From contig LR990730.1 of assembly GCA_905142475.1 (NCBI GenBank), positions 3,472,001-3,536,000 of the forward strand: a stretch of DNA of 64,000 nucleotides. The letters run 5' to 3'. Under the pieces are notes generated by a model. It made no database searches. It was not told the origin of the DNA and saw nothing but the letters and a program-made list of their open reading frames with translations. The DNA comes from Xanthomonas hydrangeae. GTDB taxonomy: Bacteria; Pseudomonadota; Gammaproteobacteria; Xanthomonadales; Xanthomonadaceae. Positions 1 to 64,000 of this stretch are shown here, piece after piece (the stretch's first letter is position 1; each line of letters begins with the position of its first letter). The position numbers and the translations under genes are program-made.

Positions 1-46
1 CCTCCTTGGCGACCTGAAGTTTGAAGCGAGCGTCATATCTGTGCAT
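1..46 (-). CDS. IS3-family transposase OrfA, N-terminal 15 codons only
   Basis: The ATG at 46 is preceded by GAGGA and reads MHRYDARFKLQVAKE before leaving the window. This start resembles the helix-turn-helix OrfA (InsE/InsA-like) proteins of IS3-family elements, which bind the IS ends and are extended by frameshift to the DDE transposase. Nothing beyond residue 15 is visible, so intactness is unknown. Confidence 0.55.
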   Translation of the reverse strand, partial: MHRYDARFKLQVAKE

Positions 47-94
47 GAAATCCTCGGAGTTGGACGGAGTGTCCAACTTCCGGGGGTCACTTCA
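1..94 (-). mobile_element. IS3-family insertion sequence, outer end only (element continues left of window)
   Basis: Read on the minus strand, the element begins at base 94 with a TGAAGTGACCCC terminus, typical of IS3-family terminal inverted repeats (roughly bases 71-94). It is followed by a short leader, a ribosome site GAGGA and an ATG at 44-46 that opens a transposase-like frame. Only one end is inside the window, so target duplication, completeness and activity cannot be judged. It sits 166 bp beyond the 3' end of dnaB. Family assignment rests on the terminus and the first 15 residues. Confidence 0.7.
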
Positions 95-108
95 CCCTGG
101 GGGCTCGG

Positions 109-128
109 TGGCGGCATCCATGCCGCCA
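109..128. repeat. 20-bp palindrome, possibly a degenerate relative of the dispersed hairpin repeat
   Basis: TGGCGGCAT-CC-ATGCCGCCA is a perfect inverted repeat just outside the IS end. Its core GCGGCATCCATGCCGC is identical to the central palindrome of the dispersed element at 45960-45985, and GGTCCCGC follows in both places. The outer arms do not match, so the relation is tentative. Confidence 0.35.
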
Positions 129-260
129 CACGGTCCCGCAAGCGGTAAGGCCATCGCGCCTGCCAACATTGTCGTGGACTGACGGGAACCACAAAGCCGG
201 CCGCACCCGCCTTACAGTGAACGTGGTCGGTTCTGTCAGCGACACTAAACGCAGACCCGC

Positions 261-1691
261 TTACTCGAAACTGCCCACCGAATCGTGCGCCAGATTGTCG
301 AAACGGGTGTATTCGCCGAAGAATTTGAGCTTGCACGAGCCGGTAGGACCACCGCGGTGCTTGCCGATGATGATCTCGGCCAGGCCCTTGTCCGGCGAGT
401 TTTCCTTGTTGTAGTAATCGTCGCGGTAGATGAAGACGATCATGTCGGCGTCCTGCTCGATCGCGCCGGATTCGCGCAAGTCGGCCATCACCGGGCGCTT
501 GTCGGTACGCGTTTCCAGCGAGCGATTGAGCTGCGACAGCGCGATCACCGGCACGTTGAGTTCCTTGGCCAGTCCCTTCAGACCACGCGAAATCTCCGAG
601 ATTTCGGTCGCGCGGTTTTCGCTGTTGCCAGGCACCGACATCAACTGCAGGTAGTCGATGACGATCAGGCCCAGATCGTGCTCGCGCTTGAGCCGGCGGC
701 ACTTGGAGCGCAGCACTTCCGGCGACACGCCTGGCGTGTCGTCGATGAAGATCTTGGTTTCCTTCAACATCTTGATCGCACCGGTCACGCGCGCCCAATC
801 CTCGTCTTCCAGCGCACCGGTACGCAGGCGCTGCGCGTTGATGCGGCCATTGGACGAGATCAAGCGCATCGCCAGCTGCGAGGCGGACATTTCCATCGAA
901 AACACCGCAACGCCTTTCTTGGATTTGATCGCAGCGTATTCGGCGATGTTCAGCGCCAGCGTGGTCTTGCCCATCGCAGGACGTGCGGCCAGGATGATCA
1001 GATCGGTCGGCTGCAGGCCGGCGGTCATCGCATCGAAATCGGTGTAGCCGGTCGGCAGGCCGGTGATGTTGCCGCCGTTTTCGAAACGGTTACGCAGCTC
1101 TTCGAAGGCATCTTTCAACGCGCCCGGCATCGCCACGAAGTCGGTGCGCCCGCGCGCGCCGGCCTCGGCGATCTTGAACACCGCTTTTTCCGCCGATGCC
1201 AGCAGCTCCACACTCTCGCGGCCTTCCGGCTGGAAGCCATCGTTGACGATGGTGGTGCCGACTTCGATCAACTGCCGCAGCACCGCCTTGTCGCGCACGA
1301 TTTCGGCATAGGCGGCGATGTTCGCCGCCGACGGCGTGGTGCTGGCCAGCTCGATCAGATACGCGCCATCGGCCACCTGCTCCAGCTTGCCTTGCGACTC
1401 GAACCATTCGCCCAGCGTCACCGCATCGAACGGGTGGTCCTTCTCGTTCAACTCGCGAATCGCGCGGTAGATCAGCCGGTGGTCGCGGCGGTAGAAATCG
1501 TTGTCGGTGAGCTGGTCGTTGACCCGGTCGAACGCCTCCGGCGCCAGCATCAACCCGCCAAGCACAGCCTGCTCGGCCTCGACCGAATGCGGCGGCACGC
1601 GCAGCTGGTCCAGCCGTGGCTCGGGACGATCGTAATCGTCGTCGTCGCGATCGCGATTGCGTTTGGAACGGAAACCAGGACGAGCGGACAT
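261..1691 (-). CDS. dnaB: Replicative DNA helicase DnaB
   Basis: Hexameric 5'-3' helicase that unwinds DNA at the replication fork and recruits primase DnaG. The 476-aa product has an N-terminal DnaB domain beginning PPHSVEAEQAVLGGLM and a RecA-like C-terminal domain. Walker A ARPAMGKTT lies near residues 236-244, Walker B LIVIDYLQLM near 340, and the closing PTGSCKLKFF segment is typical of DnaB. The first 30 residues are very charged (Arg/Asp-rich), as in other xanthomonads. The ATG at 1691 is preferred; an in-frame TTG two codons upstream (1697) is possible. The gene appears monocistronic: no close neighbour lies on the same strand and an IS end lies downstream. No intein is seen. Confidence 0.97.
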   Translation of the reverse strand: MSARPGFRSKRNRDRDDDDYDRPEPRLDQLRVPPHSVEAEQAVLGGLMLAPEAFDRVNDQLTDNDFYRRDHRLIYRAIRELNEKDHPFDAVTLGEWFESQGKLEQVADGAYLIELASTTPSAANIAAYAEIVRDKAVLRQLIEVGTTIVNDGFQPEGRESVELLASAEKAVFKIAEAGARGRTDFVAMPGALKDAFEELRNRFENGGNITGLPTGYTDFDAMTAGLQPTDLIILAARPAMGKTTLALNIAEYAAIKSKKGVAVFSMEMSASQLAMRLISSNGRINAQRLRTGALEDEDWARVTGAIKMLKETKIFIDDTPGVSPEVLRSKCRRLKREHDLGLIVIDYLQLMSVPGNSENRATEISEISRGLKGLAKELNVPVIALSQLNRSLETRTDKRPVMADLRESGAIEQDADMIVFIYRDDYYNKENSPDKGLAEIIIGKHRGGPTGSCKLKFFGEYTRFDNLAHDSVGSFE

Positions 1692-1910
1692 GGACAAACA
1701 GACCTGACGCTAGGGGGATGAGGGCAGGAAGCATAGTCATCGACGGCGTCGACGACCATGCACAACTCTGTGGATAACCGGTGCACAGCCAGTGCATCGG
1801 ATGCTATGCGCCGCCTGTCGCAGCCGCCGCGACCCCTGCCCCACCTGCGTTTGCGCCGCATGACCAGTCCGCCTGGCGCAGTGCGTCAGGCGGACCACAT
1901 CAGCTGCAAC

Positions 1911-2465
1911 TCAGCGCTGGCGCTGTTCGATCAGGCCCAGGAAGGCGTCGACAAACCCCTGCAGGAACTTGCGGCTGTCGGCGTTGGCAATCTGATCGTC
2001 GTCGCCGAACAGGCCTTCCTTGTACTGCAGGAACACTTCCGGCTGACCAAGCACATGCATGTTCAGATAGGACAACACATTGCGCAGATGCTGCTGCGCC
2101 GTGGCAGTGCCGATCGCACCGACCGAGATGCCGACCACCGCCGCCGGCTTGCCGGAAAACGCGCTGTCGCCATACGGACGCGAGCCGGTGTCGATGGCAT
2201 TCTTGAGCACGCCCGGAATCGAGCGGTTGTACTCGGGGGTCACGAACAACACCGCATCGGCCGCGCGCACTTGCTGCTTGAAACGCGTGCCCTCAGCCGG
2301 GAAATCCGCATCGTTGTCCTGGTTGTACAGCGGGATATCGCCGATCTCCAGATACTCGAACACCGCCTTGTCGCCGGCCAGATGCTCCAGCGCGCGCGCC
2401 AACTGGCGGTTGTAGGACGCTGCGCGCAGGCTGCCGACCAGGACGGCGATGGTGATCTTGCTCAT
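1911..2465 (-). CDS. NADPH-dependent FMN reductase / quinone reductase (ChrR/YieF type)
   Basis: Flavodoxin-like cytosolic reductase of 184 aa. The N-terminal VGSLRAASYNRQLA loop binds the FMN phosphate, and TPEYNRSIPGVLKNAIDTGSR is the family signature that contacts the flavin and forms the tetramer interface. Relatives transfer electrons from NAD(P)H to quinones, chromate or azo compounds and are thought to limit redox cycling. The physiological substrate here is not shown by the sequence. The start is supported by GGAG about 7 bases upstream. It is separated by 76 bp from the asparagine-synthetase-like gene on the same strand, so co-transcription is possible but not evident. Confidence 0.9.
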   Translation of the reverse strand: MSKITIAVLVGSLRAASYNRQLARALEHLAGDKAVFEYLEIGDIPLYNQDNDADFPAEGTRFKQQVRAADAVLFVTPEYNRSIPGVLKNAIDTGSRPYGDSAFSGKPAAVVGISVGAIGTATAQQHLRNVLSYLNMHVLGQPEVFLQYKEGLFGDDDQIANADSRKFLQGFVDAFLGLIEQRQR

Positions 2466-2541
2466 GGGAAACGCTCCATTGGGGGAATCAGCGCCCGACT
2501 CTAGTCAGCCTGGCGCTCAGACCCGGTGAAGCGCGGCTGCC

Positions 2542-4482
2542 TCAGCGGCCGATCGCGGCGCGTTGGCTGCGCCAGTGCGCCTGCCAGGCCTGGAACATCA
2601 GCACCGTCCACAGATGCGTATGCCATTTGCGCTCGCCGCCGTTGAAGTCGCGCCACAGCCCGGCCACGGTGTCGGCAGCGAACACGCCGTCGCGCTCCAG
2701 GGTGGCATGCGCCAGCAGATCGTCGGCCCAGCCATGCAGATCGCCGCGTAGCCAGGCGCTGACCGGCGCGCCAAAGCCGCGCTTGCCGCGGTAGACCATC
2801 GGGTCGGGCAGATAGCGGCACAGCACGCGCTTGAGCAGATACTTGCTGACCCCGTCGCGGTACTTCAGCGACAGCGGCAGCGACCAGGCGAACTCGGCCA
2901 CACGCCAGTCCAGCAGCGGCGCGCGCGCTTCCAGCCCCACCGCCATGGTGGTGCGGTCCACCTTGCACAGCAGATCATCAGGCAGATACGCGGCAAAGTC
3001 GGCCAGCATCATCGCGTCGGCCGGCGTGCCGGAGCCGTGCAGCGGGTCGGCCAGGCTGTAGAAACTGTCGGGCTCGGTCGCGCCCAGCACCACCGCGGCC
3101 GGATCGCGCCAGCGCGAAATGCGGTTGCGGTAGATGTCGCCGATGCCGCGTGCGCCGGCCTCGGCCACCAGCGCGGCCAGGCCGCCGGTGCGCGAGGACT
3201 CGCCGTTGCGGCGTGCCGCCAGCGCCATCAGCCGCCGCAGCGGCCCCGGCACCAGCCCATGCATGCGCCAGTTGCGCAGCGCACGCTGGTAGCGGCCGTA
3301 GCCGAAGAACAACTCGTCGCCACCATCGCCGGACAGCGCCACCGTCACCCCGCCACGCGCCAGCCGTGCGACCAGCGCGGTTGGCACCTGCGAGGCATCG
3401 GCGAAGGGCTCGTCGAACATGTCCGGCAGGGTCGGCACCACTGCCAGCGCGTCGGCGCCGCTGACATACAGCTCGGTGTGGTCGGTGTGCAGATGCGTGG
3501 CCACTTCGCGCGCCAGCGGCGCTTCGTCGTGATGCGAGCCTTCGAAGCCAATGCTGAAGGTGTGCACCGGCTGGGCGCTCTGCGCCTGCATCATCGCAGT
3601 GACGATCGACGAATCGGTGCCGCCGGACAGGAACACGCCCACCGGCACGTCGGCCACCATGCGCAGCGCCACCGCATCGCGCAGCACCGCATCGAGCTGT
3701 TCCTCGGCCTGCGCATCGCTGCCGGTGAACGGTGCCGCCAGCGCGCGCTGCATCGCCTCGCGCGCGTTCCAGAACGGCTGCTGCGCCTGGTCCGGCCGAT
3801 GCGCCGCCGCGCCGGCCGCCACCATCTGCGCATCCAGCCGCAGCACCCGCCCGGGCATCAACTTGAAGGTGCGCTCGTGGATGCAGGCCGGCGCCGGGAT
3901 GTAGCCCAGCCGCAGCAGCAAGGTCAGCGCATTGCGATCGACGCCGTTATCGAACTCCGGGTGCTGCCACAGCGCCTTGAGTTCGGAACCGAACACCAGG
4001 GTGTCGCCGGCCCAGCCGTAATACAGCGGCTTCTTGCCGACGCGGTCGCGGGCAAGAGACAGGCAGTTGTCGCGCTCATCCCACAACGCCAGCGCGAACA
4101 TGCCGTTGCAGCGGGTCAGGGTGTCGTCCAGCCCCCACTCCACCACCGCCGCCAACAGCACTTCGGTGTCGGAATGACCACGGAAGCGGTGCCCGAGCGC
4201 GGACAAGGCCGCGCGCAGCTGCGCGAAGTTGTAGATCTCGCCGTTGTAGGCCAGCACATAACGGCCATCGGCCGAGCGCATCGGCTGATGGCCCAGCGGC
4301 GACAGATCCAGAATGCTCAAACGTTGATGCGCCAGCGCCACGCCGGCCTGCGCATCGCACCAGGTGCCGGCATCGTCGGGGCCGCGATGACGCAAGGCGG
4401 CGCCCATCGGCCGCACCAGCGCATCGAGTTGTTCGCCATGCATGCGTGGCGAGGCCAGCAGCAGTCCAACCAATCCGCACAT
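2542..4482 (-). CDS. Asparagine synthetase-like glutamine amidotransferase (AsnB superfamily, 646 aa)
   Basis: A class-II (Ntn) glutamine amidotransferase domain comes first: Cys2 nucleophile in MCGLVGLL, then RHRGPDD and YNGEIYN. An AMP-forming synthetase domain follows, with the PP-loop SGGTDSS near residues 286-292 and LSGDGGDELFFGYGR near 380. At 646 aa it is longer than the housekeeping enzyme at 54070-55764 and has a different C-terminus. Paralogues of this length are often found in polysaccharide or natural-product clusters where they amidate other carboxylates; here the only partner is a GST 31 bp upstream on the same strand. AGGAG precedes the ATG. Amidation is a safe inference, but asparagine as the product is uncertain. 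Confidence 0.88.
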   Translation of the reverse strand: MCGLVGLLLASPRMHGEQLDALVRPMGAALRHRGPDDAGTWCDAQAGVALAHQRLSILDLSPLGHQPMRSADGRYVLAYNGEIYNFAQLRAALSALGHRFRGHSDTEVLLAAVVEWGLDDTLTRCNGMFALALWDERDNCLSLARDRVGKKPLYYGWAGDTLVFGSELKALWQHPEFDNGVDRNALTLLLRLGYIPAPACIHERTFKLMPGRVLRLDAQMVAAGAAAHRPDQAQQPFWNAREAMQRALAAPFTGSDAQAEEQLDAVLRDAVALRMVADVPVGVFLSGGTDSSIVTAMMQAQSAQPVHTFSIGFEGSHHDEAPLAREVATHLHTDHTELYVSGADALAVVPTLPDMFDEPFADASQVPTALVARLARGGVTVALSGDGGDELFFGYGRYQRALRNWRMHGLVPGPLRRLMALAARRNGESSRTGGLAALVAEAGARGIGDIYRNRISRWRDPAAVVLGATEPDSFYSLADPLHGSGTPADAMMLADFAAYLPDDLLCKVDRTTMAVGLEARAPLLDWRVAEFAWSLPLSLKYRDGVSKYLLKRVLCRYLPDPMVYRGKRGFGAPVSAWLRGDLHGWADDLLAHATLERDGVFAADTVAGLWRDFNGGERKWHTHLWTVLMFQAWQAHWRSQRAAIGR

Positions 4483-4513
4483 CGTCAGTGCTCCTGCCGG
4501 CAGCGCATGCCGC

Positions 4514-5158
4514 TCATGCCGTCACCGTGCCGGGTGCAGGCGCCGGCATTGCGATAAAACCGGGTACCGCCTGCACGCGCTGCAGCCAGGCACCGATCGC
4601 CGGCCAGCGCTCCAGATCGAAGCCGCCATCCTCGGCGCAATGGGTGTAGGCAAACAGCGCGATATCGGCGATGCCGTAATCGTTGCCGGTAAACCAGCGG
4701 TGCTGCTGCAGATGCTGTTCCATCACGGCCAGCGCCTGTTCGCCGCGGGCGCGCAGCTGCGGCAGTTCGGCGCGGCGCGCGGCATCGCGCGGCGTCCACA
4801 GGCTGATGAACCGCGCCACCGCCACATATGGCTCATGGCTGTATTGCTCGAAGAACATCCAGCTCAACGCCTGCGCCCGCTGCCACGCATCGGTGGGCAG
4901 GTACGGCGTGCCTTCGGCCAGCCAGAACAGGATTGCGTTGGATTCGGTCAGCACGCGGCCGTCGTCGCGTTCCACCATCGGCACCTTGCCGTTGGGATTT
5001 TTGGCCAGATACGCCGACGTGCGGGTTTGCCCCGCGGCACTGTCCACCTCGACCCAGTGATAGCGGCTACCCAGTTGCTCCAGCAACAGGCGCACCTTGT
5101 AGCAATTGCCGGAACTGGACATGCCATGGACGGTCAACGGGGGACGCATGGTCGACAT
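4514..5158 (-). CDS. Glutathione S-transferase family protein
   Basis: A cytosolic GST of 214 aa from the ATG at 5158; a second ATG at 5149 is also possible. The N-terminal thioredoxin-fold domain shows SSSGNCYKVRLLLEQLG at the glutathione site, the cis-proline NPNGKVPMV and the TESNAILFWLAEGT gamma-glutamyl-binding motif. The C-terminal helical domain includes GNDYGIADIALFAYTH, the conserved N-capping box. It lies 31 bp upstream of the asparagine-synthetase-like gene and probably shares its transcript. The xenobiotic or endogenous substrate cannot be inferred. Confidence 0.9.
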   Translation of the reverse strand: MSTMRPPLTVHGMSSSGNCYKVRLLLEQLGSRYHWVEVDSAAGQTRTSAYLAKNPNGKVPMVERDDGRVLTESNAILFWLAEGTPYLPTDAWQRAQALSWMFFEQYSHEPYVAVARFISLWTPRDAARRAELPQLRARGEQALAVMEQHLQQHRWFTGNDYGIADIALFAYTHCAEDGGFDLERWPAIGAWLQRVQAVPGFIAMPAPAPGTVTA

Positions 5159-5424
5159 CAAGCTGGCTCCGCGGCAGCAACGAGGGGCTGGCAGTGTCAC
5201 AGCCCGGCGCATCTTTGCAAAGCCCTGCAGGATTGCGCGGCACAGCCGCACAAAGGTTACCTGGACCGATGCGTCTACTGGCTGGCGTGCCAGCGCTGAC
5301 GATTACGCAACGCAGACCATGCCGACACGTCCGCAGTGTGACCAGGGCATCCGATTGCCGCATGCCGAAGCCGCAGACGGCTCGGCACACCGCCGCCGAC
5401 ACAATGGGATGCAAGCGCAGCGTG

Positions 5425-8043
5425 TCAGTACATCGCGACCAAGGCCACCGGCACACCCAGCACCGCAATCAGCACGCCCAGCGCCGACAGCGTCAATGCC
5501 ACTGCGCCGAATGCGCGTGCACGCCCGCAGCCAGCCGCACCCGCCACCGCCTGCACCGCGCACACCGACCACCACAGCACGCCCAGCATCAGCAACAGCG
5601 CGCACATCGCCAGCTGCGCCAAGCCGGCCGCATCGCTTGCGCCTGTATGCAGCAACGCAATATTGCCGGCGAGTGCGACCAACGCCGCCAGCAGGCAGAC
5701 CAGCCACGGCAAGGCGCAGCCCAGCACGGCCGGCAACAACCGCCCGATCCTCGCCACGCACCCCATCCAGCGCAGCACCTGCCTGAGCAACACGCAGCTC
5801 AGCACAGCGACCACCACCGCCGCCACGACACCCAGCGCCTTGGCCCACCACGGCAAGGCATGCAGCCATACCCATGCCGACAACAGCGTGACCAGCGCAA
5901 ATACGCTCCAGGCGCTCCAGCGCAAACCAGCCTGCTGCTGCATGCGCTGCGCGGTGGCGTATGGATCGAACACCATCCCGCCCAGGCCACCGCTGCGCCA
6001 CCACACCAGGCACCCCAGCAGCAACACGATCAACACCAGCAGCCCCGCCGCCGGATAGCTCAGCGCACTCCAGTCGGCCTCGGGCCTGCGCCGCTGCGGC
6101 TTTAAATCGTGATTGAAGTACAGCAGGTCGCGCGCACGCTCCATGTCGGCTGCTGCGCGCGCCACGCCATCGGCGGGAATGCGGTCGGTGAACCGCTGCC
6201 ACTCGCCCACGATCACGATGCGCCCAGCGTGCATGGAGACCGTGTGCGAGAACCGGAACCACGGGTTGGCGACGATCTGTTCTTCCGGTTTCACCCGTAC
6301 CACCGGATCGGTCTGCACCCGTACGGTCTGCCGCGCCCGTTGCGGCCCTCCCAGCGCCAATGGCCGCTTGCGCGCCTGTTTCGGCAAGGCATCCATCCAC
6401 TCGCCGAGCTGAAACAGCGGGAAGCCGACCTCGTCGCCCTCCTCTGCCGGCCACTCCAGGCGATAGGTTTCGTGCGTGCGTACATCGAGCGCATCGGTAT
6501 CGTCGATGCTGGGCACGTCGACCTGGGTCAGCGCGGTGTAGTACTTCTGCATGAACTCCAGATAGTGCTCACCAACCGTTTCTGCGCCATGGTCTTCGAA
6601 GCTGGCAGACACGCGATCGCCGCGGCCTTGGCGATAACGCGTGTCCACGGTAAAGCTCGCCACGCGTTGCGGTTTGCGCAGTGAGATCGCCACCTCCTCG
6701 TTCACTTCGATCTGCGGCAGCGTCGGCATCGGCGATGGCACTGCGACCAATCCGCTCTGCCCGGCCAGCACCGGCAAGCCGCGCACGAACGGCAACGGCC
6801 GGCGCTGGGCCAGCGCGCCGTCTTCGCGATCGCGCGTGGCATCTACCCAAACCTCGCCCTGCGGCAGATGCGCGCGCACCACCACATGATCGAACGCGTA
6901 AGGACTGGGCAGCCGTGCATCCAGGCCATGACCCTGGTCGCTGTTGACCAGCACCGGTTCGGCGCGAATGCCGGCCAGTTGCAGCAGCGCGATCAACAGC
7001 GTCGCCTTGTCCTTGCAGTCGCCATAGCGATTGCGCAGCGTCACTTCCGGTGCGTGGGGGGCATGCGAGTTCTCGCCCATGTCCAGGCCGACGTAGCGGA
7101 TCTCGCCCTGCACGAACGCCACCGCACGCAACAACGCGCCCTGCGGGTCGTCGCTGCGCAGTTGCAGACTGCGCACCATGCTGGCGGCAACCTGCGCATC
7201 CTTGAACGCACGCGGATACAGTTGTGCCGCCCATGCCGCCACCGCCTCCCAATTGCCGGCGGTGGAAAGTTCGATCAAGCCATAGGCATCGACATCGTCC
7301 GGCGCGTCTTTTTCTTCCTGCACGGCGGCGATGTTGCGTGCGGCGATCTCCAGCGTGCTCACCTCGCCGGCGCGGCTGACGTTGCGGCTGAAGCCCGGCG
7401 CGCTCACCCGCCACTGCAACGGCATCGCTGTGGGAAACCGCACGCGTACGCGACGCTCACCGAGCGCCACGCCATAGCGTGCCTCCAACACATCGTAATA
7501 GCCCTTGCCGAACACCGGATTGCTGCCGATGGTGGTCACGGCATAGTCGACGCGGTCGCCGACGCGCAGGTCCGGCAAGGTGATCGACAGCGTCAGCGCG
7601 CCATCGATCAACCCCTCTTCCAGTCCGCTCTCGCGACGCAACCTGGCGTAGTGCGCCCGGCTGCGCATGTCGATGCGCCTGCCGTCGCGCCAGACATCCA
7701 GACTATTGAGTTCCAGGCGCTGGTATTGCGGTTGGTAATCGATGGAAATCTGCCCGGCTTCGTCCAGGCTTTTTGCACGCTGCACGCTATAGCTGAGGCG
7801 GCGATACGCCTGCGGTGCGGCGCCGGTCAGATCGATCTGATCGGACACCAGCTCATAGCGCATGCCGTTCGCGCCAGGCACGTTGCCGGGCACCGTGTCG
7901 GCCACCACCCAGGCCGGCGGCGGCGCCATGCTTGGCGCCTCGTTGGCCTGCAACGGTGCGACGATCGCGATCGCTGCGACCACCACACACAGCACCCAGA
8001 ACACGCCCCGCAGGCGCCGCACCACATCCTTGCTGATCAACAT
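5425..8043 (-). CDS. DUF3857 / transglutaminase-like membrane protein
   Basis: An 872-aa envelope protein. An N-terminal hydrophobic signal (about residues 8-32) precedes a DUF3857 beta-domain. A transglutaminase-like fold follows with Cys in LRNRYGDCKDKATLL, His in SPYAFDHVVVRAHL and Asp in WVDATRD, the expected catalytic triad order. After a soluble region come several hydrophobic helices in the last 230 residues. Relatives are predicted cysteine peptidases or cross-linking enzymes facing the periplasm; no substrate is known. The start at 8043 is chosen because AAGGAG lies directly upstream; a start seven codons earlier would overlap gcdH. It begins 10 bp after the gcdH stop, suggesting an operon. 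Confidence 0.85.
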   Translation of the reverse strand: MLISKDVVRRLRGVFWVLCVVVAAIAIVAPLQANEAPSMAPPPAWVVADTVPGNVPGANGMRYELVSDQIDLTGAAPQAYRRLSYSVQRAKSLDEAGQISIDYQPQYQRLELNSLDVWRDGRRIDMRSRAHYARLRRESGLEEGLIDGALTLSITLPDLRVGDRVDYAVTTIGSNPVFGKGYYDVLEARYGVALGERRVRVRFPTAMPLQWRVSAPGFSRNVSRAGEVSTLEIAARNIAAVQEEKDAPDDVDAYGLIELSTAGNWEAVAAWAAQLYPRAFKDAQVAASMVRSLQLRSDDPQGALLRAVAFVQGEIRYVGLDMGENSHAPHAPEVTLRNRYGDCKDKATLLIALLQLAGIRAEPVLVNSDQGHGLDARLPSPYAFDHVVVRAHLPQGEVWVDATRDREDGALAQRRPLPFVRGLPVLAGQSGLVAVPSPMPTLPQIEVNEEVAISLRKPQRVASFTVDTRYRQGRGDRVSASFEDHGAETVGEHYLEFMQKYYTALTQVDVPSIDDTDALDVRTHETYRLEWPAEEGDEVGFPLFQLGEWMDALPKQARKRPLALGGPQRARQTVRVQTDPVVRVKPEEQIVANPWFRFSHTVSMHAGRIVIVGEWQRFTDRIPADGVARAAADMERARDLLYFNHDLKPQRRRPEADWSALSYPAAGLLVLIVLLLGCLVWWRSGGLGGMVFDPYATAQRMQQQAGLRWSAWSVFALVTLLSAWVWLHALPWWAKALGVVAAVVVAVLSCVLLRQVLRWMGCVARIGRLLPAVLGCALPWLVCLLAALVALAGNIALLHTGASDAAGLAQLAMCALLLMLGVLWWSVCAVQAVAGAAGCGRARAFGAVALTLSALGVLIAVLGVPVALVAMY

Positions 8044-8053
8044 CCACTCCTTG

Positions 8054-9217
8054 TCAGAACGCATTGAGTCCAGTCAGTGCACGCCCCACCACCAACTGAT
8101 GCACGGTCTCGGTGCCCTCGTAGGTGATCACCGATTCCAGGTTCAGCGCATGCCGGATCGCCACATGCTCGGTGGTGATGCCGGCCGCGCCCAGCAGATC
8201 ACGGCACTCGCGTGCCACGTCCAGCGCCATGCGGCAATTATTCCATTTTGCCAGCGAGATCTGTTCCGGCCGCAGCGTACCGGCTTCTTTCAGGCGCCCC
8301 AGCTGCAGCGCCAGCAATTGCGCGGTGGAAATGCGCCGGGCCATGTCGGCCAGCTTGATCTGCGCGCTTTGCGTAGCCGCCAGCGGCCGGCCGAACAGGA
8401 TGCGCTGCCCGCTATAAGCCAATGCTTCGCGCAGACAGGCCACCGCCGCACCGATCGCGCCCCAGGCAATGCTGTAGCGCGCCTGGTTGAGGCAGCCCAA
8501 CGGCGCCTTCAAACCGGCCGCGTTCGGCAGCCGCATCTGCTCCGGCACATAGACGTTGTCCAGAAACAAACCCGAGGTCACCGACGCGCGCAGGCTCATC
8601 TTGTGCGCGATGTCCTGTGCACTGAAGCCGGCGCTGCCGGTCTCCACCAGAAAGCCGCATACGCCATCGTCGGTATGCGCCCAGATGATCGCAAGGCCAG
8701 CGATGCTGCCGTTGGTGATCCACATCTTGGACCCGTTCAAGCGCCAGCCATCGCCATCGCGCACCGCGCGCGTGGTCATCGCCGCCGGGTCCGAGCCACC
8801 CTGCGCCTCGCTCAATCCGAAGCAGCCGATCAAGCGACCGGCAGCCATCTCCGGCAACCAGCGCTGACGTTGTGCGTCGCTGCCATAGGCGTGGATGGGA
8901 TACATGCACAGCGACGATTGCACGCTGACGAAACTGCGCAGGCCGCTGTCGCCGCGCTCCAGTTCCTGGCAGATCAGCCCGTAGGCCACCGCGCCCAGGC
9001 CTGCGCCACCATCACGCACCGGCAGGCTGGCGCCCAGCAATCCCAGTTCTGCCAGCTCCGGCACCCATTCGCTGGGGAAGCGCCCCGCATCGAAGGCATC
9101 GCCGATCGCTGGCAACACCCGCGTGTCGGTGAAGCGGGCCACCGCGTCCTGCACCGCGCGTTCCTCGTCGGTCAGCAGCGCGCGTACATCGAACAGATCA
9201 TCAGGACGCACCGGCAT
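8054..9217 (-). CDS. gcdH: Glutaryl-CoA dehydrogenase (acyl-CoA dehydrogenase family)
   Basis: FAD flavoenzyme oxidising and decarboxylating glutaryl-CoA to crotonyl-CoA in lysine/tryptophan breakdown. The 387-aa length matches GcdH. Visible signatures are IGCFGLSEAQGGSDPAAM (flavin/substrate loop), WITNGSIAGLAIIWA, the RYSIAWGAIGAA helix characteristic of GcdH, and the C-terminal YEGTETVHQLVVGRALTG that carries the catalytic Glu. The ATG at 9217 is favoured by GGAAG upstream; longer in-frame starts lack a ribosome site. The downstream DUF3857 gene follows after 10 bp. No electron-transfer flavoprotein or other lysine-degradation gene is near, so the pathway role is from family knowledge. Confidence 0.9.
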   Translation of the reverse strand: MPVRPDDLFDVRALLTDEERAVQDAVARFTDTRVLPAIGDAFDAGRFPSEWVPELAELGLLGASLPVRDGGAGLGAVAYGLICQELERGDSGLRSFVSVQSSLCMYPIHAYGSDAQRQRWLPEMAAGRLIGCFGLSEAQGGSDPAAMTTRAVRDGDGWRLNGSKMWITNGSIAGLAIIWAHTDDGVCGFLVETGSAGFSAQDIAHKMSLRASVTSGLFLDNVYVPEQMRLPNAAGLKAPLGCLNQARYSIAWGAIGAAVACLREALAYSGQRILFGRPLAATQSAQIKLADMARRISTAQLLALQLGRLKEAGTLRPEQISLAKWNNCRMALDVARECRDLLGAAGITTEHVAIRHALNLESVITYEGTETVHQLVVGRALTGLNAF

Positions 9218-9333
9218 GCTGGCTTCCACCACAGGAGAAGCCGCGATTATCTGCCAGTTGCCAACCGAACATTGCGCCGGCTTGTTCAGCGCGCCCGCTT
9301 GCATACGCTGGTCGCAGGCAGTACCTGAAAACG

Positions 9334-9360
9334 AAAAGAGCCGGCAATGCCGGCTCTTTT
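9334..9360 (-). terminator. Rho-independent terminator after the glycine-zipper gene
   Basis: A 12-bp perfect stem AAAAGAGCCGGC / GCCGGCTCTTTT with a 3-nt loop ends in a T-run on both strands. It lies 42 bp past the minus-strand stop at 9402 and upstream of gcdH, so it should insulate gcdH from that transcript. Confidence 0.85.
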
Positions 9361-9401
9361 CTTGCTATCGCAGCGATCCTGAGCGGATGACTGCCAGCGA
9401 T

Positions 9402-10193
9402 TTACTGACGCGTGCTGCCCGTATCCACACGAACGCCCTTGTCACTGGCCGTCGAAGCGGTCTGGGTCACCAACTGACCGTCGACCACCGGCAGACGATC
9501 GCTGGCCGGCTTGTCGTTCATGCGCACGGTCTTCTCGAAACCGTCGTAGCGATAGGTCACGTCGTAGGCCACCACGTTGTCGGCATCGCCCAGCGAGATG
9601 CGCTCGCCCGGCTTGCTGTCCATGCGCATGGTGCCGGTGGTGCCATCGGCGTTGCGATAGGTCACGTCATAGCCGACCACACGCGAGGATTGCGAATTGG
9701 CGTTTTCGGTATGGCACTGGCGCTCGGTGCGGTCCACCACGCGGCCGCCGACATGGTTGCGGTCCACACGATTGCCGACCATGCCGCCACCGACTGCACC
9801 GGCCACCGTGGCCAGCTTGCGGCCATTGCCGCCGCCGACCTGGTTACCGAGCAGGCCACCGATCACCGCGCCAGCGACGGTGCCGCCCACATTGCCATCG
9901 CGCTCGGGCAGGCGTTCCTGCACCACCACGTCGCGGCAGACTTCGCGCGGCGAGGAGCTGGTGGTGGTTTCGCGGATGGCGGCGCTGTTGACGACCTGCG
10001 CGTACTGCGGCTCGCGCTCGGTGATCGGTGCAACCTTGACCACGTCGGCGTATTCCAGACCGCGCGGTGCCGGCTCGCCGTTGGCGACGAAATCGCCGGA
10101 CGACGGGCGGTTGTTCATGAAGGCGGCCGTGGCCACGCCTCCGACCAGCAACGCACCAGCAGCGACCAGTATAGTTGTCGTATTGCTCTTCAT
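9402..10193 (-). CDS. Glycine-zipper 2TM-domain envelope protein
   Basis: A 263-aa protein with an N-terminal signal/anchor (MKSNTTTILVAAGALLVGG, then ATAAF). Its centre carries two glycine-zipper stretches, GGTVAGAVIGGLLGNQVGGG and ATVAGAVGGGMVGN, of the Rickettsia 17-kDa antigen/SlyB type, which pack in the envelope. Two related repeats (YDVTYRNADG and YDVTYRYDG, each followed by a basic M-x-KP segment) form the C-terminal half. GGAG precedes the chosen ATG. There is no lipobox Cys, unlike the paralogue at 12836-13318. Function is unknown; relatives are linked to envelope integrity. Confidence 0.85.
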   Translation of the reverse strand: MKSNTTTILVAAGALLVGGVATAAFMNNRPSSGDFVANGEPAPRGLEYADVVKVAPITEREPQYAQVVNSAAIRETTTSSSPREVCRDVVVQERLPERDGNVGGTVAGAVIGGLLGNQVGGGNGRKLATVAGAVGGGMVGNRVDRNHVGGRVVDRTERQCHTENANSQSSRVVGYDVTYRNADGTTGTMRMDSKPGERISLGDADNVVAYDVTYRYDGFEKTVRMNDKPASDRLPVVDGQLVTQTASTASDKGVRVDTGSTRQ

Positions 10194-10338
10194 GATCCAG
10201 CTCCGTGCGGACACGCCGCGTTGTTGACGGCGTGATTCCAGCACGTGAACCCTGAACAAAAACGCCCTCGCTCATGAATGCCGTGGTTAAGTTCAGCTAG
10301 CGGTTACTTCATGCACTTCTAACAGCCGGAGCCTTCGC

Positions 10339-10554
10339 ATGCGAAATCCCCTGACCTCGCGCGCCCTGGAGTGGGCCAGCAAGTTGCGCTACCCCACCTT
10401 GTTCAAGCTGGCGGCCGCGCTGTTTCTGGTCGATTTGGTGATCCCGGACCCGATCCCGTTTCTGGACGAACTGTTGTTCGGGCTGACCACGCTGCTGCTG
10501 GCCAACTGGAAGACGCGCAAGACGCCGCTGCCCGCGCCGGTCCGCCGCGATTGA
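10339..10554 (+). CDS. Small membrane protein (DUF6116-like)
   Basis: A 71-aa protein, mostly one or two hydrophobic helices: LRYPTLFKLAAALFLVDLVI, then LDELLFGLTTLLLANWK, with a basic tail. It resembles short xanthomonad membrane proteins classed as DUF6116; no activity is known. Its TGA overlaps the ATG of the downstream TatD-family gene by one base, pointing to translational coupling. Confidence 0.75.
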   Translation: MRNPLTSRALEWASKLRYPTLFKLAAALFLVDLVIPDPIPFLDELLFGLTTLLLANWKTRKTPLPAPVRRD

Positions 10555-11336
10555 TGCAGCTGGTCGACAGCCACTGCCATCTGGATGCCGGCGAGTTCGA
10601 CCACGACCGCGCTGCCGTGATCGCACGCGCGCAGGCGGCCGGTGTCGTGCAGCAAGTGATCCCGGCGATCACCGCCGCCAGCTGGCCGGACCTGCGCGCC
10701 GTCTGCACCCAGGCGCCAGGGTTGTATCCCGCCTACGGGTTGCACCCGATCTTTCTGGATCAACATCGCCTCGACCATCTGGAGCTGCTGGCCGAGTGGA
10801 TCGAGCGCGAGCGGCCCTGCGCCATCGGCGAGTGCGGGCTGGATTTCTATCTCGACGGCCTGGACGCGCAGTCACAGCGCGATTACTTCGACGGACAACT
10901 GCAGCTGGCCAAGCGTTTCGACCTGCCGCTGATCGTGCATGCGCGGCGCGCCACCGAGGAGGTCATCGCCCGTATCAAGGCGGTGGGTGGCCTGCGCGGG
11001 GTGGTGCACAGCTTTGCCGGCAGCCCCGAACAGGCACGGCAATTGTGGAAGCTGGATTTCATGATCGGCCTGGGCGGCCCGGTGACCTACCCGCGCGCCA
11101 ACCGCCTGCGCGGGCTGGCCGCAACGATGCCGCTGGACTTTCTGCTGCTCGAAACCGATGCACCGGATCAGCCCGATGCCACCATCCGTGGCCAACGCAA
11201 CGAGCCGGCTCATCTGCGCACGGTGCTGGACTGCATCGCGCAGCTACGCGGCGAGGCGCCCCAGCACATCGCCGCGCAGACCACCGCCAATGCGCGGCGG
11301 TTGTTCGGATTGCCTGACTCGGCACTGCCAGGCTGA
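10554..11336 (+). CDS. TatD-family metal-dependent hydrolase (YjjV-like)
   Basis: A 260-aa TIM-barrel hydrolase. Metal ligands are visible in order: DSHCHLD (residues 5-11), the Glu of IGECGLDF (near 91), His in LIVHARRATEE (near 126), His in VVHSFAGS (near 151) and Asp in LLETDAPD (near 201). PRANRLRG and the closing TTANARRLFG are also typical. TatD proteins are DNases or D-aminoacyl-tRNA deacylase-like enzymes. The sequence is closer to E. coli YjjV than to TatD, so the exact substrate is open. It starts one base before the previous gene ends, so the two are probably one operon. Confidence 0.9.
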   Translation: MQLVDSHCHLDAGEFDHDRAAVIARAQAAGVVQQVIPAITAASWPDLRAVCTQAPGLYPAYGLHPIFLDQHRLDHLELLAEWIERERPCAIGECGLDFYLDGLDAQSQRDYFDGQLQLAKRFDLPLIVHARRATEEVIARIKAVGGLRGVVHSFAGSPEQARQLWKLDFMIGLGGPVTYPRANRLRGLAATMPLDFLLLETDAPDQPDATIRGQRNEPAHLRTVLDCIAQLRGEAPQHIAAQTTANARRLFGLPDSALPG

Positions 11337-11372
11337 TGCCGGGGCACTGCCGAAGCGCGGCATGCTCCGACG

Positions 11373-12209
11373 TTATGAGCTTGCAACAACCTCGGCGGTC
11401 GGCAACACAGCGGTCGCAACCACCTTCGGCTTGAGCAACATCTCCAGCGCCTTGCCCACCGCGACAAACGCAAACGTGCCGGTGATATGTGTGGCTGCGC
11501 CCAGCCCGGCCCCGCAATCCAGCTTGAGCGTGGCCTCGGCATCCAGCTGCGGACGGATGCCGCACACGCTGCCGTCGGCCTGCGGATACTTGACGTTCTC
11601 CAGCGAATACACCGCCGGCACACCGAAATAACGCTGTGGATTCTTGGGGAAGTTGAACTCGCTGCGCAGCTTCTTGCGGATCAGCGCCAGCATCGCGTCG
11701 TGCTCGGTGCGCGAGACATCGCGTACGCGCACCAGGGTTGGGTCGGTGCGCCCGCCAGCGGCGCCCACGGTGAGCAGCGGCAGCTTGCGCCGGCGGCACC
11801 AGGCGATGGTTTCCACCTTGACCCGGAAGCTGTCGCAGGCATCGATCACCAGATCGAAGCCGTCGCCGAGCAGCTGTTCGATCGTGCCGGCGGTGAGGAA
11901 CGCCTCCACCGCATCGGCCTGGATCTGCGGATTGATCGCCACACAGCGCTCGGCCATCGCGCGCGCCTTGTTGCGTCCATATTGGCCTGCCAAGGCCGGC
12001 AATTGCCGATTGGTGTTGGACACGCACAGGTCATCGGCATCGATCAGGCGGATGTGCCCGACGCCGGTGCGGGCCAGCGCCTCCACCACCCACGAACCGA
12101 CGCCGCCCATCCCGACCACCGCCACGCGGCAGGCCGCCAGCCGCTCCACCGTGCCGACTCCGTACAGCCGGTCGATACCGGCAAAGCGTTCACGCCATTG
12201 TGCTTTCAT
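11373..12209 (-). CDS. tcdA: tRNA threonylcarbamoyladenosine dehydratase
   Basis: E1-like (ThiF/MoeB/HesA) ATP-dependent enzyme that cyclises the t6A37 base of ANN-decoding tRNAs to ct6A. The 278-aa length matches TcdA/CsdL. Features are RFAGIDRLYG at the start, the nucleotide-binding loop VVGMGGVGSW (residues 31-40), the DADDLCVSNTNRQ adenylation motif and IDACDSFRVK. It lacks the zinc-binding CxxC pairs of MoeB and ThiF. It is convergent with the TatD-family gene and divergent from the CxxCH protein at 12286. Confidence 0.93.
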   Translation of the reverse strand: MKAQWRERFAGIDRLYGVGTVERLAACRVAVVGMGGVGSWVVEALARTGVGHIRLIDADDLCVSNTNRQLPALAGQYGRNKARAMAERCVAINPQIQADAVEAFLTAGTIEQLLGDGFDLVIDACDSFRVKVETIAWCRRRKLPLLTVGAAGGRTDPTLVRVRDVSRTEHDAMLALIRKKLRSEFNFPKNPQRYFGVPAVYSLENVKYPQADGSVCGIRPQLDAEATLKLDCGAGLGAATHITGTFAFVAVGKALEMLLKPKVVATAVLPTAEVVASS

Positions 12210-12285
12210 CGGCCTATTTTACGCGCCCTGCTCGATACGCGCTTACTTGCCCCGCGCCTTCGCCAGCGCCCTCAGTGGAGCCACC

Positions 12286-12714
12286 ATGTCCGCCACGCCT
12301 CCTGAACAATCACGTGCGTCCCGTTACGCGTTCATGCTTGTACTGGGCCTGTTGATCGGACTGGTCTGCAGCGTGATGGTGGCGCGTGCGCTGCAGGCCA
12401 GACGCGATCCGGTGCCCGATAGCGTGATGCAGGTGATGGCCTACCAACTGCGCGCACTGCAACCTGGCGCAGGTGCGAACTGCAAGCCGGCACAACAGCA
12501 GGCGCGACTGCAATCGCTCCGCTTGCTGGCAGACGAGCTGGAACCGGCGTTTCCCGACATCGGCGAAGACCGCCGCTTTGGCGAGCATGCACACGCGCTG
12601 CGTGCCGCACTGGATCAGGCGCAGCGCTCCCCGCTGCGCGATTGCGCCGCGATTGCAGCGGTCAAAGCACGGCTGTCCGACGCCTGCGACGCCTGCCACC
12701 GTGACTTTCGATGA
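12286..12714 (+). CDS. Small anchored protein with C-terminal CxxCH (cytochrome c'-like)
   Basis: A 142-aa protein with one N-terminal membrane helix (about residues 15-34) and a periplasmic helical domain. It ends SDACDACHRDFR: CDACH is a c-type heme attachment motif placed at the extreme C-terminus, as in the cytochrome c' and b562-like four-helix bundles. One further Cys lies near residue 65 and one near 127. An axial ligand cannot be assigned by eye. GGAG lies 6 bases before the ATG. The gene stands alone between tcdA (divergent) and the glycine-zipper lipoprotein, and no other electron-transfer genes adjoin it. Confidence 0.75.
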   Translation: MSATPPEQSRASRYAFMLVLGLLIGLVCSVMVARALQARRDPVPDSVMQVMAYQLRALQPGAGANCKPAQQQARLQSLRLLADELEPAFPDIGEDRRFGEHAHALRAALDQAQRSPLRDCAAIAAVKARLSDACDACHRDFR

Positions 12715-12835
12715 GGGACGCGCTCGGGTTTCGTTAAGCCTGGAGCGATCCAGTTGGCAGACCGTTCACCTGCCCCATCACAGGATGACGTCGCCGCGGC
12801 CCTGACCGCTTTTCGAACCACCCCGGAGAGACCCC

Positions 12836-13318
12836 ATGAAGACCCGACTGCTCGTCATTGGCTTGGCTGCAACTGCGACCCTGGTTGGCTGCGCCACTTC
12901 GCAACCTCAATACGGCAGCTATCGCGGCGACCGCGGCTACGACCAGGGCTATTCGCAGCAACAGGCACGCTGCGTGGATTGCGGCATCGTGACCCGCATC
13001 GATGAAGTCGGCCCGACCCGCAGCGCGCCTACCGGCACCGGCGCAGTGCTCGGCGGCATCGTCGGCGCAGTGGCCGGCCGCCAGATCTCCAAGGAGACCG
13101 GCGGCAGTAAGGGCAACAAGAACGTCTCGGCCGTGGCCGGTGCCGCTGCCGGCGCGCTGGCGGGCAACGCGATCCAGAACAACGTCACCAGCGACAGCTT
13201 CGATGTGCAGGTGCGCATGGACGATGGGCGCGTCATCGTGGTGAACCAGCGCGACCTGGCCGGCGTGCGCGAAAACGCCTACGTGCGTGTGGTCAACGGC
13301 AAGGTTGTGCTGCGCTGA
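12836..13318 (+). CDS. Glycine-zipper outer-membrane lipoprotein (SlyB/17-kDa antigen type)
   Basis: A 160-aa lipoprotein precursor: signal peptide with lipobox LVGC (Cys19) and no Asp at +2, so outer-membrane sorting is expected. A Tyr/Gly/Gln-rich linker and CVDCG follow, then the double glycine zipper GTGAVLGGIVGAVAGRQ and AVAGAAAGALAGNAIQ, and a C-terminal beta segment MDDGRVIVVNQ. SlyB-type proteins stabilise the outer membrane under stress. A strong terminator follows 26 bp after the stop. Confidence 0.9.
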   Translation: MKTRLLVIGLAATATLVGCATSQPQYGSYRGDRGYDQGYSQQQARCVDCGIVTRIDEVGPTRSAPTGTGAVLGGIVGAVAGRQISKETGGSKGNKNVSAVAGAAAGALAGNAIQNNVTSDSFDVQVRMDDGRVIVVNQRDLAGVRENAYVRVVNGKVVLR

Positions 13319-13344
13319 TCGGCTTACCCGCTGAGTGACATGAC

Positions 13345-13370
13345 AGAAAGGCCCGGCAACGGGCCTTTCT
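13345..13370 (+). terminator. Rho-independent terminator between convergent genes
   Basis: An 11-bp stem AGAAAGGCCCG / CGGGCCTTTCT with loop GCAA lies 26 bp after the lipoprotein stop. It also lies downstream of the minus-strand cold-shock gene, so it may serve both. Confidence 0.8.
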
Positions 13371-13406
13371 GCTGTTTGGATGGTGGCTCCAAGTGCTGCG
13401 CTGCAC

Positions 13407-13622
13407 TCAGACCACCTGTACCGCGTCGGCCTGCAGTCCTTTCTGCCCTTGCACGACGGTGAAGCTGACCTTCTGACCTTCCTTGAGACTCTTGAAACCC
13501 TGGATCTGGATCGCGCGGAAATGGACGAACACGTCCTCGCCGTTTTCGCGACTGATGAATCCAAAACCCTTGGCATCGTTGAACCACTTCACGACACCAT
13601 TCTCGCGTTCGATGTTGGACAT
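13407..13622 (-). CDS. Cold-shock domain protein (CspA family)
   Basis: A 71-aa single-stranded nucleic-acid-binding beta-barrel. RNP1 is KGFGFIS (residues 18-24) and RNP2 is VFVHF (31-35), both intact with their aromatic residues. The N-terminus NGVVKWFND and the closing [10 protein letters not shown] are standard. GGGAG precedes the ATG. Such proteins melt RNA structure; cold induction cannot be read from the 227-bp upstream region. Which Csp paralogue this is cannot be decided. Confidence 0.95.
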
Positions 13623-13849
13623 CTCGACTGACTCCCTACGACACTGTGGTGGACTGGCGGTGGTCGCTGTGATTGCAAGGAGGAGCCGAGGTACAAGGAT
13701 GTAGCGGATCAGACGATCTACCGCATCAGGCCACGATTCACGGTGACCGTTGCAAACAGCAGCGCTGGCAACTTAACCCGCACAAAACGATTTTTCAAGA
13801 ACCCCTTGCGCATTTTTGTCAAGCCTGAAACAGGACATTTCTAAACCAT

Positions 13850-14335
13850 ATGGATACCACCGTCGTTTATTACATCCTGGCTAGCGTGCTGGTGTTGATC
13901 GGCCTGGCCGGGGTCATTCTGCCGGCGCTACCGGGCCTGCCATTGGTGTTCGTGGGGTTGCTGGTGGCCGCCTGGGCCGATGGCTTCGCCCATGTCGGCT
14001 GGGTCGCGCTGGTGATCCTGGGCCTGATCACCGCGCTGTCGTTCGCGATCGACTTCCTTGCCACCGTGTACGGCGCAAAGCGTGTCGGCGCCAGCAAGAT
14101 GGCGGTATGGGGATCGGTGATCGGTTCGATCATTGGCATCTTCTTCATGCCGATCGGCTTGTTTGTCGGCCCGTTTGCCGGGGCGTGGATCGGCGAATAC
14201 TGGCAGACCCGCAAATCCGACCAGGCCACCAAGGTCGGCATCGGCACCTGGATCGGCATCATGCTGGGCACCGCGAGCAAGCTGGCGCTCGGCCTGTGCA
14301 TGCTTGGCATGTTCGCGATCGCCTGGTTTTTCTAG
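13850..14335 (+). CDS. DUF456 family integral membrane protein
   Basis: A 161-aa very hydrophobic protein with about four to five helices and glycine-rich turns (LPGLPLVFVG, GAKRVGASK, GSIIGIFFMPIGLFVGPFAG). This is the DUF456 pattern, which resembles a pair of glycine-zipper hairpins. No function is known for the family. It is transcribed divergently from the cold-shock gene. Confidence 0.88.
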   Translation: MDTTVVYYILASVLVLIGLAGVILPALPGLPLVFVGLLVAAWADGFAHVGWVALVILGLITALSFAIDFLATVYGAKRVGASKMAVWGSVIGSIIGIFFMPIGLFVGPFAGAWIGEYWQTRKSDQATKVGIGTWIGIMLGTASKLALGLCMLGMFAIAWFF

Positions 14336-14540
14336 TCGTTCCAGCGCTCCCCGACACTGGTGATGCGAGACAACTGTCTCGAGGCTGGCGCCGCAACTCA
14401 CGTGCCAGGCTGTCGAGGCGCCGCGAGCGCGGACCTCTGGTCGAATGTTATGCCGCCGTGTACACACCGCGTATGCAGGCGCGACCGTTAAGCTACAACC
14501 CTCTGCGCCTGCCTGGCGCCTTCATTCGGCCAGACTGCCC

Positions 14541-15674
14541 ATGTCAAAGCACCGCACCCGTCCCTTGATGCTGATTGCGCTGGCGGCCGCGCCACTGGCG
14601 CACGCGCAGGAAATCGCCGCAACCCCCGCCTCGCCGCAGGCCTGCACCTCCGTCACCTCGGATGCGGCGCGGCTGGCGTGCTACGACCAGGCGCTGGGCT
14701 ACACGCCGCAGCTGACCGCAGAAGCCGACGCCGCCGCGCAACTGGCCAAGCAGAAAGAGGCCAAGCCACAGGACGAACGCGCCATCAGCCGCGTCGGCGA
14801 TTTCTTCCGCGCCGATGGACAGGACCAACCCAAGGCCGAGGCGGTCGCCAATGCCGGCCGTGGCTCGTTGCTGGATCGCCGCTGGGAGCTGGCCAAGGAT
14901 TCCAAGCTGGGCACGTTCCAGCTGCGCGGCTACAAGCCGGTGTATCTGTTGCCGGCGTTCTGGACCAGCGACTCCAACCGCACCCCGCAGTCGCCCAACC
15001 CGGCCAACTCGGTGTCCACCCCGCAGCAACTGGACAGCGCCGAGCTGAAGTTCCAGCTCAGCTTCAAGACCAAGGTGGTCGAGGATCTGTTCGGCGACAA
15101 CGGCGATATCTGGATGGGCTACACCCAGAGCTCGCGTTGGCAGGCCTACAACACCGATGCATCGCGCCCGTTCCGCGAGACCAACTACGAGCCGGAGGCG
15201 ATGTTGGTGTTCCGCAACAACTACAGCCTGTTCGGCTGGAAGGGCCGCATGAGCGGCATCAGCATCAACCACATGTCCAATGGCCGCGAGGACCCGCTGT
15301 CGCGCTCCTGGAACCGGGTGATCCTCAACATTGGTCTGGATCGCGAGAACTGGGCGCTGACGCTGCGCCCGTGGTTCCGCATCAAGGAAGATCGCGCCGA
15401 TGACAATAATCCCGATATCGAGGATTACATGGGCCGCGGCGACGCGACCCTGGTCTACAACAAGGACGGCCACGAGTTCGCATTGATCGCACGGCATTCG
15501 CTGCGTGGCGGCGACCGCTCGCACGGCTCGGTGCAGCTGGACTACGGCTTCCCGATCACCAACCTGCTGCGCGGCCATGTGCAGGTGTTCGACGGCTACG
15601 GCGAAAGCCTGATCGACTACAACCACAAGGCGACCTACATCGGCCTGGGTGTGTCGTTGCTGGAGTGGTTCTAA
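14541..15674 (+). CDS. pldA: Outer-membrane phospholipase A1
   Basis: A 377-aa precursor of the calcium-dependent outer-membrane phospholipase, which hydrolyses phospholipids misplaced in the outer leaflet. The signal peptide ends near AHAQ. The catalytic motif NHMSNGREDPLSRSWNR carries His244 and Ser246, and the final strands GYGESLIDYNHKATYIGLG and LLEWF match the OMPLA barrel end with a C-terminal Phe. An N-terminal charged region of about 100 residues before the barrel is longer than in E. coli. The ATG at 14541 is chosen because it begins the signal peptide. A hairpin follows the stop. Confidence 0.93.
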   Translation: MSKHRTRPLMLIALAAAPLAHAQEIAATPASPQACTSVTSDAARLACYDQALGYTPQLTAEADAAAQLAKQKEAKPQDERAISRVGDFFRADGQDQPKAEAVANAGRGSLLDRRWELAKDSKLGTFQLRGYKPVYLLPAFWTSDSNRTPQSPNPANSVSTPQQLDSAELKFQLSFKTKVVEDLFGDNGDIWMGYTQSSRWQAYNTDASRPFRETNYEPEAMLVFRNNYSLFGWKGRMSGISINHMSNGREDPLSRSWNRVILNIGLDRENWALTLRPWFRIKEDRADDNNPDIEDYMGRGDATLVYNKDGHEFALIARHSLRGGDRSHGSVQLDYGFPITNLLRGHVQVFDGYGESLIDYNHKATYIGLGVSLLEWF

Positions 15675-15688
15675 CCGCGTGCCGTTTC

Positions 15689-15713
15689 ACTGGCCGGCGC
15701 ATTGCCGGCCAGT
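15689..15713 (+). terminator. Hairpin after pldA, probable terminator
   Basis: A 10-bp perfect stem ACTGGCCGGC / GCCGGCCAGT with a 5-nt loop lies 15 bp after the pldA stop. There is no clear T-run, so termination is likely but not certain. Confidence 0.5.
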
Positions 15714-15844
15714 CCTAGCGCCGAGGTTTGATCGGAGCTGGTGTGCCCGTTGCCAAACACTTGCGGCCGAGCACGCGTACTGGGAGCACGGATGCACGCA
15801 CTCCGTGCACGGCCAACCAGGCCGCCCCGTCGACAGGACGTCCC

Positions 15845-16954
15845 ATGGCCCGCCCGCACCGCTCCTTCTTCGCCCATGCCTCTGCGCTGCTGGGCGTGCT
15901 CAGCCTGATGGGTGTGGTGTGTTTCCACTTTCCCGATCTGTTGACCAGCCGCGAGTTCCGCGCCGCCTATAACGAGCAGTTCGCGCGCCACCTTTTGCTA
16001 GTTGGATTGGTCGCCGCGTTCTTGCTGGGTACCTTCGCCATCCTGCGCGACCGCAACAAGCGCATTGCGATGGTTGGTGTGGGCAGCGCAACGTTGGCGG
16101 TGTTGTTCGGAGGCACCAACGTGCAGTTCGATACGATCGGGCGCACGCCCTATTCGCTTGGCCTGGACTGGTTTGTCATTTCGCTGTTTTTCTCGGCGCT
16201 GGTGTTCGTGCCGCTGGAACGCTATCTGGGCAAGCGCCGCGTTTCGCCGTTACGTCCGGGCTGGCGCACCGATATCGGCTACTTCTTCATGAGCCATGTG
16301 CTGGTGCAATTCATCCTGATCCTGGTCACCGCCTCCACGTCGAGTATCGCCGGGCTGGCCGCGTTTCCATCGCTGAAAGCGGCAATCCAGTCCCTGCCGG
16401 TATGGGGACAGTTTCTGATCGCAGTCTTCGTCGCCGACATGGCGCAGGCATCGCTGCATCGGGCGTATCACAACATTCCGTGGCTGTGGCGATTCCATGC
16501 GGTGCATCACTCCAGCCGCGAGATGGACTGGCTGGCCGGATCGCGCATCCATTTTGTGGAAATCGTGCTGACCCGCAGTGCGGTGCTGCTGCCGCTGTTG
16601 ATTCTCGGTTTTTCGACCCCGGCGGTGAATGCGTATGTGATTCTGGTCGGTCTGCAGGCGGTGCTCGCACATTCCAACCTCGGCCTGCGTTTTGGCTGGC
16701 TGGAATATGTGCTGGTATTGCCGCGTTATCACCACTGGCATCATGCGCGCCAGCAGGACTATATCGACGTCAACTACGCCATCCATCTGCCCTTGGTGGA
16801 CATGTTGATGGGCACGTTCAAACTGCCGCCGAGTCACGACGCGTGGCCGCAGGAATATGGCGTCATGAAACTGGAAACGGTGCCCAAGGGGCTGATGCGC
16901 CAGCACCTGATGCCATTCCGTCGGCGCAAGACGTTCGACGATTATGTGGACTAA
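15845..16954 (+). CDS. Sterol desaturase / fatty-acid hydroxylase family membrane protein
   Basis: A 369-aa polytopic protein of the di-iron hydroxylase superfamily. Histidine boxes are present in order: HRAYH (near residue 206), HAVHHSSRE (near 219), a lone His in the next helix, and HHWHHARQQDY near 298. The first third has three or four hydrophobic helices not required for the catalytic fold. Substrates of bacterial members are diverse (lipids, carotenoids) and cannot be inferred here. AGGA precedes the ATG at 15845. It follows pldA by 170 bp on the same strand, with a hairpin between them. Confidence 0.88.
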   Translation: MARPHRSFFAHASALLGVLSLMGVVCFHFPDLLTSREFRAAYNEQFARHLLLVGLVAAFLLGTFAILRDRNKRIAMVGVGSATLAVLFGGTNVQFDTIGRTPYSLGLDWFVISLFFSALVFVPLERYLGKRRVSPLRPGWRTDIGYFFMSHVLVQFILILVTASTSSIAGLAAFPSLKAAIQSLPVWGQFLIAVFVADMAQASLHRAYHNIPWLWRFHAVHHSSREMDWLAGSRIHFVEIVLTRSAVLLPLLILGFSTPAVNAYVILVGLQAVLAHSNLGLRFGWLEYVLVLPRYHHWHHARQQDYIDVNYAIHLPLVDMLMGTFKLPPSHDAWPQEYGVMKLETVPKGLMRQHLMPFRRRKTFDDYVD

Positions 16955-17017
16955 AACTCGAGATACGGTTTGCGTTGGAGTGTTTGCCCAGCGCGGATAA
17001 TCATGTGCAGAACGACT

Positions 17018-17212
17018 GATCTGCGGCCAGGCTGCAGGGCCCTTGCCCGCCCACCATCGCGGGACACGCCGCAAGTACGTCCCTGTAGGCTCTTACGCGA
17101 CGGGGGGCGGGCAAGGACCAGTGGAGATGGTCGGTGGGCTTGGTTGCGATCAGTGGATGCAGCGCGGCTGTCCGATGAGCTGCGGTTTGATCAGCGCCTG
17201 TCGATTTGATCG
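17018..17212 (+). repeat. Dispersed hairpin repeat, copy A (right arm shortened)
   Basis: Starts GATCTGCGG, then CTGCAGGGCCCTTGCC and a CCACCATCGCGGGAC arm. It is homologous to 45886-46102 (same strand) and to 37291-37434 (inverted). Relative to the complete copy at 45886 it lacks about 25 bases around the central palindrome, near 17100, so the large hairpin is damaged. Similarity continues to about 17212 (GCGCGGCTGT-C-CGATG). With the terminator at 17331-17360 it fills most of the 433-bp gap between 16954 and 17388; no gene is seen there. Confidence 0.8.
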
Positions 17213-17330
17213 ATGTCGCGACCATTCCAGACATCACTCCATTCGGTCAACGAACGCGACACGTTGCCGCCATCGAGACAGTGTGCGGGAGGTTGTGTCA
17301 GAGCTGACGACCGCACCGCATCGCATACAT

Positions 17331-17360
17331 GAAAACAGCGCAGGAGATCATCCTGCGCTG
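17331..17360 (-). terminator. Rho-independent terminator after the carbonic anhydrase gene
   Basis: On the minus strand an 11-bp perfect stem ACAGCGCAGGA / TCCTGCGCTGT with a 5-nt loop is followed by TTT. It lies 28 bp beyond the stop at 17388. Confidence 0.8.
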
Positions 17361-17387
17361 TCATTGCCCGAACCACTGCAATAACCA

Positions 17388-18101
17388 TCAGACGTCGAAG
17401 AAATCCACCTTGCCGTCTTTCAGGGTGTAATACGCACCGACCACGCGAACATTGCCGGCGCGCAGCGGTTCCAGCAGTGCCGGCTCGGAAGCGGCACGCA
17501 GGCGGTCGACGGTGCGCTTGACGTTGGCCTTGACCGAGGCGGCCAGCAGGTCAGCGCCGCCCTTGCTCTTGGCAGTCAGCACGGCGGGGACGATCGGCTC
17601 GATCATCGAGCCGATCGCGCCGGGGAAGAACGCGCCCTGCTCCACCACCGACACCGCGGCGGCAACCGCGCCGCAACTCTCGTGGCCCATCACTACCACC
17701 AGCGGCACGCCGAGCTGGCTGACCGCATATTCGATCGAACCCAATGCAGTGGTATCGACGGTGTTGCCGGCGTTGCGAACGATGAACATCTCGCCAAGGC
17801 CGCGACCGAACAGCAGTTCCGGCGGCACGCGCGAATCCGAGCACGACACCAGGATCACGAACGGAGTCTGGCCCAGCGCCAGTTCCAGCCGGCGCTTGCC
17901 GTCGGAGATCACCTTCTTGGGACGGTTTTCGACAAACGCAGCGTTGCCGTCACGCAGGGTCTGCAACGCCTGCTCGGCGTTTAGATCGGTTTTCTTCGAC
18001 GGCGCGGCGCGCACAGCGAACGGCAGTGACGCGGCGGCGGCCGCGACCGGCGCGCAACAGGCGCATTGCAGCAATTTTCGACGGGATGCGGAATGCGACA
18101 T
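17388..18101 (-). CDS. Beta-class carbonic anhydrase, Tat-exported
   Basis: Zinc enzyme interconverting CO2 and bicarbonate; 237 aa from the ATG at 18101. The N-terminus SRRKLLQ followed by a hydrophobic stretch ending AVRA looks like a twin-arginine signal, so the enzyme is probably periplasmic. Zinc and catalytic residues are complete: CSDSR (Cys87, Asp89, Arg91) and HESCGAV (His140, Cys143). IVRNAGNTVD is the usual substrate-pocket segment. The precursor carries unusual extra Cys (CACC) within the signal region. It lies 112 bp downstream of a GST gene on the same strand and is followed by a terminator. Confidence 0.92.
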   Translation of the reverse strand: MSHSASRRKLLQCACCAPVAAAAASLPFAVRAAPSKKTDLNAEQALQTLRDGNAAFVENRPKKVISDGKRRLELALGQTPFVILVSCSDSRVPPELLFGRGLGEMFIVRNAGNTVDTTALGSIEYAVSQLGVPLVVVMGHESCGAVAAAVSVVEQGAFFPGAIGSMIEPIVPAVLTAKSKGGADLLAASVKANVKRTVDRLRAASEPALLEPLRAGNVRVVGAYYTLKDGKVDFFDV

Positions 18102-18213
18102 GGACGAGCCCCTGCTCTCTGGTTGGTGTCGCGATCGTACTACACGGCAAGCGCGGCGAAACGCTTTGAAACGCGCTGATGGACGCCGCACAATGCCCGC
18201 CGCGGCTGGAGAT

Positions 18214-18849
18214 TCAGGTCCAGTCCGTTAGACCCTCGCGGCGATAGGTTTCCTGAAACGCCGGCCGGGCTTTCATTCGCTGCGCATGCGCGTGCAGCGC
18301 CAGCCAGGTATCGCTGGACCGGGGCATGTTGCGCGACCAGCGCATCATCATGGTCAGCATGAAATCGGCTGCCGACAGCGTCTGGCCGAGCAGATACGGA
18401 CCACTGGCTTGCAGGTGCGCATCGACCTGGGTCCAGGCCGCTTCGAGTTTTTGCCGTGCCTGCGCCTGCGCCGCATCGCTGTGCGCGGCACCGGCCGGCT
18501 CGCTCGGGTAGAACCAGGCGCGATACGCCGGCTGCAAGGTGTTGGCGCAGAAGAACATCCACCTGTAGTAGTCCGCACGCGCAGGCGTGCCGACTGGCGG
18601 TGCCAACCCGGCCTGCGGATACAGGTCGGCCAGATGCAGCACGATTGCTGCAGCTTCGGTCAACACCTGGCCGTCCAGCACCAGCGTCGGCACCACACCG
18701 GCCGGATTGAGTGCCAGGTATTCAGGCGATTTGTGCTCGGCGCGATCGAAATCCAGCGGATGCAGCACGTGCGGCACATCCAGTTCGACCAGCAGCCAAT
18801 GCACGACCAGGGCTGCGGTGCTGGGGGAGTGATAAAGCGTTGTGGTCAT
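18214..18849 (-). CDS. Glutathione S-transferase family protein
   Basis: A 211-aa GST. The N-terminal domain shows LYHSPSTAALVVHWLLVEL at the glutathione site, the cis-Pro segment NPAGVVPTLVLDG and LTEAAAIVLHLADLYP. The C-terminal domain shows the N-capping box LSAADFMLTMMM. It is not closely similar to the GST at 4514-5158 and lies alone on the minus strand, 14 bp after the Cys-rich exported protein. The substrate is unknown. Confidence 0.9.
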   Translation of the reverse strand: MTTTLYHSPSTAALVVHWLLVELDVPHVLHPLDFDRAEHKSPEYLALNPAGVVPTLVLDGQVLTEAAAIVLHLADLYPQAGLAPPVGTPARADYYRWMFFCANTLQPAYRAWFYPSEPAGAAHSDAAQAQARQKLEAAWTQVDAHLQASGPYLLGQTLSAADFMLTMMMRWSRNMPRSSDTWLALHAHAQRMKARPAFQETYRREGLTDWT

Positions 18850-18863
18850 ACGGATTCCTGAAG

Positions 18864-19289
18864 TCAGTTGGTGCAGGCGCGCAGGCAGGCGAGCTTGCGT
18901 GGTTCACAGCGATTGTCGTCACTCTGCTGGCTACAATCGAAGACCTGCGCGAGGCAGTTGGCCCGCTGTGCCGGATTCTGCACGTCATCGCAGCGTTTTC
19001 CGCGCGGCGCCACCGAGGCGCTGCAACTGCTCTCGCTGGGCCGATCGGCGCGGCATTGCCTGGCACTGTGGTTGCACTGCGCGGCGCAACGGTCCGACAC
19101 TGCGGGCCCGCTGAATCGTGTGGAGGGCTCGCTTGGCCTGAGTGGCTTTTTTTCTTCAAACGACACCGGCGCGGCTGGTCTCGGTGCGTAGTTGCCGGAA
19201 GGAAACAGCACCGTCGGTGCTGTCTTGTGCTGCGCTGCCACACCCTGGCTGAGGCAGGCCAACAACGCGATGCAGATGAGTCGGAGCAT
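18864..19289 (-). CDS. Cysteine-rich exported protein of unknown function
   Basis: A 141-aa precursor with a clear signal peptide (MLRLICIALLACLSQGVAAQ). The mature part begins with a Pro-rich stretch and has about ten Cys in its last 75 residues, in patterns RCAAQC, RCDD, NCLAQVFDC and RCEPRKLACLRAC, consistent with several disulfides in the periplasm or outside the cell. I do not recognise the family. AGGAG is well placed before the ATG. The gene ends 14 bp before the GST start, so both may be co-transcribed. Confidence 0.75.
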   Translation of the reverse strand: MLRLICIALLACLSQGVAAQHKTAPTVLFPSGNYAPRPAAPVSFEEKKPLRPSEPSTRFSGPAVSDRCAAQCNHSARQCRADRPSESSCSASVAPRGKRCDDVQNPAQRANCLAQVFDCSQQSDDNRCEPRKLACLRACTN

Positions 19290-19442
19290 TCCTGTTCTCC
19301 TGTGACCGTCAGTACGCCGAGCATAACGGGTCGTCGCTAGGCGTTGCCTGGCCGCGTGGTCGATCCGGCAGGCCGTCTTCATCCCGATAGACAGACACCG
19401 CCTGATGATGGGGACCTACGCGTATTAACTCGTTTGCGGGAC

Positions 19443-19471
19443 GCGGCGACGCCGTGCAGTTGCGTCGCCGC
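19443..19471 (-). terminator. Hairpin downstream of fumarase, possible terminator
   Basis: A 10-bp perfect stem GCGGCGACGC / GCGTCGCCGC with a 9-nt loop lies 12 bp after the minus-strand stop at 19484. There is no T-run, so it may be a Rho-associated or mRNA-end structure. Confidence 0.4.
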
Positions 19472-19483
19472 TCCTGGCCAAGC

Positions 19484-21037
19484 TTATTCCACCACCACCG
19501 GAATCTTGCCGATGCGCGACTGCCACAAACGCGGCCCGGTCTTGTGCACCGACTCGCCGGTGGAATCCACCGCCACGGTCACCGGCATGTCCTTGACCTC
19601 GAACTCGTAGATCGCCTCCATGCCCAGATCTTCGAACGCCAGCACGCGTGCGGCCTTGATCGCCTTGGACACCAGGTAGGCCGAACCGCCGACTGCCATC
19701 AGATAGACGGCCTTGTTGTCGCGGATCGCATCGATCGCCGCATCGCCGCGCTCGGACTTGCCGACCATGCCGAGCAGGCCGGTTTGTTCCAGCATCTGGC
19801 GGGTGAACTTGTCCATGCGGGTAGCAGTGGTCGGGCCGGCCGGGCCGACCACTTCATCGCGCACCGGGTCGACCGGGCCGACGTAGTAGATGAAGCGGTT
19901 GGTGAAGTCGACCGGCAAGGTTTCGCCCTTGTTGAGCATGTCGATCATGCGCTTGTGCGCAGCGTCGCGGCCGGTCAAAAGCTTGCCGTTGAGCAGCACC
20001 ACTTCGCCCGGCTTGAAGCTGGCCACCTCTTCGCGGGTGATGGTGTCCAGATTCACCCGGCGCGCGTTGGTCGGGTTGTAGGTGAGCTTGGGCCAGTCTT
20101 CCAGCGACGGCGGCTCCAGCATCACCGGGCCACTGCCGTCCAGGGTGAAGTGCGCGTGGCGGGTGGCGGCGCAGTTGGGAATCAGCGCCACCGGCAGGTT
20201 GGCGGCGTGGGTCGGGTAATCCTTGACCTTGATGTCCAGCACCGTGGTCAGGCCGCCCAGGCCTTGCGCGCCGATGCCGAGCGCGTTGACCTTTTCGTAC
20301 AGCTCCAGCCGCAGTTCCTCGGCGCGATTGGAGGCGCCACGCGCCTGCAGATCGACGATGTCGATCGGCTCCATCAACGCTTCCTTGGCCAGCAGCATGG
20401 CCTTTTCGGCGGTGCCGCCGATGCCGATGCCGAGCATGCCCGGCGGGCACCAGCCGGCGCCCATGGTCGGCACGGTCTTGAGCACCCAGTCGACGATGGA
20501 GTCGGACGGGTTGAGCATGGCGAACTTGCTCTTGGCCTCCGAGCCGCCCCCCTTGGCCGCGACGATCACCTCGACATGGTGGCCGGGCACGATCTTGGTG
20601 TTGACCACCGCAGGCGTGTTGTCCTTGGTGTTCTGCCGTTTGCCGGCCGGGTCGGCCAGCACGCTGGCGCGCAGCTTGTTGTCGGGGTGGTTGTAGGCGC
20701 GGCGCACGCCTTCGTTGACCATGTCTTCCACGCCCATGGTGGCGTCGTCCCAGCGCACCTGCATGCCGATCTCGAGGAATACGGTGACGATGCCGGTGTC
20801 CTGGCAGATCGGGCGATGGCCTTCGGCGCACATGCGCGAGTTGATCAGGATCTGCGCGATGGCGTCCTTGGCGGCCGGCGATTCTTCGCGCTCGTAAGCT
20901 GCGGACAGATTCCTGATGTAGTCGACCGGGTGGTAGTAGCTGATGTACTGCAACGCGTCGGCGACGGACTGGATGAGGTCTTCCTGCTTGATCGAGGTCA
21001 CGGCTGGCTCTACGGCTGGCGGGGGCAATCCGGCCAT
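19484..21037 (-). CDS. Fumarate hydratase, class I (4Fe-4S)
   Basis: TCA-cycle enzyme reversibly hydrating fumarate to malate. It is the oxygen-sensitive iron-sulfur type: the N-terminal domain has RPICQDTGI, GWCPPGMLGIGIGGTAEKA and PNCAATRHAHF with the cluster-ligand Cys, and the C-terminal domain has TTATRMDKF and GSAYLVSKAIK. The ATG at 21037 gives 517 aa. A GTG at 21001 would give 505 aa beginning (V/M)TSIKQED and is a credible alternative because similarity to the family starts there. It is monocistronic and divergent from the ABC transporter gene. Confidence 0.94.
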   Translation of the reverse strand: MAGLPPPAVEPAVTSIKQEDLIQSVADALQYISYYHPVDYIRNLSAAYEREESPAAKDAIAQILINSRMCAEGHRPICQDTGIVTVFLEIGMQVRWDDATMGVEDMVNEGVRRAYNHPDNKLRASVLADPAGKRQNTKDNTPAVVNTKIVPGHHVEVIVAAKGGGSEAKSKFAMLNPSDSIVDWVLKTVPTMGAGWCPPGMLGIGIGGTAEKAMLLAKEALMEPIDIVDLQARGASNRAEELRLELYEKVNALGIGAQGLGGLTTVLDIKVKDYPTHAANLPVALIPNCAATRHAHFTLDGSGPVMLEPPSLEDWPKLTYNPTNARRVNLDTITREEVASFKPGEVVLLNGKLLTGRDAAHKRMIDMLNKGETLPVDFTNRFIYYVGPVDPVRDEVVGPAGPTTATRMDKFTRQMLEQTGLLGMVGKSERGDAAIDAIRDNKAVYLMAVGGSAYLVSKAIKAARVLAFEDLGMEAIYEFEVKDMPVTVAVDSTGESVHKTGPRLWQSRIGKIPVVVE

Positions 21038-21265
21038 TTTAGTCGAAACTTCCGGCGCGTCCGGGCGTTGCGTCAATCGAGGCGATTGATCGGGCCACCG
21101 ATCGCGCGGGGCCGGCCCGCGACACTGGCGCGCTGGCGGACGCCGACCGCGTTGCCTTGCAGGCGTGCAGTCAGCGCCGCAGCAGCGATCGCGCGCCAAG
21201 GCCGCAGTGCGCACTGGTGCGCCTCCAACACCCCGCGCCCACGCAAGGCGCTGCACACTGATGCG

Positions 21266-23146
21266 ATGTCAGCCTCCCGTTCCGGCGCCTCTGCGCCCGC
21301 CGCTCCCCGTACCGGCCCCACCCTGCGCGAGCGCCTGGATGCGCTGCGCAACCTGCCCCCGTTCCTGCGCCAGATCTGGCAGACCAGCCGCTGGCTGAGC
21401 GCCAGCAGCATCGGCCTGCGCGTGCTGCGCGCGTTGATGCCGGTGGCTTCGTTGTATATCGGCAAACTGATCATCGACGAGGCGATCCATCTGGTCGGCC
21501 AACCGCCGGCCTTCGACTCGCTGGCCCAGGCACTGGGCAGCGGACGCCTGAACCGGCTGCTGGAATTGCTGGCGCTGGAACTGGCGCTGGCGATCGGTTC
21601 GGATCTGCTCGGCCGGCTGGTCGGCTACGCCGATGCGCTGCTGTCGGAGTTGTTCAACAACGCCGCCAGCGTACGCCTGATGGAACACGCCGCGCAGCTG
21701 GATCTGGAGGATTTCGAAGACCCCGACCGGCAGGACAAGCTGGATCGTGCGCGGCGCCAGACCATGAACCGCATGAACCTGATGAGCCAGCTGTTCGGCC
21801 AGGTGCAGGACGCCATTACCGTGGTCAGCTTGGCGGTGGGCCTGGTGGTGTATGCGCCATGGTTGATCCTGCTGCTGGCGATCGCGCTGATCCCGGCCTT
21901 CATCGGCGAGGCGCATTTCAATGCGTTGGGCTATTCGCTCAACTTCCAGTGGACGCCGGAGCGGCGCCAGCTCGACTACCTGCGCCAGGTCGGCGCGAGC
22001 GTCGAGACGGCCAAGGAAGTCAAGATCCTCAACCTGCACCGCTTTTTGATCGCGCGCTATCGCCGGCTGGCCGACAAGTTCTTCCAGGCCAACCGCGCAT
22101 TGGCGCGCAAGCGTGCGTTGTGGGGCGCGTTGCTGGCTGCGCTGGGCACCTTGGGCTACTACATGGCATATGGCTACATCGCCTGGCGCACCGTGCGCGG
22201 CGATTTCAGCATCGGCGACCTGACCTTTCTGGCCGGCAGCTTCCTGCGCCTGCGCCAGTTGCTGGAAGGCCTGTTGATCGGGTTCTCGCAGGTCGCCGGC
22301 CAGGCCTTGTATCTGGACGATCTGTATTCGTTCTTCAACATCGTGCCGGAAATCCGCTCGCGCCCGAACGCGCTGCCGGTGCCGCGACCGATCCGCCAGG
22401 GCTTCGTGTTCGAGGATGTGGGCTTCCGCTATCCGGACGCCGAACAGTGGACGGTGCGGCATCTGGATTTCGAACTGAGGGCTGGCGAAGTGCTGGCCCT
22501 GGTCGGCGAAAACGGCGCCGGCAAGACCACCCTGGTCAAGCTGCTGGCGCGGCTGTACGACCCCGACGAAGGCCGCATTTTGCTCGATGGCCACGACCTG
22601 CGCGACTACGATCTGGACGATCTGCGCGCCAACCTGGGCGTGATCTTTCAGGACTTCGTGCGCTATCACCTGAGCGTGGGCGAGAACATCGGCGTGGGCC
22701 AGGTCGATGCGATGGGCGATGCGCCGCGCATCCGCGCCGCTGCGCAGCGTGCGATGGCCGGCGAGCTGATCGACAGCCTGCCCGATGGCTACGATCAATT
22801 GATCGGCCGACGCTTCAAGAACAGCGTGGACCTGTCCGGCGGGCAATGGCAGAAGATCGCCATCGCACGCGCCTACATGCGCGATGCGCAGCTGATGATC
22901 CTGGACGAACCCACCGCCGCACTGGATGCACGCAGCGAGTTCGAGGTGTTCCAGCGCTTCAAGGAATTGTCGGACAACCGCACCGCGGTGCTGATCTCGC
23001 ACCGCTTCTCCAGCGTGCGCATGGCCGACCGCATCCTGGTGCTGGCCGCTGGCCGCATCGAGGCCAACGGCACGCATGCGGAGTTGATGGCGCAGGGTGG
23101 CCGGTATGCGGAGTTGTTCGAGCTGCAGGCGGCGGGGTATCGGTGA
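21266..23146 (+). CDS. ABC transporter, fused permease and ATP-binding half-transporter
   Basis: A 626-aa half-transporter that should work as a homodimer in the inner membrane. The N-terminal transmembrane domain (about residues 30-330) is followed by an ATPase domain with Walker A GENGAGKTT (near 416), Q-loop FQDF, signature LSGGQWQKIAIARA (near 523), Walker B LMILDEPTAALD and the H-loop ISHRF. The direction of transport is probably export, by family. No substrate clue comes from the neighbours (fumarase divergent, fpr downstream). The start ATG at 21266 has a weak ribosome site. Confidence 0.9.
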   Translation: MSASRSGASAPAAPRTGPTLRERLDALRNLPPFLRQIWQTSRWLSASSIGLRVLRALMPVASLYIGKLIIDEAIHLVGQPPAFDSLAQALGSGRLNRLLELLALELALAIGSDLLGRLVGYADALLSELFNNAASVRLMEHAAQLDLEDFEDPDRQDKLDRARRQTMNRMNLMSQLFGQVQDAITVVSLAVGLVVYAPWLILLLAIALIPAFIGEAHFNALGYSLNFQWTPERRQLDYLRQVGASVETAKEVKILNLHRFLIARYRRLADKFFQANRALARKRALWGALLAALGTLGYYMAYGYIAWRTVRGDFSIGDLTFLAGSFLRLRQLLEGLLIGFSQVAGQALYLDDLYSFFNIVPEIRSRPNALPVPRPIRQGFVFEDVGFRYPDAEQWTVRHLDFELRAGEVLALVGENGAGKTTLVKLLARLYDPDEGRILLDGHDLRDYDLDDLRANLGVIFQDFVRYHLSVGENIGVGQVDAMGDAPRIRAAAQRAMAGELIDSLPDGYDQLIGRRFKNSVDLSGGQWQKIAIARAYMRDAQLMILDEPTAALDARSEFEVFQRFKELSDNRTAVLISHRFSSVRMADRILVLAAGRIEANGTHAELMAQGGRYAELFELQAAGYR

Positions 23147-23147
23147 G

Positions 23148-23284
23148 CCGGGAATGGGGAATGGGGAAAGGGGAATCGGTAGAAGCGGCTTCCCGGCGGC
23201 TGATGGGACTGAGCTTCCTGATCCGAAAGTGGTCCTGATCTTTCCGCACTGCACCCCATTCCCGATTCCCGATTCTCCATTCCT
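23148..23284. repeat. Inverted GGGAATGGGGAA-type repeat pair
   Basis: Just after the ABC transporter stop, GGGAATGGGGAATGGGG (from 23150) is mirrored by CCCCATTCCCGATTCCCG (from 23254) about 80 bp later. Short G/A-rich repeats with their complement downstream are common between xanthomonad genes. Possible roles are mRNA 3' end protection or termination. No gene is seen in 23147-23360. Confidence 0.6.
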
Positions 23285-23288
23285 TGCT

Positions 23289-23309
23289 AAATGAGAGTTC
23301 ATCTCATTT
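23289..23309. promoter_or_regulatory. Palindrome upstream of fpr, possible operator
   Basis: AAATGAGA-gttca-TCTCATTT is a perfect 8-bp inverted repeat centred 62 bp upstream of the fpr ATG. A possible promoter follows it (TTGAGG, then TAGAAT). Position and symmetry suggest a regulator site; the protein is unknown. In Pseudomonas fpr is controlled by the LysR-type FinR, which is only a suggestion here. Confidence 0.45.
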
Positions 23310-23360
23310 GGCCGGCTTGAGGTAGAATTCGCAGGTACTCTTCCCACGACACTAACCGGC

Positions 23361-24140
23361 ATGTCTTCCGCTTTCGGCGCCCAAACGGTGCTCGAGGTCC
23401 GTCACTGGACCGACGCCTACTTCAGCTTCACCACGACCCGCGATGCCGGTTTCCGTTTCGAGAACGGCCAGTTCGTGATGATCGGCCTGGAAACCGAGAC
23501 GCGCCCGTTGCTACGTGCGTACTCGATCGCCAGCGCCAACTGGGAAGAGCATCTGGAGTTCTTCAGCATCAAGGTGCCGGACGGCCCGCTCACCTCGCGG
23601 CTGCAGCACATCAAACCGGGCGATCAGGTGCTGGTCGGCAAGAAGCCCACCGGCACGCTGCTGATCAGCGATCTGCACCCGGGCCGCAATCTCTATCTGC
23701 TGGGCACCGGCACCGGCCTGGCGCCGTGGTTGTCGGTGATCAAGGATCCGGAAACCTACGAGCGTTTCGACAAGGTGATCCTGACCCAGGGCGTGCGCTT
23801 CGTGCAGGATCTGGCCTACCGCGACTATTTCGAGCGCGAGCTGCCGCAGCACGAGTTCCTCGGCGACCTGCTGCGCGAGAAGTTGCTGTACTACCCGGCG
23901 GTGACGCGCGAAGCGTTCGCCAATCGGGGGCGTTTGACCGAGCTGATGGAAGATGGCCGCATGCAGCAGACGCTGGGCTTGCCGCCGCTGGATCCGGCCA
24001 ACGACCGCTTCATGATCTGCGGCAGTCCGCAGATGCTGGCCGACCTGCGCAACGTGCTGGATGCGCGCGGCTTCGAAACCTCGCCACGCATCGGCACGCC
24101 GGGGCATTATGTCTTCGAGCGCGCGTTCGTCGAGAAGTGA
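23361..24140 (+). CDS. fpr: Ferredoxin-NADP reductase
   Basis: FAD enzyme passing electrons between NADPH and ferredoxin or flavodoxin, used in oxidative-stress defence and Fe-S supply. The 259-aa bacterial subclass-type protein has RAYSIASANWEEHLEFF for FAD binding, LLGTGTGLAPWLSVI for NADPH phosphate binding, MICGSPQML, and a C-terminus YVFERAFVEK typical of this subclass. The ATG is placed at the family start. It is monocistronic with a palindrome upstream, and convergent with the glutathione peroxidase gene across a 30-bp inverted repeat. Confidence 0.94.
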   Translation: MSSAFGAQTVLEVRHWTDAYFSFTTTRDAGFRFENGQFVMIGLETETRPLLRAYSIASANWEEHLEFFSIKVPDGPLTSRLQHIKPGDQVLVGKKPTGTLLISDLHPGRNLYLLGTGTGLAPWLSVIKDPETYERFDKVILTQGVRFVQDLAYRDYFERELPQHEFLGDLLREKLLYYPAVTREAFANRGRLTELMEDGRMQQTLGLPPLDPANDRFMICGSPQMLADLRNVLDARGFETSPRIGTPGHYVFERAFVEK

Positions 24141-24171
24141 TGCGGCGCGCGGAGTAGCCGCCACCGCACCG

Positions 24172-24280
24172 TCGTAGGAGCGCACCCGGGCGCGATGAAG
24201 CAGGCCCGGTACGCCTCTTACATGGCATGACGCCTCACATCATCGGTAACGCTTCATCGCGCCCGGGTGCGCTCCTACGA
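24172..24280. repeat. Perfect 30-bp inverted repeat between fpr and glutathione peroxidase
   Basis: The left arm 24172-24201 (starts TCGTAGGAGCGCACCCGGGC) is exactly complementary to the right arm 24251-24280, with a 49-nt spacer. The GTAGGAGCGCACCCGGG motif is a common xanthomonad/pseudomonad repeated palindrome. Lying between two convergent genes it can form a hairpin at both mRNA ends and may act as a bidirectional terminator or stabiliser. Confidence 0.85.
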
Positions 24281-24318
24281 TCCAGGCGCGTTCAGAAGTT
24301 AGGCGTGCGTTTGCGATA

Positions 24319-24804
24319 TCACGCGTCCAGCGCGCGCTCGATATCCGCTGCCAACGCTTCCGGCTTGGTGGTCGGTGCGTAACGCTCCAGCACCGTGCCA
24401 TCGCGGCCGATCAGGAACTTGGTGAAGTTCCACTTGATCGCTTCAGATCCCAGGACGCCGCGCTGTTCGTGCTTGAGGTGCTGCCACAGCGGGTGCGCGC
24501 CGCTGCCGTTGACCTCGACCTTCTCGGCCAGCGGAAAATCCACCGCATAATCGAGCGAGCAGAACTGGCGGATCTGCGCGGCATCGCCCGGCTCCTGATG
24601 GCCGAACTGATCGCACGGGAATCCGATCACCACCAAGCCACGGTCGCGATAGCGCTGCCACAGCGCCTGCAATCCGGCGTATTGCGGCGTAAAACCGCAT
24701 TTCGATGCGACATTGACCACCAGCACCACCTTGCCGGCGTAATCGCGCATCGACTGGGGACGACCTTCCAGGTCGGTGAATTCGAACGTGGCGATGTCGC
24801 TCAT
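24319..24804 (-). CDS. Glutathione peroxidase family thiol peroxidase
   Basis: A 161-aa thioredoxin-fold peroxidase reducing hydroperoxides. The peroxidatic residue is Cys36 (NVASKCGFT), an ordinary Cys codon rather than selenocysteine. The tetrad partners are visible as FPCDQFG (Gln) and KWNFTKF (Trp, Asn). A second Cys in FPCDQFGHQEP fits the thioredoxin-dependent mechanism of bacterial BtuE/Gpx proteins. It is monocistronic, with its 3' end facing fpr; both genes serve redox homeostasis. Confidence 0.93.
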   Translation of the reverse strand: MSDIATFEFTDLEGRPQSMRDYAGKVVLVVNVASKCGFTPQYAGLQALWQRYRDRGLVVIGFPCDQFGHQEPGDAAQIRQFCSLDYAVDFPLAEKVEVNGSGAHPLWQHLKHEQRGVLGSEAIKWNFTKFLIGRDGTVLERYAPTTKPEALAADIERALDA

Positions 24805-25246
24805 GGCTGCCCTGATATATGCAAGGAGCGCAGCGTAACGCAGCAGCGCGCATTACGGCATTGATCGCAGATCGCGTAAGCCGGATAACAAGGAGGGTTT
24901 TCAACGGATCCGTTGCCGCAGCCACCAAGCCCTTCCCGCCGGTCCCGACCGTTGCCGGCCGCTGACACGGCGCGCTACCGGCCAGCATCCGTCAGGCGGA
25001 CGGATCGAGACCTCGCTACCCGCCGAGCAGCCGGCATGCAGCCGAGTGGAAACATGCCGCAGCGCGTACCGGCAGCGCCCGTACGGCGGCTGTGCGCTCA
25101 TGGTGCCATCGTTCCGGAGCCCGCAAGGCGAGCACCGCATTGCCCGCCTGATGGCGTGGCAATGCGCCTGCAGCCATGCCTTTTGTCACACGCCTGTCCG
25201 GCCCGGCTGGGGTAGCCTCGGCCGTTCGCACTCTGGAGCCACTCTC
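24805..25246. other. 442-bp intergenic region with no recognised gene
   Basis: Holds the divergent upstream regions of the glutathione peroxidase and M3 peptidase genes. Short open frames here have no ribosome site or recognisable product. I see no strong palindrome or tRNA. Confidence 0.5.
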
Positions 25247-27445
25247 TTGACCACCCGTCTCGCCTTTGCCCTGGCCGCTTCCCTGGGACTTGCCATGCCG
25301 TCCTACAGCATCGCCGCGCCCGCCACCACGCAGGCCGCCACCCAAGCCAATCCCTTCTTCGCCGACAGCACGCTGCCGCTGCATTACCCGCAGTTCGACA
25401 AGATCACCGACAGCGATTTTGCTCCCGCCTTCGACGCCGGCATGACCGAGCAGTTGAAGGAAGTGGAGAAGATCGCCAACCAGAAGGCCAAGCCGAGCTT
25501 CGACAACACCATCATTGCGCTGGAAAAAAGCGGCGCCACGCTCGATCGCGCCACTACGGTGTTCTTCAATCTGGTCGGCGCCGACACCAATGATGCGCGC
25601 AAGAAACTGCAGGCCGATTATTCGGCGAAATTCGCCGCGCACCGCGACGCGATCTCGCTCAACGGCAAGCTGTTTGCACGCATCCAGACCTTGTACGACC
25701 AACGCAGCAAACTGGGCCTGGACGCGCAAGGCCTGCGCCTGGTCGAGAAGTACCACAGCGATTTCGTGCGCGATGGCGCCAAGCTGTCCGATGCCGACAA
25801 GACCACGCTCAAGGCGATGAATGCCGAGCTGGCCAACCTGGGCACCACCTTCAGTCAGAACGTGCTGGCCGAAGTGAATGCCGCCGCAGTCGTCGTCGAT
25901 GACGTCAAGCAGCTCGATGGCCTGTCAGACGAGCAGATCGCCTCCGCCGCCGAAGCCGCCAAGGCGCGCAAGCTCGACGGCAAGTACGTGATTGCGCTGC
26001 TCAACACCACTGGCCAGCCGCCGCTGACCCAGCTGAAGAATCGCGAGCTGCGCAAGAAGATCTACGACGCCTCGGTGTCGCGTGGCAGCCACGGCGGCCA
26101 GTACGACAACACCGCGCTGGTCGCACGCATCATGAAGCTGCGCGCAGACAAGGCCAAGCTGCTCGGCTTCCCCACCTACGCCGCCTACTCGCTGGAAAAC
26201 CAGACCGCCAAGACACCGGAAGCGGTCAACGCGATGCTGGGCAAGCTGGCGCCGGCGGCAGTGGCCAATGCCAAGCGCGAAGCGGCCGATCTGCAGGCGA
26301 TGATCGACAAGGAACAAAAAGCCGCGCGCAAGCCGAGCTTCAAGCTCGAAGCCTGGGACTGGGCCTACTACAGCGAGAAGGTGCGCCAGGCCAAGTACAA
26401 CTTCGACGAGTCCCAGCTCAAGCCATATTTCGAGCTGAAGAACGTGCTGGAAAACGGCGTGTTCTATGCGGCCAACCAGGAATACGGCCTGACCTTCAAG
26501 CAGCGCACCGACCTGCCCACCTATCGCGACGACATCACCGTCTACGACGTGTTCGATGCAGACGGCAAGCAGCTGGCGATCTTCATCGCCGACATGTACG
26601 CACGCGAATCCAAGCGCGGTGGCGCATGGATGAACTCCTACGTCTCGCAGTCGGACCTGACCGGTTTCAAGCCGGTGGTGGCCAATCACCTCAACATTCC
26701 CAAGCCGCCGGCCGGCCAGCCCACGTTGCTGACCTGGGACGAAGTGACCACCATGTTCCATGAGTTCGGGCATGCGCTGCACGGCATGTTCTCGGACGTC
26801 AAATACCCGTATTTTTCCGGCACCAGCGTACCGCGCGACTTCGTCGAGTTCCCCTCGCAGGTCAACGAAATGTGGGCCGATGAGCCATCCATCCTGAAGA
26901 ACTACGCCAAGCATTACCAGAACGGCACGCCGATGCCGCAGGCGCTGCTGGACAAGGTGATTGCTGCCTCCAAGTTCAACCAGGGCTTTGCCACCACCGA
27001 GTATCTGGGTGCGGCCATGCTGGATCAAAACTGGCATCAGCTCAGCGCCAGCCAGGTGCCCGACGCTGCCGGCGTCATGGCCTTCGAAGCCAAGGCCCTG
27101 CAGCAGGACGGCATTGCCTATGCGCCGGTGCCGCCGCGCTACAAGACCCCGTATTTCAGCCACATCATGGGCGGTTACGCGGCCGGCTATTACGCCTACA
27201 TCTGGTCCGAAGTACTGGATGCCAACACCCAGCAGTGGTTCAAGCAACATGGCGGGCTGAGCCGCGCCAATGGCGATCGGTTCCGCCAGACCTTACTGTC
27301 GCGCGGCGGCAGCGTCGATGCGATGGAGCTGTTCCAGAACTTTGCCGGGCATGCGCCGCAGATCGAGCCGCTGCTCGAGAAGCGCGGCCTGAGCGCGCAA
27401 GGTGGCGATGGCGCCACACCGGAAGCGCCGCAGTCCAAGCCGTAA
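25247..27445 (+). CDS. dcp: M3-family peptidyl-dipeptidase Dcp, exported
   Basis: Zinc metallopeptidase removing C-terminal dipeptides from oligopeptides; 732 aa. The thermolysin-like motif MFHEFGHALHG carries His505, Glu506 and His509, with the third ligand Glu in the FVEFPSQVNEMW region. The C-terminal PYFSHIMGGYAAGYYAYIWSE is a Dcp signature. The start is taken as TTG at 25247: GGAG lies 8-9 bases upstream and it opens a proper signal peptide (TTRLAFALAASLGLAMPSYSI) ending near AAPA. A periplasmic location is inferred from this signal. A strong terminator follows. Confidence 0.92.
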   Translation: MTTRLAFALAASLGLAMPSYSIAAPATTQAATQANPFFADSTLPLHYPQFDKITDSDFAPAFDAGMTEQLKEVEKIANQKAKPSFDNTIIALEKSGATLDRATTVFFNLVGADTNDARKKLQADYSAKFAAHRDAISLNGKLFARIQTLYDQRSKLGLDAQGLRLVEKYHSDFVRDGAKLSDADKTTLKAMNAELANLGTTFSQNVLAEVNAAAVVVDDVKQLDGLSDEQIASAAEAAKARKLDGKYVIALLNTTGQPPLTQLKNRELRKKIYDASVSRGSHGGQYDNTALVARIMKLRADKAKLLGFPTYAAYSLENQTAKTPEAVNAMLGKLAPAAVANAKREAADLQAMIDKEQKAARKPSFKLEAWDWAYYSEKVRQAKYNFDESQLKPYFELKNVLENGVFYAANQEYGLTFKQRTDLPTYRDDITVYDVFDADGKQLAIFIADMYARESKRGGAWMNSYVSQSDLTGFKPVVANHLNIPKPPAGQPTLLTWDEVTTMFHEFGHALHGMFSDVKYPYFSGTSVPRDFVEFPSQVNEMWADEPSILKNYAKHYQNGTPMPQALLDKVIAASKFNQGFATTEYLGAAMLDQNWHQLSASQVPDAAGVMAFEAKALQQDGIAYAPVPPRYKTPYFSHIMGGYAAGYYAYIWSEVLDANTQQWFKQHGGLSRANGDRFRQTLLSRGGSVDAMELFQNFAGHAPQIEPLLEKRGLSAQGGDGATPEAPQSKP

Positions 27446-27466
27446 TCGCAACGCGGTGAAGTGAAG

Positions 27467-27498
27467 ACGCCGCCCGGAGCGATCCGGGCGGCGTTTTT
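27467..27498 (+). terminator. Rho-independent terminator after dcp
   Basis: An 11-bp GC stem CGCCGCCCGGA / TCCGGGCGGCG with loop GCGA is followed by TTTTT, 22 bp after the dcp stop. Confidence 0.92.
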
Positions 27499-27542
27499 GA
27501 TGGTCGCGATCAGACCTGCTGCAGTCCGCGCAAACGCCGCGC

Positions 27543-28043
27543 TCAGAGCTCGACCGAATCCACGCCGTCGAGCAATTTCCTCAACAGCTTTTCCAGCCGC
27601 ACCTGCTCGGCATCGCTGATGCTGGACGTCTCTTCGTTGAGCAGCGTGCAGGCATCGGGAAGCAGACTGTTGATCAAGGCCAGGCCTGCCGGCTGCAACG
27701 TCAGCACGATCTTGCGCCGATCGTCGGGGCTGCTGCCACGCGCGATCAAGCCCTTTTCGCAGAGCTGATCGGTGAGCCGGGTGATGTTGGCCGGCTTCTC
27801 GCTGGCCGCTTCGGCCACTTCGGTAGGCGTGATCGCCTGCTCCGGCGTGCCGTAGAGCATCATCAGAATTTCGTATTCCGGTGGGCTGATGCCATAAGGC
27901 TTCAGCCGCACACAGCCCTGCGTATGCAGCCGCTTGTAGAGATGCTTGATCAACCTCACCAGGACAGCCGGCTCCCGTGGGAACGCCGGGTAACGCACGC
28001 AGGTGTGGTCCACGCGACTTGCGGTTGGATCGAAACTACTCAT
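27543..28043 (-). CDS. MarR-family transcriptional regulator
   Basis: A 166-aa winged-helix dimer. The recognition region TPTEVAEAASEKPANITRLTDQL and the wing SSPDDRRKIVLTLQPAG are typical. It is closest in style to EmrR/HpaR-like regulators that respond to small aromatic ligands. No efflux or catabolic genes adjoin it on either side, so targets may be distant. A palindrome 23 bp upstream of the ATG (28066-28084) is a likely autoregulatory operator. The lipoprotein gene at 28110 is transcribed in the same direction, 66 bp upstream. Confidence 0.9.
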   Translation of the reverse strand: MSSFDPTASRVDHTCVRYPAFPREPAVLVRLIKHLYKRLHTQGCVRLKPYGISPPEYEILMMLYGTPEQAITPTEVAEAASEKPANITRLTDQLCEKGLIARGSSPDDRRKIVLTLQPAGLALINSLLPDACTLLNEETSSISDAEQVRLEKLLRKLLDGVDSVEL

Positions 28044-28065
28044 ATCACCCGTTTGATTACATTAC

Positions 28066-28084
28066 TGAATGGCCAAGCCATTCA
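28066..28084. promoter_or_regulatory. Palindromic operator upstream of the MarR gene
   Basis: TGAATGGC-caa-GCCATTCA is a perfect 8-bp inverted repeat with a 3-nt spacer (19 bp in all), the size MarR dimers bind. It lies 23 bp before the MarR start, consistent with autorepression. Confidence 0.55.
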
Positions 28085-28109
28085 ATCACATCATCTGCGG
28101 GGTGACATC

Positions 28110-28955
28110 TCAGCGAGCGAAGAGATGTACATATTCCGGCGCGACCCAGGCCAACAATGTGGAGGCAGCGACATCGGCGGTCTGCGTGCCATCCGAATAC
28201 GGCCCTACCTGATACGGCGGAAACACGAACCGTAGCGCAGTGATCTGCCCTGCCGGGTTCAGCACCGGCACGAACTGCGCAAAGTTGTCGACCTGTGCTG
28301 CGGTGCCTTCGGCAATCATGCGATCGGCCGAGGCCACCTGTTCGGCCTGCTCCTCGACTGGTACGCGATCGGCTTCCACGCGCTGGGCGGCGGCGTTATG
28401 CAACTGTGATGCGACCTCGCGTGCGATCTTTTCCCAGCCCGCCGGGTCGGGAATCAGCGCCTGCGCCGTCAATTGCTTGCGCTCCTTGACCAACCAGACG
28501 AAACGCGCCACCAGCGGCTCGCCATGCGCGCCGCCGGTATAGCGGCTGCCATCGGCAGACACCACAATCAGATCGGCAGTCTGCAGCACGGTCTCGAACG
28601 CCAGCGACAGCTCATAGGGTGCGGCTGGTTTGTCGTTACCAAGACCAGAGACGGCTTCCATCAATTCGGCGCGCGCGTCCTGCGAATAGCTGCGGATCAG
28701 CGCGGCCAGTTCCGGGTACGCATCCAGCCCACGTGGATAACTGATGCCGACCATATAGGCAGGCGCATGCTCGATCACATCTTCCAATGGGCCGCTCTGG
28801 ACGACAACGGGCTCCGGAGCCGGCATCGCTTGTGCTGTTGCGTCCGCTGCCGACTCCGTCGTTTCTGCCGTTGTAGGTGCGCGCTGTGTACACCCCGCCA
28901 GCAGAGCCAGCATCAGCCCCCCCCGCATTCCATTCACTGCAGACAACCGCCCCAT
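28110..28955 (-). CDS. DUF3298/RsiV-like lipoprotein
   Basis: A 281-aa lipoprotein precursor: a short basic N-terminus, a hydrophobic core and lipobox LLAGC. After an Ala/Thr/Glu-rich linker comes a DUF4163-DUF3298-like fold: ISYPRGLDAYPELAALI, SRYTGGAHGEPLVARFVW (the GGAHG signature) and a C-terminal FPPYQVGPYSDGTQ segment. The fold is shared with RsiV and with peptidoglycan-associated proteins, but the activity here is unknown. The ATG at 28955 follows AGGGGCGG; a later ATG at 28928 is possible. Confidence 0.82.
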   Translation of the reverse strand: MGRLSAVNGMRGGLMLALLAGCTQRAPTTAETTESAADATAQAMPAPEPVVVQSGPLEDVIEHAPAYMVGISYPRGLDAYPELAALIRSYSQDARAELMEAVSGLGNDKPAAPYELSLAFETVLQTADLIVVSADGSRYTGGAHGEPLVARFVWLVKERKQLTAQALIPDPAGWEKIAREVASQLHNAAAQRVEADRVPVEEQAEQVASADRMIAEGTAAQVDNFAQFVPVLNPAGQITALRFVFPPYQVGPYSDGTQTADVAASTLLAWVAPEYVHLFAR

Positions 28956-29004
28956 CCCACCGCCCCTAATCGAATACACGCTGCAAAGACACGCTGCTTA
29001 ACGA

Positions 29005-29289
29005 TCAGGCCAGCAGATCCTGAAACTGTTGATGCCGACGTACATACGCCTCGGCGTAACTGCACTCGGGTACGACCTTCCACCCCGCCTGCCGTGCGTA
29101 ATGCAAAGCGGCCTCGACCAACACGGCAGCGATGCCGCGCCCACCGATCGCCTCCGGCACATGCGTATGGGTGATGGTCATGCGCTCGCCCTCAAGACGA
29201 TAGGCCAGCTCGGCGCGTTGTCCATCGGTGTCTACGCTGAAGCGGTGCTGGGTCGGATCGTGTTCTGCCTGCACTGTCGCGGCCTCCAT
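29005..29289 (-). CDS. Small GNAT-like N-acetyltransferase (YjdJ type)
   Basis: A 94-aa single-domain protein of the short GCN5-related group. It has HRFSVDTDGQRAELAYRL at the start, the acetyl-CoA loop VPEAIGGRGIAAVLVEAAL, and VVPECSYAEAYVRRH, all hallmarks of YjdJ-like proteins. The ATG at 29289 is chosen because similarity begins there; longer in-frame starts have no ribosome site. The substrate is unknown. It lies 49 bp upstream of the lipoprotein gene on the same strand. Confidence 0.8.
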   Translation of the reverse strand: MEAATVQAEHDPTQHRFSVDTDGQRAELAYRLEGERMTITHTHVPEAIGGRGIAAVLVEAALHYARQAGWKVVPECSYAEAYVRRHQQFQDLLA

Positions 29290-29519
29290 CGTGGTCTGCG
29301 TCTGGCAGTGAATGTGGCGATGAGTGTGACCACCGCGGCGCCGCGCCTGCGTGAAAATGAATCGATGCTGTGACACGTAGCGCAGCGCGTCGAAGGCGCA
29401 CTTAAGTTCGTTCGCGTAGCGCCGATAGCTGAGCCGAAGGCATTCGCTGCGCATGGCCGGCTGGCACGGGTTGCCGGCCATCCGCCGAAGCTTTCGCCTT
29501 ACCTACGAGGAGTCACCGC

Positions 29520-29708
29520 ATGAACAACGATTCGGCAGGACACAGCACAGACAGCGATAGCTCGTTGCTGGAGGGTTTGTTCCAGTTCGCCATCAACGGC
29601 GATACCCACAACCCGGACTTCGCGCAGCTCAACGATACGGTGTACGAGCGCTTGCAGCAGGCCTACGGCAGCACTGCCGGTGCCGACCAGGAACGCAACG
29701 CGGCCTGA
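29520..29708 (+). CDS. Small acidic protein of unknown function (62 aa)
   Basis: The ATG follows AGGAG by 7 bases, an excellent start. The product is acidic and hydrophilic, with a Ser/Asp-rich beginning and a central GLFQFAINGDTHNPDFAQLN. There is no signal or membrane segment. I do not recognise it. It is flanked by convergent rhomboid and divergent acetyltransferase genes, and a hairpin follows its stop. Confidence 0.65.
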   Translation: MNNDSAGHSTDSDSSLLEGLFQFAINGDTHNPDFAQLNDTVYERLQQAYGSTAGADQERNAA

Positions 29709-29727
29709 GCCACGCGCGGCGTTACCC

Positions 29728-29757
29728 GCCAGGGCCAATCGCATCGATGGCCCTGGC
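29728..29757 (+). terminator. Hairpin after the 62-aa gene, possible terminator
   Basis: A 10-bp perfect stem GCCAGGGCCA / TGGCCCTGGC with a 10-nt loop lies 19 bp after the stop. It has no T-run. Confidence 0.45.
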
Positions 29758-29855
29758 CGGTTGCCTCAGGCAACCCCGCCATCAACATTTCCGATCACCG
29801 CCGCGTCGCCTGACGGCCACGCTGTCCTTCGGCAAACCTTGCTAGACCGACGCGC

Positions 29856-30464
29856 TTATCCGAAGCGCGGATTGGACAGCTGCTCCAGAAACACCTGCCA
29901 CACCCGCGGCTCCATGATCAGCATGAACATCACACCGAAGGCCGCACCGGCCAGATGCGCGCTATGGTTGATGCGATCGCCGCCACGGCGGTCCATCCAC
30001 AGGCTGTAGCCCACGTAGAACACCGCATAGATGATCGCCGGCGCCGGAATGAACAGCACCAGGATGATCGTCCACGGCTGGAGCAGGATGAAGGCGAACA
30101 ACACCGCCGACACCGCGCCGGAGGCGCCCAGGCTGAGGTAATTGGGGTTCTTCTGATTCTTCAGATAGCTGGGCAGGATCGACACCACCAGCGCGCTCAG
30201 ATAGAACAACGGATAGGTCAGCACGCTGCCGCTCAGCCGCGTCATCACGTCTTCGATGTACCGGCCGAAGAAGAACAGCGTGATCATGTTGAAGACCAGA
30301 TGGCCCAGGTCGGCATGGATGAAGCCGTAGGTCACCAGGCGGTCGTATTGCTTTTGCTTGTCCAGCGCCGGCGGCCACAGCACCAGCCGGTCGGCCAGCT
30401 TGCGGTTGTTGAACGCCATCCACGAGACGATGCCGGTGATGGCGATCAGGATCAGGGTAATCAT
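29856..30464 (-). CDS. Rhomboid-family intramembrane serine protease
   Basis: A 202-aa membrane protein with about six helices. The catalytic dyad is complete: Ser115 in LGASGAVSA (GxSG) and His170 in NHSAHLAGA. HADLGHLVFNM (residues 50-60) is the conserved loop-1/helix-2 His-Asn motif. It cleaves transmembrane segments of unknown substrates. It starts 7 bp after the peptide transporter stop, so the two are one operon. Confidence 0.92.
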   Translation of the reverse strand: MITLILIAITGIVSWMAFNNRKLADRLVLWPPALDKQKQYDRLVTYGFIHADLGHLVFNMITLFFFGRYIEDVMTRLSGSVLTYPLFYLSALVVSILPSYLKNQKNPNYLSLGASGAVSAVLFAFILLQPWTIILVLFIPAPAIIYAVFYVGYSLWMDRRGGDRINHSAHLAGAAFGVMFMLIMEPRVWQVFLEQLSNPRFG

Positions 30465-30471
30465 GCGGACC

Positions 30472-32037
30472 TCAGGCAGAACGGTAATTGTCGACCATGC
30501 GATACCGGCGTGCGTACAGGCCGAAGGCCAGTGCCGCCAGAAACGCGAAGGCCGCGAAGAAGAACATCAAAAATGCCGCCTCGCTGAGCCCAGTATCGGC
30601 GATATGCGCGGTCACCGTCTCGTTGCGCACCGCTACGTTCGACAGCAGCACCCATAGATTGCCCACCGTGGTGGTCAGGTACCAGAAGCTCATCACCACG
30701 CCCTTCATCGACGGCGGCGCCTGGCTGTAGGCGAATTCGATCCCGGTGGCCGACACCAGCACCTCGCCGAAGGTCAGCAGTGCATAGGGCAGGATCTGCC
30801 AGGCGATATGCATCGGCTCGCCGCCATCCATGCCGATCTGGATGGCACCGACCGCGATCCAGGCCAGGCCGCTGAAGGCGATGCCGCAGGTCATGCGCCG
30901 CAGCGCGGTCGGCTCCCAGCCGCCACGGCGCAGCAGCGGATACAGCACCAGGTTGTTGAACGGGATCAGCAGCATCACCAGCAGCGGATTGAGCGCCTGC
31001 ATCTGCGAGGCGGTGAACCAGGCTGGCATCGTCATCTCGCGTCCCTGCAGCACCCAGGTCGAGGCTTTTTGATCGAACAACGAAAAGAACGGCGTCACCA
31101 GCGCGAAGATCACCAGCACCCGCAGCAGCGCACGCACGCCCTCGACCGCCGTATCGGGATGGATGCCGCGTGCACGCTCCAGCTGCCACCAGGTGCCGCC
31201 ACCGATGCCCGCCAGCAGCAGCACCAGCGCCATGCACAGGCAGATGACGATGCCGAGCTGCGCGACCAGCCCAAAACAGGCCAGCGCCAGCAGTACCGAC
31301 ACGACTGCCAGCATCAGGCCGGGACGGCCCTGCCCCGGCGCATGCGCCAGCAAGGCGGTGCGCATCACCGCGCCGAAGCCATTCGGATCCTTCGGCGGCA
31401 GCGGCACCCGCACATAGCGCCTGCGGCCCAGCCAGAACACCAGCGTGGCCACGAACATCAGGATGCCGGGAATGCCGAACGCCCATGCCGGACCCAGATG
31501 TTTCAGCGCCAGCGGAATCAACAACGAAGCGAACAACGAGCCGAAGTTGATGATCCAGTAGAAGGCGTCGAAGACCACCTTGGCCCGGTGCTTGTTGGAC
31601 TGGTCGAACTGGTCGCCCATGAACGAGGCCACCAGCGGCTTGATGCCGCCCGCGCCCAACGCGATCAAGCCCAGCCCGACGAAAAATCCGTTGCGGCTGC
31701 CTTCGAACAGCGCCAGGCACGCATGGCCGGCGCAGTACACCAGGCTGAACCACACAATGGTGTTGTATTTACCGAAGAAGCGATCGGCCAGCCAACCGCC
31801 TAGCAGCGGAAAGAAAAACACCCCGATCATGAAACTGTGCAGGATGTGCTTGGCCTCGGCCTCACGGCCGGGCCCGCCGACTTCCTGCAACAACAGCGAG
31901 GTGATCAGGAACTGCACCAGGATGTTGCGCATCCCGTAGAAGCTGAAACGCTCGCAGGCCTCATTGCCGATGATGAAAGGAATCTGGCGCGGCAGCCGCG
32001 CCCCGGCAGTGGAGCCCGGCAAGGTGGTAGTGGTCAA
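30472..32037 (-). CDS. POT-family proton-dependent oligopeptide transporter
   Basis: Inner-membrane symporter importing di- and tripeptides with protons; about 12-14 helices in 521 aa. PTR2 signatures are visible: NEACERFSFYGMRNILV (ExxERFxYYG) in helix 1, then GGWLADRFFGKYNTI, and FDAFYWIINFGSL for the second PTR2 motif. The start is taken as TTG at 32037, which reads TTTTLPG before the conserved helix; no ATG lies between it and the ExxER motif. The ribosome site is weak. Cotranscription with the rhomboid gene is likely. Confidence 0.9.
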   Translation of the reverse strand: MTTTTLPGSTAGARLPRQIPFIIGNEACERFSFYGMRNILVQFLITSLLLQEVGGPGREAEAKHILHSFMIGVFFFPLLGGWLADRFFGKYNTIVWFSLVYCAGHACLALFEGSRNGFFVGLGLIALGAGGIKPLVASFMGDQFDQSNKHRAKVVFDAFYWIINFGSLFASLLIPLALKHLGPAWAFGIPGILMFVATLVFWLGRRRYVRVPLPPKDPNGFGAVMRTALLAHAPGQGRPGLMLAVVSVLLALACFGLVAQLGIVICLCMALVLLLAGIGGGTWWQLERARGIHPDTAVEGVRALLRVLVIFALVTPFFSLFDQKASTWVLQGREMTMPAWFTASQMQALNPLLVMLLIPFNNLVLYPLLRRGGWEPTALRRMTCGIAFSGLAWIAVGAIQIGMDGGEPMHIAWQILPYALLTFGEVLVSATGIEFAYSQAPPSMKGVVMSFWYLTTTVGNLWVLLSNVAVRNETVTAHIADTGLSEAAFLMFFFAAFAFLAALAFGLYARRYRMVDNYRSA

Positions 32038-32358
32038 AGGCAGTCCGGTCGAGCAGAAAACACACGCTATCGTACCGGCGGGCGGTAGCGCGCCGCCATC
32101 GCGACCATTGGATAAGGCCCTGGATGCGCCGCTGCATGCATCGACGACGCTGCGCCTGGCAGGCGTTGATTCCGGACCCGGCGGACTGCTTGTTACCGTT
32201 GCGGTGCACCTCGCAGGTGGTTCGGCCCAGCGTGCTGTTAACCGCCGTGGATACACCACAGCACGCCGATCATGCGCACGTCATGACGCAGTGCAGATTG
32301 GCCTGCTGCGCCGGCTCGGCTACATTGCAAACGTTTTCCTGGAACACTGGATCGCTGG
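32038..32358. other. 321-bp divergent intergenic region
   Basis: Contains the upstream regions of the peptide transporter (minus) and the carboxypeptidase (plus). I see no gene, RNA or clear palindrome here. Confidence 0.5.
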
Positions 32359-34128
32359 ATGCCCCGCTTCACCCGCCTGGCCCTGAGCCTGTTGCTGTTG
32401 ACCACCGCCCCCGCCGCCCTAGCTGCCGAACCGCTGACCACCCAGGCCGAGCGCAGCGGCTTTGCGCAAACCGGACGCTACGATGAAGTCATCGCGCTCT
32501 GCGATGCCTTCGCGCAGCGCTACCCGCAGGCGGTGCGCTGCATCGAGTTCGGCACCACCCCGGAAGGACGGCCGATGAAGGCGCTGATCGTCTCCACCAG
32601 CGGCGCGCTGGATGCGGCCAGTGCCGCGCAGCGCAAGTTGCCGGTGGTGCTGGTACAAGGCGGCATCCATGCCGGCGAAATCGACGGCAAAGATGCGGGC
32701 TTTCTGGCCCTGCGCGAGTTGCTGGACGGCAAGGCCGGCAAAGGCGTGCTCGACAAACTGGTGTGGGTGTTCGTGCCGGTGTTCAACGTCGACGGCCACG
32801 AGCGCTTCGGCGCCTGGAACCGCCCCAATCAACGCGGCCCCGAACAGATGGGCTGGCGCACCACCGCGCAGAACCTCAATCTCAATCGCGACTACCTCAA
32901 GGCCGACGCACCCGAAATGCAGGCGATGCTGCGGCTGGTGCAGCAGTGGGATCCGCTGATGTACGTGGATCTGCATGTCACCGATGGCGCCAAGTTCGAA
33001 CACGATGTCTCGGTGCAGGTGGAACCGGTGCATGCAGGCGATGCCACGCTGCAACGCGACGGCACGCGCTGGCGCGATGCGGTGATTGCCGATCTGGCCA
33101 AACAGGGCTCGCTGCCGCTGCCGTATTACCCCTCGTTCGTGCACGAAGACGACCCGACCTCCGGCTTTGCCGACGACGTGTCGCCGCCGCGTTTTTCGCA
33201 TGGCTATTTCCTGCTGCGCAACCGCTTCGGCATGCTGGTGGAAACGCATTCGTGGAAGACCTACCCGGTGCGTGTGCGCGTCACCCGCAACGCCATCGTC
33301 TCGGTGCTGCAGCAGACCGCGCGCAACGGTGCGAAGTGGCGCGCCGATGCGCTGGCGGCCGATCAGCGTGCCACCAAACTGGCTGGCGAAAGGGAGCCAT
33401 TGAGCTTCGCTGCCGGCCCGGCCGCACGCACCGTTGCCTTCCGCGGCTATGCCTACACGCGCACGCCCTCGCCGATTTCCGGCGCGTTGATGACGCGCTA
33501 CGACGAGACCAGACCACAGATCTGGAAGGTGCCGTTACGCGATCAGATCACCCCCGAGGTGGTGATCGATGCGCCACGCGGCGGCTATCTGGTGCATGCC
33601 GCGCAGGCCGCGCTGGTGGCGGAAAAACTGCGCCTGCACGGCATCGCCTTCGACACCATCGCCACTGCTGGCGAGTATCCGGTGCAGAGCTTCCGTGCCG
33701 ACAAGGCAACGTTTGCCGCGCGCTCCAACGAAGGTCATCAAAACCTGGAAATCGCCGGCCAATGGCGCGATGAAACCCGCAGCGTGCCGGCCGGTTCGCT
33801 GTTCGTCCCGATCGCCCAGGCCAGGTCGCGTCTGGTGATGGCGATGCTGGAACCGCAGGCGCCGGATTCGCTGCTGCAATGGGGTGTGTTCAACACCGCA
33901 TTCGAGCGCAAGGAATACATGGAAGACTACGTCGCCGAGGATGTCGCCCGCGACATGCTCGAGCGCGACCCGGCAGTGAAGGCGCAATTCGAGCAGCGTC
34001 TGGCCAGCGATGCCGCTTTCGCCGCCGACCCGAAGGCAAGGCTGGAATTCTTCGCCCGCCTGCATTCCTCCTGGGACGAGCGCTACCGCTTGTATCCGGT
34101 GTTGCGCACGGCACAGACGCAGTTCTGA
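32359..34128 (+). CDS. M14-family zinc carboxypeptidase, exported
   Basis: A 589-aa precursor with a signal peptide ending near ALAAEP. The N-terminal peptidase domain has GGIHAGEIDG (zinc ligands His104 and Glu107), NLNRDYLK (substrate Arg177), YVDLHVTDG (His206) and VETHSWKTY (catalytic Glu295). About 250 further residues form a C-terminal domain of unknown role. It likely trims peptides in the periplasm or outside the cell; an adjacent divergent peptide importer would take up products. The ATG at 32359 begins the signal. Confidence 0.9.
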   Translation: MPRFTRLALSLLLLTTAPAALAAEPLTTQAERSGFAQTGRYDEVIALCDAFAQRYPQAVRCIEFGTTPEGRPMKALIVSTSGALDAASAAQRKLPVVLVQGGIHAGEIDGKDAGFLALRELLDGKAGKGVLDKLVWVFVPVFNVDGHERFGAWNRPNQRGPEQMGWRTTAQNLNLNRDYLKADAPEMQAMLRLVQQWDPLMYVDLHVTDGAKFEHDVSVQVEPVHAGDATLQRDGTRWRDAVIADLAKQGSLPLPYYPSFVHEDDPTSGFADDVSPPRFSHGYFLLRNRFGMLVETHSWKTYPVRVRVTRNAIVSVLQQTARNGAKWRADALAADQRATKLAGEREPLSFAAGPAARTVAFRGYAYTRTPSPISGALMTRYDETRPQIWKVPLRDQITPEVVIDAPRGGYLVHAAQAALVAEKLRLHGIAFDTIATAGEYPVQSFRADKATFAARSNEGHQNLEIAGQWRDETRSVPAGSLFVPIAQARSRLVMAMLEPQAPDSLLQWGVFNTAFERKEYMEDYVAEDVARDMLERDPAVKAQFEQRLASDAAFAADPKARLEFFARLHSSWDERYRLYPVLRTAQTQF

Positions 34129-34237
34129 TGCCGCGCCCGATTGCGGCAACCCCCTGATTCGGCGCGCACGCGCGCCATTCGAACCTGGGCACTGCGGTGC
34201 CCTCCCCTGATTGCAACCGCACCACAAGGACCGCCCC

Positions 34238-36490
34238 GTGTCACACCTCGATATGAAAACGTTTACATGCGCCGCACCGCACCGTCTCGCGCTCGCCATT
34301 GCACTCGGCCTGAGCGTCGCGTTTGCCGCCCCGCTTGGCGCACAACCCGCCGCTGCAGCGCAGCCGTGGATGGATACCGCGTTGACTGCGGACCAGCGCG
34401 CCGACCGCCTGCTGGCGCAGATGAGCGAAGACGAAAAATTCCAGATGCTGCGCAGCTATTTCGGCCTGGGCACCGACAAGATTCCCAAGCCCGAAGGCGC
34501 GCTGGGCTCGGCCGGCTACGTGCCCGGCATCCCGCGCCTGGGCATTCCGGCGCAGCAGCTGGCCGACGCCGGCGTCGGCGTGACCAATCCCGGTGGCATC
34601 CGCAAGGGCGACTTCGCCACTGCGATGCCGTCCGGCCCCTCGACCGCCTCCAGCTGGAATCCGCAACTGGCCTACGCCGGCGGCAAGACCATGGGCCGCG
34701 AATCCTGGCAGCAGGGCTTCAATGTGCTGCTGGCCGGCAGCGTCAACCTGCAGCGCGACCCGCGCAACGGACGCAATTTCGAATATGCCGGCGAAGACCC
34801 GCTGCTGGCCGGCACCATGGTCGGCGAATCGATTCGCGGCGTGCAGAGCGAACATGTGCTGTCGACGATGAAGCACTTCGCGCTCAACGATATGGAAACG
34901 CGGCGCAACTTCCATAGCGCGCAGATCGGCGAGCAGGCGATGCACGAATCGGACCTGCTGGCGTTCGAGATCGCGTTGAAGATCGGCGACCCGGCCTCGG
35001 TGATGTGCTCCTACAACAAGATCAACGGTATCTACGGCTGCGAGCACGATTACCTGCTCAACCAGGTGCTCAAGCAGGAATGGAACTACCCCGGCTATGT
35101 GATGTCCGATTGGGGCGGCGTGCACAGCGGCTCCAAGGCGGCCCTGGCCGGTCTGGACCAGCAATCGGCCGGCGAAGTATTCGATGCGGCGGTGTTCTTC
35201 GATGCCCCGCTGCGCATGGCGGTGTCGGCCGGCGTGGTGCCACGCGCGCGCTTCGACGATATGGTCAAGCGCGTGCTGCGCAGCCTGTTCGCGCATGGCG
35301 CGTTCGATCACCCAACCCAGCGCCAGCCGATCGACGGCAAGGCCGGGCTGCTGGCCGCGCAACATGTCGCCGAAGAAGGCAGCGTGCTGCTGCGTAACGA
35401 GCAGGCGACCCTGCCGTTGTCCAAGGACGTGCGCCGCATCGCGGTGATCGGTGGTTACGCCGACAAGGGCGTGATGTCCGGCGGCGGCTCCTCGCGGGTG
35501 GACTACACCATCAACGGCGGCAATGCGGTGCCCGGCCTCACCCCGACCACCTGGCCCGGCCCGGTGATCATCCATCCGTCCTCGCCGTTGCAGGCATTGC
35601 GCGCCGCATTGCCGGACGTGCAGATCGATTATGTCGACGGCAAGGACCGCGCTGCCGCCGCGCGCGTGGCCAAGGCGGCCGATGTGGCGATCGTGTTCGC
35701 CACCCAATGGGCCGCCGAATCGGTGGATCTGCCGGACATGCAATTGCCCGACAACCAGGACGCCTTGATCGATGCGGTGGCCAAGGCCAACCCCAGGACC
35801 ACCGTGGTGCTGGAAACCAACGGCCCGGTGCGCATGCCCTGGGCCGAGCGCGTGCCGGCGGTGTTGCAGGCGTGGTATCCGGGCATCGGCGGCGGCGAGG
35901 CGATCGCCAACCTGCTGACCGGCAAGGTCAATCCTTCCGGCCATCTGCCGGTGACCTGGCCGGTGGACGAGTCGCAGCTGCCGCGCCCTTCGATTCCGGG
36001 CCTGGGCTTCAAGCCGGCCAAGCCGGGTGAAGACAGCATCGACTACGCCATCGAAGGCGCCAATGTCGGCTACAAGTGGTTCGCCGCGCGCAAGTTGACC
36101 CCGCGTTATCCGTTTGGCCATGGCCTGTCGTACACCCAGTTCCGCATGGGCGGGCTGCGCGTCGAGGCCAACGGCAGCCAGCTCACGGCGAACTTCGAAG
36201 TGGAAAACATCGGCCCGCGCGAAGGCGCCGCCGTGCCGCAGCTCTACCTCACCCTGCCCGACGGCCACGCCACCCCGCTGCGCCTGATCGGCTGGCAGAA
36301 GCTCACGCTCAAGCCAGGCGAAAAGCGCAGCGTGCAGGTGATCGCCGAACCCAAGACGCTGGCCGACTTCGATGCCAAGGCACGCCACTGGAACATCGCG
36401 GCCGGCACCTACCGCGTGCAGTTGGCGCGTTCGGCAAGCGAACCGGTGCAGAGTGCGGAGGTCACGTTGCAGGCCGCGCAGCTGCCGTAA
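34238..36490 (+). CDS. Glycoside hydrolase family 3 beta-glucosidase-like enzyme, exported
   Basis: A 750-aa precursor with a signal sequence ending near GAQPA. The TIM-barrel domain has KHFALND and the nucleophile Asp291 in VMSDWGGVHSG. The alpha/beta sandwich domain follows (VIGGYADKGVMSGGGSS), and a fibronectin-III-like domain closes the protein (VENIGPREGAAVPQLYL). Similar xanthomonad enzymes cleave beta-linked plant-wall oligosaccharides, but the specificity cannot be read. GTG at 34238 is preferred because AAGGA lies 7 bases upstream; an ATG at 34253 would give 745 aa. Confidence 0.92.
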   Translation: MSHLDMKTFTCAAPHRLALAIALGLSVAFAAPLGAQPAAAAQPWMDTALTADQRADRLLAQMSEDEKFQMLRSYFGLGTDKIPKPEGALGSAGYVPGIPRLGIPAQQLADAGVGVTNPGGIRKGDFATAMPSGPSTASSWNPQLAYAGGKTMGRESWQQGFNVLLAGSVNLQRDPRNGRNFEYAGEDPLLAGTMVGESIRGVQSEHVLSTMKHFALNDMETRRNFHSAQIGEQAMHESDLLAFEIALKIGDPASVMCSYNKINGIYGCEHDYLLNQVLKQEWNYPGYVMSDWGGVHSGSKAALAGLDQQSAGEVFDAAVFFDAPLRMAVSAGVVPRARFDDMVKRVLRSLFAHGAFDHPTQRQPIDGKAGLLAAQHVAEEGSVLLRNEQATLPLSKDVRRIAVIGGYADKGVMSGGGSSRVDYTINGGNAVPGLTPTTWPGPVIIHPSSPLQALRAALPDVQIDYVDGKDRAAAARVAKAADVAIVFATQWAAESVDLPDMQLPDNQDALIDAVAKANPRTTVVLETNGPVRMPWAERVPAVLQAWYPGIGGGEAIANLLTGKVNPSGHLPVTWPVDESQLPRPSIPGLGFKPAKPGEDSIDYAIEGANVGYKWFAARKLTPRYPFGHGLSYTQFRMGGLRVEANGSQLTANFEVENIGPREGAAVPQLYLTLPDGHATPLRLIGWQKLTLKPGEKRSVQVIAEPKTLADFDAKARHWNIAAGTYRVQLARSASEPVQSAEVTLQAAQLP

Positions 36491-36633
36491 GCCTATGTGG
36501 CAGCGGGCGTGCAATGCGCGCGTCCGCCGCGCCGTATTTTTCAAGTTGCCGGCAGGCGCCAGCCACCACGAAGAATTTGTGCGAGATGCGTTGACAGCTT
36601 CGTGCGCAACTTGCACAATTCGCCCCCTGAGTC

Positions 36634-36720
36634 GCCCAGGTGGCGGAATTGGTAGACGCACTAGCTTCAGGTGCTAGCGGGGGCAACTTCGTGGAGGTTC
36701 GAGTCCTCTCCTGGGCACCA
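36634..36720 (+). tRNA. tRNA-Leu (anticodon CAG)
   Basis: 87 nt with an encoded CCA. The acceptor stem GCCCAGG pairs with CCTGGGC. The anticodon arm CTAGC-TTCAGGT-GCTAG gives anticodon CAG, reading CTG codons, which are the dominant Leu codon here. The T arm contains GGTTCGAGTCC, and the extra arm is long, as expected for a type II tRNA-Leu. A terminator follows. Confidence 0.97.
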
Positions 36721-36738
36721 CGACTCACGGTAGATCGT

Positions 36739-36766
36739 AAAAAACCCCGCTCAGGCGGGGTTTTTT
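36739..36766 (+). terminator. Rho-independent terminator after tRNA-Leu
   Basis: AAAAAACCCCGC / GCGGGGTTTTTT with a 4-nt loop, 18 bp after the tRNA. It is a textbook intrinsic terminator. Confidence 0.95.
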
Positions 36767-37290
36767 GCGTTTGGTCCATGCGATTGGACGATGGTCTGTC
36801 GGCATTGCTGAGTATGCCGATCGGCAGCGCTGCAGGAATGCGCCACCAGTGACTTTCGACATGCGAACACGTATCACAGAGCGGGGCCATGCTGCCTACC
36901 GGTGCGCGTCCATCTTGCAAAGAATGCAGATCATTGTTTTCCAGGCAGGGCGGGCATGTTCTTGATGCTCTGCCTGATGCCTCTTGAACGGGCGAGATCT
37001 CCGTTTGCCTCATACGCCTAGGCAAGACTGCTCAGCGCATTGCTGAACGCAGGAAACAGCAGCACATTCAATGCAAACACGCGAATCGCCACATCTGCGC
37101 CGAGATTGGCCAGAACGGCACAGCCCGTCGTGTTGACCACACACCTCGAATTGATTGATAGGGATGCTGTTGTCGGCACGCAGTACATCGACAAACACCT
37201 GCATTTGGTTGTCAGCAGACGACTGCAGCGCGAAGGCGATAAGCTTCTCCGAAACAGCTTTTGCTGATTGCTTTGAGAAGCGCTAAGCAC
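36767..37290. other. 524-bp region without a supported gene
   Basis: Short open frames on both strands (up to about 100 codons) lack ribosome sites and recognisable products. It separates tRNA-Leu from a copy of the dispersed hairpin repeat and may be decayed sequence. Confidence 0.5.
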
Positions 37291-37434
37291 ACCGACCATC
37301 TTGACTGGTCCTTGCCCGCTCACCGTCGCGGGACCTTACGCGGCATGGATGCCGCGTAAGAGCCTACACGGACGTACTTGCGGCGTGTCCCGCGATGGTG
37401 GGCGGGCAAGGGCCCTGCAGCCAAGTCGCAGATC
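37291..37434 (-). repeat. Dispersed hairpin repeat, copy B (inverted)
   Basis: The minus strand carries the same order as 45886-46030: the CTGCAGGGCCCTTGCC block, a CCACCATCGCGGGAC arm, the central palindrome CTTACGCGGCAT-CC-ATGCCGCGTAAG, and a complementary second arm. The two long arms pair to form an extended hairpin. It lies 71 bp past the emrB stop, where it may also end the emr transcript. Confidence 0.85.
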
Positions 37435-37505
37435 ATCCGCTCTGCAGTAGACCAGCGCGAAGTCGTTTCTTAGCAGCTTTAGCTACGCCGCCTTGTCACC
37501 CGCGC

Positions 37506-39086
37506 TCAATGCCCGCCAGCCGCCGCTGCGCCGCCCGCGCCCGCACCGAACGGCGGCTTGGCCAGCCACAGGAAGAAGATGATCGCCAGGAAGGTCCAGC
37601 CGAGCAGGTAGAAGATGTCGTTGAAGCCCATCTGCGAGGCCTGGTGATTGATCATGTTGTTCAGCGATGCCGCGCCGCGTTGCAGGTCGCCCTGCCCCAT
37701 CGCGGTCACCTGCTCCTGCATGCCCGGCGTGTACACCGAGATGTGTTCGGTGATGTGCGCGTGGTGCACCTGGGTGCGACGTGCCCACAGATAGGTGGTC
37801 AACGATGCGGCGAAGCTGCCGCCCAACGTACGCAGGAAGGTGGCCAGGCCCGAGCCTGCCGCGATCTCGCGCCCGTCCAGATCCGAGAGCAGGATCTGCA
37901 GCACCGGCATGAAGAACAAGGCCACGCCCACGCCCATCACCAACTGCACGGTCGCCACATGGCCGAAATCCACCTGCAGGTCGAAGTTGGAGCGCAGGAA
38001 GCTGGTGAACGACAGGAAGATGAAGGCAACGGTGGCGAGCATGCGCAGGTCGAAACGCAGCGCGTACTTGCCCACGAACGGCGTCATCAACACCGGCAGG
38101 ATGCCGATCGGCGCGGTGGCAAGGCCAGCCCAGATCGCGGTGTAGCCCATGTCGCGTTGCAGCCATTGCGGGATCAGCAGGCTCACGCTGAAAAATGCCG
38201 CATAGGCCACCACCATCGCCAGGGTGCCGGCGCGAAAGTTGCGATGCCGGAACAGCTTGAGATCGACGATGGGGTCCTTGTCGGTGAGCTCCCAGATCAC
38301 GAACACCACCAGCGCCACCGCGGCGACGCAGGCCAGCACCACGATCTTGTCGGAAGAGAACCAATCCTCGTCGTTACCCAGATCCAGCACCAGCTGCAGC
38401 GCGCCGACACCGACCACCAACAGGATCAGACCGATGTAATCCATGCGCGGCTTTTCAAGTTGCTCGGGGCGATGGCGCAACTGCGAACCTACAATGCTGC
38501 TGGCGATGATGCCCAGCGGCACGTTGATCAGAAAGATCCATTCCCAGCTGTAGTTGTCGGTGATCCAGCCGCCCAGAATCGGCCCGGCGATCGGCGCCAC
38601 CACGGTGATCATCGCCAGCAGGGCGAGCGCCTGCCCGCGTTTTTCGCGCGGGTAGATCGACACCAGCAGGCTCTGGGTGATCGGGTACATCGGCCCGGCA
38701 ACAAACCCCTGCAGCGCGCGCGACACCACCAGCATGCCCATGCTCTGGGCGAGGCCGCACAGCAACGAAGCAATGGTGAAGGCCAGCGTCGACCACACGA
38801 ACAGCTTGGTCTCGCCGAAGCGGCGGCTCAGCCAACCGGTCAGCGGCAAGGCGATCGCGGTGCTGACCGCGAACGAGGTGATGACCCAGGTCGCCTGCTG
38901 CGAACTGGCACCGAGATTGCCGGCGATGGTCGGCAACGACACGTTGGCGATGGTGGTGTCCAGCACCTGCATGAACGAGGCCATCGCCAGGCCCACGGTG
39001 CACAGCGCCACGCTCGCGGGACGAAAGCCGGCGGCGGGCGCAGGCGCCGAGGGGCCGCCGGGCGCGGTGGGAGCTTGCGAAGACAT
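37506..39086 (-). CDS. emrB: EmrB-type MFS multidrug exporter (DHA2 family)
   Basis: A 526-aa inner-membrane drug/proton antiporter with 14 predicted helices. Motif C-like VVAPIAGPILGGWITDNYSWEWIFLINVP is split over the fifth helix and its loop, and motif D1 LDTTIANVSLPTIAGNLG lies in helix 1. It is the energising pump of a tripartite system with EmrA and the outer-membrane factor upstream. It begins 6 bp after the emrA stop and is last in the operon. The Ala/Gly/Pro-rich termini are unremarkable. Confidence 0.95.
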   Translation of the reverse strand: MSSQAPTAPGGPSAPAPAAGFRPASVALCTVGLAMASFMQVLDTTIANVSLPTIAGNLGASSQQATWVITSFAVSTAIALPLTGWLSRRFGETKLFVWSTLAFTIASLLCGLAQSMGMLVVSRALQGFVAGPMYPITQSLLVSIYPREKRGQALALLAMITVVAPIAGPILGGWITDNYSWEWIFLINVPLGIIASSIVGSQLRHRPEQLEKPRMDYIGLILLVVGVGALQLVLDLGNDEDWFSSDKIVVLACVAAVALVVFVIWELTDKDPIVDLKLFRHRNFRAGTLAMVVAYAAFFSVSLLIPQWLQRDMGYTAIWAGLATAPIGILPVLMTPFVGKYALRFDLRMLATVAFIFLSFTSFLRSNFDLQVDFGHVATVQLVMGVGVALFFMPVLQILLSDLDGREIAAGSGLATFLRTLGGSFAASLTTYLWARRTQVHHAHITEHISVYTPGMQEQVTAMGQGDLQRGAASLNNMINHQASQMGFNDIFYLLGWTFLAIIFFLWLAKPPFGAGAGGAAAAGGH

Positions 39087-39092
39087 GCTGGC

Positions 39093-40286
39093 TTAGCCCG
39101 CCTTGGAAACAGCCTGCGCGGGCAGGTTGTCCTGGATGATGCGTTGGATATCCGCGTCGGCGGCCTGCAACTGCTGCGCATACACGTCGGTGGAGAACAC
39201 CGCGCCGTTGGCGAACCTGGTCGGCAACACGCTGCCCTGCTGATCGTGCAGATTGACCTCGACCTTCATCGACAAGCCAATGCGCAAGGGATTGTCGGCC
39301 AGTTGCTTGGCATCCACCGCGATGCGCACCGGCACGCGTTGCACGATCTTGATCCAGTTGCCGCTGGCGTTTTGCGCCGGCAACAGCGAGAACGCGCTGC
39401 CGGTGCCCAGGCCCAGGCTTTCGATGCGGCCGGTGTAGTTCACGCCGCCGCCGTACAGATCCGAATGCAGTTCCACCGGCTGGCCCAGACGCATGTGCTT
39501 GAGCTGGGTTTCCTTGAAATTGGCTTCCACCCACACCTGCTCCAGCGGCACCACCGCCATCAGCACGCTACCGGGCTGCACACGCTGGCCGAGCTGCGCC
39601 GAACGACGCGCCACGTAACCGGACACCGGCGCAATCACACCGGTGCGCGCATGGTTGAGATAGGCCTGACGCAGCTGCGCGGCGGCCGTCTGCACGTCTG
39701 GCTGATTCGCCACCGCACTGTCATCCACCAATGCGCGATTACGCTCGAAGCTCTCGCGCGAACCGCTCACCGCCGCTTCGGCAGCAGCGAGTTCTTCGCG
39801 GGCATGCGCCAGTTCTTCGTTGGAAATCGCGCCACTGGCAGCAAGATCCTTACGCCGTGCGAAGTCGGCGCGTGCACTGCGCAACGTGACCTCGCGCGAA
39901 GACAATTCGGCCTGCGCGCCTTCCACGCTGCGGTACAGACCGCGTACCTGACGCACGGTCTTGGCCAGGTTGGCTTCGGCCTGCTGCAGTGCGACTGCGG
40001 TATCGGCCGGGTCCAACTGCACCAGCAACTGGCCGCGCTCCACGCGCATGCCGTCTTCGGCGCCGATGCTGACAACGGTGCCGCCCACCATCGGGGTGAT
40101 CTGTACCTGGTTGCCCTGCACGTATGCGTCGTCGGTGTCTTCGTGCCAGCGGCCGACCAGGAAATACCACACCACAAGACCGATGATCGCCAGGATCACC
40201 ACAATGGCCACGATGCGCAGCGCCGCACGGCGCTTGCTGGGCGCGGCCGGCGCAGGTTGGGAAGAAGTTGCAGTCGTCTGGCTCAT
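39093..40286 (-). CDS. emrA: EmrA-type periplasmic adaptor (HlyD family)
   Basis: A 397-aa membrane-fusion protein joining EmrB to the outer-membrane channel. One N-terminal helix (about residues 24-46) is followed by AYVQGNQVQITPMVGGTVVSI (first lipoyl half), a long coiled-coil hairpin (about 100-205), the second lipoyl half TGVIAPVSGYVARRSAQLGQ and a beta-barrel domain with QVWVEANFKETQLKHMRLGQ. It starts 10 bp after the emrC stop; the gene order R-C-A-B matches the emrRCAB operon described in Stenotrophomonas maltophilia. Confidence 0.95.
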   Translation of the reverse strand: MSQTTATSSQPAPAAPSKRRAALRIVAIVVILAIIGLVVWYFLVGRWHEDTDDAYVQGNQVQITPMVGGTVVSIGAEDGMRVERGQLLVQLDPADTAVALQQAEANLAKTVRQVRGLYRSVEGAQAELSSREVTLRSARADFARRKDLAASGAISNEELAHAREELAAAEAAVSGSRESFERNRALVDDSAVANQPDVQTAAAQLRQAYLNHARTGVIAPVSGYVARRSAQLGQRVQPGSVLMAVVPLEQVWVEANFKETQLKHMRLGQPVELHSDLYGGGVNYTGRIESLGLGTGSAFSLLPAQNASGNWIKIVQRVPVRIAVDAKQLADNPLRIGLSMKVEVNLHDQQGSVLPTRFANGAVFSTDVYAQQLQAADADIQRIIQDNLPAQAVSKAG

Positions 40287-40296
40287 CGTCGCTGTC

Positions 40297-41811
40297 TCAG
40301 GAATTCGGTTGTGCGGAAGTGGTCGCGGCGTGTGCGGTATCGCGCGCAGGTTCCGGCGTGAATCCGCCGCCCAAAGCGCGCTGCAACCTCACCGAGGCCA
40401 ACAGTTGTTGCGATTGCAGGCTGGCCATGCGCTGGCGTGCGGTGAGCAATTGCTCCTGCACGCTGAGCACTTCCAGATAGCTGCCGATGCCGGCGCGGTA
40501 GCGCTGCTGTGCGAGATCGAAGGCGGCAGTGACGGTCTGCACCGCTTCGTCCTGCGAGCGTGCACGCTGCTCCAGCGAACGCACCGCGTTGACCTGGTCG
40601 GCCACCTCGCGCAGCGCATCGAGCACCTTCTGGTTGTAATCGGCCACCGCCAGGTCGTACTGCGCATCGCTGCCGGCCAGATTGGCGCGCAGCTTGCCGC
40701 CGTCGAAGATCGGCAGGCTCAATGCCGGAGCGACCACGCCGAACAGCGACGCACTTTCCAGCAACTGGCCGACATCGCGATTCACCAGCCCACCGAGCGC
40801 GGTGATGTTGAAGCTGGGATAGAAACGCGTCTTGGCGACCGCAATGTCTTTATCGGCCGCCTCCACGCGCCAGCGCGCGGCGACCACATCGGGGCGCCGG
40901 CCCAACAATTCGGCGGGCAATGCGCTCGGCAATTGCAGCGCGCCTGCGCTGCTCAAGGTGGGACGGGCGATATCCAGACCGCGGTCCGGGCCCTGCCCGA
41001 CCAACGCGGCCAGCGCCGTGCGCGCTTCGTCGATCTGCTGCTGCGCCGATTGCAGTTGCTGTTGCGCCGCCGGCACACGTGCCTGCGATTGACGCACCTG
41101 CAGTTCGCTGTCGATGCCGGCGCCGCGACGTTGCCGGGTGAGGTCCAGGGTCTTCTGCGCGCGCGTCAGCTCGTCGTTGGCCACATCGTGCAGACGCCAC
41201 GCGTAATCGAGCTGGGCATAGGCTTCGGCGATCGCCGCCGACAGGTTCAGGCGAGCCGCCTGCGCATCCACATCGGACGCATGCGCCTGGTCCACTGCCG
41301 CTTCCCAGGCGGCGCGCTTGCCGCCCCACAGGTCCACGCCGTAGCGGAAATCCAGCACGACCTGTCCGTTGCCGCCGAACTTGCCGCCGCGTTCGTCGCC
41401 CACCACCGATTCGGGCAACTGCACGCCGGCATAGCCACCGGACACCGACAGGCTCGGGCCGCGATCGGCCTGCGCGGTGCCGATGCGGGCCTGCGCCTGA
41501 CGCAGGCGTGCATCCGCCGCCGCCAGGCTGGGGCTGTGCTGCAGGCCTTCGGCAATCAACGCGTTCAATTGCGGATCGCCCAAGGCGCGCCACCAATGGC
41601 TGGCCGGCCACGCCGCCGGGCTCAGGGTGGTTTGGGCCAGGGTGCGCTCGGCATGTAGCGTGCCCGGTTTCAGCACGGCGCCTTGCGGGGCCAGACCACG
41701 ACTGCTCGCGCAGGCGGCCAATGCCAGCGTCAAGGCGGTGAGCACAAGCGGCCGCGCAAAGCGCGTTGAGCGCAGGCGCAACATCTGGATCGAGGAACTA
41801 GCAGCGTTCAT
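40297..41811 (-). CDS. emrC: Outer-membrane efflux channel (NodT/OprM family lipoprotein)
   Basis: A 504-aa TolC-like channel subunit. The N-terminal signal has lipobox LAAC, so the trimer should be lipid-anchored. It consists of two homologous OEP repeats: AAADARLRQAQARIGTAQAD and LLGRRPDVVAARWRVEAADKDIAVAKTRFYP. It opens into the EmrAB pump to expel compounds directly outside. The ATG overlaps the emrR stop by 4 bp (ATGA), indicating translational coupling. The symbol emrC follows the S. maltophilia usage and is inferred from order and family. Confidence 0.93.
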   Translation of the reverse strand: MNAASSSIQMLRLRSTRFARPLVLTALTLALAACASSRGLAPQGAVLKPGTLHAERTLAQTTLSPAAWPASHWWRALGDPQLNALIAEGLQHSPSLAAADARLRQAQARIGTAQADRGPSLSVSGGYAGVQLPESVVGDERGGKFGGNGQVVLDFRYGVDLWGGKRAAWEAAVDQAHASDVDAQAARLNLSAAIAEAYAQLDYAWRLHDVANDELTRAQKTLDLTRQRRGAGIDSELQVRQSQARVPAAQQQLQSAQQQIDEARTALAALVGQGPDRGLDIARPTLSSAGALQLPSALPAELLGRRPDVVAARWRVEAADKDIAVAKTRFYPSFNITALGGLVNRDVGQLLESASLFGVVAPALSLPIFDGGKLRANLAGSDAQYDLAVADYNQKVLDALREVADQVNAVRSLEQRARSQDEAVQTVTAAFDLAQQRYRAGIGSYLEVLSVQEQLLTARQRMASLQSQQLLASVRLQRALGGGFTPEPARDTAHAATTSAQPNS

Positions 41812-42248
41812 GAGTTGAGTGCATCGCGGACACGGATGAGAAGAGAGGTGAGTTGTTCGCGCTCGGGCGCGGCCAGATCGCGCAGGCCGTGCTCGATGGC
41901 GCGTTCGCCGCGCAGCTTCAGGCGCTCCCACAAGGCCACGCCCTGTTCGGTCATGACGATCTGCAGCGCGCGCCGGTCCTGCGCATGCGGCTCGCGCCGC
42001 ACCGCATCGAGCGCTTCGAGCTTGTCGAGCAGGCGGGTGACCGCGCTCGGAGTCTGGTCCAGCGCCAGCGCCAGTTCGTTGGCCGTGCACGGCGAGCGCA
42101 CCGCCAGAATCTTCAGACCGACGTAGTGGCTGAAGCCGAAGTCGGGCAGTTCGCCCTTCATCTCGGCATCGAGCTGGCGCATCAGCGCGTCGCGCACCTG
42201 GCGCAGCAACAAGCCGAACGACGGCGAAGTGGAGGAGAGATCGTTCAT
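41808..42248 (-). CDS. emrR: MarR-family repressor of the emr efflux operon
   Basis: A 146-aa winged-helix regulator, first gene of the emrRCAB operon. The recognition helix ALDQTPSAVTRLLDKLEALD and wing HAQDRRALQIVMTEQG are clear. EmrR-type proteins repress their own operon and release DNA on binding hydrophobic drugs. The ATG at 42248 lies just below a palindrome at 42274-42293 that fits a MarR site. A divergent AraC-family gene begins 124 bp away, so the shared region may control both. Confidence 0.93.
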   Translation of the reverse strand: MNDLSSTSPSFGLLLRQVRDALMRQLDAEMKGELPDFGFSHYVGLKILAVRSPCTANELALALDQTPSAVTRLLDKLEALDAVRREPHAQDRRALQIVMTEQGVALWERLKLRGERAIEHGLRDLAAPEREQLTSLLIRVRDALNS

Positions 42249-42273
42249 GGCCGGCCATTTTCTTCCGAAATAT

Positions 42274-42293
42274 ATATTTGTCAATGCAAATAT
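42274..42293. promoter_or_regulatory. Palindromic operator in the emrR promoter region
   Basis: ATATTTG-tcaatg-CAAATAT is a perfect 7-bp inverted repeat with a 6-nt spacer, starting 26 bp before the emrR ATG. It overlaps the AT-rich stretch that looks like the emrR promoter (TCGACA, then TATATT on the minus strand, 18 bp apart). It is a good candidate for EmrR binding and autorepression. Confidence 0.6.
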
Positions 42294-42371
42294 GTCGAAA
42301 GGGATTAAACCGCCTGCAAGGATCGCCACGATACGCGCGGGTCTGGCTGGCCTGGTAATACAATTGCGCCA

Positions 42372-43223
42372 ATGACTATCGAAAACCCGCCAACGACGGT
42401 CGATGCCTTGCCACCGGGCGTGCGCGCCAGCTTCGAATGGGCCGATGGTCCGGAAGTGATCGCCTTCCTGGCCGATCTGCATGCGGTATGGGCACCGGAG
42501 ACCGCCCCGCACGCGCATGTGCGCGGCCAGCTGATGTATGTGGAGCACGGCGTACTGACCGTGCATACCGAACACGGCACCCTCTCATTGCCGCCGGGCT
42601 GCGCCGGCTGGATGCCGCCCGGCCAGCAGCACACCGTGGAGCTGGCCGGACCGATGCGCGGCTGGGGCGTGGTGGTGCGGCCGGATGCCTGCGCCGCCCT
42701 GCCCGCCCAGGGCGGCGTGATCCGCCTGACCGGGCTCGCCCGCGAAGTCATCATGCGCGCGGCCGGCTGGCCGCTGGACCAGCCGCTGGATGCCGCCCGG
42801 CAACGGCTGGCCGCCGTGCTGCTGGACGAACTGTGCCAGGCGCAGATCGACCACCTGCACCTGCCGATGCCGGCCGACCGCCGGCTGCTGCGTATCGCCC
42901 GTCAGTTGCTCGACACTCCCGCCGACCCGCGCCCGCTGGATGCCTGGGCCGATTGGGGTGGGCTGTCGCCGCGCAGTCTGAGCCGGCACTTCCGCAGCGA
43001 GACCGGGCTGAGTTTCGCGCAGTGGCGGCAGCAGGCCAGGCTCGCCGAAGGCCTGCGGCGCTTGAGTCAGGGCAGCGCGGTGGCACAGGTCGCCGACCAG
43101 CTCGGCTACAGCAGCCCCAGCGCTTTCGTCAGCGTGTTCCACCGCCATTTTGGCGCCCCGCCCACGCGTTATCTGGCCGGTGGCCACGCGCGTGGCTTGG
43201 CATCCCCCGCCGCATCCGGATAA
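42372..43223 (+). CDS. AraC-family transcriptional regulator
   Basis: A 283-aa protein. The N-terminal cupin domain has HAHVRGQLMYVEHGVLTVH, a ligand-sensing fold. The C-terminal double helix-turn-helix has LDAWADWGGLSPRSLSRHF (first) and QVADQLGYSSPSAFVSVFHRHF (second), followed by GAPPTRYL. It is the short type without a dedicated dimerisation helix pair. It is transcribed away from emrR across 124 bp. The ligand and targets are unknown; the neighbouring efflux operon is one candidate. Confidence 0.92.
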   Translation: MTIENPPTTVDALPPGVRASFEWADGPEVIAFLADLHAVWAPETAPHAHVRGQLMYVEHGVLTVHTEHGTLSLPPGCAGWMPPGQQHTVELAGPMRGWGVVVRPDACAALPAQGGVIRLTGLAREVIMRAAGWPLDQPLDAARQRLAAVLLDELCQAQIDHLHLPMPADRRLLRIARQLLDTPADPRPLDAWADWGGLSPRSLSRHFRSETGLSFAQWRQQARLAEGLRRLSQGSAVAQVADQLGYSSPSAFVSVFHRHFGAPPTRYLAGGHARGLASPAASG

Positions 43224-43283
43224 TCGGCGCTCTTCGAGCGCGCGCCACGGCGCGGGCTCCTCTTTCGTAGGACCTGGCTTTAC

Positions 43284-45527
43284 ATGACCGATCTGACCCG
43301 CCCCACCTTCCACGGCTTCGAGCAGCTGCCGCTGCGCGAGTACGCCGAACGCGCCTATCTCGACTATTCGATGTACGTGGTGCTCGACCGCGCCCTGCCG
43401 TTCCTGGGTGACGGCCTGAAGCCGGTGCAGCGGCGCATCATCTTCGCGATGAGCGAGCTGGGCCTGAATGCCGCGGCCAAGCCGAAGAAATCCGCGCGCA
43501 CCGTGGGCGATGTGATCGGTAAGTACCATCCGCACGGCGACAGCGCCTGCTACGAAGCGCTGGTGCTGATGGCGCAGCCGTTCTCCTACCGTTACCCGCT
43601 GATCGAAGGCCAGGGCAACTTCGGCTCCACCGACGACCCCAAGTCGTTCGCGGCGATGCGTTACACCGAATCCAAGCTGACCCCGATCGCCGAAGTGCTG
43701 CTGGGCGAAATCAGCCAGGGCACCACCGATTGGGCCGCCAACTTCGACGGCACCCTGGAAGAGCCGACCTGGTTGCCGGCACGCCTGCCGCATCTGCTGC
43801 TCAACGGCACCACCGGTATTGCCGTCGGCATGGCCACCGACGTGCCGCCGCATAACCTCAACGAGATCGTCAGCGCGCTGCTGCGCCTGCTCGACAACCC
43901 CGATGCCACGGTCGCCGAGCTGTGCGAACACGTGCTCGGCCCTGACTACCCGACCACCGCCGAAATCATCACCCCGGTGGCCGACCTGCGCGCCATCTAC
44001 GAGACCGGCCACGGCAGCGTGCGCGCACGTGCCACCTACAAGAAAGAACACGCCAACATCGTCATCGACGCGCTGCCGTACCAGGTCTCGCCGTCCAAGG
44101 TGATCGAGCAGATCGCCCAGCAGATGCGCGCCAAGAAGCTGCCGTGGCTGGAAGACATCCGCGACGAGTCCGACCACACCAGCCCGGTGCGGGTGGTGCT
44201 GGTGCCGCGCTCCAACCGTGTCGACGCCGAACAGTTGATGGGCCACCTGTTCGTCACCACCGATCTTGAGCGCAGTTACCGCGTCAACCTCAACGTGATC
44301 GGCCTGGACGGCCGCCCGCAGGTGAAGAACCTGCGCCAGTTGCTGAGCGAGTGGCTGACCTTCCGCAGCGACACCGTCACCCGCCGCCTCAACCATCGCC
44401 TGCAGAAGGTCGAGCGCCGCCTGCACCTGTTGGAAGGTTTGTTGATCGCCTTCCTCAATCTGGATGAAGTGATCCGTATCGTCCGCAGCGAGGACGAGCC
44501 CAAGCCGGTCCTGATCGCCCGCTTCGCGCTCAGCGAAGAGCAGGCCGAATACATCCTGGAAACCAAGCTGCGCCAGCTGGCGCGCCTGGAAGAAATGAAG
44601 ATCCGCGGCGAGCAGGAAGCACTGGCCAAGGAACGCGCACAGATCCTGGCCATCCTGGAAAGCAAGACCAAGCTGAAGAAGCTGATCAAGGACGAACTGA
44701 CCGCCGACGCCAAGAAGTTCGGCGACGCGCGTCGCTCGCCGCTGGTGCAGCGTGGCGCCGCCCAGGCGATCGATGAAACCGAGATGGTCGCCAGCGAACC
44801 GATGACCGTGGTGCTGTCGGAAAAGGGCTGGGTACGCGCGGCCAAGGGCCACGAGGTCGATCCGGCCGGCATGTCGTATCGCGAAGGCGACAGCCTGCTG
44901 GCGGCGGTGCGCAGCCGCAGCACCCATCAAGTGGCGTTCCTGGATTCGGAAGGCCGCGCCTACTCCACTGCAGTGCACACCCTGCCCTCGGCGCGCGGCA
45001 ATGGCGAACCGTTGACCGGACGTTTCTCTCCGGCCTCAGGCGCATCGTTCCAGGTCATGGCCAGCGCCGATAATGCCACTCGCTTCGTGCTGGCCTCCTC
45101 GCACGGCTATGGCTTCGTCACCCGCTTCGAGAACCTCACCGGCCGCAACAAGGCTGGCAAGGCGATGCTCAATCTGACCACCGGCGCGCAGGTGCTCACG
45201 CCGGCACAGGTGACCAACCCGCAGACCGACCGGATCGTCGCAGTCACCAGCGCCGGCAATCTGCTTGCGGTGACAGCCAGCGATGTGCCCGAGCTGGACA
45301 AGGGCAAAGGCAACAAGATCATCGAGATCCCCAAGGCCAAGCTCGGCACCGAGCGCGTGGTGGCGGTGGTGGCGGTGGCGCCGGGCAACACGCTGCTGGT
45401 ACGCAGCGGCGCACGCACCATGAGCCTGTCGTTCAAGGATCTGGATACGTATGTGGGCGCGCGTGCGAGTCGCGGGGCATTGTTGCCGAGAGGGTGGCAA
45501 AAGGTGGACGGGCTGGAAGTTCAGTAA
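43284..45527 (+). CDS. parC: DNA topoisomerase IV subunit A
   Basis: A 747-aa subunit of the type IIA enzyme that decatenates daughter chromosomes with ParE. The catalytic Tyr127 lies in [10 protein letters not shown]. The quinolone pocket [14 protein letters not shown] has Ser87 and Glu91 (equivalent to E. coli Ser80 and Glu84), the wild-type susceptible state. The C-terminal beta-pinwheel domain is shorter than in GyrA. The last codons (KVDGLEVQ-stop) lie inside a tandem duplication: two further copies of this end follow the stop. Confidence 0.96.
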
Positions 45528-45780
45528 CGGCTGTTCACCTATGCGACGCGCGGCGGCGCGTTCGACACTGTCAGCGCCTTGGTTGACTGAGGCGCGGCAG
45601 AAAGTGGACGGGCTGGAAGTGCAGTAGGGATGATTCACTCATCCGGCGCGCGGCGGCGCGTTCGACACTGTCAGCGCCTTGGTTTGACTGAGGCGCGGCA
45701 GAAAGTGGACGGGCTGGAAGTGCAGTAAGGAGGATTCACTCATCCGGCGCGCGGCGGCGTGTTTGACACTGTCGTCGCGC
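45501..45780 (+). repeat. Tandem triplication of the parC 3' end
   Basis: A roughly 100-101-bp unit begins at 45501, 45601 and 45702. Each copy starts A-A-(A/G)-GTGGACGGGCTGGAAGT and contains the parC terminal codons with a stop, then a GCGCGGCGGCG segment and CAGCGCCTTGGTT. Copies 2 and 3 are closer to each other than to copy 1; copy 3 is cut short near 45780. Only copy 1 is translated as the parC end. The rest of the gap up to 46162 holds a dispersed hairpin repeat and no gene. Confidence 0.92.
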
Positions 45781-45885
45781 CCTCGATTAGTTCGGCTTGG
45801 AACATCCAAACGAGGCTGAAGCTCAAGCTCTGCGCCGTCTTGAGCGGTCATCGAACGGTGCGGATGCGTCGGTTGTAGAGCGGAT

Positions 45886-46102
45886 GATCTGCGGCTTGGC
45901 TGCAGGGCCCTTGCCGGCCCACCATCGCGGGACACGCTGCAAGTACGTCCCTGTAAGCTCTTACGCGGCATCCATGCCGCGTAAGGTCCCGCGACGGTGG
46001 GCCGGCAAGGACCAGTCGAGATGGTCGGTGTGCATGGTGCAAGCAGTGAACGTCGCGCGGCTGTGCGATGCACTGCGGTCTGATCGGCTCCTTTCGAGCT
46101 GC
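45886..46102 (+). repeat. Dispersed hairpin repeat, copy C (most complete)
   Basis: Arms 45910-45933 and 45986-46009 are 24 bp and complementary except for one position (a possible G-U pair). They flank AAGTACGTCCCTGT and a central perfect palindrome at 45960-45985 (CTTACGCGGCAT-CC-ATGCCGCGTAAG). Homology to copy A continues past the hairpin to about 46102. It lies 61 bp upstream of the thiopurine methyltransferase gene. Confidence 0.85.
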
Positions 46103-46162
46103 AATGTCACTTCTGTTTCCGCCGTCACGTCACTGGTCAACGCAAGACAACAAGACGCCATC

Positions 46163-46819
46163 ATGGATACAGACTTCTGGTTGCAGCGTTGGCAGGATGG
46201 TCAGACCGGCTTCCATCAGGGCGAGGTGATGCCGCTGCTGCAAAAGCATTGGCCGGCGTTGCAGTTGCCGAAGGCTGCCCGCGTGCTGGTGCCGTTGTGC
46301 GGCAAGACACTGGATATGCATTGGTTCGCCGCGCAGGGCCATCGCGTGCTCGGCGTGGAAGTATCGCCGTTGGCCGTCACGCAGTTCTTCGATGACGCAG
46401 GCCTGCAACCGCGGCGACACCGCAGTAGCGCCGGCGAACACTTTGTTGCCGGCCCGATCGAAATCATCTGCGGCGATGCCTTTGCACTGGACGCAAGCGT
46501 GCTGGCCGATTGCAGCGCTGTCTATGACCGCGCTGCATTGATCGCCCTGCCTGCGGCGCTACGTCGGCGCTATCTGGAGACCGTCTATGCGCGCCTGCCT
46601 ACCGGCTGCTGCGGCCTGCTGATCACGTTGGACTATCCGCAAGCCGAAAAAGCCGGCCCACCCTTCTCGGTGGATGCTGCCGAGGTGCACGCATTGTTCG
46701 ACGCGCAGTGGCAGGTGCAGGCGTTGGAACACCGCGACATCCTGGATCAGGAGCCGCGCTTCCGTGCCGATGGCGTTACCGCACTGTCGACCGGGGTGTA
46801 TTGCCTGCAACGCGAGTGA
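46163..46819 (+). CDS. tpm: Thiopurine S-methyltransferase
   Basis: SAM-dependent methyltransferase of 218 aa, the standard length for bacterial TPMT, which methylates thiopurines and also selenium and tellurium species. FWLQRWQDGQTGFHQGEV begins the protein, the SAM site is VLVPLCGKTLDMHWFAAQGHR (residues 42-62), and YDRAALIALPAALRRRY is the family acceptor-side motif. Native substrates are unknown. The start follows a dispersed repeat closely. Confidence 0.95.
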   Translation: MDTDFWLQRWQDGQTGFHQGEVMPLLQKHWPALQLPKAARVLVPLCGKTLDMHWFAAQGHRVLGVEVSPLAVTQFFDDAGLQPRRHRSSAGEHFVAGPIEIICGDAFALDASVLADCSAVYDRAALIALPAALRRRYLETVYARLPTGCCGLLITLDYPQAEKAGPPFSVDAAEVHALFDAQWQVQALEHRDILDQEPRFRADGVTALSTGVYCLQRE

Positions 46820-47100
46820 CGATCGCGTTCGAACGCGTTGTCGCGCCCGATCGCTGCCTCCGCATCAGTCGGCCGCTGCATGCGTCGCACAATGCGCGAG
46901 TCGCAAGTCAATCGAGACCACGTGGCGTTGCACCACGCGGTGGTTCTGTACACGCGCGCAATGCGCCAAGCAGTACACCGCAGCAGACGGTCGGTAGATG
47001 ACGCAGGCCGCGCAGCAATCGCAATGCACAGCGCGGCACCTGCCGACTGCGAACCTGTGCTGCGCCAGCTCTTCGGCTGCGCAGCGCCCAGTCGTCCGAC

Positions 47101-47586
47101 TCAGCCGGCCACGTGACCCTTGTCGATCTTCGAGGTCTGGTACAACTCCAGGCCGATGCGCTTGATCAGGCCGAGCTGCTGCTCCAGCCACCAGGCGTGG
47201 TCTTCTTCGGTGTCCTGCAGCTGCTTGAGCAGCATGTCGCGGCTGACGTAATCGCCGTGCTCCTCGCACAGCTTCATGCCGGCAGCGAGCGCAGCGCGCA
47301 CTTCGTATTCCACCACCAGATCGCGCTCGAGCATCTCCACCACGGTCTTGCCGGGCGCAAACTCCGACGGCCGCATGTCCGGGTCGCCTTCCAGGAACAG
47401 GATGCGCCGCAGCAGCGCGTCGGCGTGCTCGGTCTCTTCCTGCATCTCGTGATTGATGCGCTCGTACAGCGCCATCAGGCCCTGATCTTCGTAACGGCGC
47501 GAATGCAGGAAATACTGGTCGCGTGCCGCCAGCTCGCCGCGCAGCAGCTGCTTGAGGTAATCGACGACTTCGGGATGGCCTTTCAT
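47101..47586 (-). CDS. bfr: Bacterioferritin-like iron-storage protein lacking the heme Met
   Basis: A 161-aa ferritin-fold subunit of a 24-mer that oxidises and stores iron. It aligns without gaps to E. coli Bfr over the first 67 residues: [14 protein letters not shown] (Glu18), QYFLHSR and [11 protein letters not shown] (Glu51, His54). The heme-axial Met52 of E. coli is Thr52 here, so heme binding in the usual site is doubtful. The other ferroxidase ligands (near Glu93 and in [11 protein letters not shown]) are kept. GGAG precedes the ATG. It is divergent from the acylase gene. It may pair with a Met52-bearing subunit elsewhere, as in two-subunit bacterioferritins. Confidence 0.92.
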
Positions 47587-47731
47587 GATGTGCTCCAGCG
47601 ACGCAATGCGCGCATGGTGCCCTAAGCCGCCGGGCAATGATCTAATCGGAATCACTTTCAGTTGCGTTGCCACCAGACCCGCCACCGTCATGACGGCGCG
47701 CCACACTTTGACCGAGCTCTAGGAGTCGACA

Positions 47732-50140
47732 ATGCGCAAATGGCTGGGCCGGCTGCTGCTGGCAATCGTGGTGTTGGTCGTGGCGGCCGTGTTGGCCGTG
47801 TCTCTGTTGATGCTTGGCAGCCTGCCGCAGCTGGACGGCAATAACGCACTGCACGGCCTGGCGGCACCGGTCAGCGTGCAGCGCGACCGATTGGGCGTGG
47901 TCACCATCGATGCGGCCAGCCAGGTCGATGCCATGCGCGCGCTCGGCTATGTGCACGCGCAGGAGCGCTATTTCGAGATGGATCTGATGCGCCGCGCGCC
48001 GGCCGGCGAACTCTCCGAGCTGTTTGGCGCTGCGGCGCTGGACCTGGACAAACGCAATCGCGTGCATCGGTTGCGCGCACGCGTGCATGCCAGCCTGGAC
48101 ATTGCTGCAGGCAGCCAGCGCGCTGCATTGCAGGCCTATACCGACGGCGTGAATGCGGGGCTGGCGGCCTTGCGCGTGCGTCCGTGGCCGTACCTGCTGC
48201 TGCGACAGACACCGCGCGCCTGGACGCTGGACGATTCCATCCTCACCGGCATGGCGATGTACGCCGACCTGCAGGACAACGACAACCAGACCGAACTGGC
48301 CATCGCACGCATCCGCGCGGTGGTGCCGCCCGCACTGGCGGCGCTGCTCGATCATCAGGGCTCCAGCTGGGATGCACCGCTGTTCGGGCAGGCACGGGGC
48401 GATGCGGTGCTTCCGGATGCGGCAACGCTGGATCTGCGGCGTTGGCCGCATCCAGCCGCTGCACCACGCGCCGAACAACCGACCCCGGGCAGCAACAACT
48501 TCGCCGTAGACGGCAGCCTCACCCGCGATGGTCGGGCCATCGTCGCCGACGACATGCACCTGGGCCTGCGTGCGCCCAACATCTGGTTCCGCGCGCGCTT
48601 GCGGTATCCGGATACCAGCGCGCCCGAGGGCAAGGTGGATGTCACCGGCTTCACCCTGCCCGGCCTGCCGGCGGTGGTGGTCGGCAGCAATGGGCACGTG
48701 GCCTGGGCGTTCACCAACAGCTATATCGATACAGCGGATTTCGCGCGGATTGCGCCAGCCACGCCCGGTCATCCGCAAGCGCTCACCACGCATGTCGAAA
48801 CGATTCGTGTGGCAGGCGCTGCACCGGTGAGTTTTCCTGTCCGCGAGGCGGTCTGGGGCCCGATCCTGCACGAGAATGCCGACGGCAGTTTGCTTGCACT
48901 GCGCTGGGCCGCGCAGCTTCCTGGTGCAATCCGCCTGGATTTCGCGCAGATGAGCAGTGCGGTGGATCTGCAAGCGGCCTTTGCGGTGGCGGATCGCTCG
49001 GGCATTCCTGCGCAAAATCTCGTACTGGCCGATCGCAGCGGGCGCATCGCCTGGCGGCTGATCGGCGCGCGCCCGGCACGCAATGCGGGGTGCAGCCCGA
49101 GCGGTATTGCCGAACCTGCAACCTCGGCGCAGGAGTCGAACGAGGCGTTGCCTGCGGCTGCCGGCGCGGTCGCTTCCGAACCTGCGCCGACCGGCTGCGT
49201 GCCATGGCCCGTGCGCAGCGACGATGCACCTGCCTTGATCGACCCACCTGCGCACCGGCTCTGGACTGCCAACAGCCGCATCGTCGATGCGCAACAGCTG
49301 GCGACACTCGGCAATGCCGGTTATGACCTGGGCGCGCGCGCCCAGCAGATCCGCGACGATCTGTTCGCCAAACAGCGTTTCAACGAACTGGATCTGCTCG
49401 CCATCCAGCTCGACGATCGCGCCGTGCTGCTCACGCGTTGGTGGCAGTTGTTGCGCAGCGTGGTCGAACGCAGCAAGGACCCGGCGCTGCAACAGATCGA
49501 AGTCGCCACGCGGCAGTGGGACGGGCATGCGTCCACCGGCTCGGTGAGCTATCGCATCGTGCGCGGTTTTCGCAGCATGACCATCGATGCGGTGGAAGCC
49601 GGACTGCTGGCACCGGCAAACGCTGCGCTTGGCGATGACTTCCTGCCGCCGCGTCGCGCGCAGTTGGAAGGCATTGTCTGGCCGATGCTGCAGCAGCGCC
49701 CTGCACATTTGTTGCCGCCCACGTACACCAGTTGGGATCAGCTGCTTGCCGATGCTGCACGCAGTGCGCAGAAGGATTTAGCTACGCAGGACGGCCCCTT
49801 GAGCGAGCGCACCTGGGGCGAGCGCAATACCGCCGCGATCTGCCACCCGATCGCGCGCGCCTTGCCTGCCCTCGCCAAGCGCTGGCTGTGCATGCCGCCC
49901 GATCAACTGCCCGGCGATCGCGACATGCCGCGCGTGCAAGGCCCGGCCTTCGGCGCCTCCGAACGCATGGTGGTCTCGCCCGGCCACGAACGCGACGGCA
50001 TCGTGCATATGCCAGGCGGCCAGAGCGGACATCCGCTGTCGCCGTTCTGGGGCGCAGGGCATGACGATTGGGTGCATGGCCGGCCGACCCCGTTTTTGCC
50101 GACTGCTACGCGTTACACGCTGCGATTGCAGCCGAATTAG
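47732..50140 (+). CDS. Penicillin acylase family (Ntn-hydrolase) amidase
   Basis: An 802-aa precursor of an autoprocessed N-terminal nucleophile hydrolase. An N-terminal helix (about residues 8-29) directs export or anchors it. The alpha part contains DRLGVVTIDAAS and YVHAQERYFEMDLMRR, then the processing site PGSNNFAVDG with Ser254 as the new N-terminal nucleophile. The beta part contains the His and Asn framework (SPGHERDGIVHMPGGQSG). Homologues hydrolyse beta-lactam side chains or acyl-homoserine lactones; the substrate here is undetermined. The start at 47732 gives a normal signal. Confidence 0.9.
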   Translation: MRKWLGRLLLAIVVLVVAAVLAVSLLMLGSLPQLDGNNALHGLAAPVSVQRDRLGVVTIDAASQVDAMRALGYVHAQERYFEMDLMRRAPAGELSELFGAAALDLDKRNRVHRLRARVHASLDIAAGSQRAALQAYTDGVNAGLAALRVRPWPYLLLRQTPRAWTLDDSILTGMAMYADLQDNDNQTELAIARIRAVVPPALAALLDHQGSSWDAPLFGQARGDAVLPDAATLDLRRWPHPAAAPRAEQPTPGSNNFAVDGSLTRDGRAIVADDMHLGLRAPNIWFRARLRYPDTSAPEGKVDVTGFTLPGLPAVVVGSNGHVAWAFTNSYIDTADFARIAPATPGHPQALTTHVETIRVAGAAPVSFPVREAVWGPILHENADGSLLALRWAAQLPGAIRLDFAQMSSAVDLQAAFAVADRSGIPAQNLVLADRSGRIAWRLIGARPARNAGCSPSGIAEPATSAQESNEALPAAAGAVASEPAPTGCVPWPVRSDDAPALIDPPAHRLWTANSRIVDAQQLATLGNAGYDLGARAQQIRDDLFAKQRFNELDLLAIQLDDRAVLLTRWWQLLRSVVERSKDPALQQIEVATRQWDGHASTGSVSYRIVRGFRSMTIDAVEAGLLAPANAALGDDFLPPRRAQLEGIVWPMLQQRPAHLLPPTYTSWDQLLADAARSAQKDLATQDGPLSERTWGERNTAAICHPIARALPALAKRWLCMPPDQLPGDRDMPRVQGPAFGASERMVVSPGHERDGIVHMPGGQSGHPLSPFWGAGHDDWVHGRPTPFLPTATRYTLRLQPN

Positions 50141-50229
50141 GCGTGGTCGTGCTGTCTGGTCTGTCGACACGGGTTTCGACGGTGGATACGGGTTTCGACG
50201 AAAGCAAAACGCTTGGGTGAGCTGCGTTA

Positions 50230-50408
50230 GCCCCTCTCCTGCGGGAGAGGCGTTGGGGTGAGGGTACGGGCGCATGCCATGCAGGCGATGGCATGCGATG
50301 CGGCTCATCCTGCAGTAGCTTCAAGCGGCTTTATGCATGACAGACGGCACGCGGCTGTGCTCGTACCCTCATCCGCCCTTCGGGCACCTTCTCCCGGTGG
50401 GAGAAGGG
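50230..50408. repeat. REP-like inverted element pair
   Basis: The first half (50230-50268) contains CCCCTCTCC-tgcg-GGAGAGG and GGGGTGAGGGTACG. The second half (50362-50408) is inverted, CGTACCCTCATCC and CTTCTCCCGGTGGGAGAAGG, each half with its own small hairpin. This CCCTC/GGAGAGG class is common in intergenic DNA of related bacteria. A 13-bp direct repeat (ACGGGTTTCGACG at 50169 and 50188) lies just before it. The 437-bp gap 50141-50577 otherwise holds only the receptor promoter region. Confidence 0.75.
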
Positions 50409-50549
50409 ATGCTCTGCGCGTCTGCGTGTTTTAATTTCTGCGTTCTACAAATCTGCACGTCCGCAAATCTCCACCTGCACCTCTCAACACCTACACCCGG
50501 CCACCTCTAGCGGTCCACGCAGCGAAGCGAGCACATCATGCTAAGATGC

Positions 50550-50570
50550 ATTTGATAACCATTCCCATTA
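50550..50570 (+). promoter_or_regulatory. Possible Fur box upstream of the TonB receptor
   Basis: ATTTGATAACCATTCCCATTA resembles the GATAATGATAATCATTATC Fur consensus with a recognisable TGATAA..ATT core, 8 bp before the receptor start. A role in iron repression is inferred from position and from the siderophore-receptor product. The match is imperfect. Confidence 0.5.
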
Positions 50571-50577
50571 GTGACCG

Positions 50578-52719
50578 ATGCGCCCCACGCTCCTTGTCAC
50601 CGCGCTTACCGCTGCGCTCGCCCTCCCCTCGCCGGCCGCTTTTGCTCAGCAGACCAGCACCTCGCCTGCCGTCACCGACCTCGATGGCGTCAATGTCGTG
50701 GGCCGTGCGCAGACGCTCTACAAATCCGAAGACGCAGCCGTGGCCACGCGCACCGATACGCCGCTGGCGCTCGTACCGCAGTCGGTGCAGGTGCTGCCGC
50801 GCGAATTGATCGACGACCAGGCCGCGCGGCAGATCACCGATCTGTATCGCAGCATCAGCGGCATCAGTTTCTTCAGCTATGCCGGTGTCACCCTGCGCGG
50901 ATTCCGCCAGGAAAACGTGTTGTACGACGGATTGCGCGGCGACCCGTATGCCGGCTTTTCGGTACCGCAGCTGTTCAATATCGAACGCGTGGAAGTGCTC
51001 AAGGGCCCGGCCGGTGCGTTGTACGGCGGCGGCGAACCCGGTGGCGTCATCAATTACGTCACCCGCAAACCCGGCCATCAGGCCGCGCGCCGGGTGGAGC
51101 TGCAGGTGGGCAATCAATCCTTCGGTGCGGCCTCGTTCGAAGCCACCGGCCCGGCACGCGACGATGGGCGCATCCGCTACCGTATCGGTGCCTATGCCGA
51201 TGGCGAGGATGGCTTTCGCCGCAACACCGACAGCCAGAGCCAGATCGGCGATGCGTCGGTGGCGTTCGACATCGGCCAGACCGGCGAGCTCACTTTGCAG
51301 TACACCGACATCACCCAGAACCTGGGCGGCAATCGCCTGCGTGGCGTGCCGGTGGACGACGACGGCAACTTCCTCACCGACCGTCGCTGGAACCACAACG
51401 AGCCCACCGATTTCCTCGACATGCGCGCCAAGGTGGCGTTCGCGCAGTATCGCTTCGCGCCGTCGGATGCGTGGGACGTGGACATGGCGCTGCGCTGGTT
51501 CAAGAACGACGAGCATCAGATCTATCACGAGCCGATGGGCCTGATCGACCGCGATGGCGACGGCACCGCCGAATGGATGACGCGGCAGTTGCGCAACCAG
51601 TTCCGCGACAACGATGCGATCTCCAGCAACGTCAACGCGATCTTCCGCACCAGCATCGGCGCGATCGAACACAAGCTGCTGATGGGCGCGGATTACTACC
51701 GGCTGGATGCGGATTTCCGCGCACAAACCGCAAATACCGCCGACACCGGCCGCACACGCGGCCCGGTGCCGGGCATCGATCTGCTCAACCCGGTGTACGG
51801 ACGCAGCGGCTTTTACGACTACGGGCTGGACAGCCTGCCCTGGCGCGCCACCAGCACCCGCAGCCAGCGCTACGGCGCCTATCTGCAGGACGAACTCACA
51901 CTGACGCCACGCTGGTACGCGATGGCCGGGCTGCGCTGGGACGGCTTCAAGGACGACAACCTGCTGGACGGCTCGCGCGTCACCGGCAACGATCTCAGTT
52001 GGCGCGTGGGCAGCACCTTCGTGTTGCGCGATGGCGTCAATGCCTACGCAAGTTATGCCAGCGGTTTTCTGCCGCAGGATGCGGCAAATCAGGACAGCAG
52101 CGTCGGCGGACCGTTCGATCCGGAGCGCAGCACGCAATGGGAAGTCGGTCTGAAAACCGCACTCAACGATGGCGGGCTCACGCTCAATACTGCGCTTTAC
52201 CGCATCGAACGCAACAATATCGTGCAGGCCAACGGCAGCATCGTCGATGGCGTGAATCAACTCGCCGCCCTCGGCCTGGTCCGCAGCGAAGGCCTGGAAG
52301 TGGATCTGCTGGCCGACCTCACCGAACGTTGGGTGCTCAATCTGACCTACGCCTACAACGATGCACGCGTGCTCGATGCAGGCACCAACGGCATCACCAA
52401 TGCCTCCGGCGACCGCTTCGCCAATGCACCGCGCAACACCTTCGGCCTGTGGACGCGCTACGACCTGCCGGCCTGGAAATCGGCAATCGCCTTTGGTGCC
52501 GATTACGTGGGCGAGCGGGTCAGCCTGGAAGGCCAGCGCGTCAAACCGTATGCGATCTTCGACATCAGTTGGCAAACGCAGTGGGATGCGTGGAAGCTGC
52601 AGGTCAACGTCAAGAACCTGTTCGACAAGGTCTATGCGGTGAGCGGTTTCACCGAACGCACCGGGCATTTTCCGGGCGAACCGCGTCGCATCTATGCGCA
52701 GCTGGCTTACAGTTTTTAA
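50578..52719 (+). CDS. TonB-dependent siderophore receptor
   Basis: A 713-aa outer-membrane beta-barrel with plug. The signal peptide ends at AFAQQ. The plug begins with DLDGVNVVG, followed by DTPLALVPQSVQVLPRELI and the siderophore-receptor signature IERVEVLKGPAGALYGGGEPGGVIN (Fe-siderophore type). The barrel ends with an aromatic C-terminus AQLAYSF. It takes up ferric siderophores using TonB-ExbBD energy. No siderophore synthesis or ABC genes adjoin, so it may use a foreign siderophore. A Fur-like box precedes the ATG; the ribosome site is weak. Confidence 0.93.
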   Translation: MRPTLLVTALTAALALPSPAAFAQQTSTSPAVTDLDGVNVVGRAQTLYKSEDAAVATRTDTPLALVPQSVQVLPRELIDDQAARQITDLYRSISGISFFSYAGVTLRGFRQENVLYDGLRGDPYAGFSVPQLFNIERVEVLKGPAGALYGGGEPGGVINYVTRKPGHQAARRVELQVGNQSFGAASFEATGPARDDGRIRYRIGAYADGEDGFRRNTDSQSQIGDASVAFDIGQTGELTLQYTDITQNLGGNRLRGVPVDDDGNFLTDRRWNHNEPTDFLDMRAKVAFAQYRFAPSDAWDVDMALRWFKNDEHQIYHEPMGLIDRDGDGTAEWMTRQLRNQFRDNDAISSNVNAIFRTSIGAIEHKLLMGADYYRLDADFRAQTANTADTGRTRGPVPGIDLLNPVYGRSGFYDYGLDSLPWRATSTRSQRYGAYLQDELTLTPRWYAMAGLRWDGFKDDNLLDGSRVTGNDLSWRVGSTFVLRDGVNAYASYASGFLPQDAANQDSSVGGPFDPERSTQWEVGLKTALNDGGLTLNTALYRIERNNIVQANGSIVDGVNQLAALGLVRSEGLEVDLLADLTERWVLNLTYAYNDARVLDAGTNGITNASGDRFANAPRNTFGLWTRYDLPAWKSAIAFGADYVGERVSLEGQRVKPYAIFDISWQTQWDAWKLQVNVKNLFDKVYAVSGFTERTGHFPGEPRRIYAQLAYSF

Positions 52720-52962
52720 GCGCGGCAACCGCGCACGCGCTCAGCTCTTGATCGCTGCGCTCAACTGTGACGTTCGTCGGCCACTGCGGCGTGCCGCACA
52801 CGCCGTTGCGGCCTCGACCACTGCGACGCAATGAACCTGCGCAGAATCGCGCATGCCGGAATCAGCCAGACCTTAACGTCCGGTGGGACACACTAGAGGC
52901 CGTCGCGATGTGGAATTCATCTCCACACCATCGCTCCCCTCCCCCCACTGACCGGAATCCGC

Positions 52963-54012
52963 ATGCCTCAGCTTGCCCGCTCCGTTTCCGCCCTGTTGCC
53001 ATTGTTCATTGCCACTGCCTGCTCGGCCGCGCCACCCGCAAAATCCGGCCCACCGGACGCGCCCGTCGCCGCGTGCACCGCCAAAGTGCGCCCCGGCCAG
53101 GATCTGCAAAAAGCCATCGACAAGCTTCCGCAAAGCGATACGCCTGCGGTGTTGTGCCTGGAAAAAGGCGAATTTCCGCTCAACGGCCTGGTCTCGATCC
53201 ACCGCGGCAATCTCACCTTGCGCGGCAAGGGCCCGACCACCGTGCTGCGCATGGCCGATGGCGTGCAGCAGCCGGCGCTGGTGGTCGGCGATTACGAAAA
53301 TCAGCAGCCGATCGGTGTGATCCGCAACGTCAGCATCGAAGACATGCAGATCGTCGCCAGCACCGGCGACAAGGAATTCATGCCCGAGCGCCCCTACCTG
53401 AGCAATAGCGCGGTGGTGGTGCGTTCCGGCCAGGGTATCCGGCTTGCCGGCCTGCAGGTCAACAAGTGCCGCAGCGCCTGCCTGTTGAGCGAGTACGACA
53501 CGCGCGAGATCACCATCGAAAACAACGACGTCTCCGGTGCGATCTGGGATGGCGTGTCGTTCAACCGCACCGCCAAGGTCACGATGGTCAACAACTACAT
53601 CCACGACAACGTGGCGGCAGGTCTGACCACCGAGCACCTGGAAGACAGCGAAATCCGCAACAACCGCTTCGAGCGCAATGGCAGCCAGGGCATCTATCTG
53701 TCGGATGCGCGGCGCAACCGCTTCAGCAACAATCAGTTCGAAGGCAACAAGGTCGCCGGCATCTTTCTGGCCTGCGCCATTCGCTACCGCACACCGGAAA
53801 TCCTGTGCTGGGACAACAGCATGAGCCAGGACAACGTGTTCGAGAACAACCGCTTTGCCAGCAATCCGTTCACCTACACCATCGGCGTGGACCGCGCCGC
53901 CAACTGCACTGCGGGCGACTTCAAGCCGAACCTGTGGCGCAACAACCAGGCCGATGTGGCCGGTGTGGATATCGAGCCGCAGCGCTACGGCTATTGCGTA
54001 CGCCACGAGTGA
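52963..54012 (+). CDS. Right-handed beta-helix lipoprotein
   Basis: A 349-aa precursor with signal and lipobox-like ATAC. The remainder is a parallel beta-helix with repeated N-N-x-F turns (IENNDVSGAIWDGVSFN, MVNNYIHDNVAAGL, IRNNRFERNGSQGIYL, FSNNQFEGNKVAGIFL). Such helices occur in pectate-lyase-like and NosD/periplasmic copper proteins; no catalytic set is identified here. Four Cys in the C-terminal third may form disulfides. It is convergent with asnB. Confidence 0.82.
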   Translation: MPQLARSVSALLPLFIATACSAAPPAKSGPPDAPVAACTAKVRPGQDLQKAIDKLPQSDTPAVLCLEKGEFPLNGLVSIHRGNLTLRGKGPTTVLRMADGVQQPALVVGDYENQQPIGVIRNVSIEDMQIVASTGDKEFMPERPYLSNSAVVVRSGQGIRLAGLQVNKCRSACLLSEYDTREITIENNDVSGAIWDGVSFNRTAKVTMVNNYIHDNVAAGLTTEHLEDSEIRNNRFERNGSQGIYLSDARRNRFSNNQFEGNKVAGIFLACAIRYRTPEILCWDNSMSQDNVFENNRFASNPFTYTIGVDRAANCTAGDFKPNLWRNNQADVAGVDIEPQRYGYCVRHE

Positions 54013-54069
54013 TCGCAACAGCGGCCGGCAGTGCGCGAGTACCTGTCGGCCGCTGCAATTGCAACAAAC

Positions 54070-55764
54070 TTACGAAGCCAACGCCTGTTCGTGCACGCCG
54101 GCAATCGCACGGCCGGACGGGTCGGCCATCGCAGCAAAACTCGCATCCCAGGCAATGGCGGTCGGCGACGAACACGCGATCGACTTGCCGCCAGGCACTG
54201 TCTCCGCAGCCGCCTGGCTGGGGAAGAACTGCGCAAACAGCGTGCGATAGAAATACGCCTCCTTGGTCTGCGGCGGGTTGACCGGATAGCGCTTGTCGGC
54301 CGCGGCCAACTCGCGATCGCTCACATGCGCGGCGGCATGCGCCTTGAGTCCATCGATCCAGCCATAGCCCACGCCATCGCTGAACTGCTCTTTCTGTCGC
54401 CACAGAATCGACTCGGGCAAATAGCCGGCGAACGCTTCGCGCAACACGCCCTTTTCCATGCGCATGGCGCCGCTGCTGGTCTTGTCGATCATCTTGAAAC
54501 TGGCATCCATGCGCATGGCCACGTCCAGGAACTCGCGATCCAGGAACGGCACGCGCGGCTCCACACCCCAGGCCATCATCGACTTGTTGGCGCGCAGGCA
54601 ATCGAAGTTATTGAGCGCGTCGAGCTTGCGCACCAGTTCCTCGTGGAATTCGCGCGCGTTCGGTGCCTTGTGGAAATACAGATAGCCGCCGAAGATTTCG
54701 TCGCTGCCTTCGCCGGAGAGCACCATCTTGACGCCCATCGCCTTGATCCGCCGCGCCAGCAGAAACATCGGCGTGGAGGCGCGAATGGTGGTGACGTCGT
54801 AGGTCTCGATGTGGCGGATGACTTCCGGCAGCGCATCCAGACCTTCTTCGAAGGTGTATTCGAAGCCGTGATGCACCGTACCCAGCGCGGTGGCAGCGAC
54901 TTCGGCGGCGGCCAGATCCGGCGAGCCTTTCAAGCCGATCGCGAACGAATGCAGGCGCGGCCACCAGGCTTCGGTGGTGTCGTTCTCTTCGATGCGATGA
55001 CGTGCGTAGCGCGCGGCGACTGCGGCGACCAACGACGAATCCAGACCGCCAGACAGCAATACGCCGTACGGCACGTCGGTCATCAACTGGCGATGCACTG
55101 CACGCTCGAACGCCTCGCGCAATTCCTGCAACTGCACCTGCACGCCCTCCACTTCGGCGTATTCGCGCCAAGCGCGCTCGTAGTAGCGGCTCAATGCACC
55201 GGTGGCGCTGTCGTACCAATGGCCGGGCGGGAACTGCGCGGCATCGGCGCAATCGTCGACCAGCGATTTCAGTTCGGAGGCCACCCGCAAACGCCCCTCG
55301 CGATCATGGCCCCAGTACAGCGGCACCACCCCGATCGGGTCGCGCGCGATGATCACCCGCCCGGCCGCCTTGTCCCATAACGCGAACGCAAAGATGCCGT
55401 TGAGGCGGTTGAGGTAGGAGGCCGGCGCATCCTCGCGATACAGCGCGTTGATCACCTCGCAATCGGAGCCGGTCTGGAAGGCGTACGGCTGCACCAGCTC
55501 CTGCTTGAGCTCGCGATGGTTGTAGATCTCACCGTTCACGGCGAGGGCGAGCTGCCCATCTTCCGACAGCAACGGCTGCGAACCACCGGCCGGGTCGACG
55601 ATGGCCAGCCGTTCATGCACCAGGATCGCGCCGGTATCGACATACACGCCGCTCCAGTCGGGACCGCGATGGCGCTGCCGTTGCGAACATTCCAGTGCCT
55701 GCCGGCGCAATGCCTGCAGATCGTCACCGGGTTGCAGGCCGAAAATACCGAAGATGGAACACAT
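54070..55764 (-). CDS. asnB: Asparagine synthetase (glutamine-hydrolysing)
   Basis: Makes asparagine from aspartate, glutamine and ATP. 564 aa, close to E. coli AsnB (554). The Ntn glutaminase domain has nucleophile Cys2 (MCSIFGI), RHRGPDWSG and VNGEIYNH; the synthetase domain has PP-loop LSGGLDSSL (near residue 244) and LSGEGSDEIFGGYLYFH (near 343). AGGAG lies 7 bases before the ATG. It follows dapE on the same strand across a 293-bp leader that contains an Asn-rich peptide and an intrinsic terminator, so expression is probably set by attenuation responding to charged Asn-tRNA. Confidence 0.96.
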   Translation of the reverse strand: MCSIFGIFGLQPGDDLQALRRQALECSQRQRHRGPDWSGVYVDTGAILVHERLAIVDPAGGSQPLLSEDGQLALAVNGEIYNHRELKQELVQPYAFQTGSDCEVINALYREDAPASYLNRLNGIFAFALWDKAAGRVIIARDPIGVVPLYWGHDREGRLRVASELKSLVDDCADAAQFPPGHWYDSATGALSRYYERAWREYAEVEGVQVQLQELREAFERAVHRQLMTDVPYGVLLSGGLDSSLVAAVAARYARHRIEENDTTEAWWPRLHSFAIGLKGSPDLAAAEVAATALGTVHHGFEYTFEEGLDALPEVIRHIETYDVTTIRASTPMFLLARRIKAMGVKMVLSGEGSDEIFGGYLYFHKAPNAREFHEELVRKLDALNNFDCLRANKSMMAWGVEPRVPFLDREFLDVAMRMDASFKMIDKTSSGAMRMEKGVLREAFAGYLPESILWRQKEQFSDGVGYGWIDGLKAHAAAHVSDRELAAADKRYPVNPPQTKEAYFYRTLFAQFFPSQAAAETVPGGKSIACSSPTAIAWDASFAAMADPSGRAIAGVHEQALAS

Positions 55765-55832
55765 GGAAACACTCCTGAAAAAACTGCGGGGGTTGGCGGC
55801 CGGTGGAAGAGCGTGCTGCACGAGAATGACAC

Positions 55833-55867
55833 CCATAAAAAAACCCGCATCGGCCGATGCGGGTTTT
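55833..55867 (-). terminator. Attenuator terminator before asnB
   Basis: On the minus strand AAAACCCGCATCGG / CCGATGCGGGTTTT is a 14-bp perfect palindrome followed by a run of seven T in total. It lies 69 bp upstream of the asnB ATG and 30 bp after the leader-peptide stop. An intrinsic terminator in this place, between leader and gene, fits transcription attenuation. Confidence 0.9.
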
Positions 55868-55986
55868 CTGATTCCTGGGCGTTTGCTGTACTTCGCCTAG
55901 TCGCAGATCCGCATCGGCCGCGCACGATTATTCGCGCGCAGATTGTTGCGGTTGGCGTTATTGAGGTTGGCGAGGCGAAGGACCAT
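55840..55986 (-). promoter_or_regulatory. Asparagine-responsive attenuator (leader, antiterminator, terminator)
   Basis: Leader segment 55909-55920 (minus strand CGGCCGATGCGG) is exactly complementary over 12 bases to CCGCATCGGCCG in the 5' half of the terminator, so it can form an antiterminator. A ribosome stalled on the Asn codons at 55968-55942 would leave this segment free and allow read-through. A ribosome that reaches the stop at 55897-55899 would cover it and let the terminator form. All elements needed for the classical his/trp-type mechanism are in order. The mechanism is inferred, not demonstrated. Confidence 0.8.
55897..55986 (-). CDS. Asparagine-rich leader peptide of asnB
   Basis: A 29-codon frame on the minus strand from ATG at 55986 to TAG at 55897. 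Asn occupies residues 7, 9, 10, 12, 14, 15, 19 and 20 (8 of 29), using both AAC and AAT, far above the window's average. The rest is mainly Arg, Leu and Ala. No clear ribosome site is seen, which weakens but does not exclude translation. Composition and position point to a sensor of Asn-tRNA charging, like the His or Trp leader peptides. Too short to be predicted by ordinary gene finders. Confidence 0.75.
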   Translation of the reverse strand: MVLRLANLNNANRNNLRANNRARPMRICD

Positions 55987-56057
55987 GCAGCCGACGCTAA
56001 CGGTTCGTTTTCGATGGCGCAACTGTTTCAGCGGCAACGACGGCGGCAGACGGGACA

Positions 56058-57188
56058 TCATTCGACCAGTAGCCGCTCGATCAATGTGCGATAGAGCGTC
56101 GGCAAGGCGTCCAGATCGGCCACGCGCACATGCTCATCGACCTGGTGGATGCTGGCGTTGACCGGGCCGACCTCGATGCATTGCGCACCCAGCGGCGCGA
56201 TGAAACGCGCATCCGAGGTACCGCCGCCAGTGCTCTCTTCCGGCGCTGCGCCGGCAAACTGGCCCAGCACCCCGCGCGCGACGCTGCGCAAGCGCCCTTC
56301 GGGGGTGTAGAACGGCTCGCCGCTGCGATGCCAGCGCAACGAATACTCCAGCGTGTGGCGATCCAGCACTGCGGCGATCTCCGCTTCCAGTCGCGGCGCA
56401 TCCCAATGCGGGGTGTAGCGCAGATTGAAGGCCACCTGCAGCTCGCCCGGGATCACGTTGTTGGCGCCGGTGCCGGCATGGATGTTGGAGATCTGCAGGC
56501 TGGTCGGCGGAAAACTTTCGAAGCCCTCGTCCCAGCGTCGTGCGACCAACTCGGCCAATGCAGGTGCTGCCAGATGGATCGGATTGCGCGCCTTGTGCGG
56601 ATACGCCACATGCCCCTGCACGCCTTTCACCGTCAGCGTGCCGGACAGGCTGCCGCGGCGGCCGACGCGCAGCAGGTCGCCCAATCGCTCGGTGGACGAC
56701 GGCTCGCCGGTGATGCACCAATCGATCGCCTGCCCACGTTGGCGGAACAGCTCGGCCACCCGCCGCACGCCATCGATGGCATCGCCTTCTTCGTCGGAGG
56801 TCAGCAGCAGCGCCAGCGTGCCGGTGTGCTGCGGATGCGCGGCAACGAACTGTTCGGCGGCGACCACGAATGCGGCCACTCCACTCTTCATGTCGGCGGC
56901 GCCGCGCCCGTACAGCACACCATCGCGAATCTGCGGGTCGAACGGATCGCTGGTCCACGCCTCGCGCGGCCCCGGCGGCACCACATCGGTGTGGCCGAGC
57001 AGCACCAGCACCGGCGCACCGCTGCCGTGCGTGGCCCATAGATTGTCCACCTCGCCCAGGCGCAGGTGTTCGAGAGCAAATCCGGCGCGCGCCAGACGCT
57101 GCGCGATCAGCTCCTGGCAGCCGGCATCGTCGGGCGTCACCGACGGGCGGGAAATCAGTTCACAGGTGAGGTCAACAATGTCGGACAT
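56058..57188 (-). CDS. dapE: Succinyl-diaminopimelate desuccinylase
   Basis: Di-zinc M20-family enzyme removing succinate from N-succinyl-LL-diaminopimelate in lysine and peptidoglycan synthesis. 376 aa, the usual length. Zinc ligands are visible in GHTDVVPPG (His67), [10 protein letters not shown] (Asp100) and [11 protein letters not shown] (catalytic Glu, then Glu ligand), and GGTSDARF and the closing [11 protein letters not shown] supply the rest. It works two steps after DapD, which is encoded in the same cluster. It lies 44 bp downstream of the ArsC-like gene. Confidence 0.96.
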
Positions 57189-57232
57189 GATCGGGAATCA
57201 CTGGAGAAGTGGGGAGCTGCGTCAGCACCGGC

Positions 57233-57589
57233 TCACGCAACGCCAAAGCGCTGCTTGAAACCGTTGTCCGAAAATCCCTGGCTGAGCTGGCCGTCATCGG
57301 TGATGACCACCGGCCGGCGGATCAGTTGCGGATATTCGCGCAGCAGCAGTTTCCATTCGGCGGCGCTGGCGGCGGCCTTGCGGTTGTCCGGCAGTTGCCG
57401 CCAGGTGGTCGACGACTTGTTGATCAGCACATCGAATCCGCCGGCCTGGTCGGCCCACGCCACCAGCGTCTCCGGCTCGGGCTTGTGATCGCGGTAATCG
57501 ACGAAGGTGTAGGCGACATCGAAGCGGTCCAGCCACTTGGTGGCTTTTTTGCAGGTGTCGCAGTTTTTGAGTCCGTATAGCGTGGTCAT
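57233..57589 (-). CDS. ArsC/Spx-family reductase-like protein (YffB type)
   Basis: A 118-aa thioredoxin-fold protein. The N-terminal LYGLKNCDTCKKATKWLD carries CxxC in place of the single Cys of arsenate reductase, and the C-terminal LIRRPVVITDDG has the family Arg-Arg-Pro. It matches E. coli YffB, which sits beside dapE there too. A glutathione-dependent thiol-reductase role has been proposed for YffB; arsenate reduction is unlikely. The gene starts one base after the preceding stop. Confidence 0.9.
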   Translation of the reverse strand: MTTLYGLKNCDTCKKATKWLDRFDVAYTFVDYRDHKPEPETLVAWADQAGGFDVLINKSSTTWRQLPDNRKAAASAAEWKLLLREYPQLIRRPVVITDDGQLSQGFSDNGFKQRFGVA

Positions 57590-57590
57590 G

Positions 57591-58061
57591 TCATGCAGTT
57601 CCTGTGGTTGCGCGGCGCGCATCGGCGCGCGCCATCAGGTCGGTGGCAAGCAGTTCGGGCGACCGGCCGCGGGCAGGCAGGAAGATCACCGGTGCGTCAC
57701 CGGCCTGCACCCGCAGTGCCAGGCGCAGCGGAGGAATCAGCCAGGCCGGCTCGACCGCGCGCAGGTCACGCAGGTCGATGCGCTGCCGCCGTCCCTGGTG
57801 CTCGATCAACAAGGCATCGCCGGCGTCGTACACCTGCGCCCAATGCGCCGGTTGCCGCAGCCAACGCAGGGCCATCGCCACCACCAGCGCCGGCACGATC
57901 CAATGCCACGGCCCGCCGGTTGTGACCCTGGGATCGCGGGTCAGCACACCGACCGTGTAAAGCACGCCCCAGCCCAGCCAGAATGCCGGGATGCCCCACC
58001 TCACCCAGCGCGATGCGGCCCTGGAGAGGATGTCCTGGTGCACGTTCGGTTGCGTGCTCAA
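57591..58061 (-). CDS. Small membrane protein of unknown function
   Basis: A 156-aa protein with two hydrophobic helices (about residues 20-41 and 48-66) and a C-terminal soluble part containing [21 protein letters not shown], resembling a small PH-like beta domain. The start is uncertain: TTG at 58061 overlaps the dapD stop as TTGA, and a GTG at 58043 would give 150 aa. Either way it is coupled to dapD. Function is unknown. Confidence 0.7.
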
Positions 58062-59278
58062 TCGGCAAGGCCACGCAGCAGCTCATTGACGCTGGTCTTG
58101 CTGCGCGTCTTGGCATCCACCTGCTTGACGATCACCGCGCAATACAGCGAGTGCGAACCGTCCTTGGACGGCAGCTGCCCGGACACCACCACGCTATACG
58201 GCGGCACGTAGCCATATGAGATTTCGCCGGTGGCACGGTTGTAGATGCGCGTGCTCTGGCCGATGAACACGCCCATGCCGATCACGCTGTGATGGCCCAC
58301 CACCACGCCTTCCACCACTTCCGAACGCGCGCCGATGAAGCAATGATCTTCGATGATGGTCGGGCTGGCCTGCAGCGGTTCCAGCACGCCGCCGATGCCG
58401 GCGCCGCCGGACAGATGGCAGTGCTTGCCGATCTGCGCACACGAACCCACCGTGGCCCAGGTGTCGACCATGCTGCCTTCGCCGACGTACGCGCCGATAT
58501 TGGTGAAGCTCGGCATCAGCACCACGTCCTTGCCGAAATAGCTGCCGCGACGCGCCACCGCGCCCGGCACCACACGCACACCGGCCTTGCGGAATTCGGC
58601 CTCGTTGAAGCCGGCAAAACGCGATTCCACCTTGTCCCAGAACGGCGCCGGCTGCGCCTCGATCACCGCCATCTCGTTGACACGGAAATACAGCAGCACG
58701 GCCTTCTTCAACCACTCGTTGACGGTCCAGCCGCCCTGCCCGTCCGGCTCGGCGACGCGGAACTCGCCGCTCTCCAATCCGTCGATGACGCGGGTGACGA
58801 TGGCGCGGGTGGAGCCGTCGATTTCGTCGATGGTCAAGCTGGCACGGCGCTCGAATGCGCTCTCGATACCGACTTTGAGTTCGTCAGTGCCCACCTGCGC
58901 GGCAACGCTGTGCACGGCCTTTTCGGCGATCGGCAGTTTCTTCGCAGCGGCAGCCTTTTGGGCCGCCGGCGCAGACACCACGCTGGTCGGCTGCTTGGCC
59001 ACGCGCGGTGCGCTGACGGCGACTTTCTTTGCAATGCTCTTCTTGGCAGCAGCCTTGGTGTCGGCAGCTGCGACAGCGGTGGCCTTGCGCGCAACAGGCA
59101 GCTTGCCTGGCTTGCCTGGCTTGCTGACCGGCTTGCTGACCGGCTTGCTGACCGGCTTGCCGACCGACTTGTTGTCACTCGGCTTGCCGCTCGCCTTGCT
59201 GCTCTTTGCGGTCGCGCGCGCAGGCGCTGCGCTGGTCGTGGTCGCGCTCTGCTTGCGCGCAGTCTTCTTGGTAGCCAT
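58058..59278 (-). CDS. dapD: Tetrahydrodipicolinate N-succinyltransferase with a basic N-terminal extension
   Basis: Transfers succinyl from succinyl-CoA to tetrahydrodipicolinate, the first succinylase step of diaminopimelate synthesis. The DapD domain starts near residue 130 ([13 protein letters not shown]) and has the left-handed beta-helix hexapeptides ([19 protein letters not shown]). E. coli DapD is 274 aa; this product is 406 aa because of a 128-residue Lys/Ala/Pro/Ser-rich, histone-H1-like extension with KPVS repeats. GGAG lies 5-8 bases before the ATG at 59278 and the gene begins 16 bp after glnD, supporting this start. A GTG near residue 129 would give a normal-sized enzyme but has no ribosome site. 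Confidence 0.93.
59119..59166 (-). repeat. 12-bp tandem repeats inside dapD
   Basis: GCTTGCTGACCG (plus strand) occurs three times in a row at 59119-59154, then once more with one change to 59166. 9-bp GCTTGCCTG-type repeats precede it. They encode the KPVS and KPG units of the extension. In-frame slippage here would change the number of Lys-Pro units without breaking the gene. Confidence 0.9.
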
Positions 59279-59294
59279 GGGGTCTCCGGAGGTG

Positions 59295-61904
59295 CTAGGT
59301 GGGATCGAGACAGGCGCACAGCGCATCGCGCAGCGCCTGCCGGGCGGATTCGGACAAGGGGCGGTCGTGCTCGTCGGTAATCTGGAACTGGTCTTCGGCG
59401 CGCTCGCCAAACGTGGCAATGCGCGCGTCGTGCACGCGCAGGTGTTGCAGGCGCAGCACGTTGGCCACGTCGGCCAGCAAGCCGGGGCGATCGGGTGCGA
59501 CCAGGCTGATGCGGGTGCGGCGGCCGCCAGCGCTTTCGCTGAATTCCACGCGCGGCGCAAAGCGGAAATGGCGCAGCTGTCGCGGCACCGCACGCCGCGA
59601 AGGACGCACTTTCTGCAGGTCGCCGGCCAGCACCTGGCGCAAGGCCGCAGCCAGACGCTGCGGGTCGCCATCGGCAGAGCTGTCCTGCGGCAGCACTTCG
59701 AACACGTCGAAGATGGCATCGTTGGGTGCATCCAGCACGCGTGCGCGATGGATGCCATACCCCTTGCGATCCAGCGTGGCGACGATCGCCGAGAACAACC
59801 CGTCACGGTCGCGCGAGTACACGAACACTTCCAGTGCGTCGTTGTCCGGCACTGCGCGACGCGCCTTGACCGTGGTCTGGCCGATCTGCACTTCGATCAG
59901 CGAAACCGCCTGCCAGGCCAGTTGCTCGGGACGGAAACGCAGGAAATTCTCGTCCGGCATGCCGGCGAACTGCCGGTCGATGGTGGCATCGTCGTGGCCT
60001 TGCGCCTGCATCAGCGCGCGCGCGGACTCGCGCGCTTCGCGCAGGCGTTCTTCGCGCGGCGGCGGGTGTTCCAGACCTTCGCGCAAGGCACGGCGCGCAG
60101 CGAAATACAGATCGGCCAGCAGCCGGTCCTTCCAGGCATTCCACAACTTGGGGCTGGTGCCGGCGATGTCGGCGCAGGTCAGCAGATACAGATAGTCCAG
60201 CCGTTCGCGCGTGCCCACCAGTGTGGCGAAACGATGGATCACCTCCGGGTCGGAGATGTCCTGCTTCTGCGCGGTCACCGACATGCGCAGATGCTGCTCG
60301 ACCAACCAGGCCACCAAGGCGGTGTCGCCTCCGCTGAGCCGATGCGCCTGGCAGAACGCACGCGCATCCACCGCACCCAGCTCGGAATGATCGCCGCCAC
60401 GGCCCTTGGCAATATCGTGAAACAGGCCGGCCAGCAGCAGCAATTCCGGCTTGCGCAAGCGCGGCCAGACTTCATGCGTGATCGAAAAACGTTCGTCGGC
60501 GCGACCGGCCGCAAACAACGCGATATTCCGCAGCACCATCAGCGTGTGCTGGTCCACCGTGTAGACATGGAACAGGTCGAACTGCATGCGCCCGGACACG
60601 CTGGCGAATGCCGGAATCCACTGGCCCAACACGCCCAGGCGCGCCATGCGATTGAGCGTTTCCACCGCACGCGGGCCGCGCAGCAGCGCCATGAAACGGT
60701 CGCGCGCGGTCGCATCGGCAACCTCGTAGGCCGGCAACTCGCGCAGCACCTCGGCCAGCGCACGCGCGGTCAGCGAATGCAGGCCGCGCACCTCGCGATG
60801 CACCGCCCACTGCGCGAACAAGGCAAACACCTGCAGCACATCGCCGGCCGGCCAATCATCCGCATCGGCCGCCAGATAGCCGCGGCGCAGACTGAAGCCG
60901 CCACCGATCGGTTCCGGTACCGCTTCGCCATCGAATTGTTCTTCGAAGCGCTGCAACAAGCGGTCGCTGATGCGGCGGATCAATGCAGCGCTGCGATAGA
61001 AGCGCTGCATCATCTTTTCCACGCCCAGGCTTTCCGGGTCGTCGGCAAACCCCAGCCGCTGCGCCAGGGTCTTTTGATAGTCGAAACGCAGGCGTTCTTC
61101 CGGCCGGTTGGCCACGATATGCAAACCAAACCGCAACCGCGCCAGTTCTTCGCGCTCGCGCCGCAGCGCTGCAGCCTCGTCGAAGCCGACATGGCCGAGC
61201 CCGACCAGCGCTTCCAGATCCTTGACGCCGAAGGCGCGCAGCGCCATCCAGCCCAGCGTCTGCAGATCGCGCAAGCCGCCAGGGCCGTCCTTGATGTCCG
61301 GTTCCAGATTGTCGGCGGTGTCGCCAAAGCGCTGATGCCGCGCCAGCAGTTCTTCGCGCTTGGCCTGGAAAAATTCGCGCGCCGGCCAGACCCGTTGCGG
61401 GGCGATCGCTGCAGCCAGTGCCGCGCGTGCCTCGCTCCCTGCAACCAGCGGGCGCGATTCGATCAATGCGGTCAGCACGGTCTGGTCGGCTGCAGCGGCA
61501 GTGCACTGCGCGGCGGAGCGCACCGCATGACTGATCGGCAGGCCCACATCCCACAGCAACGCGAACAAGCGCGCCAGGGCCTGCTCGTGCTGTTGCTGCA
61601 CCGCGCTGTCGCCCAGCACCAGCACATCCACGTCCGAACGCGGAAACAGTTCGCCGCGCCCGTAACCGCCGACCGCATGCAGCGACAACCCGGCATCGGC
61701 CGGGATGCAGCGCGTCCAGGCATTGCGCATCAATTGGTCGACCGCGCGTGCGCGCAAGGCCACCAGGCGTTCGATCGGTTCACCCTGGTCGAAGCGCTTG
61801 CACAACCGCATGTCCGCATGCACCAGCAGCGGACGGGCCTGCGCGGCCCACTCGGCATCGCCGGCGACACCCGGGTCGGGTCGATCCGCCGGCGTGGCCG
61901 TCAT
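59295..61904 (-). CDS. glnD: Bifunctional uridylyltransferase / uridylyl-removing enzyme (PII nitrogen sensor)
   Basis: An 869-aa sensor of glutamine that adds or removes UMP on PII proteins (GlnB/GlnK). The nucleotidyltransferase domain has [20 protein letters not shown] (near residue 80). The HD phosphohydrolase domain has the H-D pair in [21 protein letters not shown] (near 508). Two ACT domains at the C-terminus ([15 protein letters not shown] and [19 protein letters not shown]) bind glutamine. The start at 61904 overlaps the map stop as ATGA. Linkage to amino-acid synthesis genes downstream is notable. Confidence 0.96.
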
Positions 61905-62677
61905 ACCGGGGCGGGCGCGTTCGGCGACAGCGTCAGCACATCCACGCCGTCTTCGGTCACCGCGACCATGTGTTCCCACTGCGCGGACAACTTGCGGTCC
62001 TTGGTGACCACGGTCCAGCCATCGGGCAGCGTCTTATGGTGGTAGGTGCCTTCGTTGATCATCGGCTCGATGGTGAAGGTCATGCCGGGCTTGAGCACCA
62101 GGCCTTCGCCGGGGCGGCCGTAATGCATCACCTGCGGCTCGTCGTGATAGACCTTGCCGATGCCGTGGCCGCAGTAATCGCGCACCACGCTGAAGCGCTC
62201 GGCTTCGGCGAACTTCTGGATCGCATGGCCCAGATCGCCCAGCGTCGCACCCGGCTTGACCGCACGGATGCCGCGCCACATCGCTTCGTAGGTGGTATCG
62301 ACCAGGCGCTTGGCCATCACCGACGGCGTGCCGACGTAATACATGCGGCTGGTATCGCCGTGCCAGCCGTCCTTGATGACGGTGACATCGATGTTGACGA
62401 TGTCGCCTTCCTTCAGGACCTTGGCCGCGCTCGGGATGCCGTGACAGATCACGTTATTGACCGAGGTGCATACGCTCTTGGGGAAGCCGCGATAACCGAC
62501 ATTGGCAGGAATGGTGCCCTGCACGTTGACGATGTGGTCGTGGCAGATGCGGTCCAGCTCGGCAGTGGTCACGCCCGGTTGCACGTACGGGGCCACGATG
62601 TCGAGCACCTCGGCGGCCAGACGGCCGGCGACGCGCATCAGTTCGATTTCTTCTTTGGTTTTTAGATTGACGCTCAT
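61901..62677 (-). CDS. map: Methionine aminopeptidase, type I
   Basis: Removes the N-terminal Met from nascent proteins; 258 aa, an essential cytosolic metalloenzyme. Metal ligands are present: Asp in DIVNIDVTVIKDG, Asp in WHGDTSRMY, His in GHGIGKVYHDEP, Glu in TIEPMINEG and Glu in QWEHMVAVTEDG. The ATG at 62677 matches the family start. First gene of a run of minus-strand genes (map, glnD, dapD, membrane protein, ArsC-like, dapE) with overlaps or short gaps. Confidence 0.96.
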   Translation of the reverse strand: MSVNLKTKEEIELMRVAGRLAAEVLDIVAPYVQPGVTTAELDRICHDHIVNVQGTIPANVGYRGFPKSVCTSVNNVICHGIPSAAKVLKEGDIVNIDVTVIKDGWHGDTSRMYYVGTPSVMAKRLVDTTYEAMWRGIRAVKPGATLGDLGHAIQKFAEAERFSVVRDYCGHGIGKVYHDEPQVMHYGRPGEGLVLKPGMTFTIEPMINEGTYHHKTLPDGWTVVTKDRKLSAQWEHMVAVTEDGVDVLTLSPNAPAPV

Positions 62678-62995
62678 GGTCCGGATTATCGCCGATTCGG
62701 GCTGAATCTGAACGACCCGCGCAGCCGATTTTTGCAAAACACGCCGTTATGGCGGAAGCGGACGGTGCAGCAGAAAACTGGCGTCACCGCGCATTCATGT
62801 GTGACATAGTTCAGAAAGCGTCATAGTCTCCATTAACGGAGTCATCCGCAAGACATCCCAATTTTGCGAAAAGAACCAGATTAAACAGCTAGATAGCGCG
62901 TGAATTCGGCGTTATCGTTTGGCACAGCTGATGCATTGGAGGAAGGGCGACACGTCGTCGCGTCACCAATGACCAGACCGGTCAAGGAAATGTCC
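62678..62995. other. 318-bp divergent intergenic region upstream of map and the pilin gene
   Basis: Holds the upstream regions of map (minus) and the spore-coat-U pilin gene (plus). It is relatively AT-rich near 62800-62900 compared with its surroundings, which suits a promoter region for the pilus locus. No RNA gene is seen. Confidence 0.5.
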
Positions 62996-63520
62996 ATGCG
63001 TACTGTCCGTCCTGTCCTGCTGTCCCTCGGCCTGCTCTCGACCATTGGCGTTGCCACCGCAGCAGATACCACCACATTCAACGTCAAGATCGCCGTCACC
63101 AAGGCCTGCACCATCACGGCGGCGTCTGCGACGGACGTCGACTTCGGCTCGGTGTTGTCCACCTCGACCGCCAATGCCGACGCCAACGGCAGCGTGACCG
63201 CACAGTGCACCGCGCTGACCCCGTACAACATCGCCTTGAGCGCGGGCAGCAATGCCGGCACCGCCAACGACGTCACTACCCGCCGCATGAAGAACACCGA
63301 TGCGCTGGTCACCACCAACAACTTCATCGCCTACCAGCTGTACCAGGATCTGGGCCGCAGCACGGTATGGGGCAGCACCACCGGCACCAATACGCTGAGC
63401 CGCACCGCCACCGGCATCAACCAGGTCTATCCGGTCTACGGCCGCGTGACCAACCCGTCGGCCAACAATCCCGCGACCGGTACCTACCAAGACACCATCA
63501 CCGCCACGATCGTCTACTGA
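62996..63520 (+). CDS. Spore coat protein U domain secreted pilin-like protein
   Basis: A 174-aa precursor with signal peptide ending near ATAAD. The mature domain has the SCPU pattern: TTFNVKIAVTKACTITAA with a conserved Cys, VTAQC as its partner, and the closing GTYQDTITATIVY. Such proteins assemble through a chaperone-usher system into thin fimbriae of the Csu type. AAGGA precedes the ATG at 62996; an ATG two codons earlier is too close to it. The chaperone gene begins 9 bp after the stop. Confidence 0.92.
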   Translation: MRTVRPVLLSLGLLSTIGVATAADTTTFNVKIAVTKACTITAASATDVDFGSVLSTSTANADANGSVTAQCTALTPYNIALSAGSNAGTANDVTTRRMKNTDALVTTNNFIAYQLYQDLGRSTVWGSTTGTNTLSRTATGINQVYPVYGRVTNPSANNPATGTYQDTITATIVY

Positions 63521-63528
63521 GCGCGCGC

Positions 63529-64000
63529 ATGCCATTGCACCACCGCCTGTCGTACCGGATGCCGGCCTGGCTGGTCGCGGCCGGATTGAGCCTTACGCTG
63601 GCGCTTGGCAGCGCAGTGCCGCTGCAGCCGGCCCATGCGGCCAGCCTGCAGCTGGCGCCGACCTCGCTGACGCTGAGCGCCCAGCAGTCCGCCGACGGGC
63701 TCTGGTTGAGCAACAGCGGCAGCGCGCCGGTGCAGGTGCAGACCCGCGCCTATCGCTGGACCCAGCGTGACGGCAAGGACCAGCTCGACCCGACCCAGGA
63801 ACTGCTGATCAGCCCGCCGATGCGCACGCTGGCCGCCGGCGAGCGCCAGCTGATTCGGGTGATTCGCGCCGGGCCCGCGCCGACCAGCGAGGAAGCCTGC
63901 TACCGTATCATCGTCGACGAATTGCCCAACGCCGATGCGGATCGCAAGGGCATGCAGTTCGTGTTGCGCTACTCGGTGCCGATCTTCCTGCTGCCGCCGG
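63529..64000 (+). CDS. Periplasmic fimbrial chaperone (PapD-like), truncated by window end
   Basis: The frame from ATG at 63529 runs open to the right edge (157 codons). A signal peptide ends around AHAAS. The mature part starts with LQLAPTSLTLSAQQSADGLW and follows the chaperone beta-sandwich: AYRWTQRDG, then SPPMRTLAAGERQLIRVIR, the conserved Pro-Pro and basic residue that bind the subunit C-terminus, and ACYRIIVDELP. It should deliver the pilin encoded just upstream to an usher expected beyond the window. Confidence 0.88.
   Translation, partial: MPLHHRLSYRMPAWLVAAGLSLTLALGSAVPLQPAHAASLQLAPTSLTLSAQQSADGLWLSNSGSAPVQVQTRAYRWTQRDGKDQLDPTQELLISPPMRTLAAGERQLIRVIRAGPAPTSEEACYRIIVDELPNADADRKGMQFVLRYSVPIFLLPP

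Follow-up and report, generated by a model that had tools for sequence, protein, structure and literature searches.

The minus strand of the window (the whole 64,000-nucleotide stretch of Xanthomonas hydrangeae DNA analysed here) carries, in this order, dapE (56058..57188; TIGR01246, 553.8 bits), a 29-codon leader reading frame rich in Asn codons, a predicted intrinsic terminator and asnB (54070..55764), an arrangement that raises the question of whether asnB is controlled by attenuation. The trp, his, leu, ilv, thr and phe leaders are ribosome-mediated attenuators of proteobacterial amino-acid operons, and a handful of amino acids have textbook attenuators of this kind. We consider, with a probability of roughly 0.92, that the leader controls asnB by ribosome-mediated transcription attenuation in response to charged Asn-tRNA. 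This reading had been put forward in the original prediction, and it gains support from comparison: the leader occurs in 116 of 120 close relatives, its pairing exceeds that of permuted partners, and the stall geometry fits.

The leader, the terminator and their shared pairing

The leader ORF (55897..55986, minus strand) extends from an ATG at 55986-55984 to a TAG at 55899-55897, as rechecked on the sequence, and encodes the 29-residue peptide MVLRLANLNNANRNNLRANNRARPMRICD with 8 Asn, so that the length, strand and Asn content first described are borne out. Against a background Asn frequency of 1.5%, taken from three proteins of the window, the probability of at least 8 Asn in 28 residues is about 7×10−9 (plain binomial, for an ORF picked out beforehand). 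The intrinsic terminator predicted at 55837..55867 on the same strand, the presence of which with a T-run ahead of asnB had also been claimed, consists of a perfectly palindromic stem of 12 bp, a 4-nt loop GGCC and 7 T. The distance of 69 bp that had been given between it and asnB fits a count from 55833; from the last T to the asnB ATG there are 72 nt. A general terminator scan that returned 3 sites, against 4.4 expected, missed this terminator, probably because the T run was drawn into the stem, leaving too few T after it.

Within the leader ORF, the antiterminator half at 55909..55920 (segment 2, CGGCCGATGCGG, read from 55920 to 55909) is the exact reverse complement, over 12 bases, of 55862-55851 (segment 3, CCGCATCGGCCG), which comprises the 5' half of the terminator and its loop on the minus strand. 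Both the exact complementarity and the position of the stop codon just past segment 2 agree with what had been described at this locus. An intrinsic terminator thus stands between leader and structural gene, as predicted by sequence here and, together with an Asn-rich ORF, in 116/120 close relatives, and the pairing that competes with it is conserved, as judged from the 12-base complement, permutations and covarying positions.

The downstream gene encodes a glutamine-hydrolysing asparagine synthase B (NCBIfam PRK09431.1, 866.6 bits against a cut-off of 499; Pfam Asn_synthase and GATase), which is 98% identical to AsnB of Xanthomonas euroxanthea and groups with Xanthomonas in the AsnB tree. A longer form from 55836 was rejected, and the start of asnB was taken at 55764, with a Shine-Dalgarno-like AGGAGT (55771..55776, minus strand) ahead of it and an ATG-TGT that gives an N-terminal Cys, presumably that of class II amidotransferases. 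The window also contains a second asparagine-synthase-like gene on the minus strand (2773-4479; TIGR01536, 467.9 bits). The frame before this gene looks glutathione-S-transferase-like by eye, and no Asn leader was seen ahead of the gene, likewise by eye.

Conservation among relatives of AsnB

To describe the distribution of the leader, we collected 154 upstream regions selected from AsnB matches, of which 102 are from the family of the window (32 of them from its own genus), 51 from other families of the order and 1 from the class. The detector, which was written after inspecting sequences, requires at least 3 Asn in 12 stop-free codons, an in-frame stop and a terminator 15-45 nt further on. 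It was positive in 118 of the 154 regions, compared with 3 of 462 dinucleotide shuffles. When the regions are sorted by AsnB identity to the window, 116/120 are positive at 70% or more and 2/34 below, at a cut chosen after seeing the results and with 32 of the 120 belonging to the window's own genus. Among the four misses, no leader was seen at L056; L066, L106 and L122 have, by eye, an Asn-rich ORF together with a hairpin whose T run is poor.

A second set of 80 AsnB matches listed comprises 35 loci of at least 73% identity and 45 of at most 66%. Among the matches listed, 31 of the 35 closer loci are positive; 10 of the 35 are places already in the first set (L271 is L106), which leaves 22/25 among the matches listed as new evidence. 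The positive loci of this second set include those of Xanthomonas, Stenotrophomonas, Lysobacter, Luteimonas, Dyella and Rhodanobacter. The four misses of the 35 listed comprise one record of Rhodococcus, L271 on a MAG contig of Lysobacter, and two further MAG contigs that carry the labels of other phyla. At 66% identity or less, 1 of the 45 loci among the matches listed is positive (L281), and no leader was found at the asparagine-synthetase loci from other families of the class (0/70, from 0/30 and 0/40). The wider comparison that had been suggested therefore holds for close relatives (116/120 at 70% identity or more), but not for other families of the class. Of the 34 leader-labelled rows in a tree of 81 AsnB proteins, built by a quick maximum-likelihood method, 33 fall in one clade of 36 (SH-aLRT 100), and the leader label changes 5 times as against 26.2 times in shuffles, with L271 labelled by eye.

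A few loci deserve separate mention. L281 (JAAXJP010000265.1, MAG Rubrivirga sp., labelled Rhodothermota; AsnB 63% identical to the query's first row) has a possible Asn leader, RNLTNANRNPV, and a strong terminator before asnB, which could reflect independent origin, transfer or misbinning. L146 (G380, another family of the order) has an Asn-containing leader and a terminator upstream of asnB; its -10-like hexamer lies, by eye, about 25 nt before the ATG, which indicates that it is not leaderless. Three close AsnB relatives without the leader are labelled Rhodococcus, Holophagales and Deltaproteobacteria (L247, L251 and L262), which could reflect transfer or contamination.

The nucleotides of the leader drift across relatives, and what is kept are the Asn runs, the position of the stop and the leader/terminator pairing, with compensatory changes in some groups. 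Leader sequences are as different as NNANRNNLRANNRARPMRVCD in Xanthomonas, NNNNRNNASLPRAGD in Lysobacter-like and NNNNRANNNANRWRARA in Rhodanobacter loci. Across the 118 leaders, Asn runs recur about 10-16 codons ahead of the stop, with Asn at codon -10 in 77% and at codon -11 in 73%, and the distance from stop to terminator is 23-39 nt. The original prediction had been staked on conservation of the Asn codons and of the alternative pairing in relatives, and both are conserved (116/120; permutation P = 0.0002-0.0036).

The pairing is also stronger, on average, between a leader and its own terminator arm than between swapped or shuffled partners. The duplex between the leader end and the 5' arm of the terminator averages -22.1 kcal/mol over the 118 loci, compared with -18.4 when arms are swapped and -13.2 when leader ends are shuffled, and it lies below a z of -1.5 against its own shuffles in 75% of them. 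The remaining quarter are weaker than this threshold and mostly outside the Xanthomonas type, and many Lysobacter-type loci are among the weak ones. After identical pairs were collapsed (leaving 38, 22 and 39 in three sequence groups), a leader still pairs better with its own arm than under within-group permutation (P = 0.0004, 0.0002 and 0.0036, respectively). Moreover, in the Lysobacter type the leader motif CCGC-G-GGCC goes with C in the arm in 15 loci and CCGC-A-GGCC with T in 5, with no mixed case among the 20 motif-matching loci (P = 6×10−5, Fisher's test, ignoring kinship). We infer that this change serves the antiterminator, because the terminator of those five A/T loci keeps just a G.U pair at the covarying place. 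The terminator loop of the Xanthomonas type has nothing to pair with in the stem, yet GGCC stands on both sides of the antiterminator pairing in 33 of 45 loci; L110 is changed on both sides (GGTC with GACC) and L090 is mismatched. Such compensatory changes, like the conservation counts, are not independent of kinship.

The same comparison bears on the idea that the hairpin serves only to terminate the upstream dap operon, possibly in both directions, and that the Asn-rich ORF lies next to it by chance. In the window dapE does end 71 nt upstream of the leader ATG, and the perfect palindrome of the stem would be in keeping with this idea. However, leader, terminator and asnB occur without a dapE C-terminal motif within 420 nt upstream in 73/118 loci (by a simple motif search, so that dapE may lie further off), and across families the Asn runs and the pairing are kept while the nucleotides change, which makes this explanation very improbable.

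Transcript start, ribosome position and the predicted switch

The leader ATG had been noted to lack an obvious ribosome site. This observation stands, and its likely answer lies in the sequences just upstream: a -35-like hexamer, TTGCGC (56017..56022, minus strand), and a -10-like hexamer, TAGCGT (55994..55999, minus strand), which ends 7 nt before the leader ATG, form a predicted promoter. Under a rule written after inspecting sequences (upstream of an in-frame ATG or GTG, a -35 of the TTG type separated by 17-19 nt from a -10-like hexamer), the pair is found in 102/118 leaders and lacking in 16, and in 95 of the 102 the -10-like hexamer ends 6-7 nt before the start codon, the other 7 having a different spacing. 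As a control, 10 of 1191 other ATG or GTG codons in the same regions have such a pair, 4 of them at the 6-7 nt spacing. A sigma-70 scan under a stricter rule gave no promoter between 53000 and 59000, and the pair came from comparison. The spacing of 6-7 nt makes a leaderless mRNA probable, with the transcript starting at the leader start codon, and this would explain the missing ribosome site. A 54-codon ORF at 56061-55897, which overlaps the dapE stop, was rejected as the real leader: the promoter-like pair lies inside it and the inner ATG is the recurrent start. Because the promoter-like pair precedes the leader and the dapE motif lies within 420 nt in just 45/118 loci, the data suggest that asnB is a unit apart from dapE.

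We then considered where a translating ribosome would stand on the assumption that it covers -14 to +15 relative to the P site. When the A site holds the first codon of the last Asn pair, the front edge of the ribosome would be at leader base 67 in the window, and segment 2 begins at base 68. Under this assumed footprint, 118/118 leaders have 2 or more Asn codons at which a ribosome could stall without covering segment 2, and a ribosome at the stop covers at least half of segment 2 in 106/118 and less than half in 12/118. In masked folds run up to the 5' arm, with the stall placed at the last Asn codon from which a ribosome does not reach segment 2, the antiterminator exceeds 0.5 when stalled in 101/118 and falls below 0.2 at the stop in 109/118; both hold in 93/118, and the mask test failed in 25/118. 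A stalled ribosome that frees segment 2 and a terminating one that covers it, the behaviour expected of an attenuator, are thus provided for by footprint in 118/118 and 106/118 loci, respectively, and jointly by the folds in 93/118.

The proposed switch would work as follows. RNA polymerase would start at or beside the leader ATG. With ample charged Asn-tRNA, the ribosome would reach the stop and cover segment 2, the terminator would form, and transcription would halt before asnB. With asparagine short and Asn-tRNA uncharged, the ribosome would stall in the Asn runs with its front edge short of segment 2, which would then be free to pair with the 5' arm of the terminator, so that the polymerase would continue into asnB.

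The likeness to the his, trp, leu and phe attenuators that had been drawn holds for the ORF, the terminator and the competing pairing, but in the window no strong protector hairpin sequesters the antiterminator. The folds of the window gave no strong protector (1:2) hairpin; a local hairpin predicted at 55920..55939 (minus strand), which has the last Asn-Asn codon pair (AATAAT) in and next to the loop, shares a single base with the antiterminator segment. Without a ribosome, and before the 3' arm is made, the antiterminator exceeds 0.5 in 85/118 loci, including 32/32 of the window's genus. Because the protector hairpin is lacking and the antiterminator is the default in these 85/118, the leader is filed as an attenuator and not as a trp-type one. 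In full-length equilibrium folds of the window RNA, the terminator is favoured even when the stall is placed at the last Asn pair, but not when it is placed at Asn codon 7 or 14. Since the terminator wins at equilibrium despite the last-pair stall, the modelled switch would have to depend on kinetics, and without translation it may read through by default.

A broader proposal can be built on these folds, which we offer tentatively and rate, as a whole, at somewhat below even odds. The asnB leader would be a leaderless attenuator without protector, the untranslated RNA of which folds into the antiterminator by default, and termination would therefore need a ribosome that starts and finishes the leader. 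In this case asnB would also answer to the supply of ribosomes competent for leaderless mRNA, the default would be opposite to that of trp (on without translation), and this Asn system would be how asnB was ancestrally controlled in Xanthomonadaceae and Rhodanobacteraceae.

The leader RNA or the Asn-rich peptide might instead be a product that acts elsewhere, as a small RNA or a peptide, with attenuation absent or secondary. The Sinorhizobium meliloti trp leader is reported to act elsewhere in this manner; the asnB leader is a self-contained unit from promoter-like pair through terminator, and C-terminal residues recur among leaders (e.g., RARPMR.CD and LPRAGD). This recurrence is explained by the coincidence of these codons with the antiterminator segment, and the peptide ends vary between groups while the pairing is kept. 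In addition, no second leader copy was found by BLAST of the own genome, where the strong matches are the locus itself and its own palindrome and four further matches all have E of 0.08 or more (BLAST would miss a diverged copy, and leaders in relatives were sought upstream of asnB only). It thus seems very unlikely that such a role replaces attenuation; a trans role may exist in addition to it.

The amino acid probably sensed and the place among known systems

That asparagine would be the amino acid sensed is indicated by the codons themselves. When the detector was run for each amino acid in the 120 close relatives, at least 5 codons in 12 were found for Asn in 98, Ala in 44, Arg in 37 and others in at most 8, and at least 6 in 12 for Asn in 70, Ala in 22 and Arg in 12. 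An upstream ORF enriched in the amino acid of the pathway is thus seen both in the window (8 Asn in 29 codons) and in 98/120 relatives. In 102 leaders, Asn accounts for 20.1% of residues, a 13-fold enrichment over the three window proteins, although this figure is inflated because leaders were chosen for at least 3 Asn. Sensing of another amino acid or of general translation speed is the least credible reading: Arg and Ala are frequent (16.7% and 17.9% of residues in the 102 leaders, with clusters of at least 3 in 12 codons in 109/120 and 108/120 regions, respectively), but they are enriched just 1.7-fold and 1.3-fold, they fall behind Asn at 5 in 12 codons, where leaders were not chosen for Asn, and the regulated gene makes asparagine. 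AsnRS is above its cut-off in 77 of 79 genomes of the family, this genome included, and the charging of Asn-tRNA can therefore follow free asparagine.

The asnB leader resembles the trp, his, leu, ilv, thr and phe attenuators in its short ORF rich in codons for the product of the pathway, the biosynthetic gene downstream, the antiterminator overlapping the end of the ORF and the competing intrinsic terminator. It differs from them in its amino acid, Asn, and its target, asnB, in having no protector hairpin in the window, and in being probably leaderless. The trpL attenuator of S. meliloti is reportedly leaderless too, with a leader peptide ORF that starts at the transcript start, a likeness that for the asnB leader is drawn from promoter spacing only; S. 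meliloti trpL senses Trp and belongs to another class of bacteria. Firmicutes have Asn-specific T-box elements, which have asparagine genes as targets, like the asnB leader, and presumably share with it the input, uncharged Asn-tRNA. T-boxes, however, bind tRNA directly without a leader ORF, whereas the asnB leader has such an ORF and no T-box match: at the Rfam gathering score the whole window gives a tRNA only, and no T-box is among the 15 matches to E 5 in 55700-56100. Likewise, no Rfam leader family reaches its gathering score in the whole window or, at relaxed E-value, in 55700-56100. The best sub-threshold match is sraL (22.9 of 39 bits), and the rest are also leaders and small RNAs, among them, on the minus strand, Thr_leader (21.9 of 55) and Leu_leader (21.1 of 50).

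A full-text literature search, mostly of papers outside subscription, returned no description of an asparagine attenuator, so novelty is provisional. The main text of an attenuator survey (PMC2965389) contains neither "asparagine" nor "asnB". In the passages retrieved from other papers, Asn codons are mentioned for another reason (PMC5009743), and asnB is named as a tested gene (PMC3771888) or as a carrier of signature indels (PMC3568101), with the leader unmentioned in the passages of the last two. The attenuation mechanism is already known, and the asparagine case provisionally appears to be undescribed.

For annotation, a short Asn-rich ORF ahead of asnB in these genomes should be considered a likely regulatory leader and not a hypothetical protein. 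The Asn leader recurs in two families that include crop pathogens and soil bacteria, on a gene that makes asparagine, and its probable leaderless mRNA would make it a clear-cut and testable example of an attenuator that works without a ribosome-binding site.
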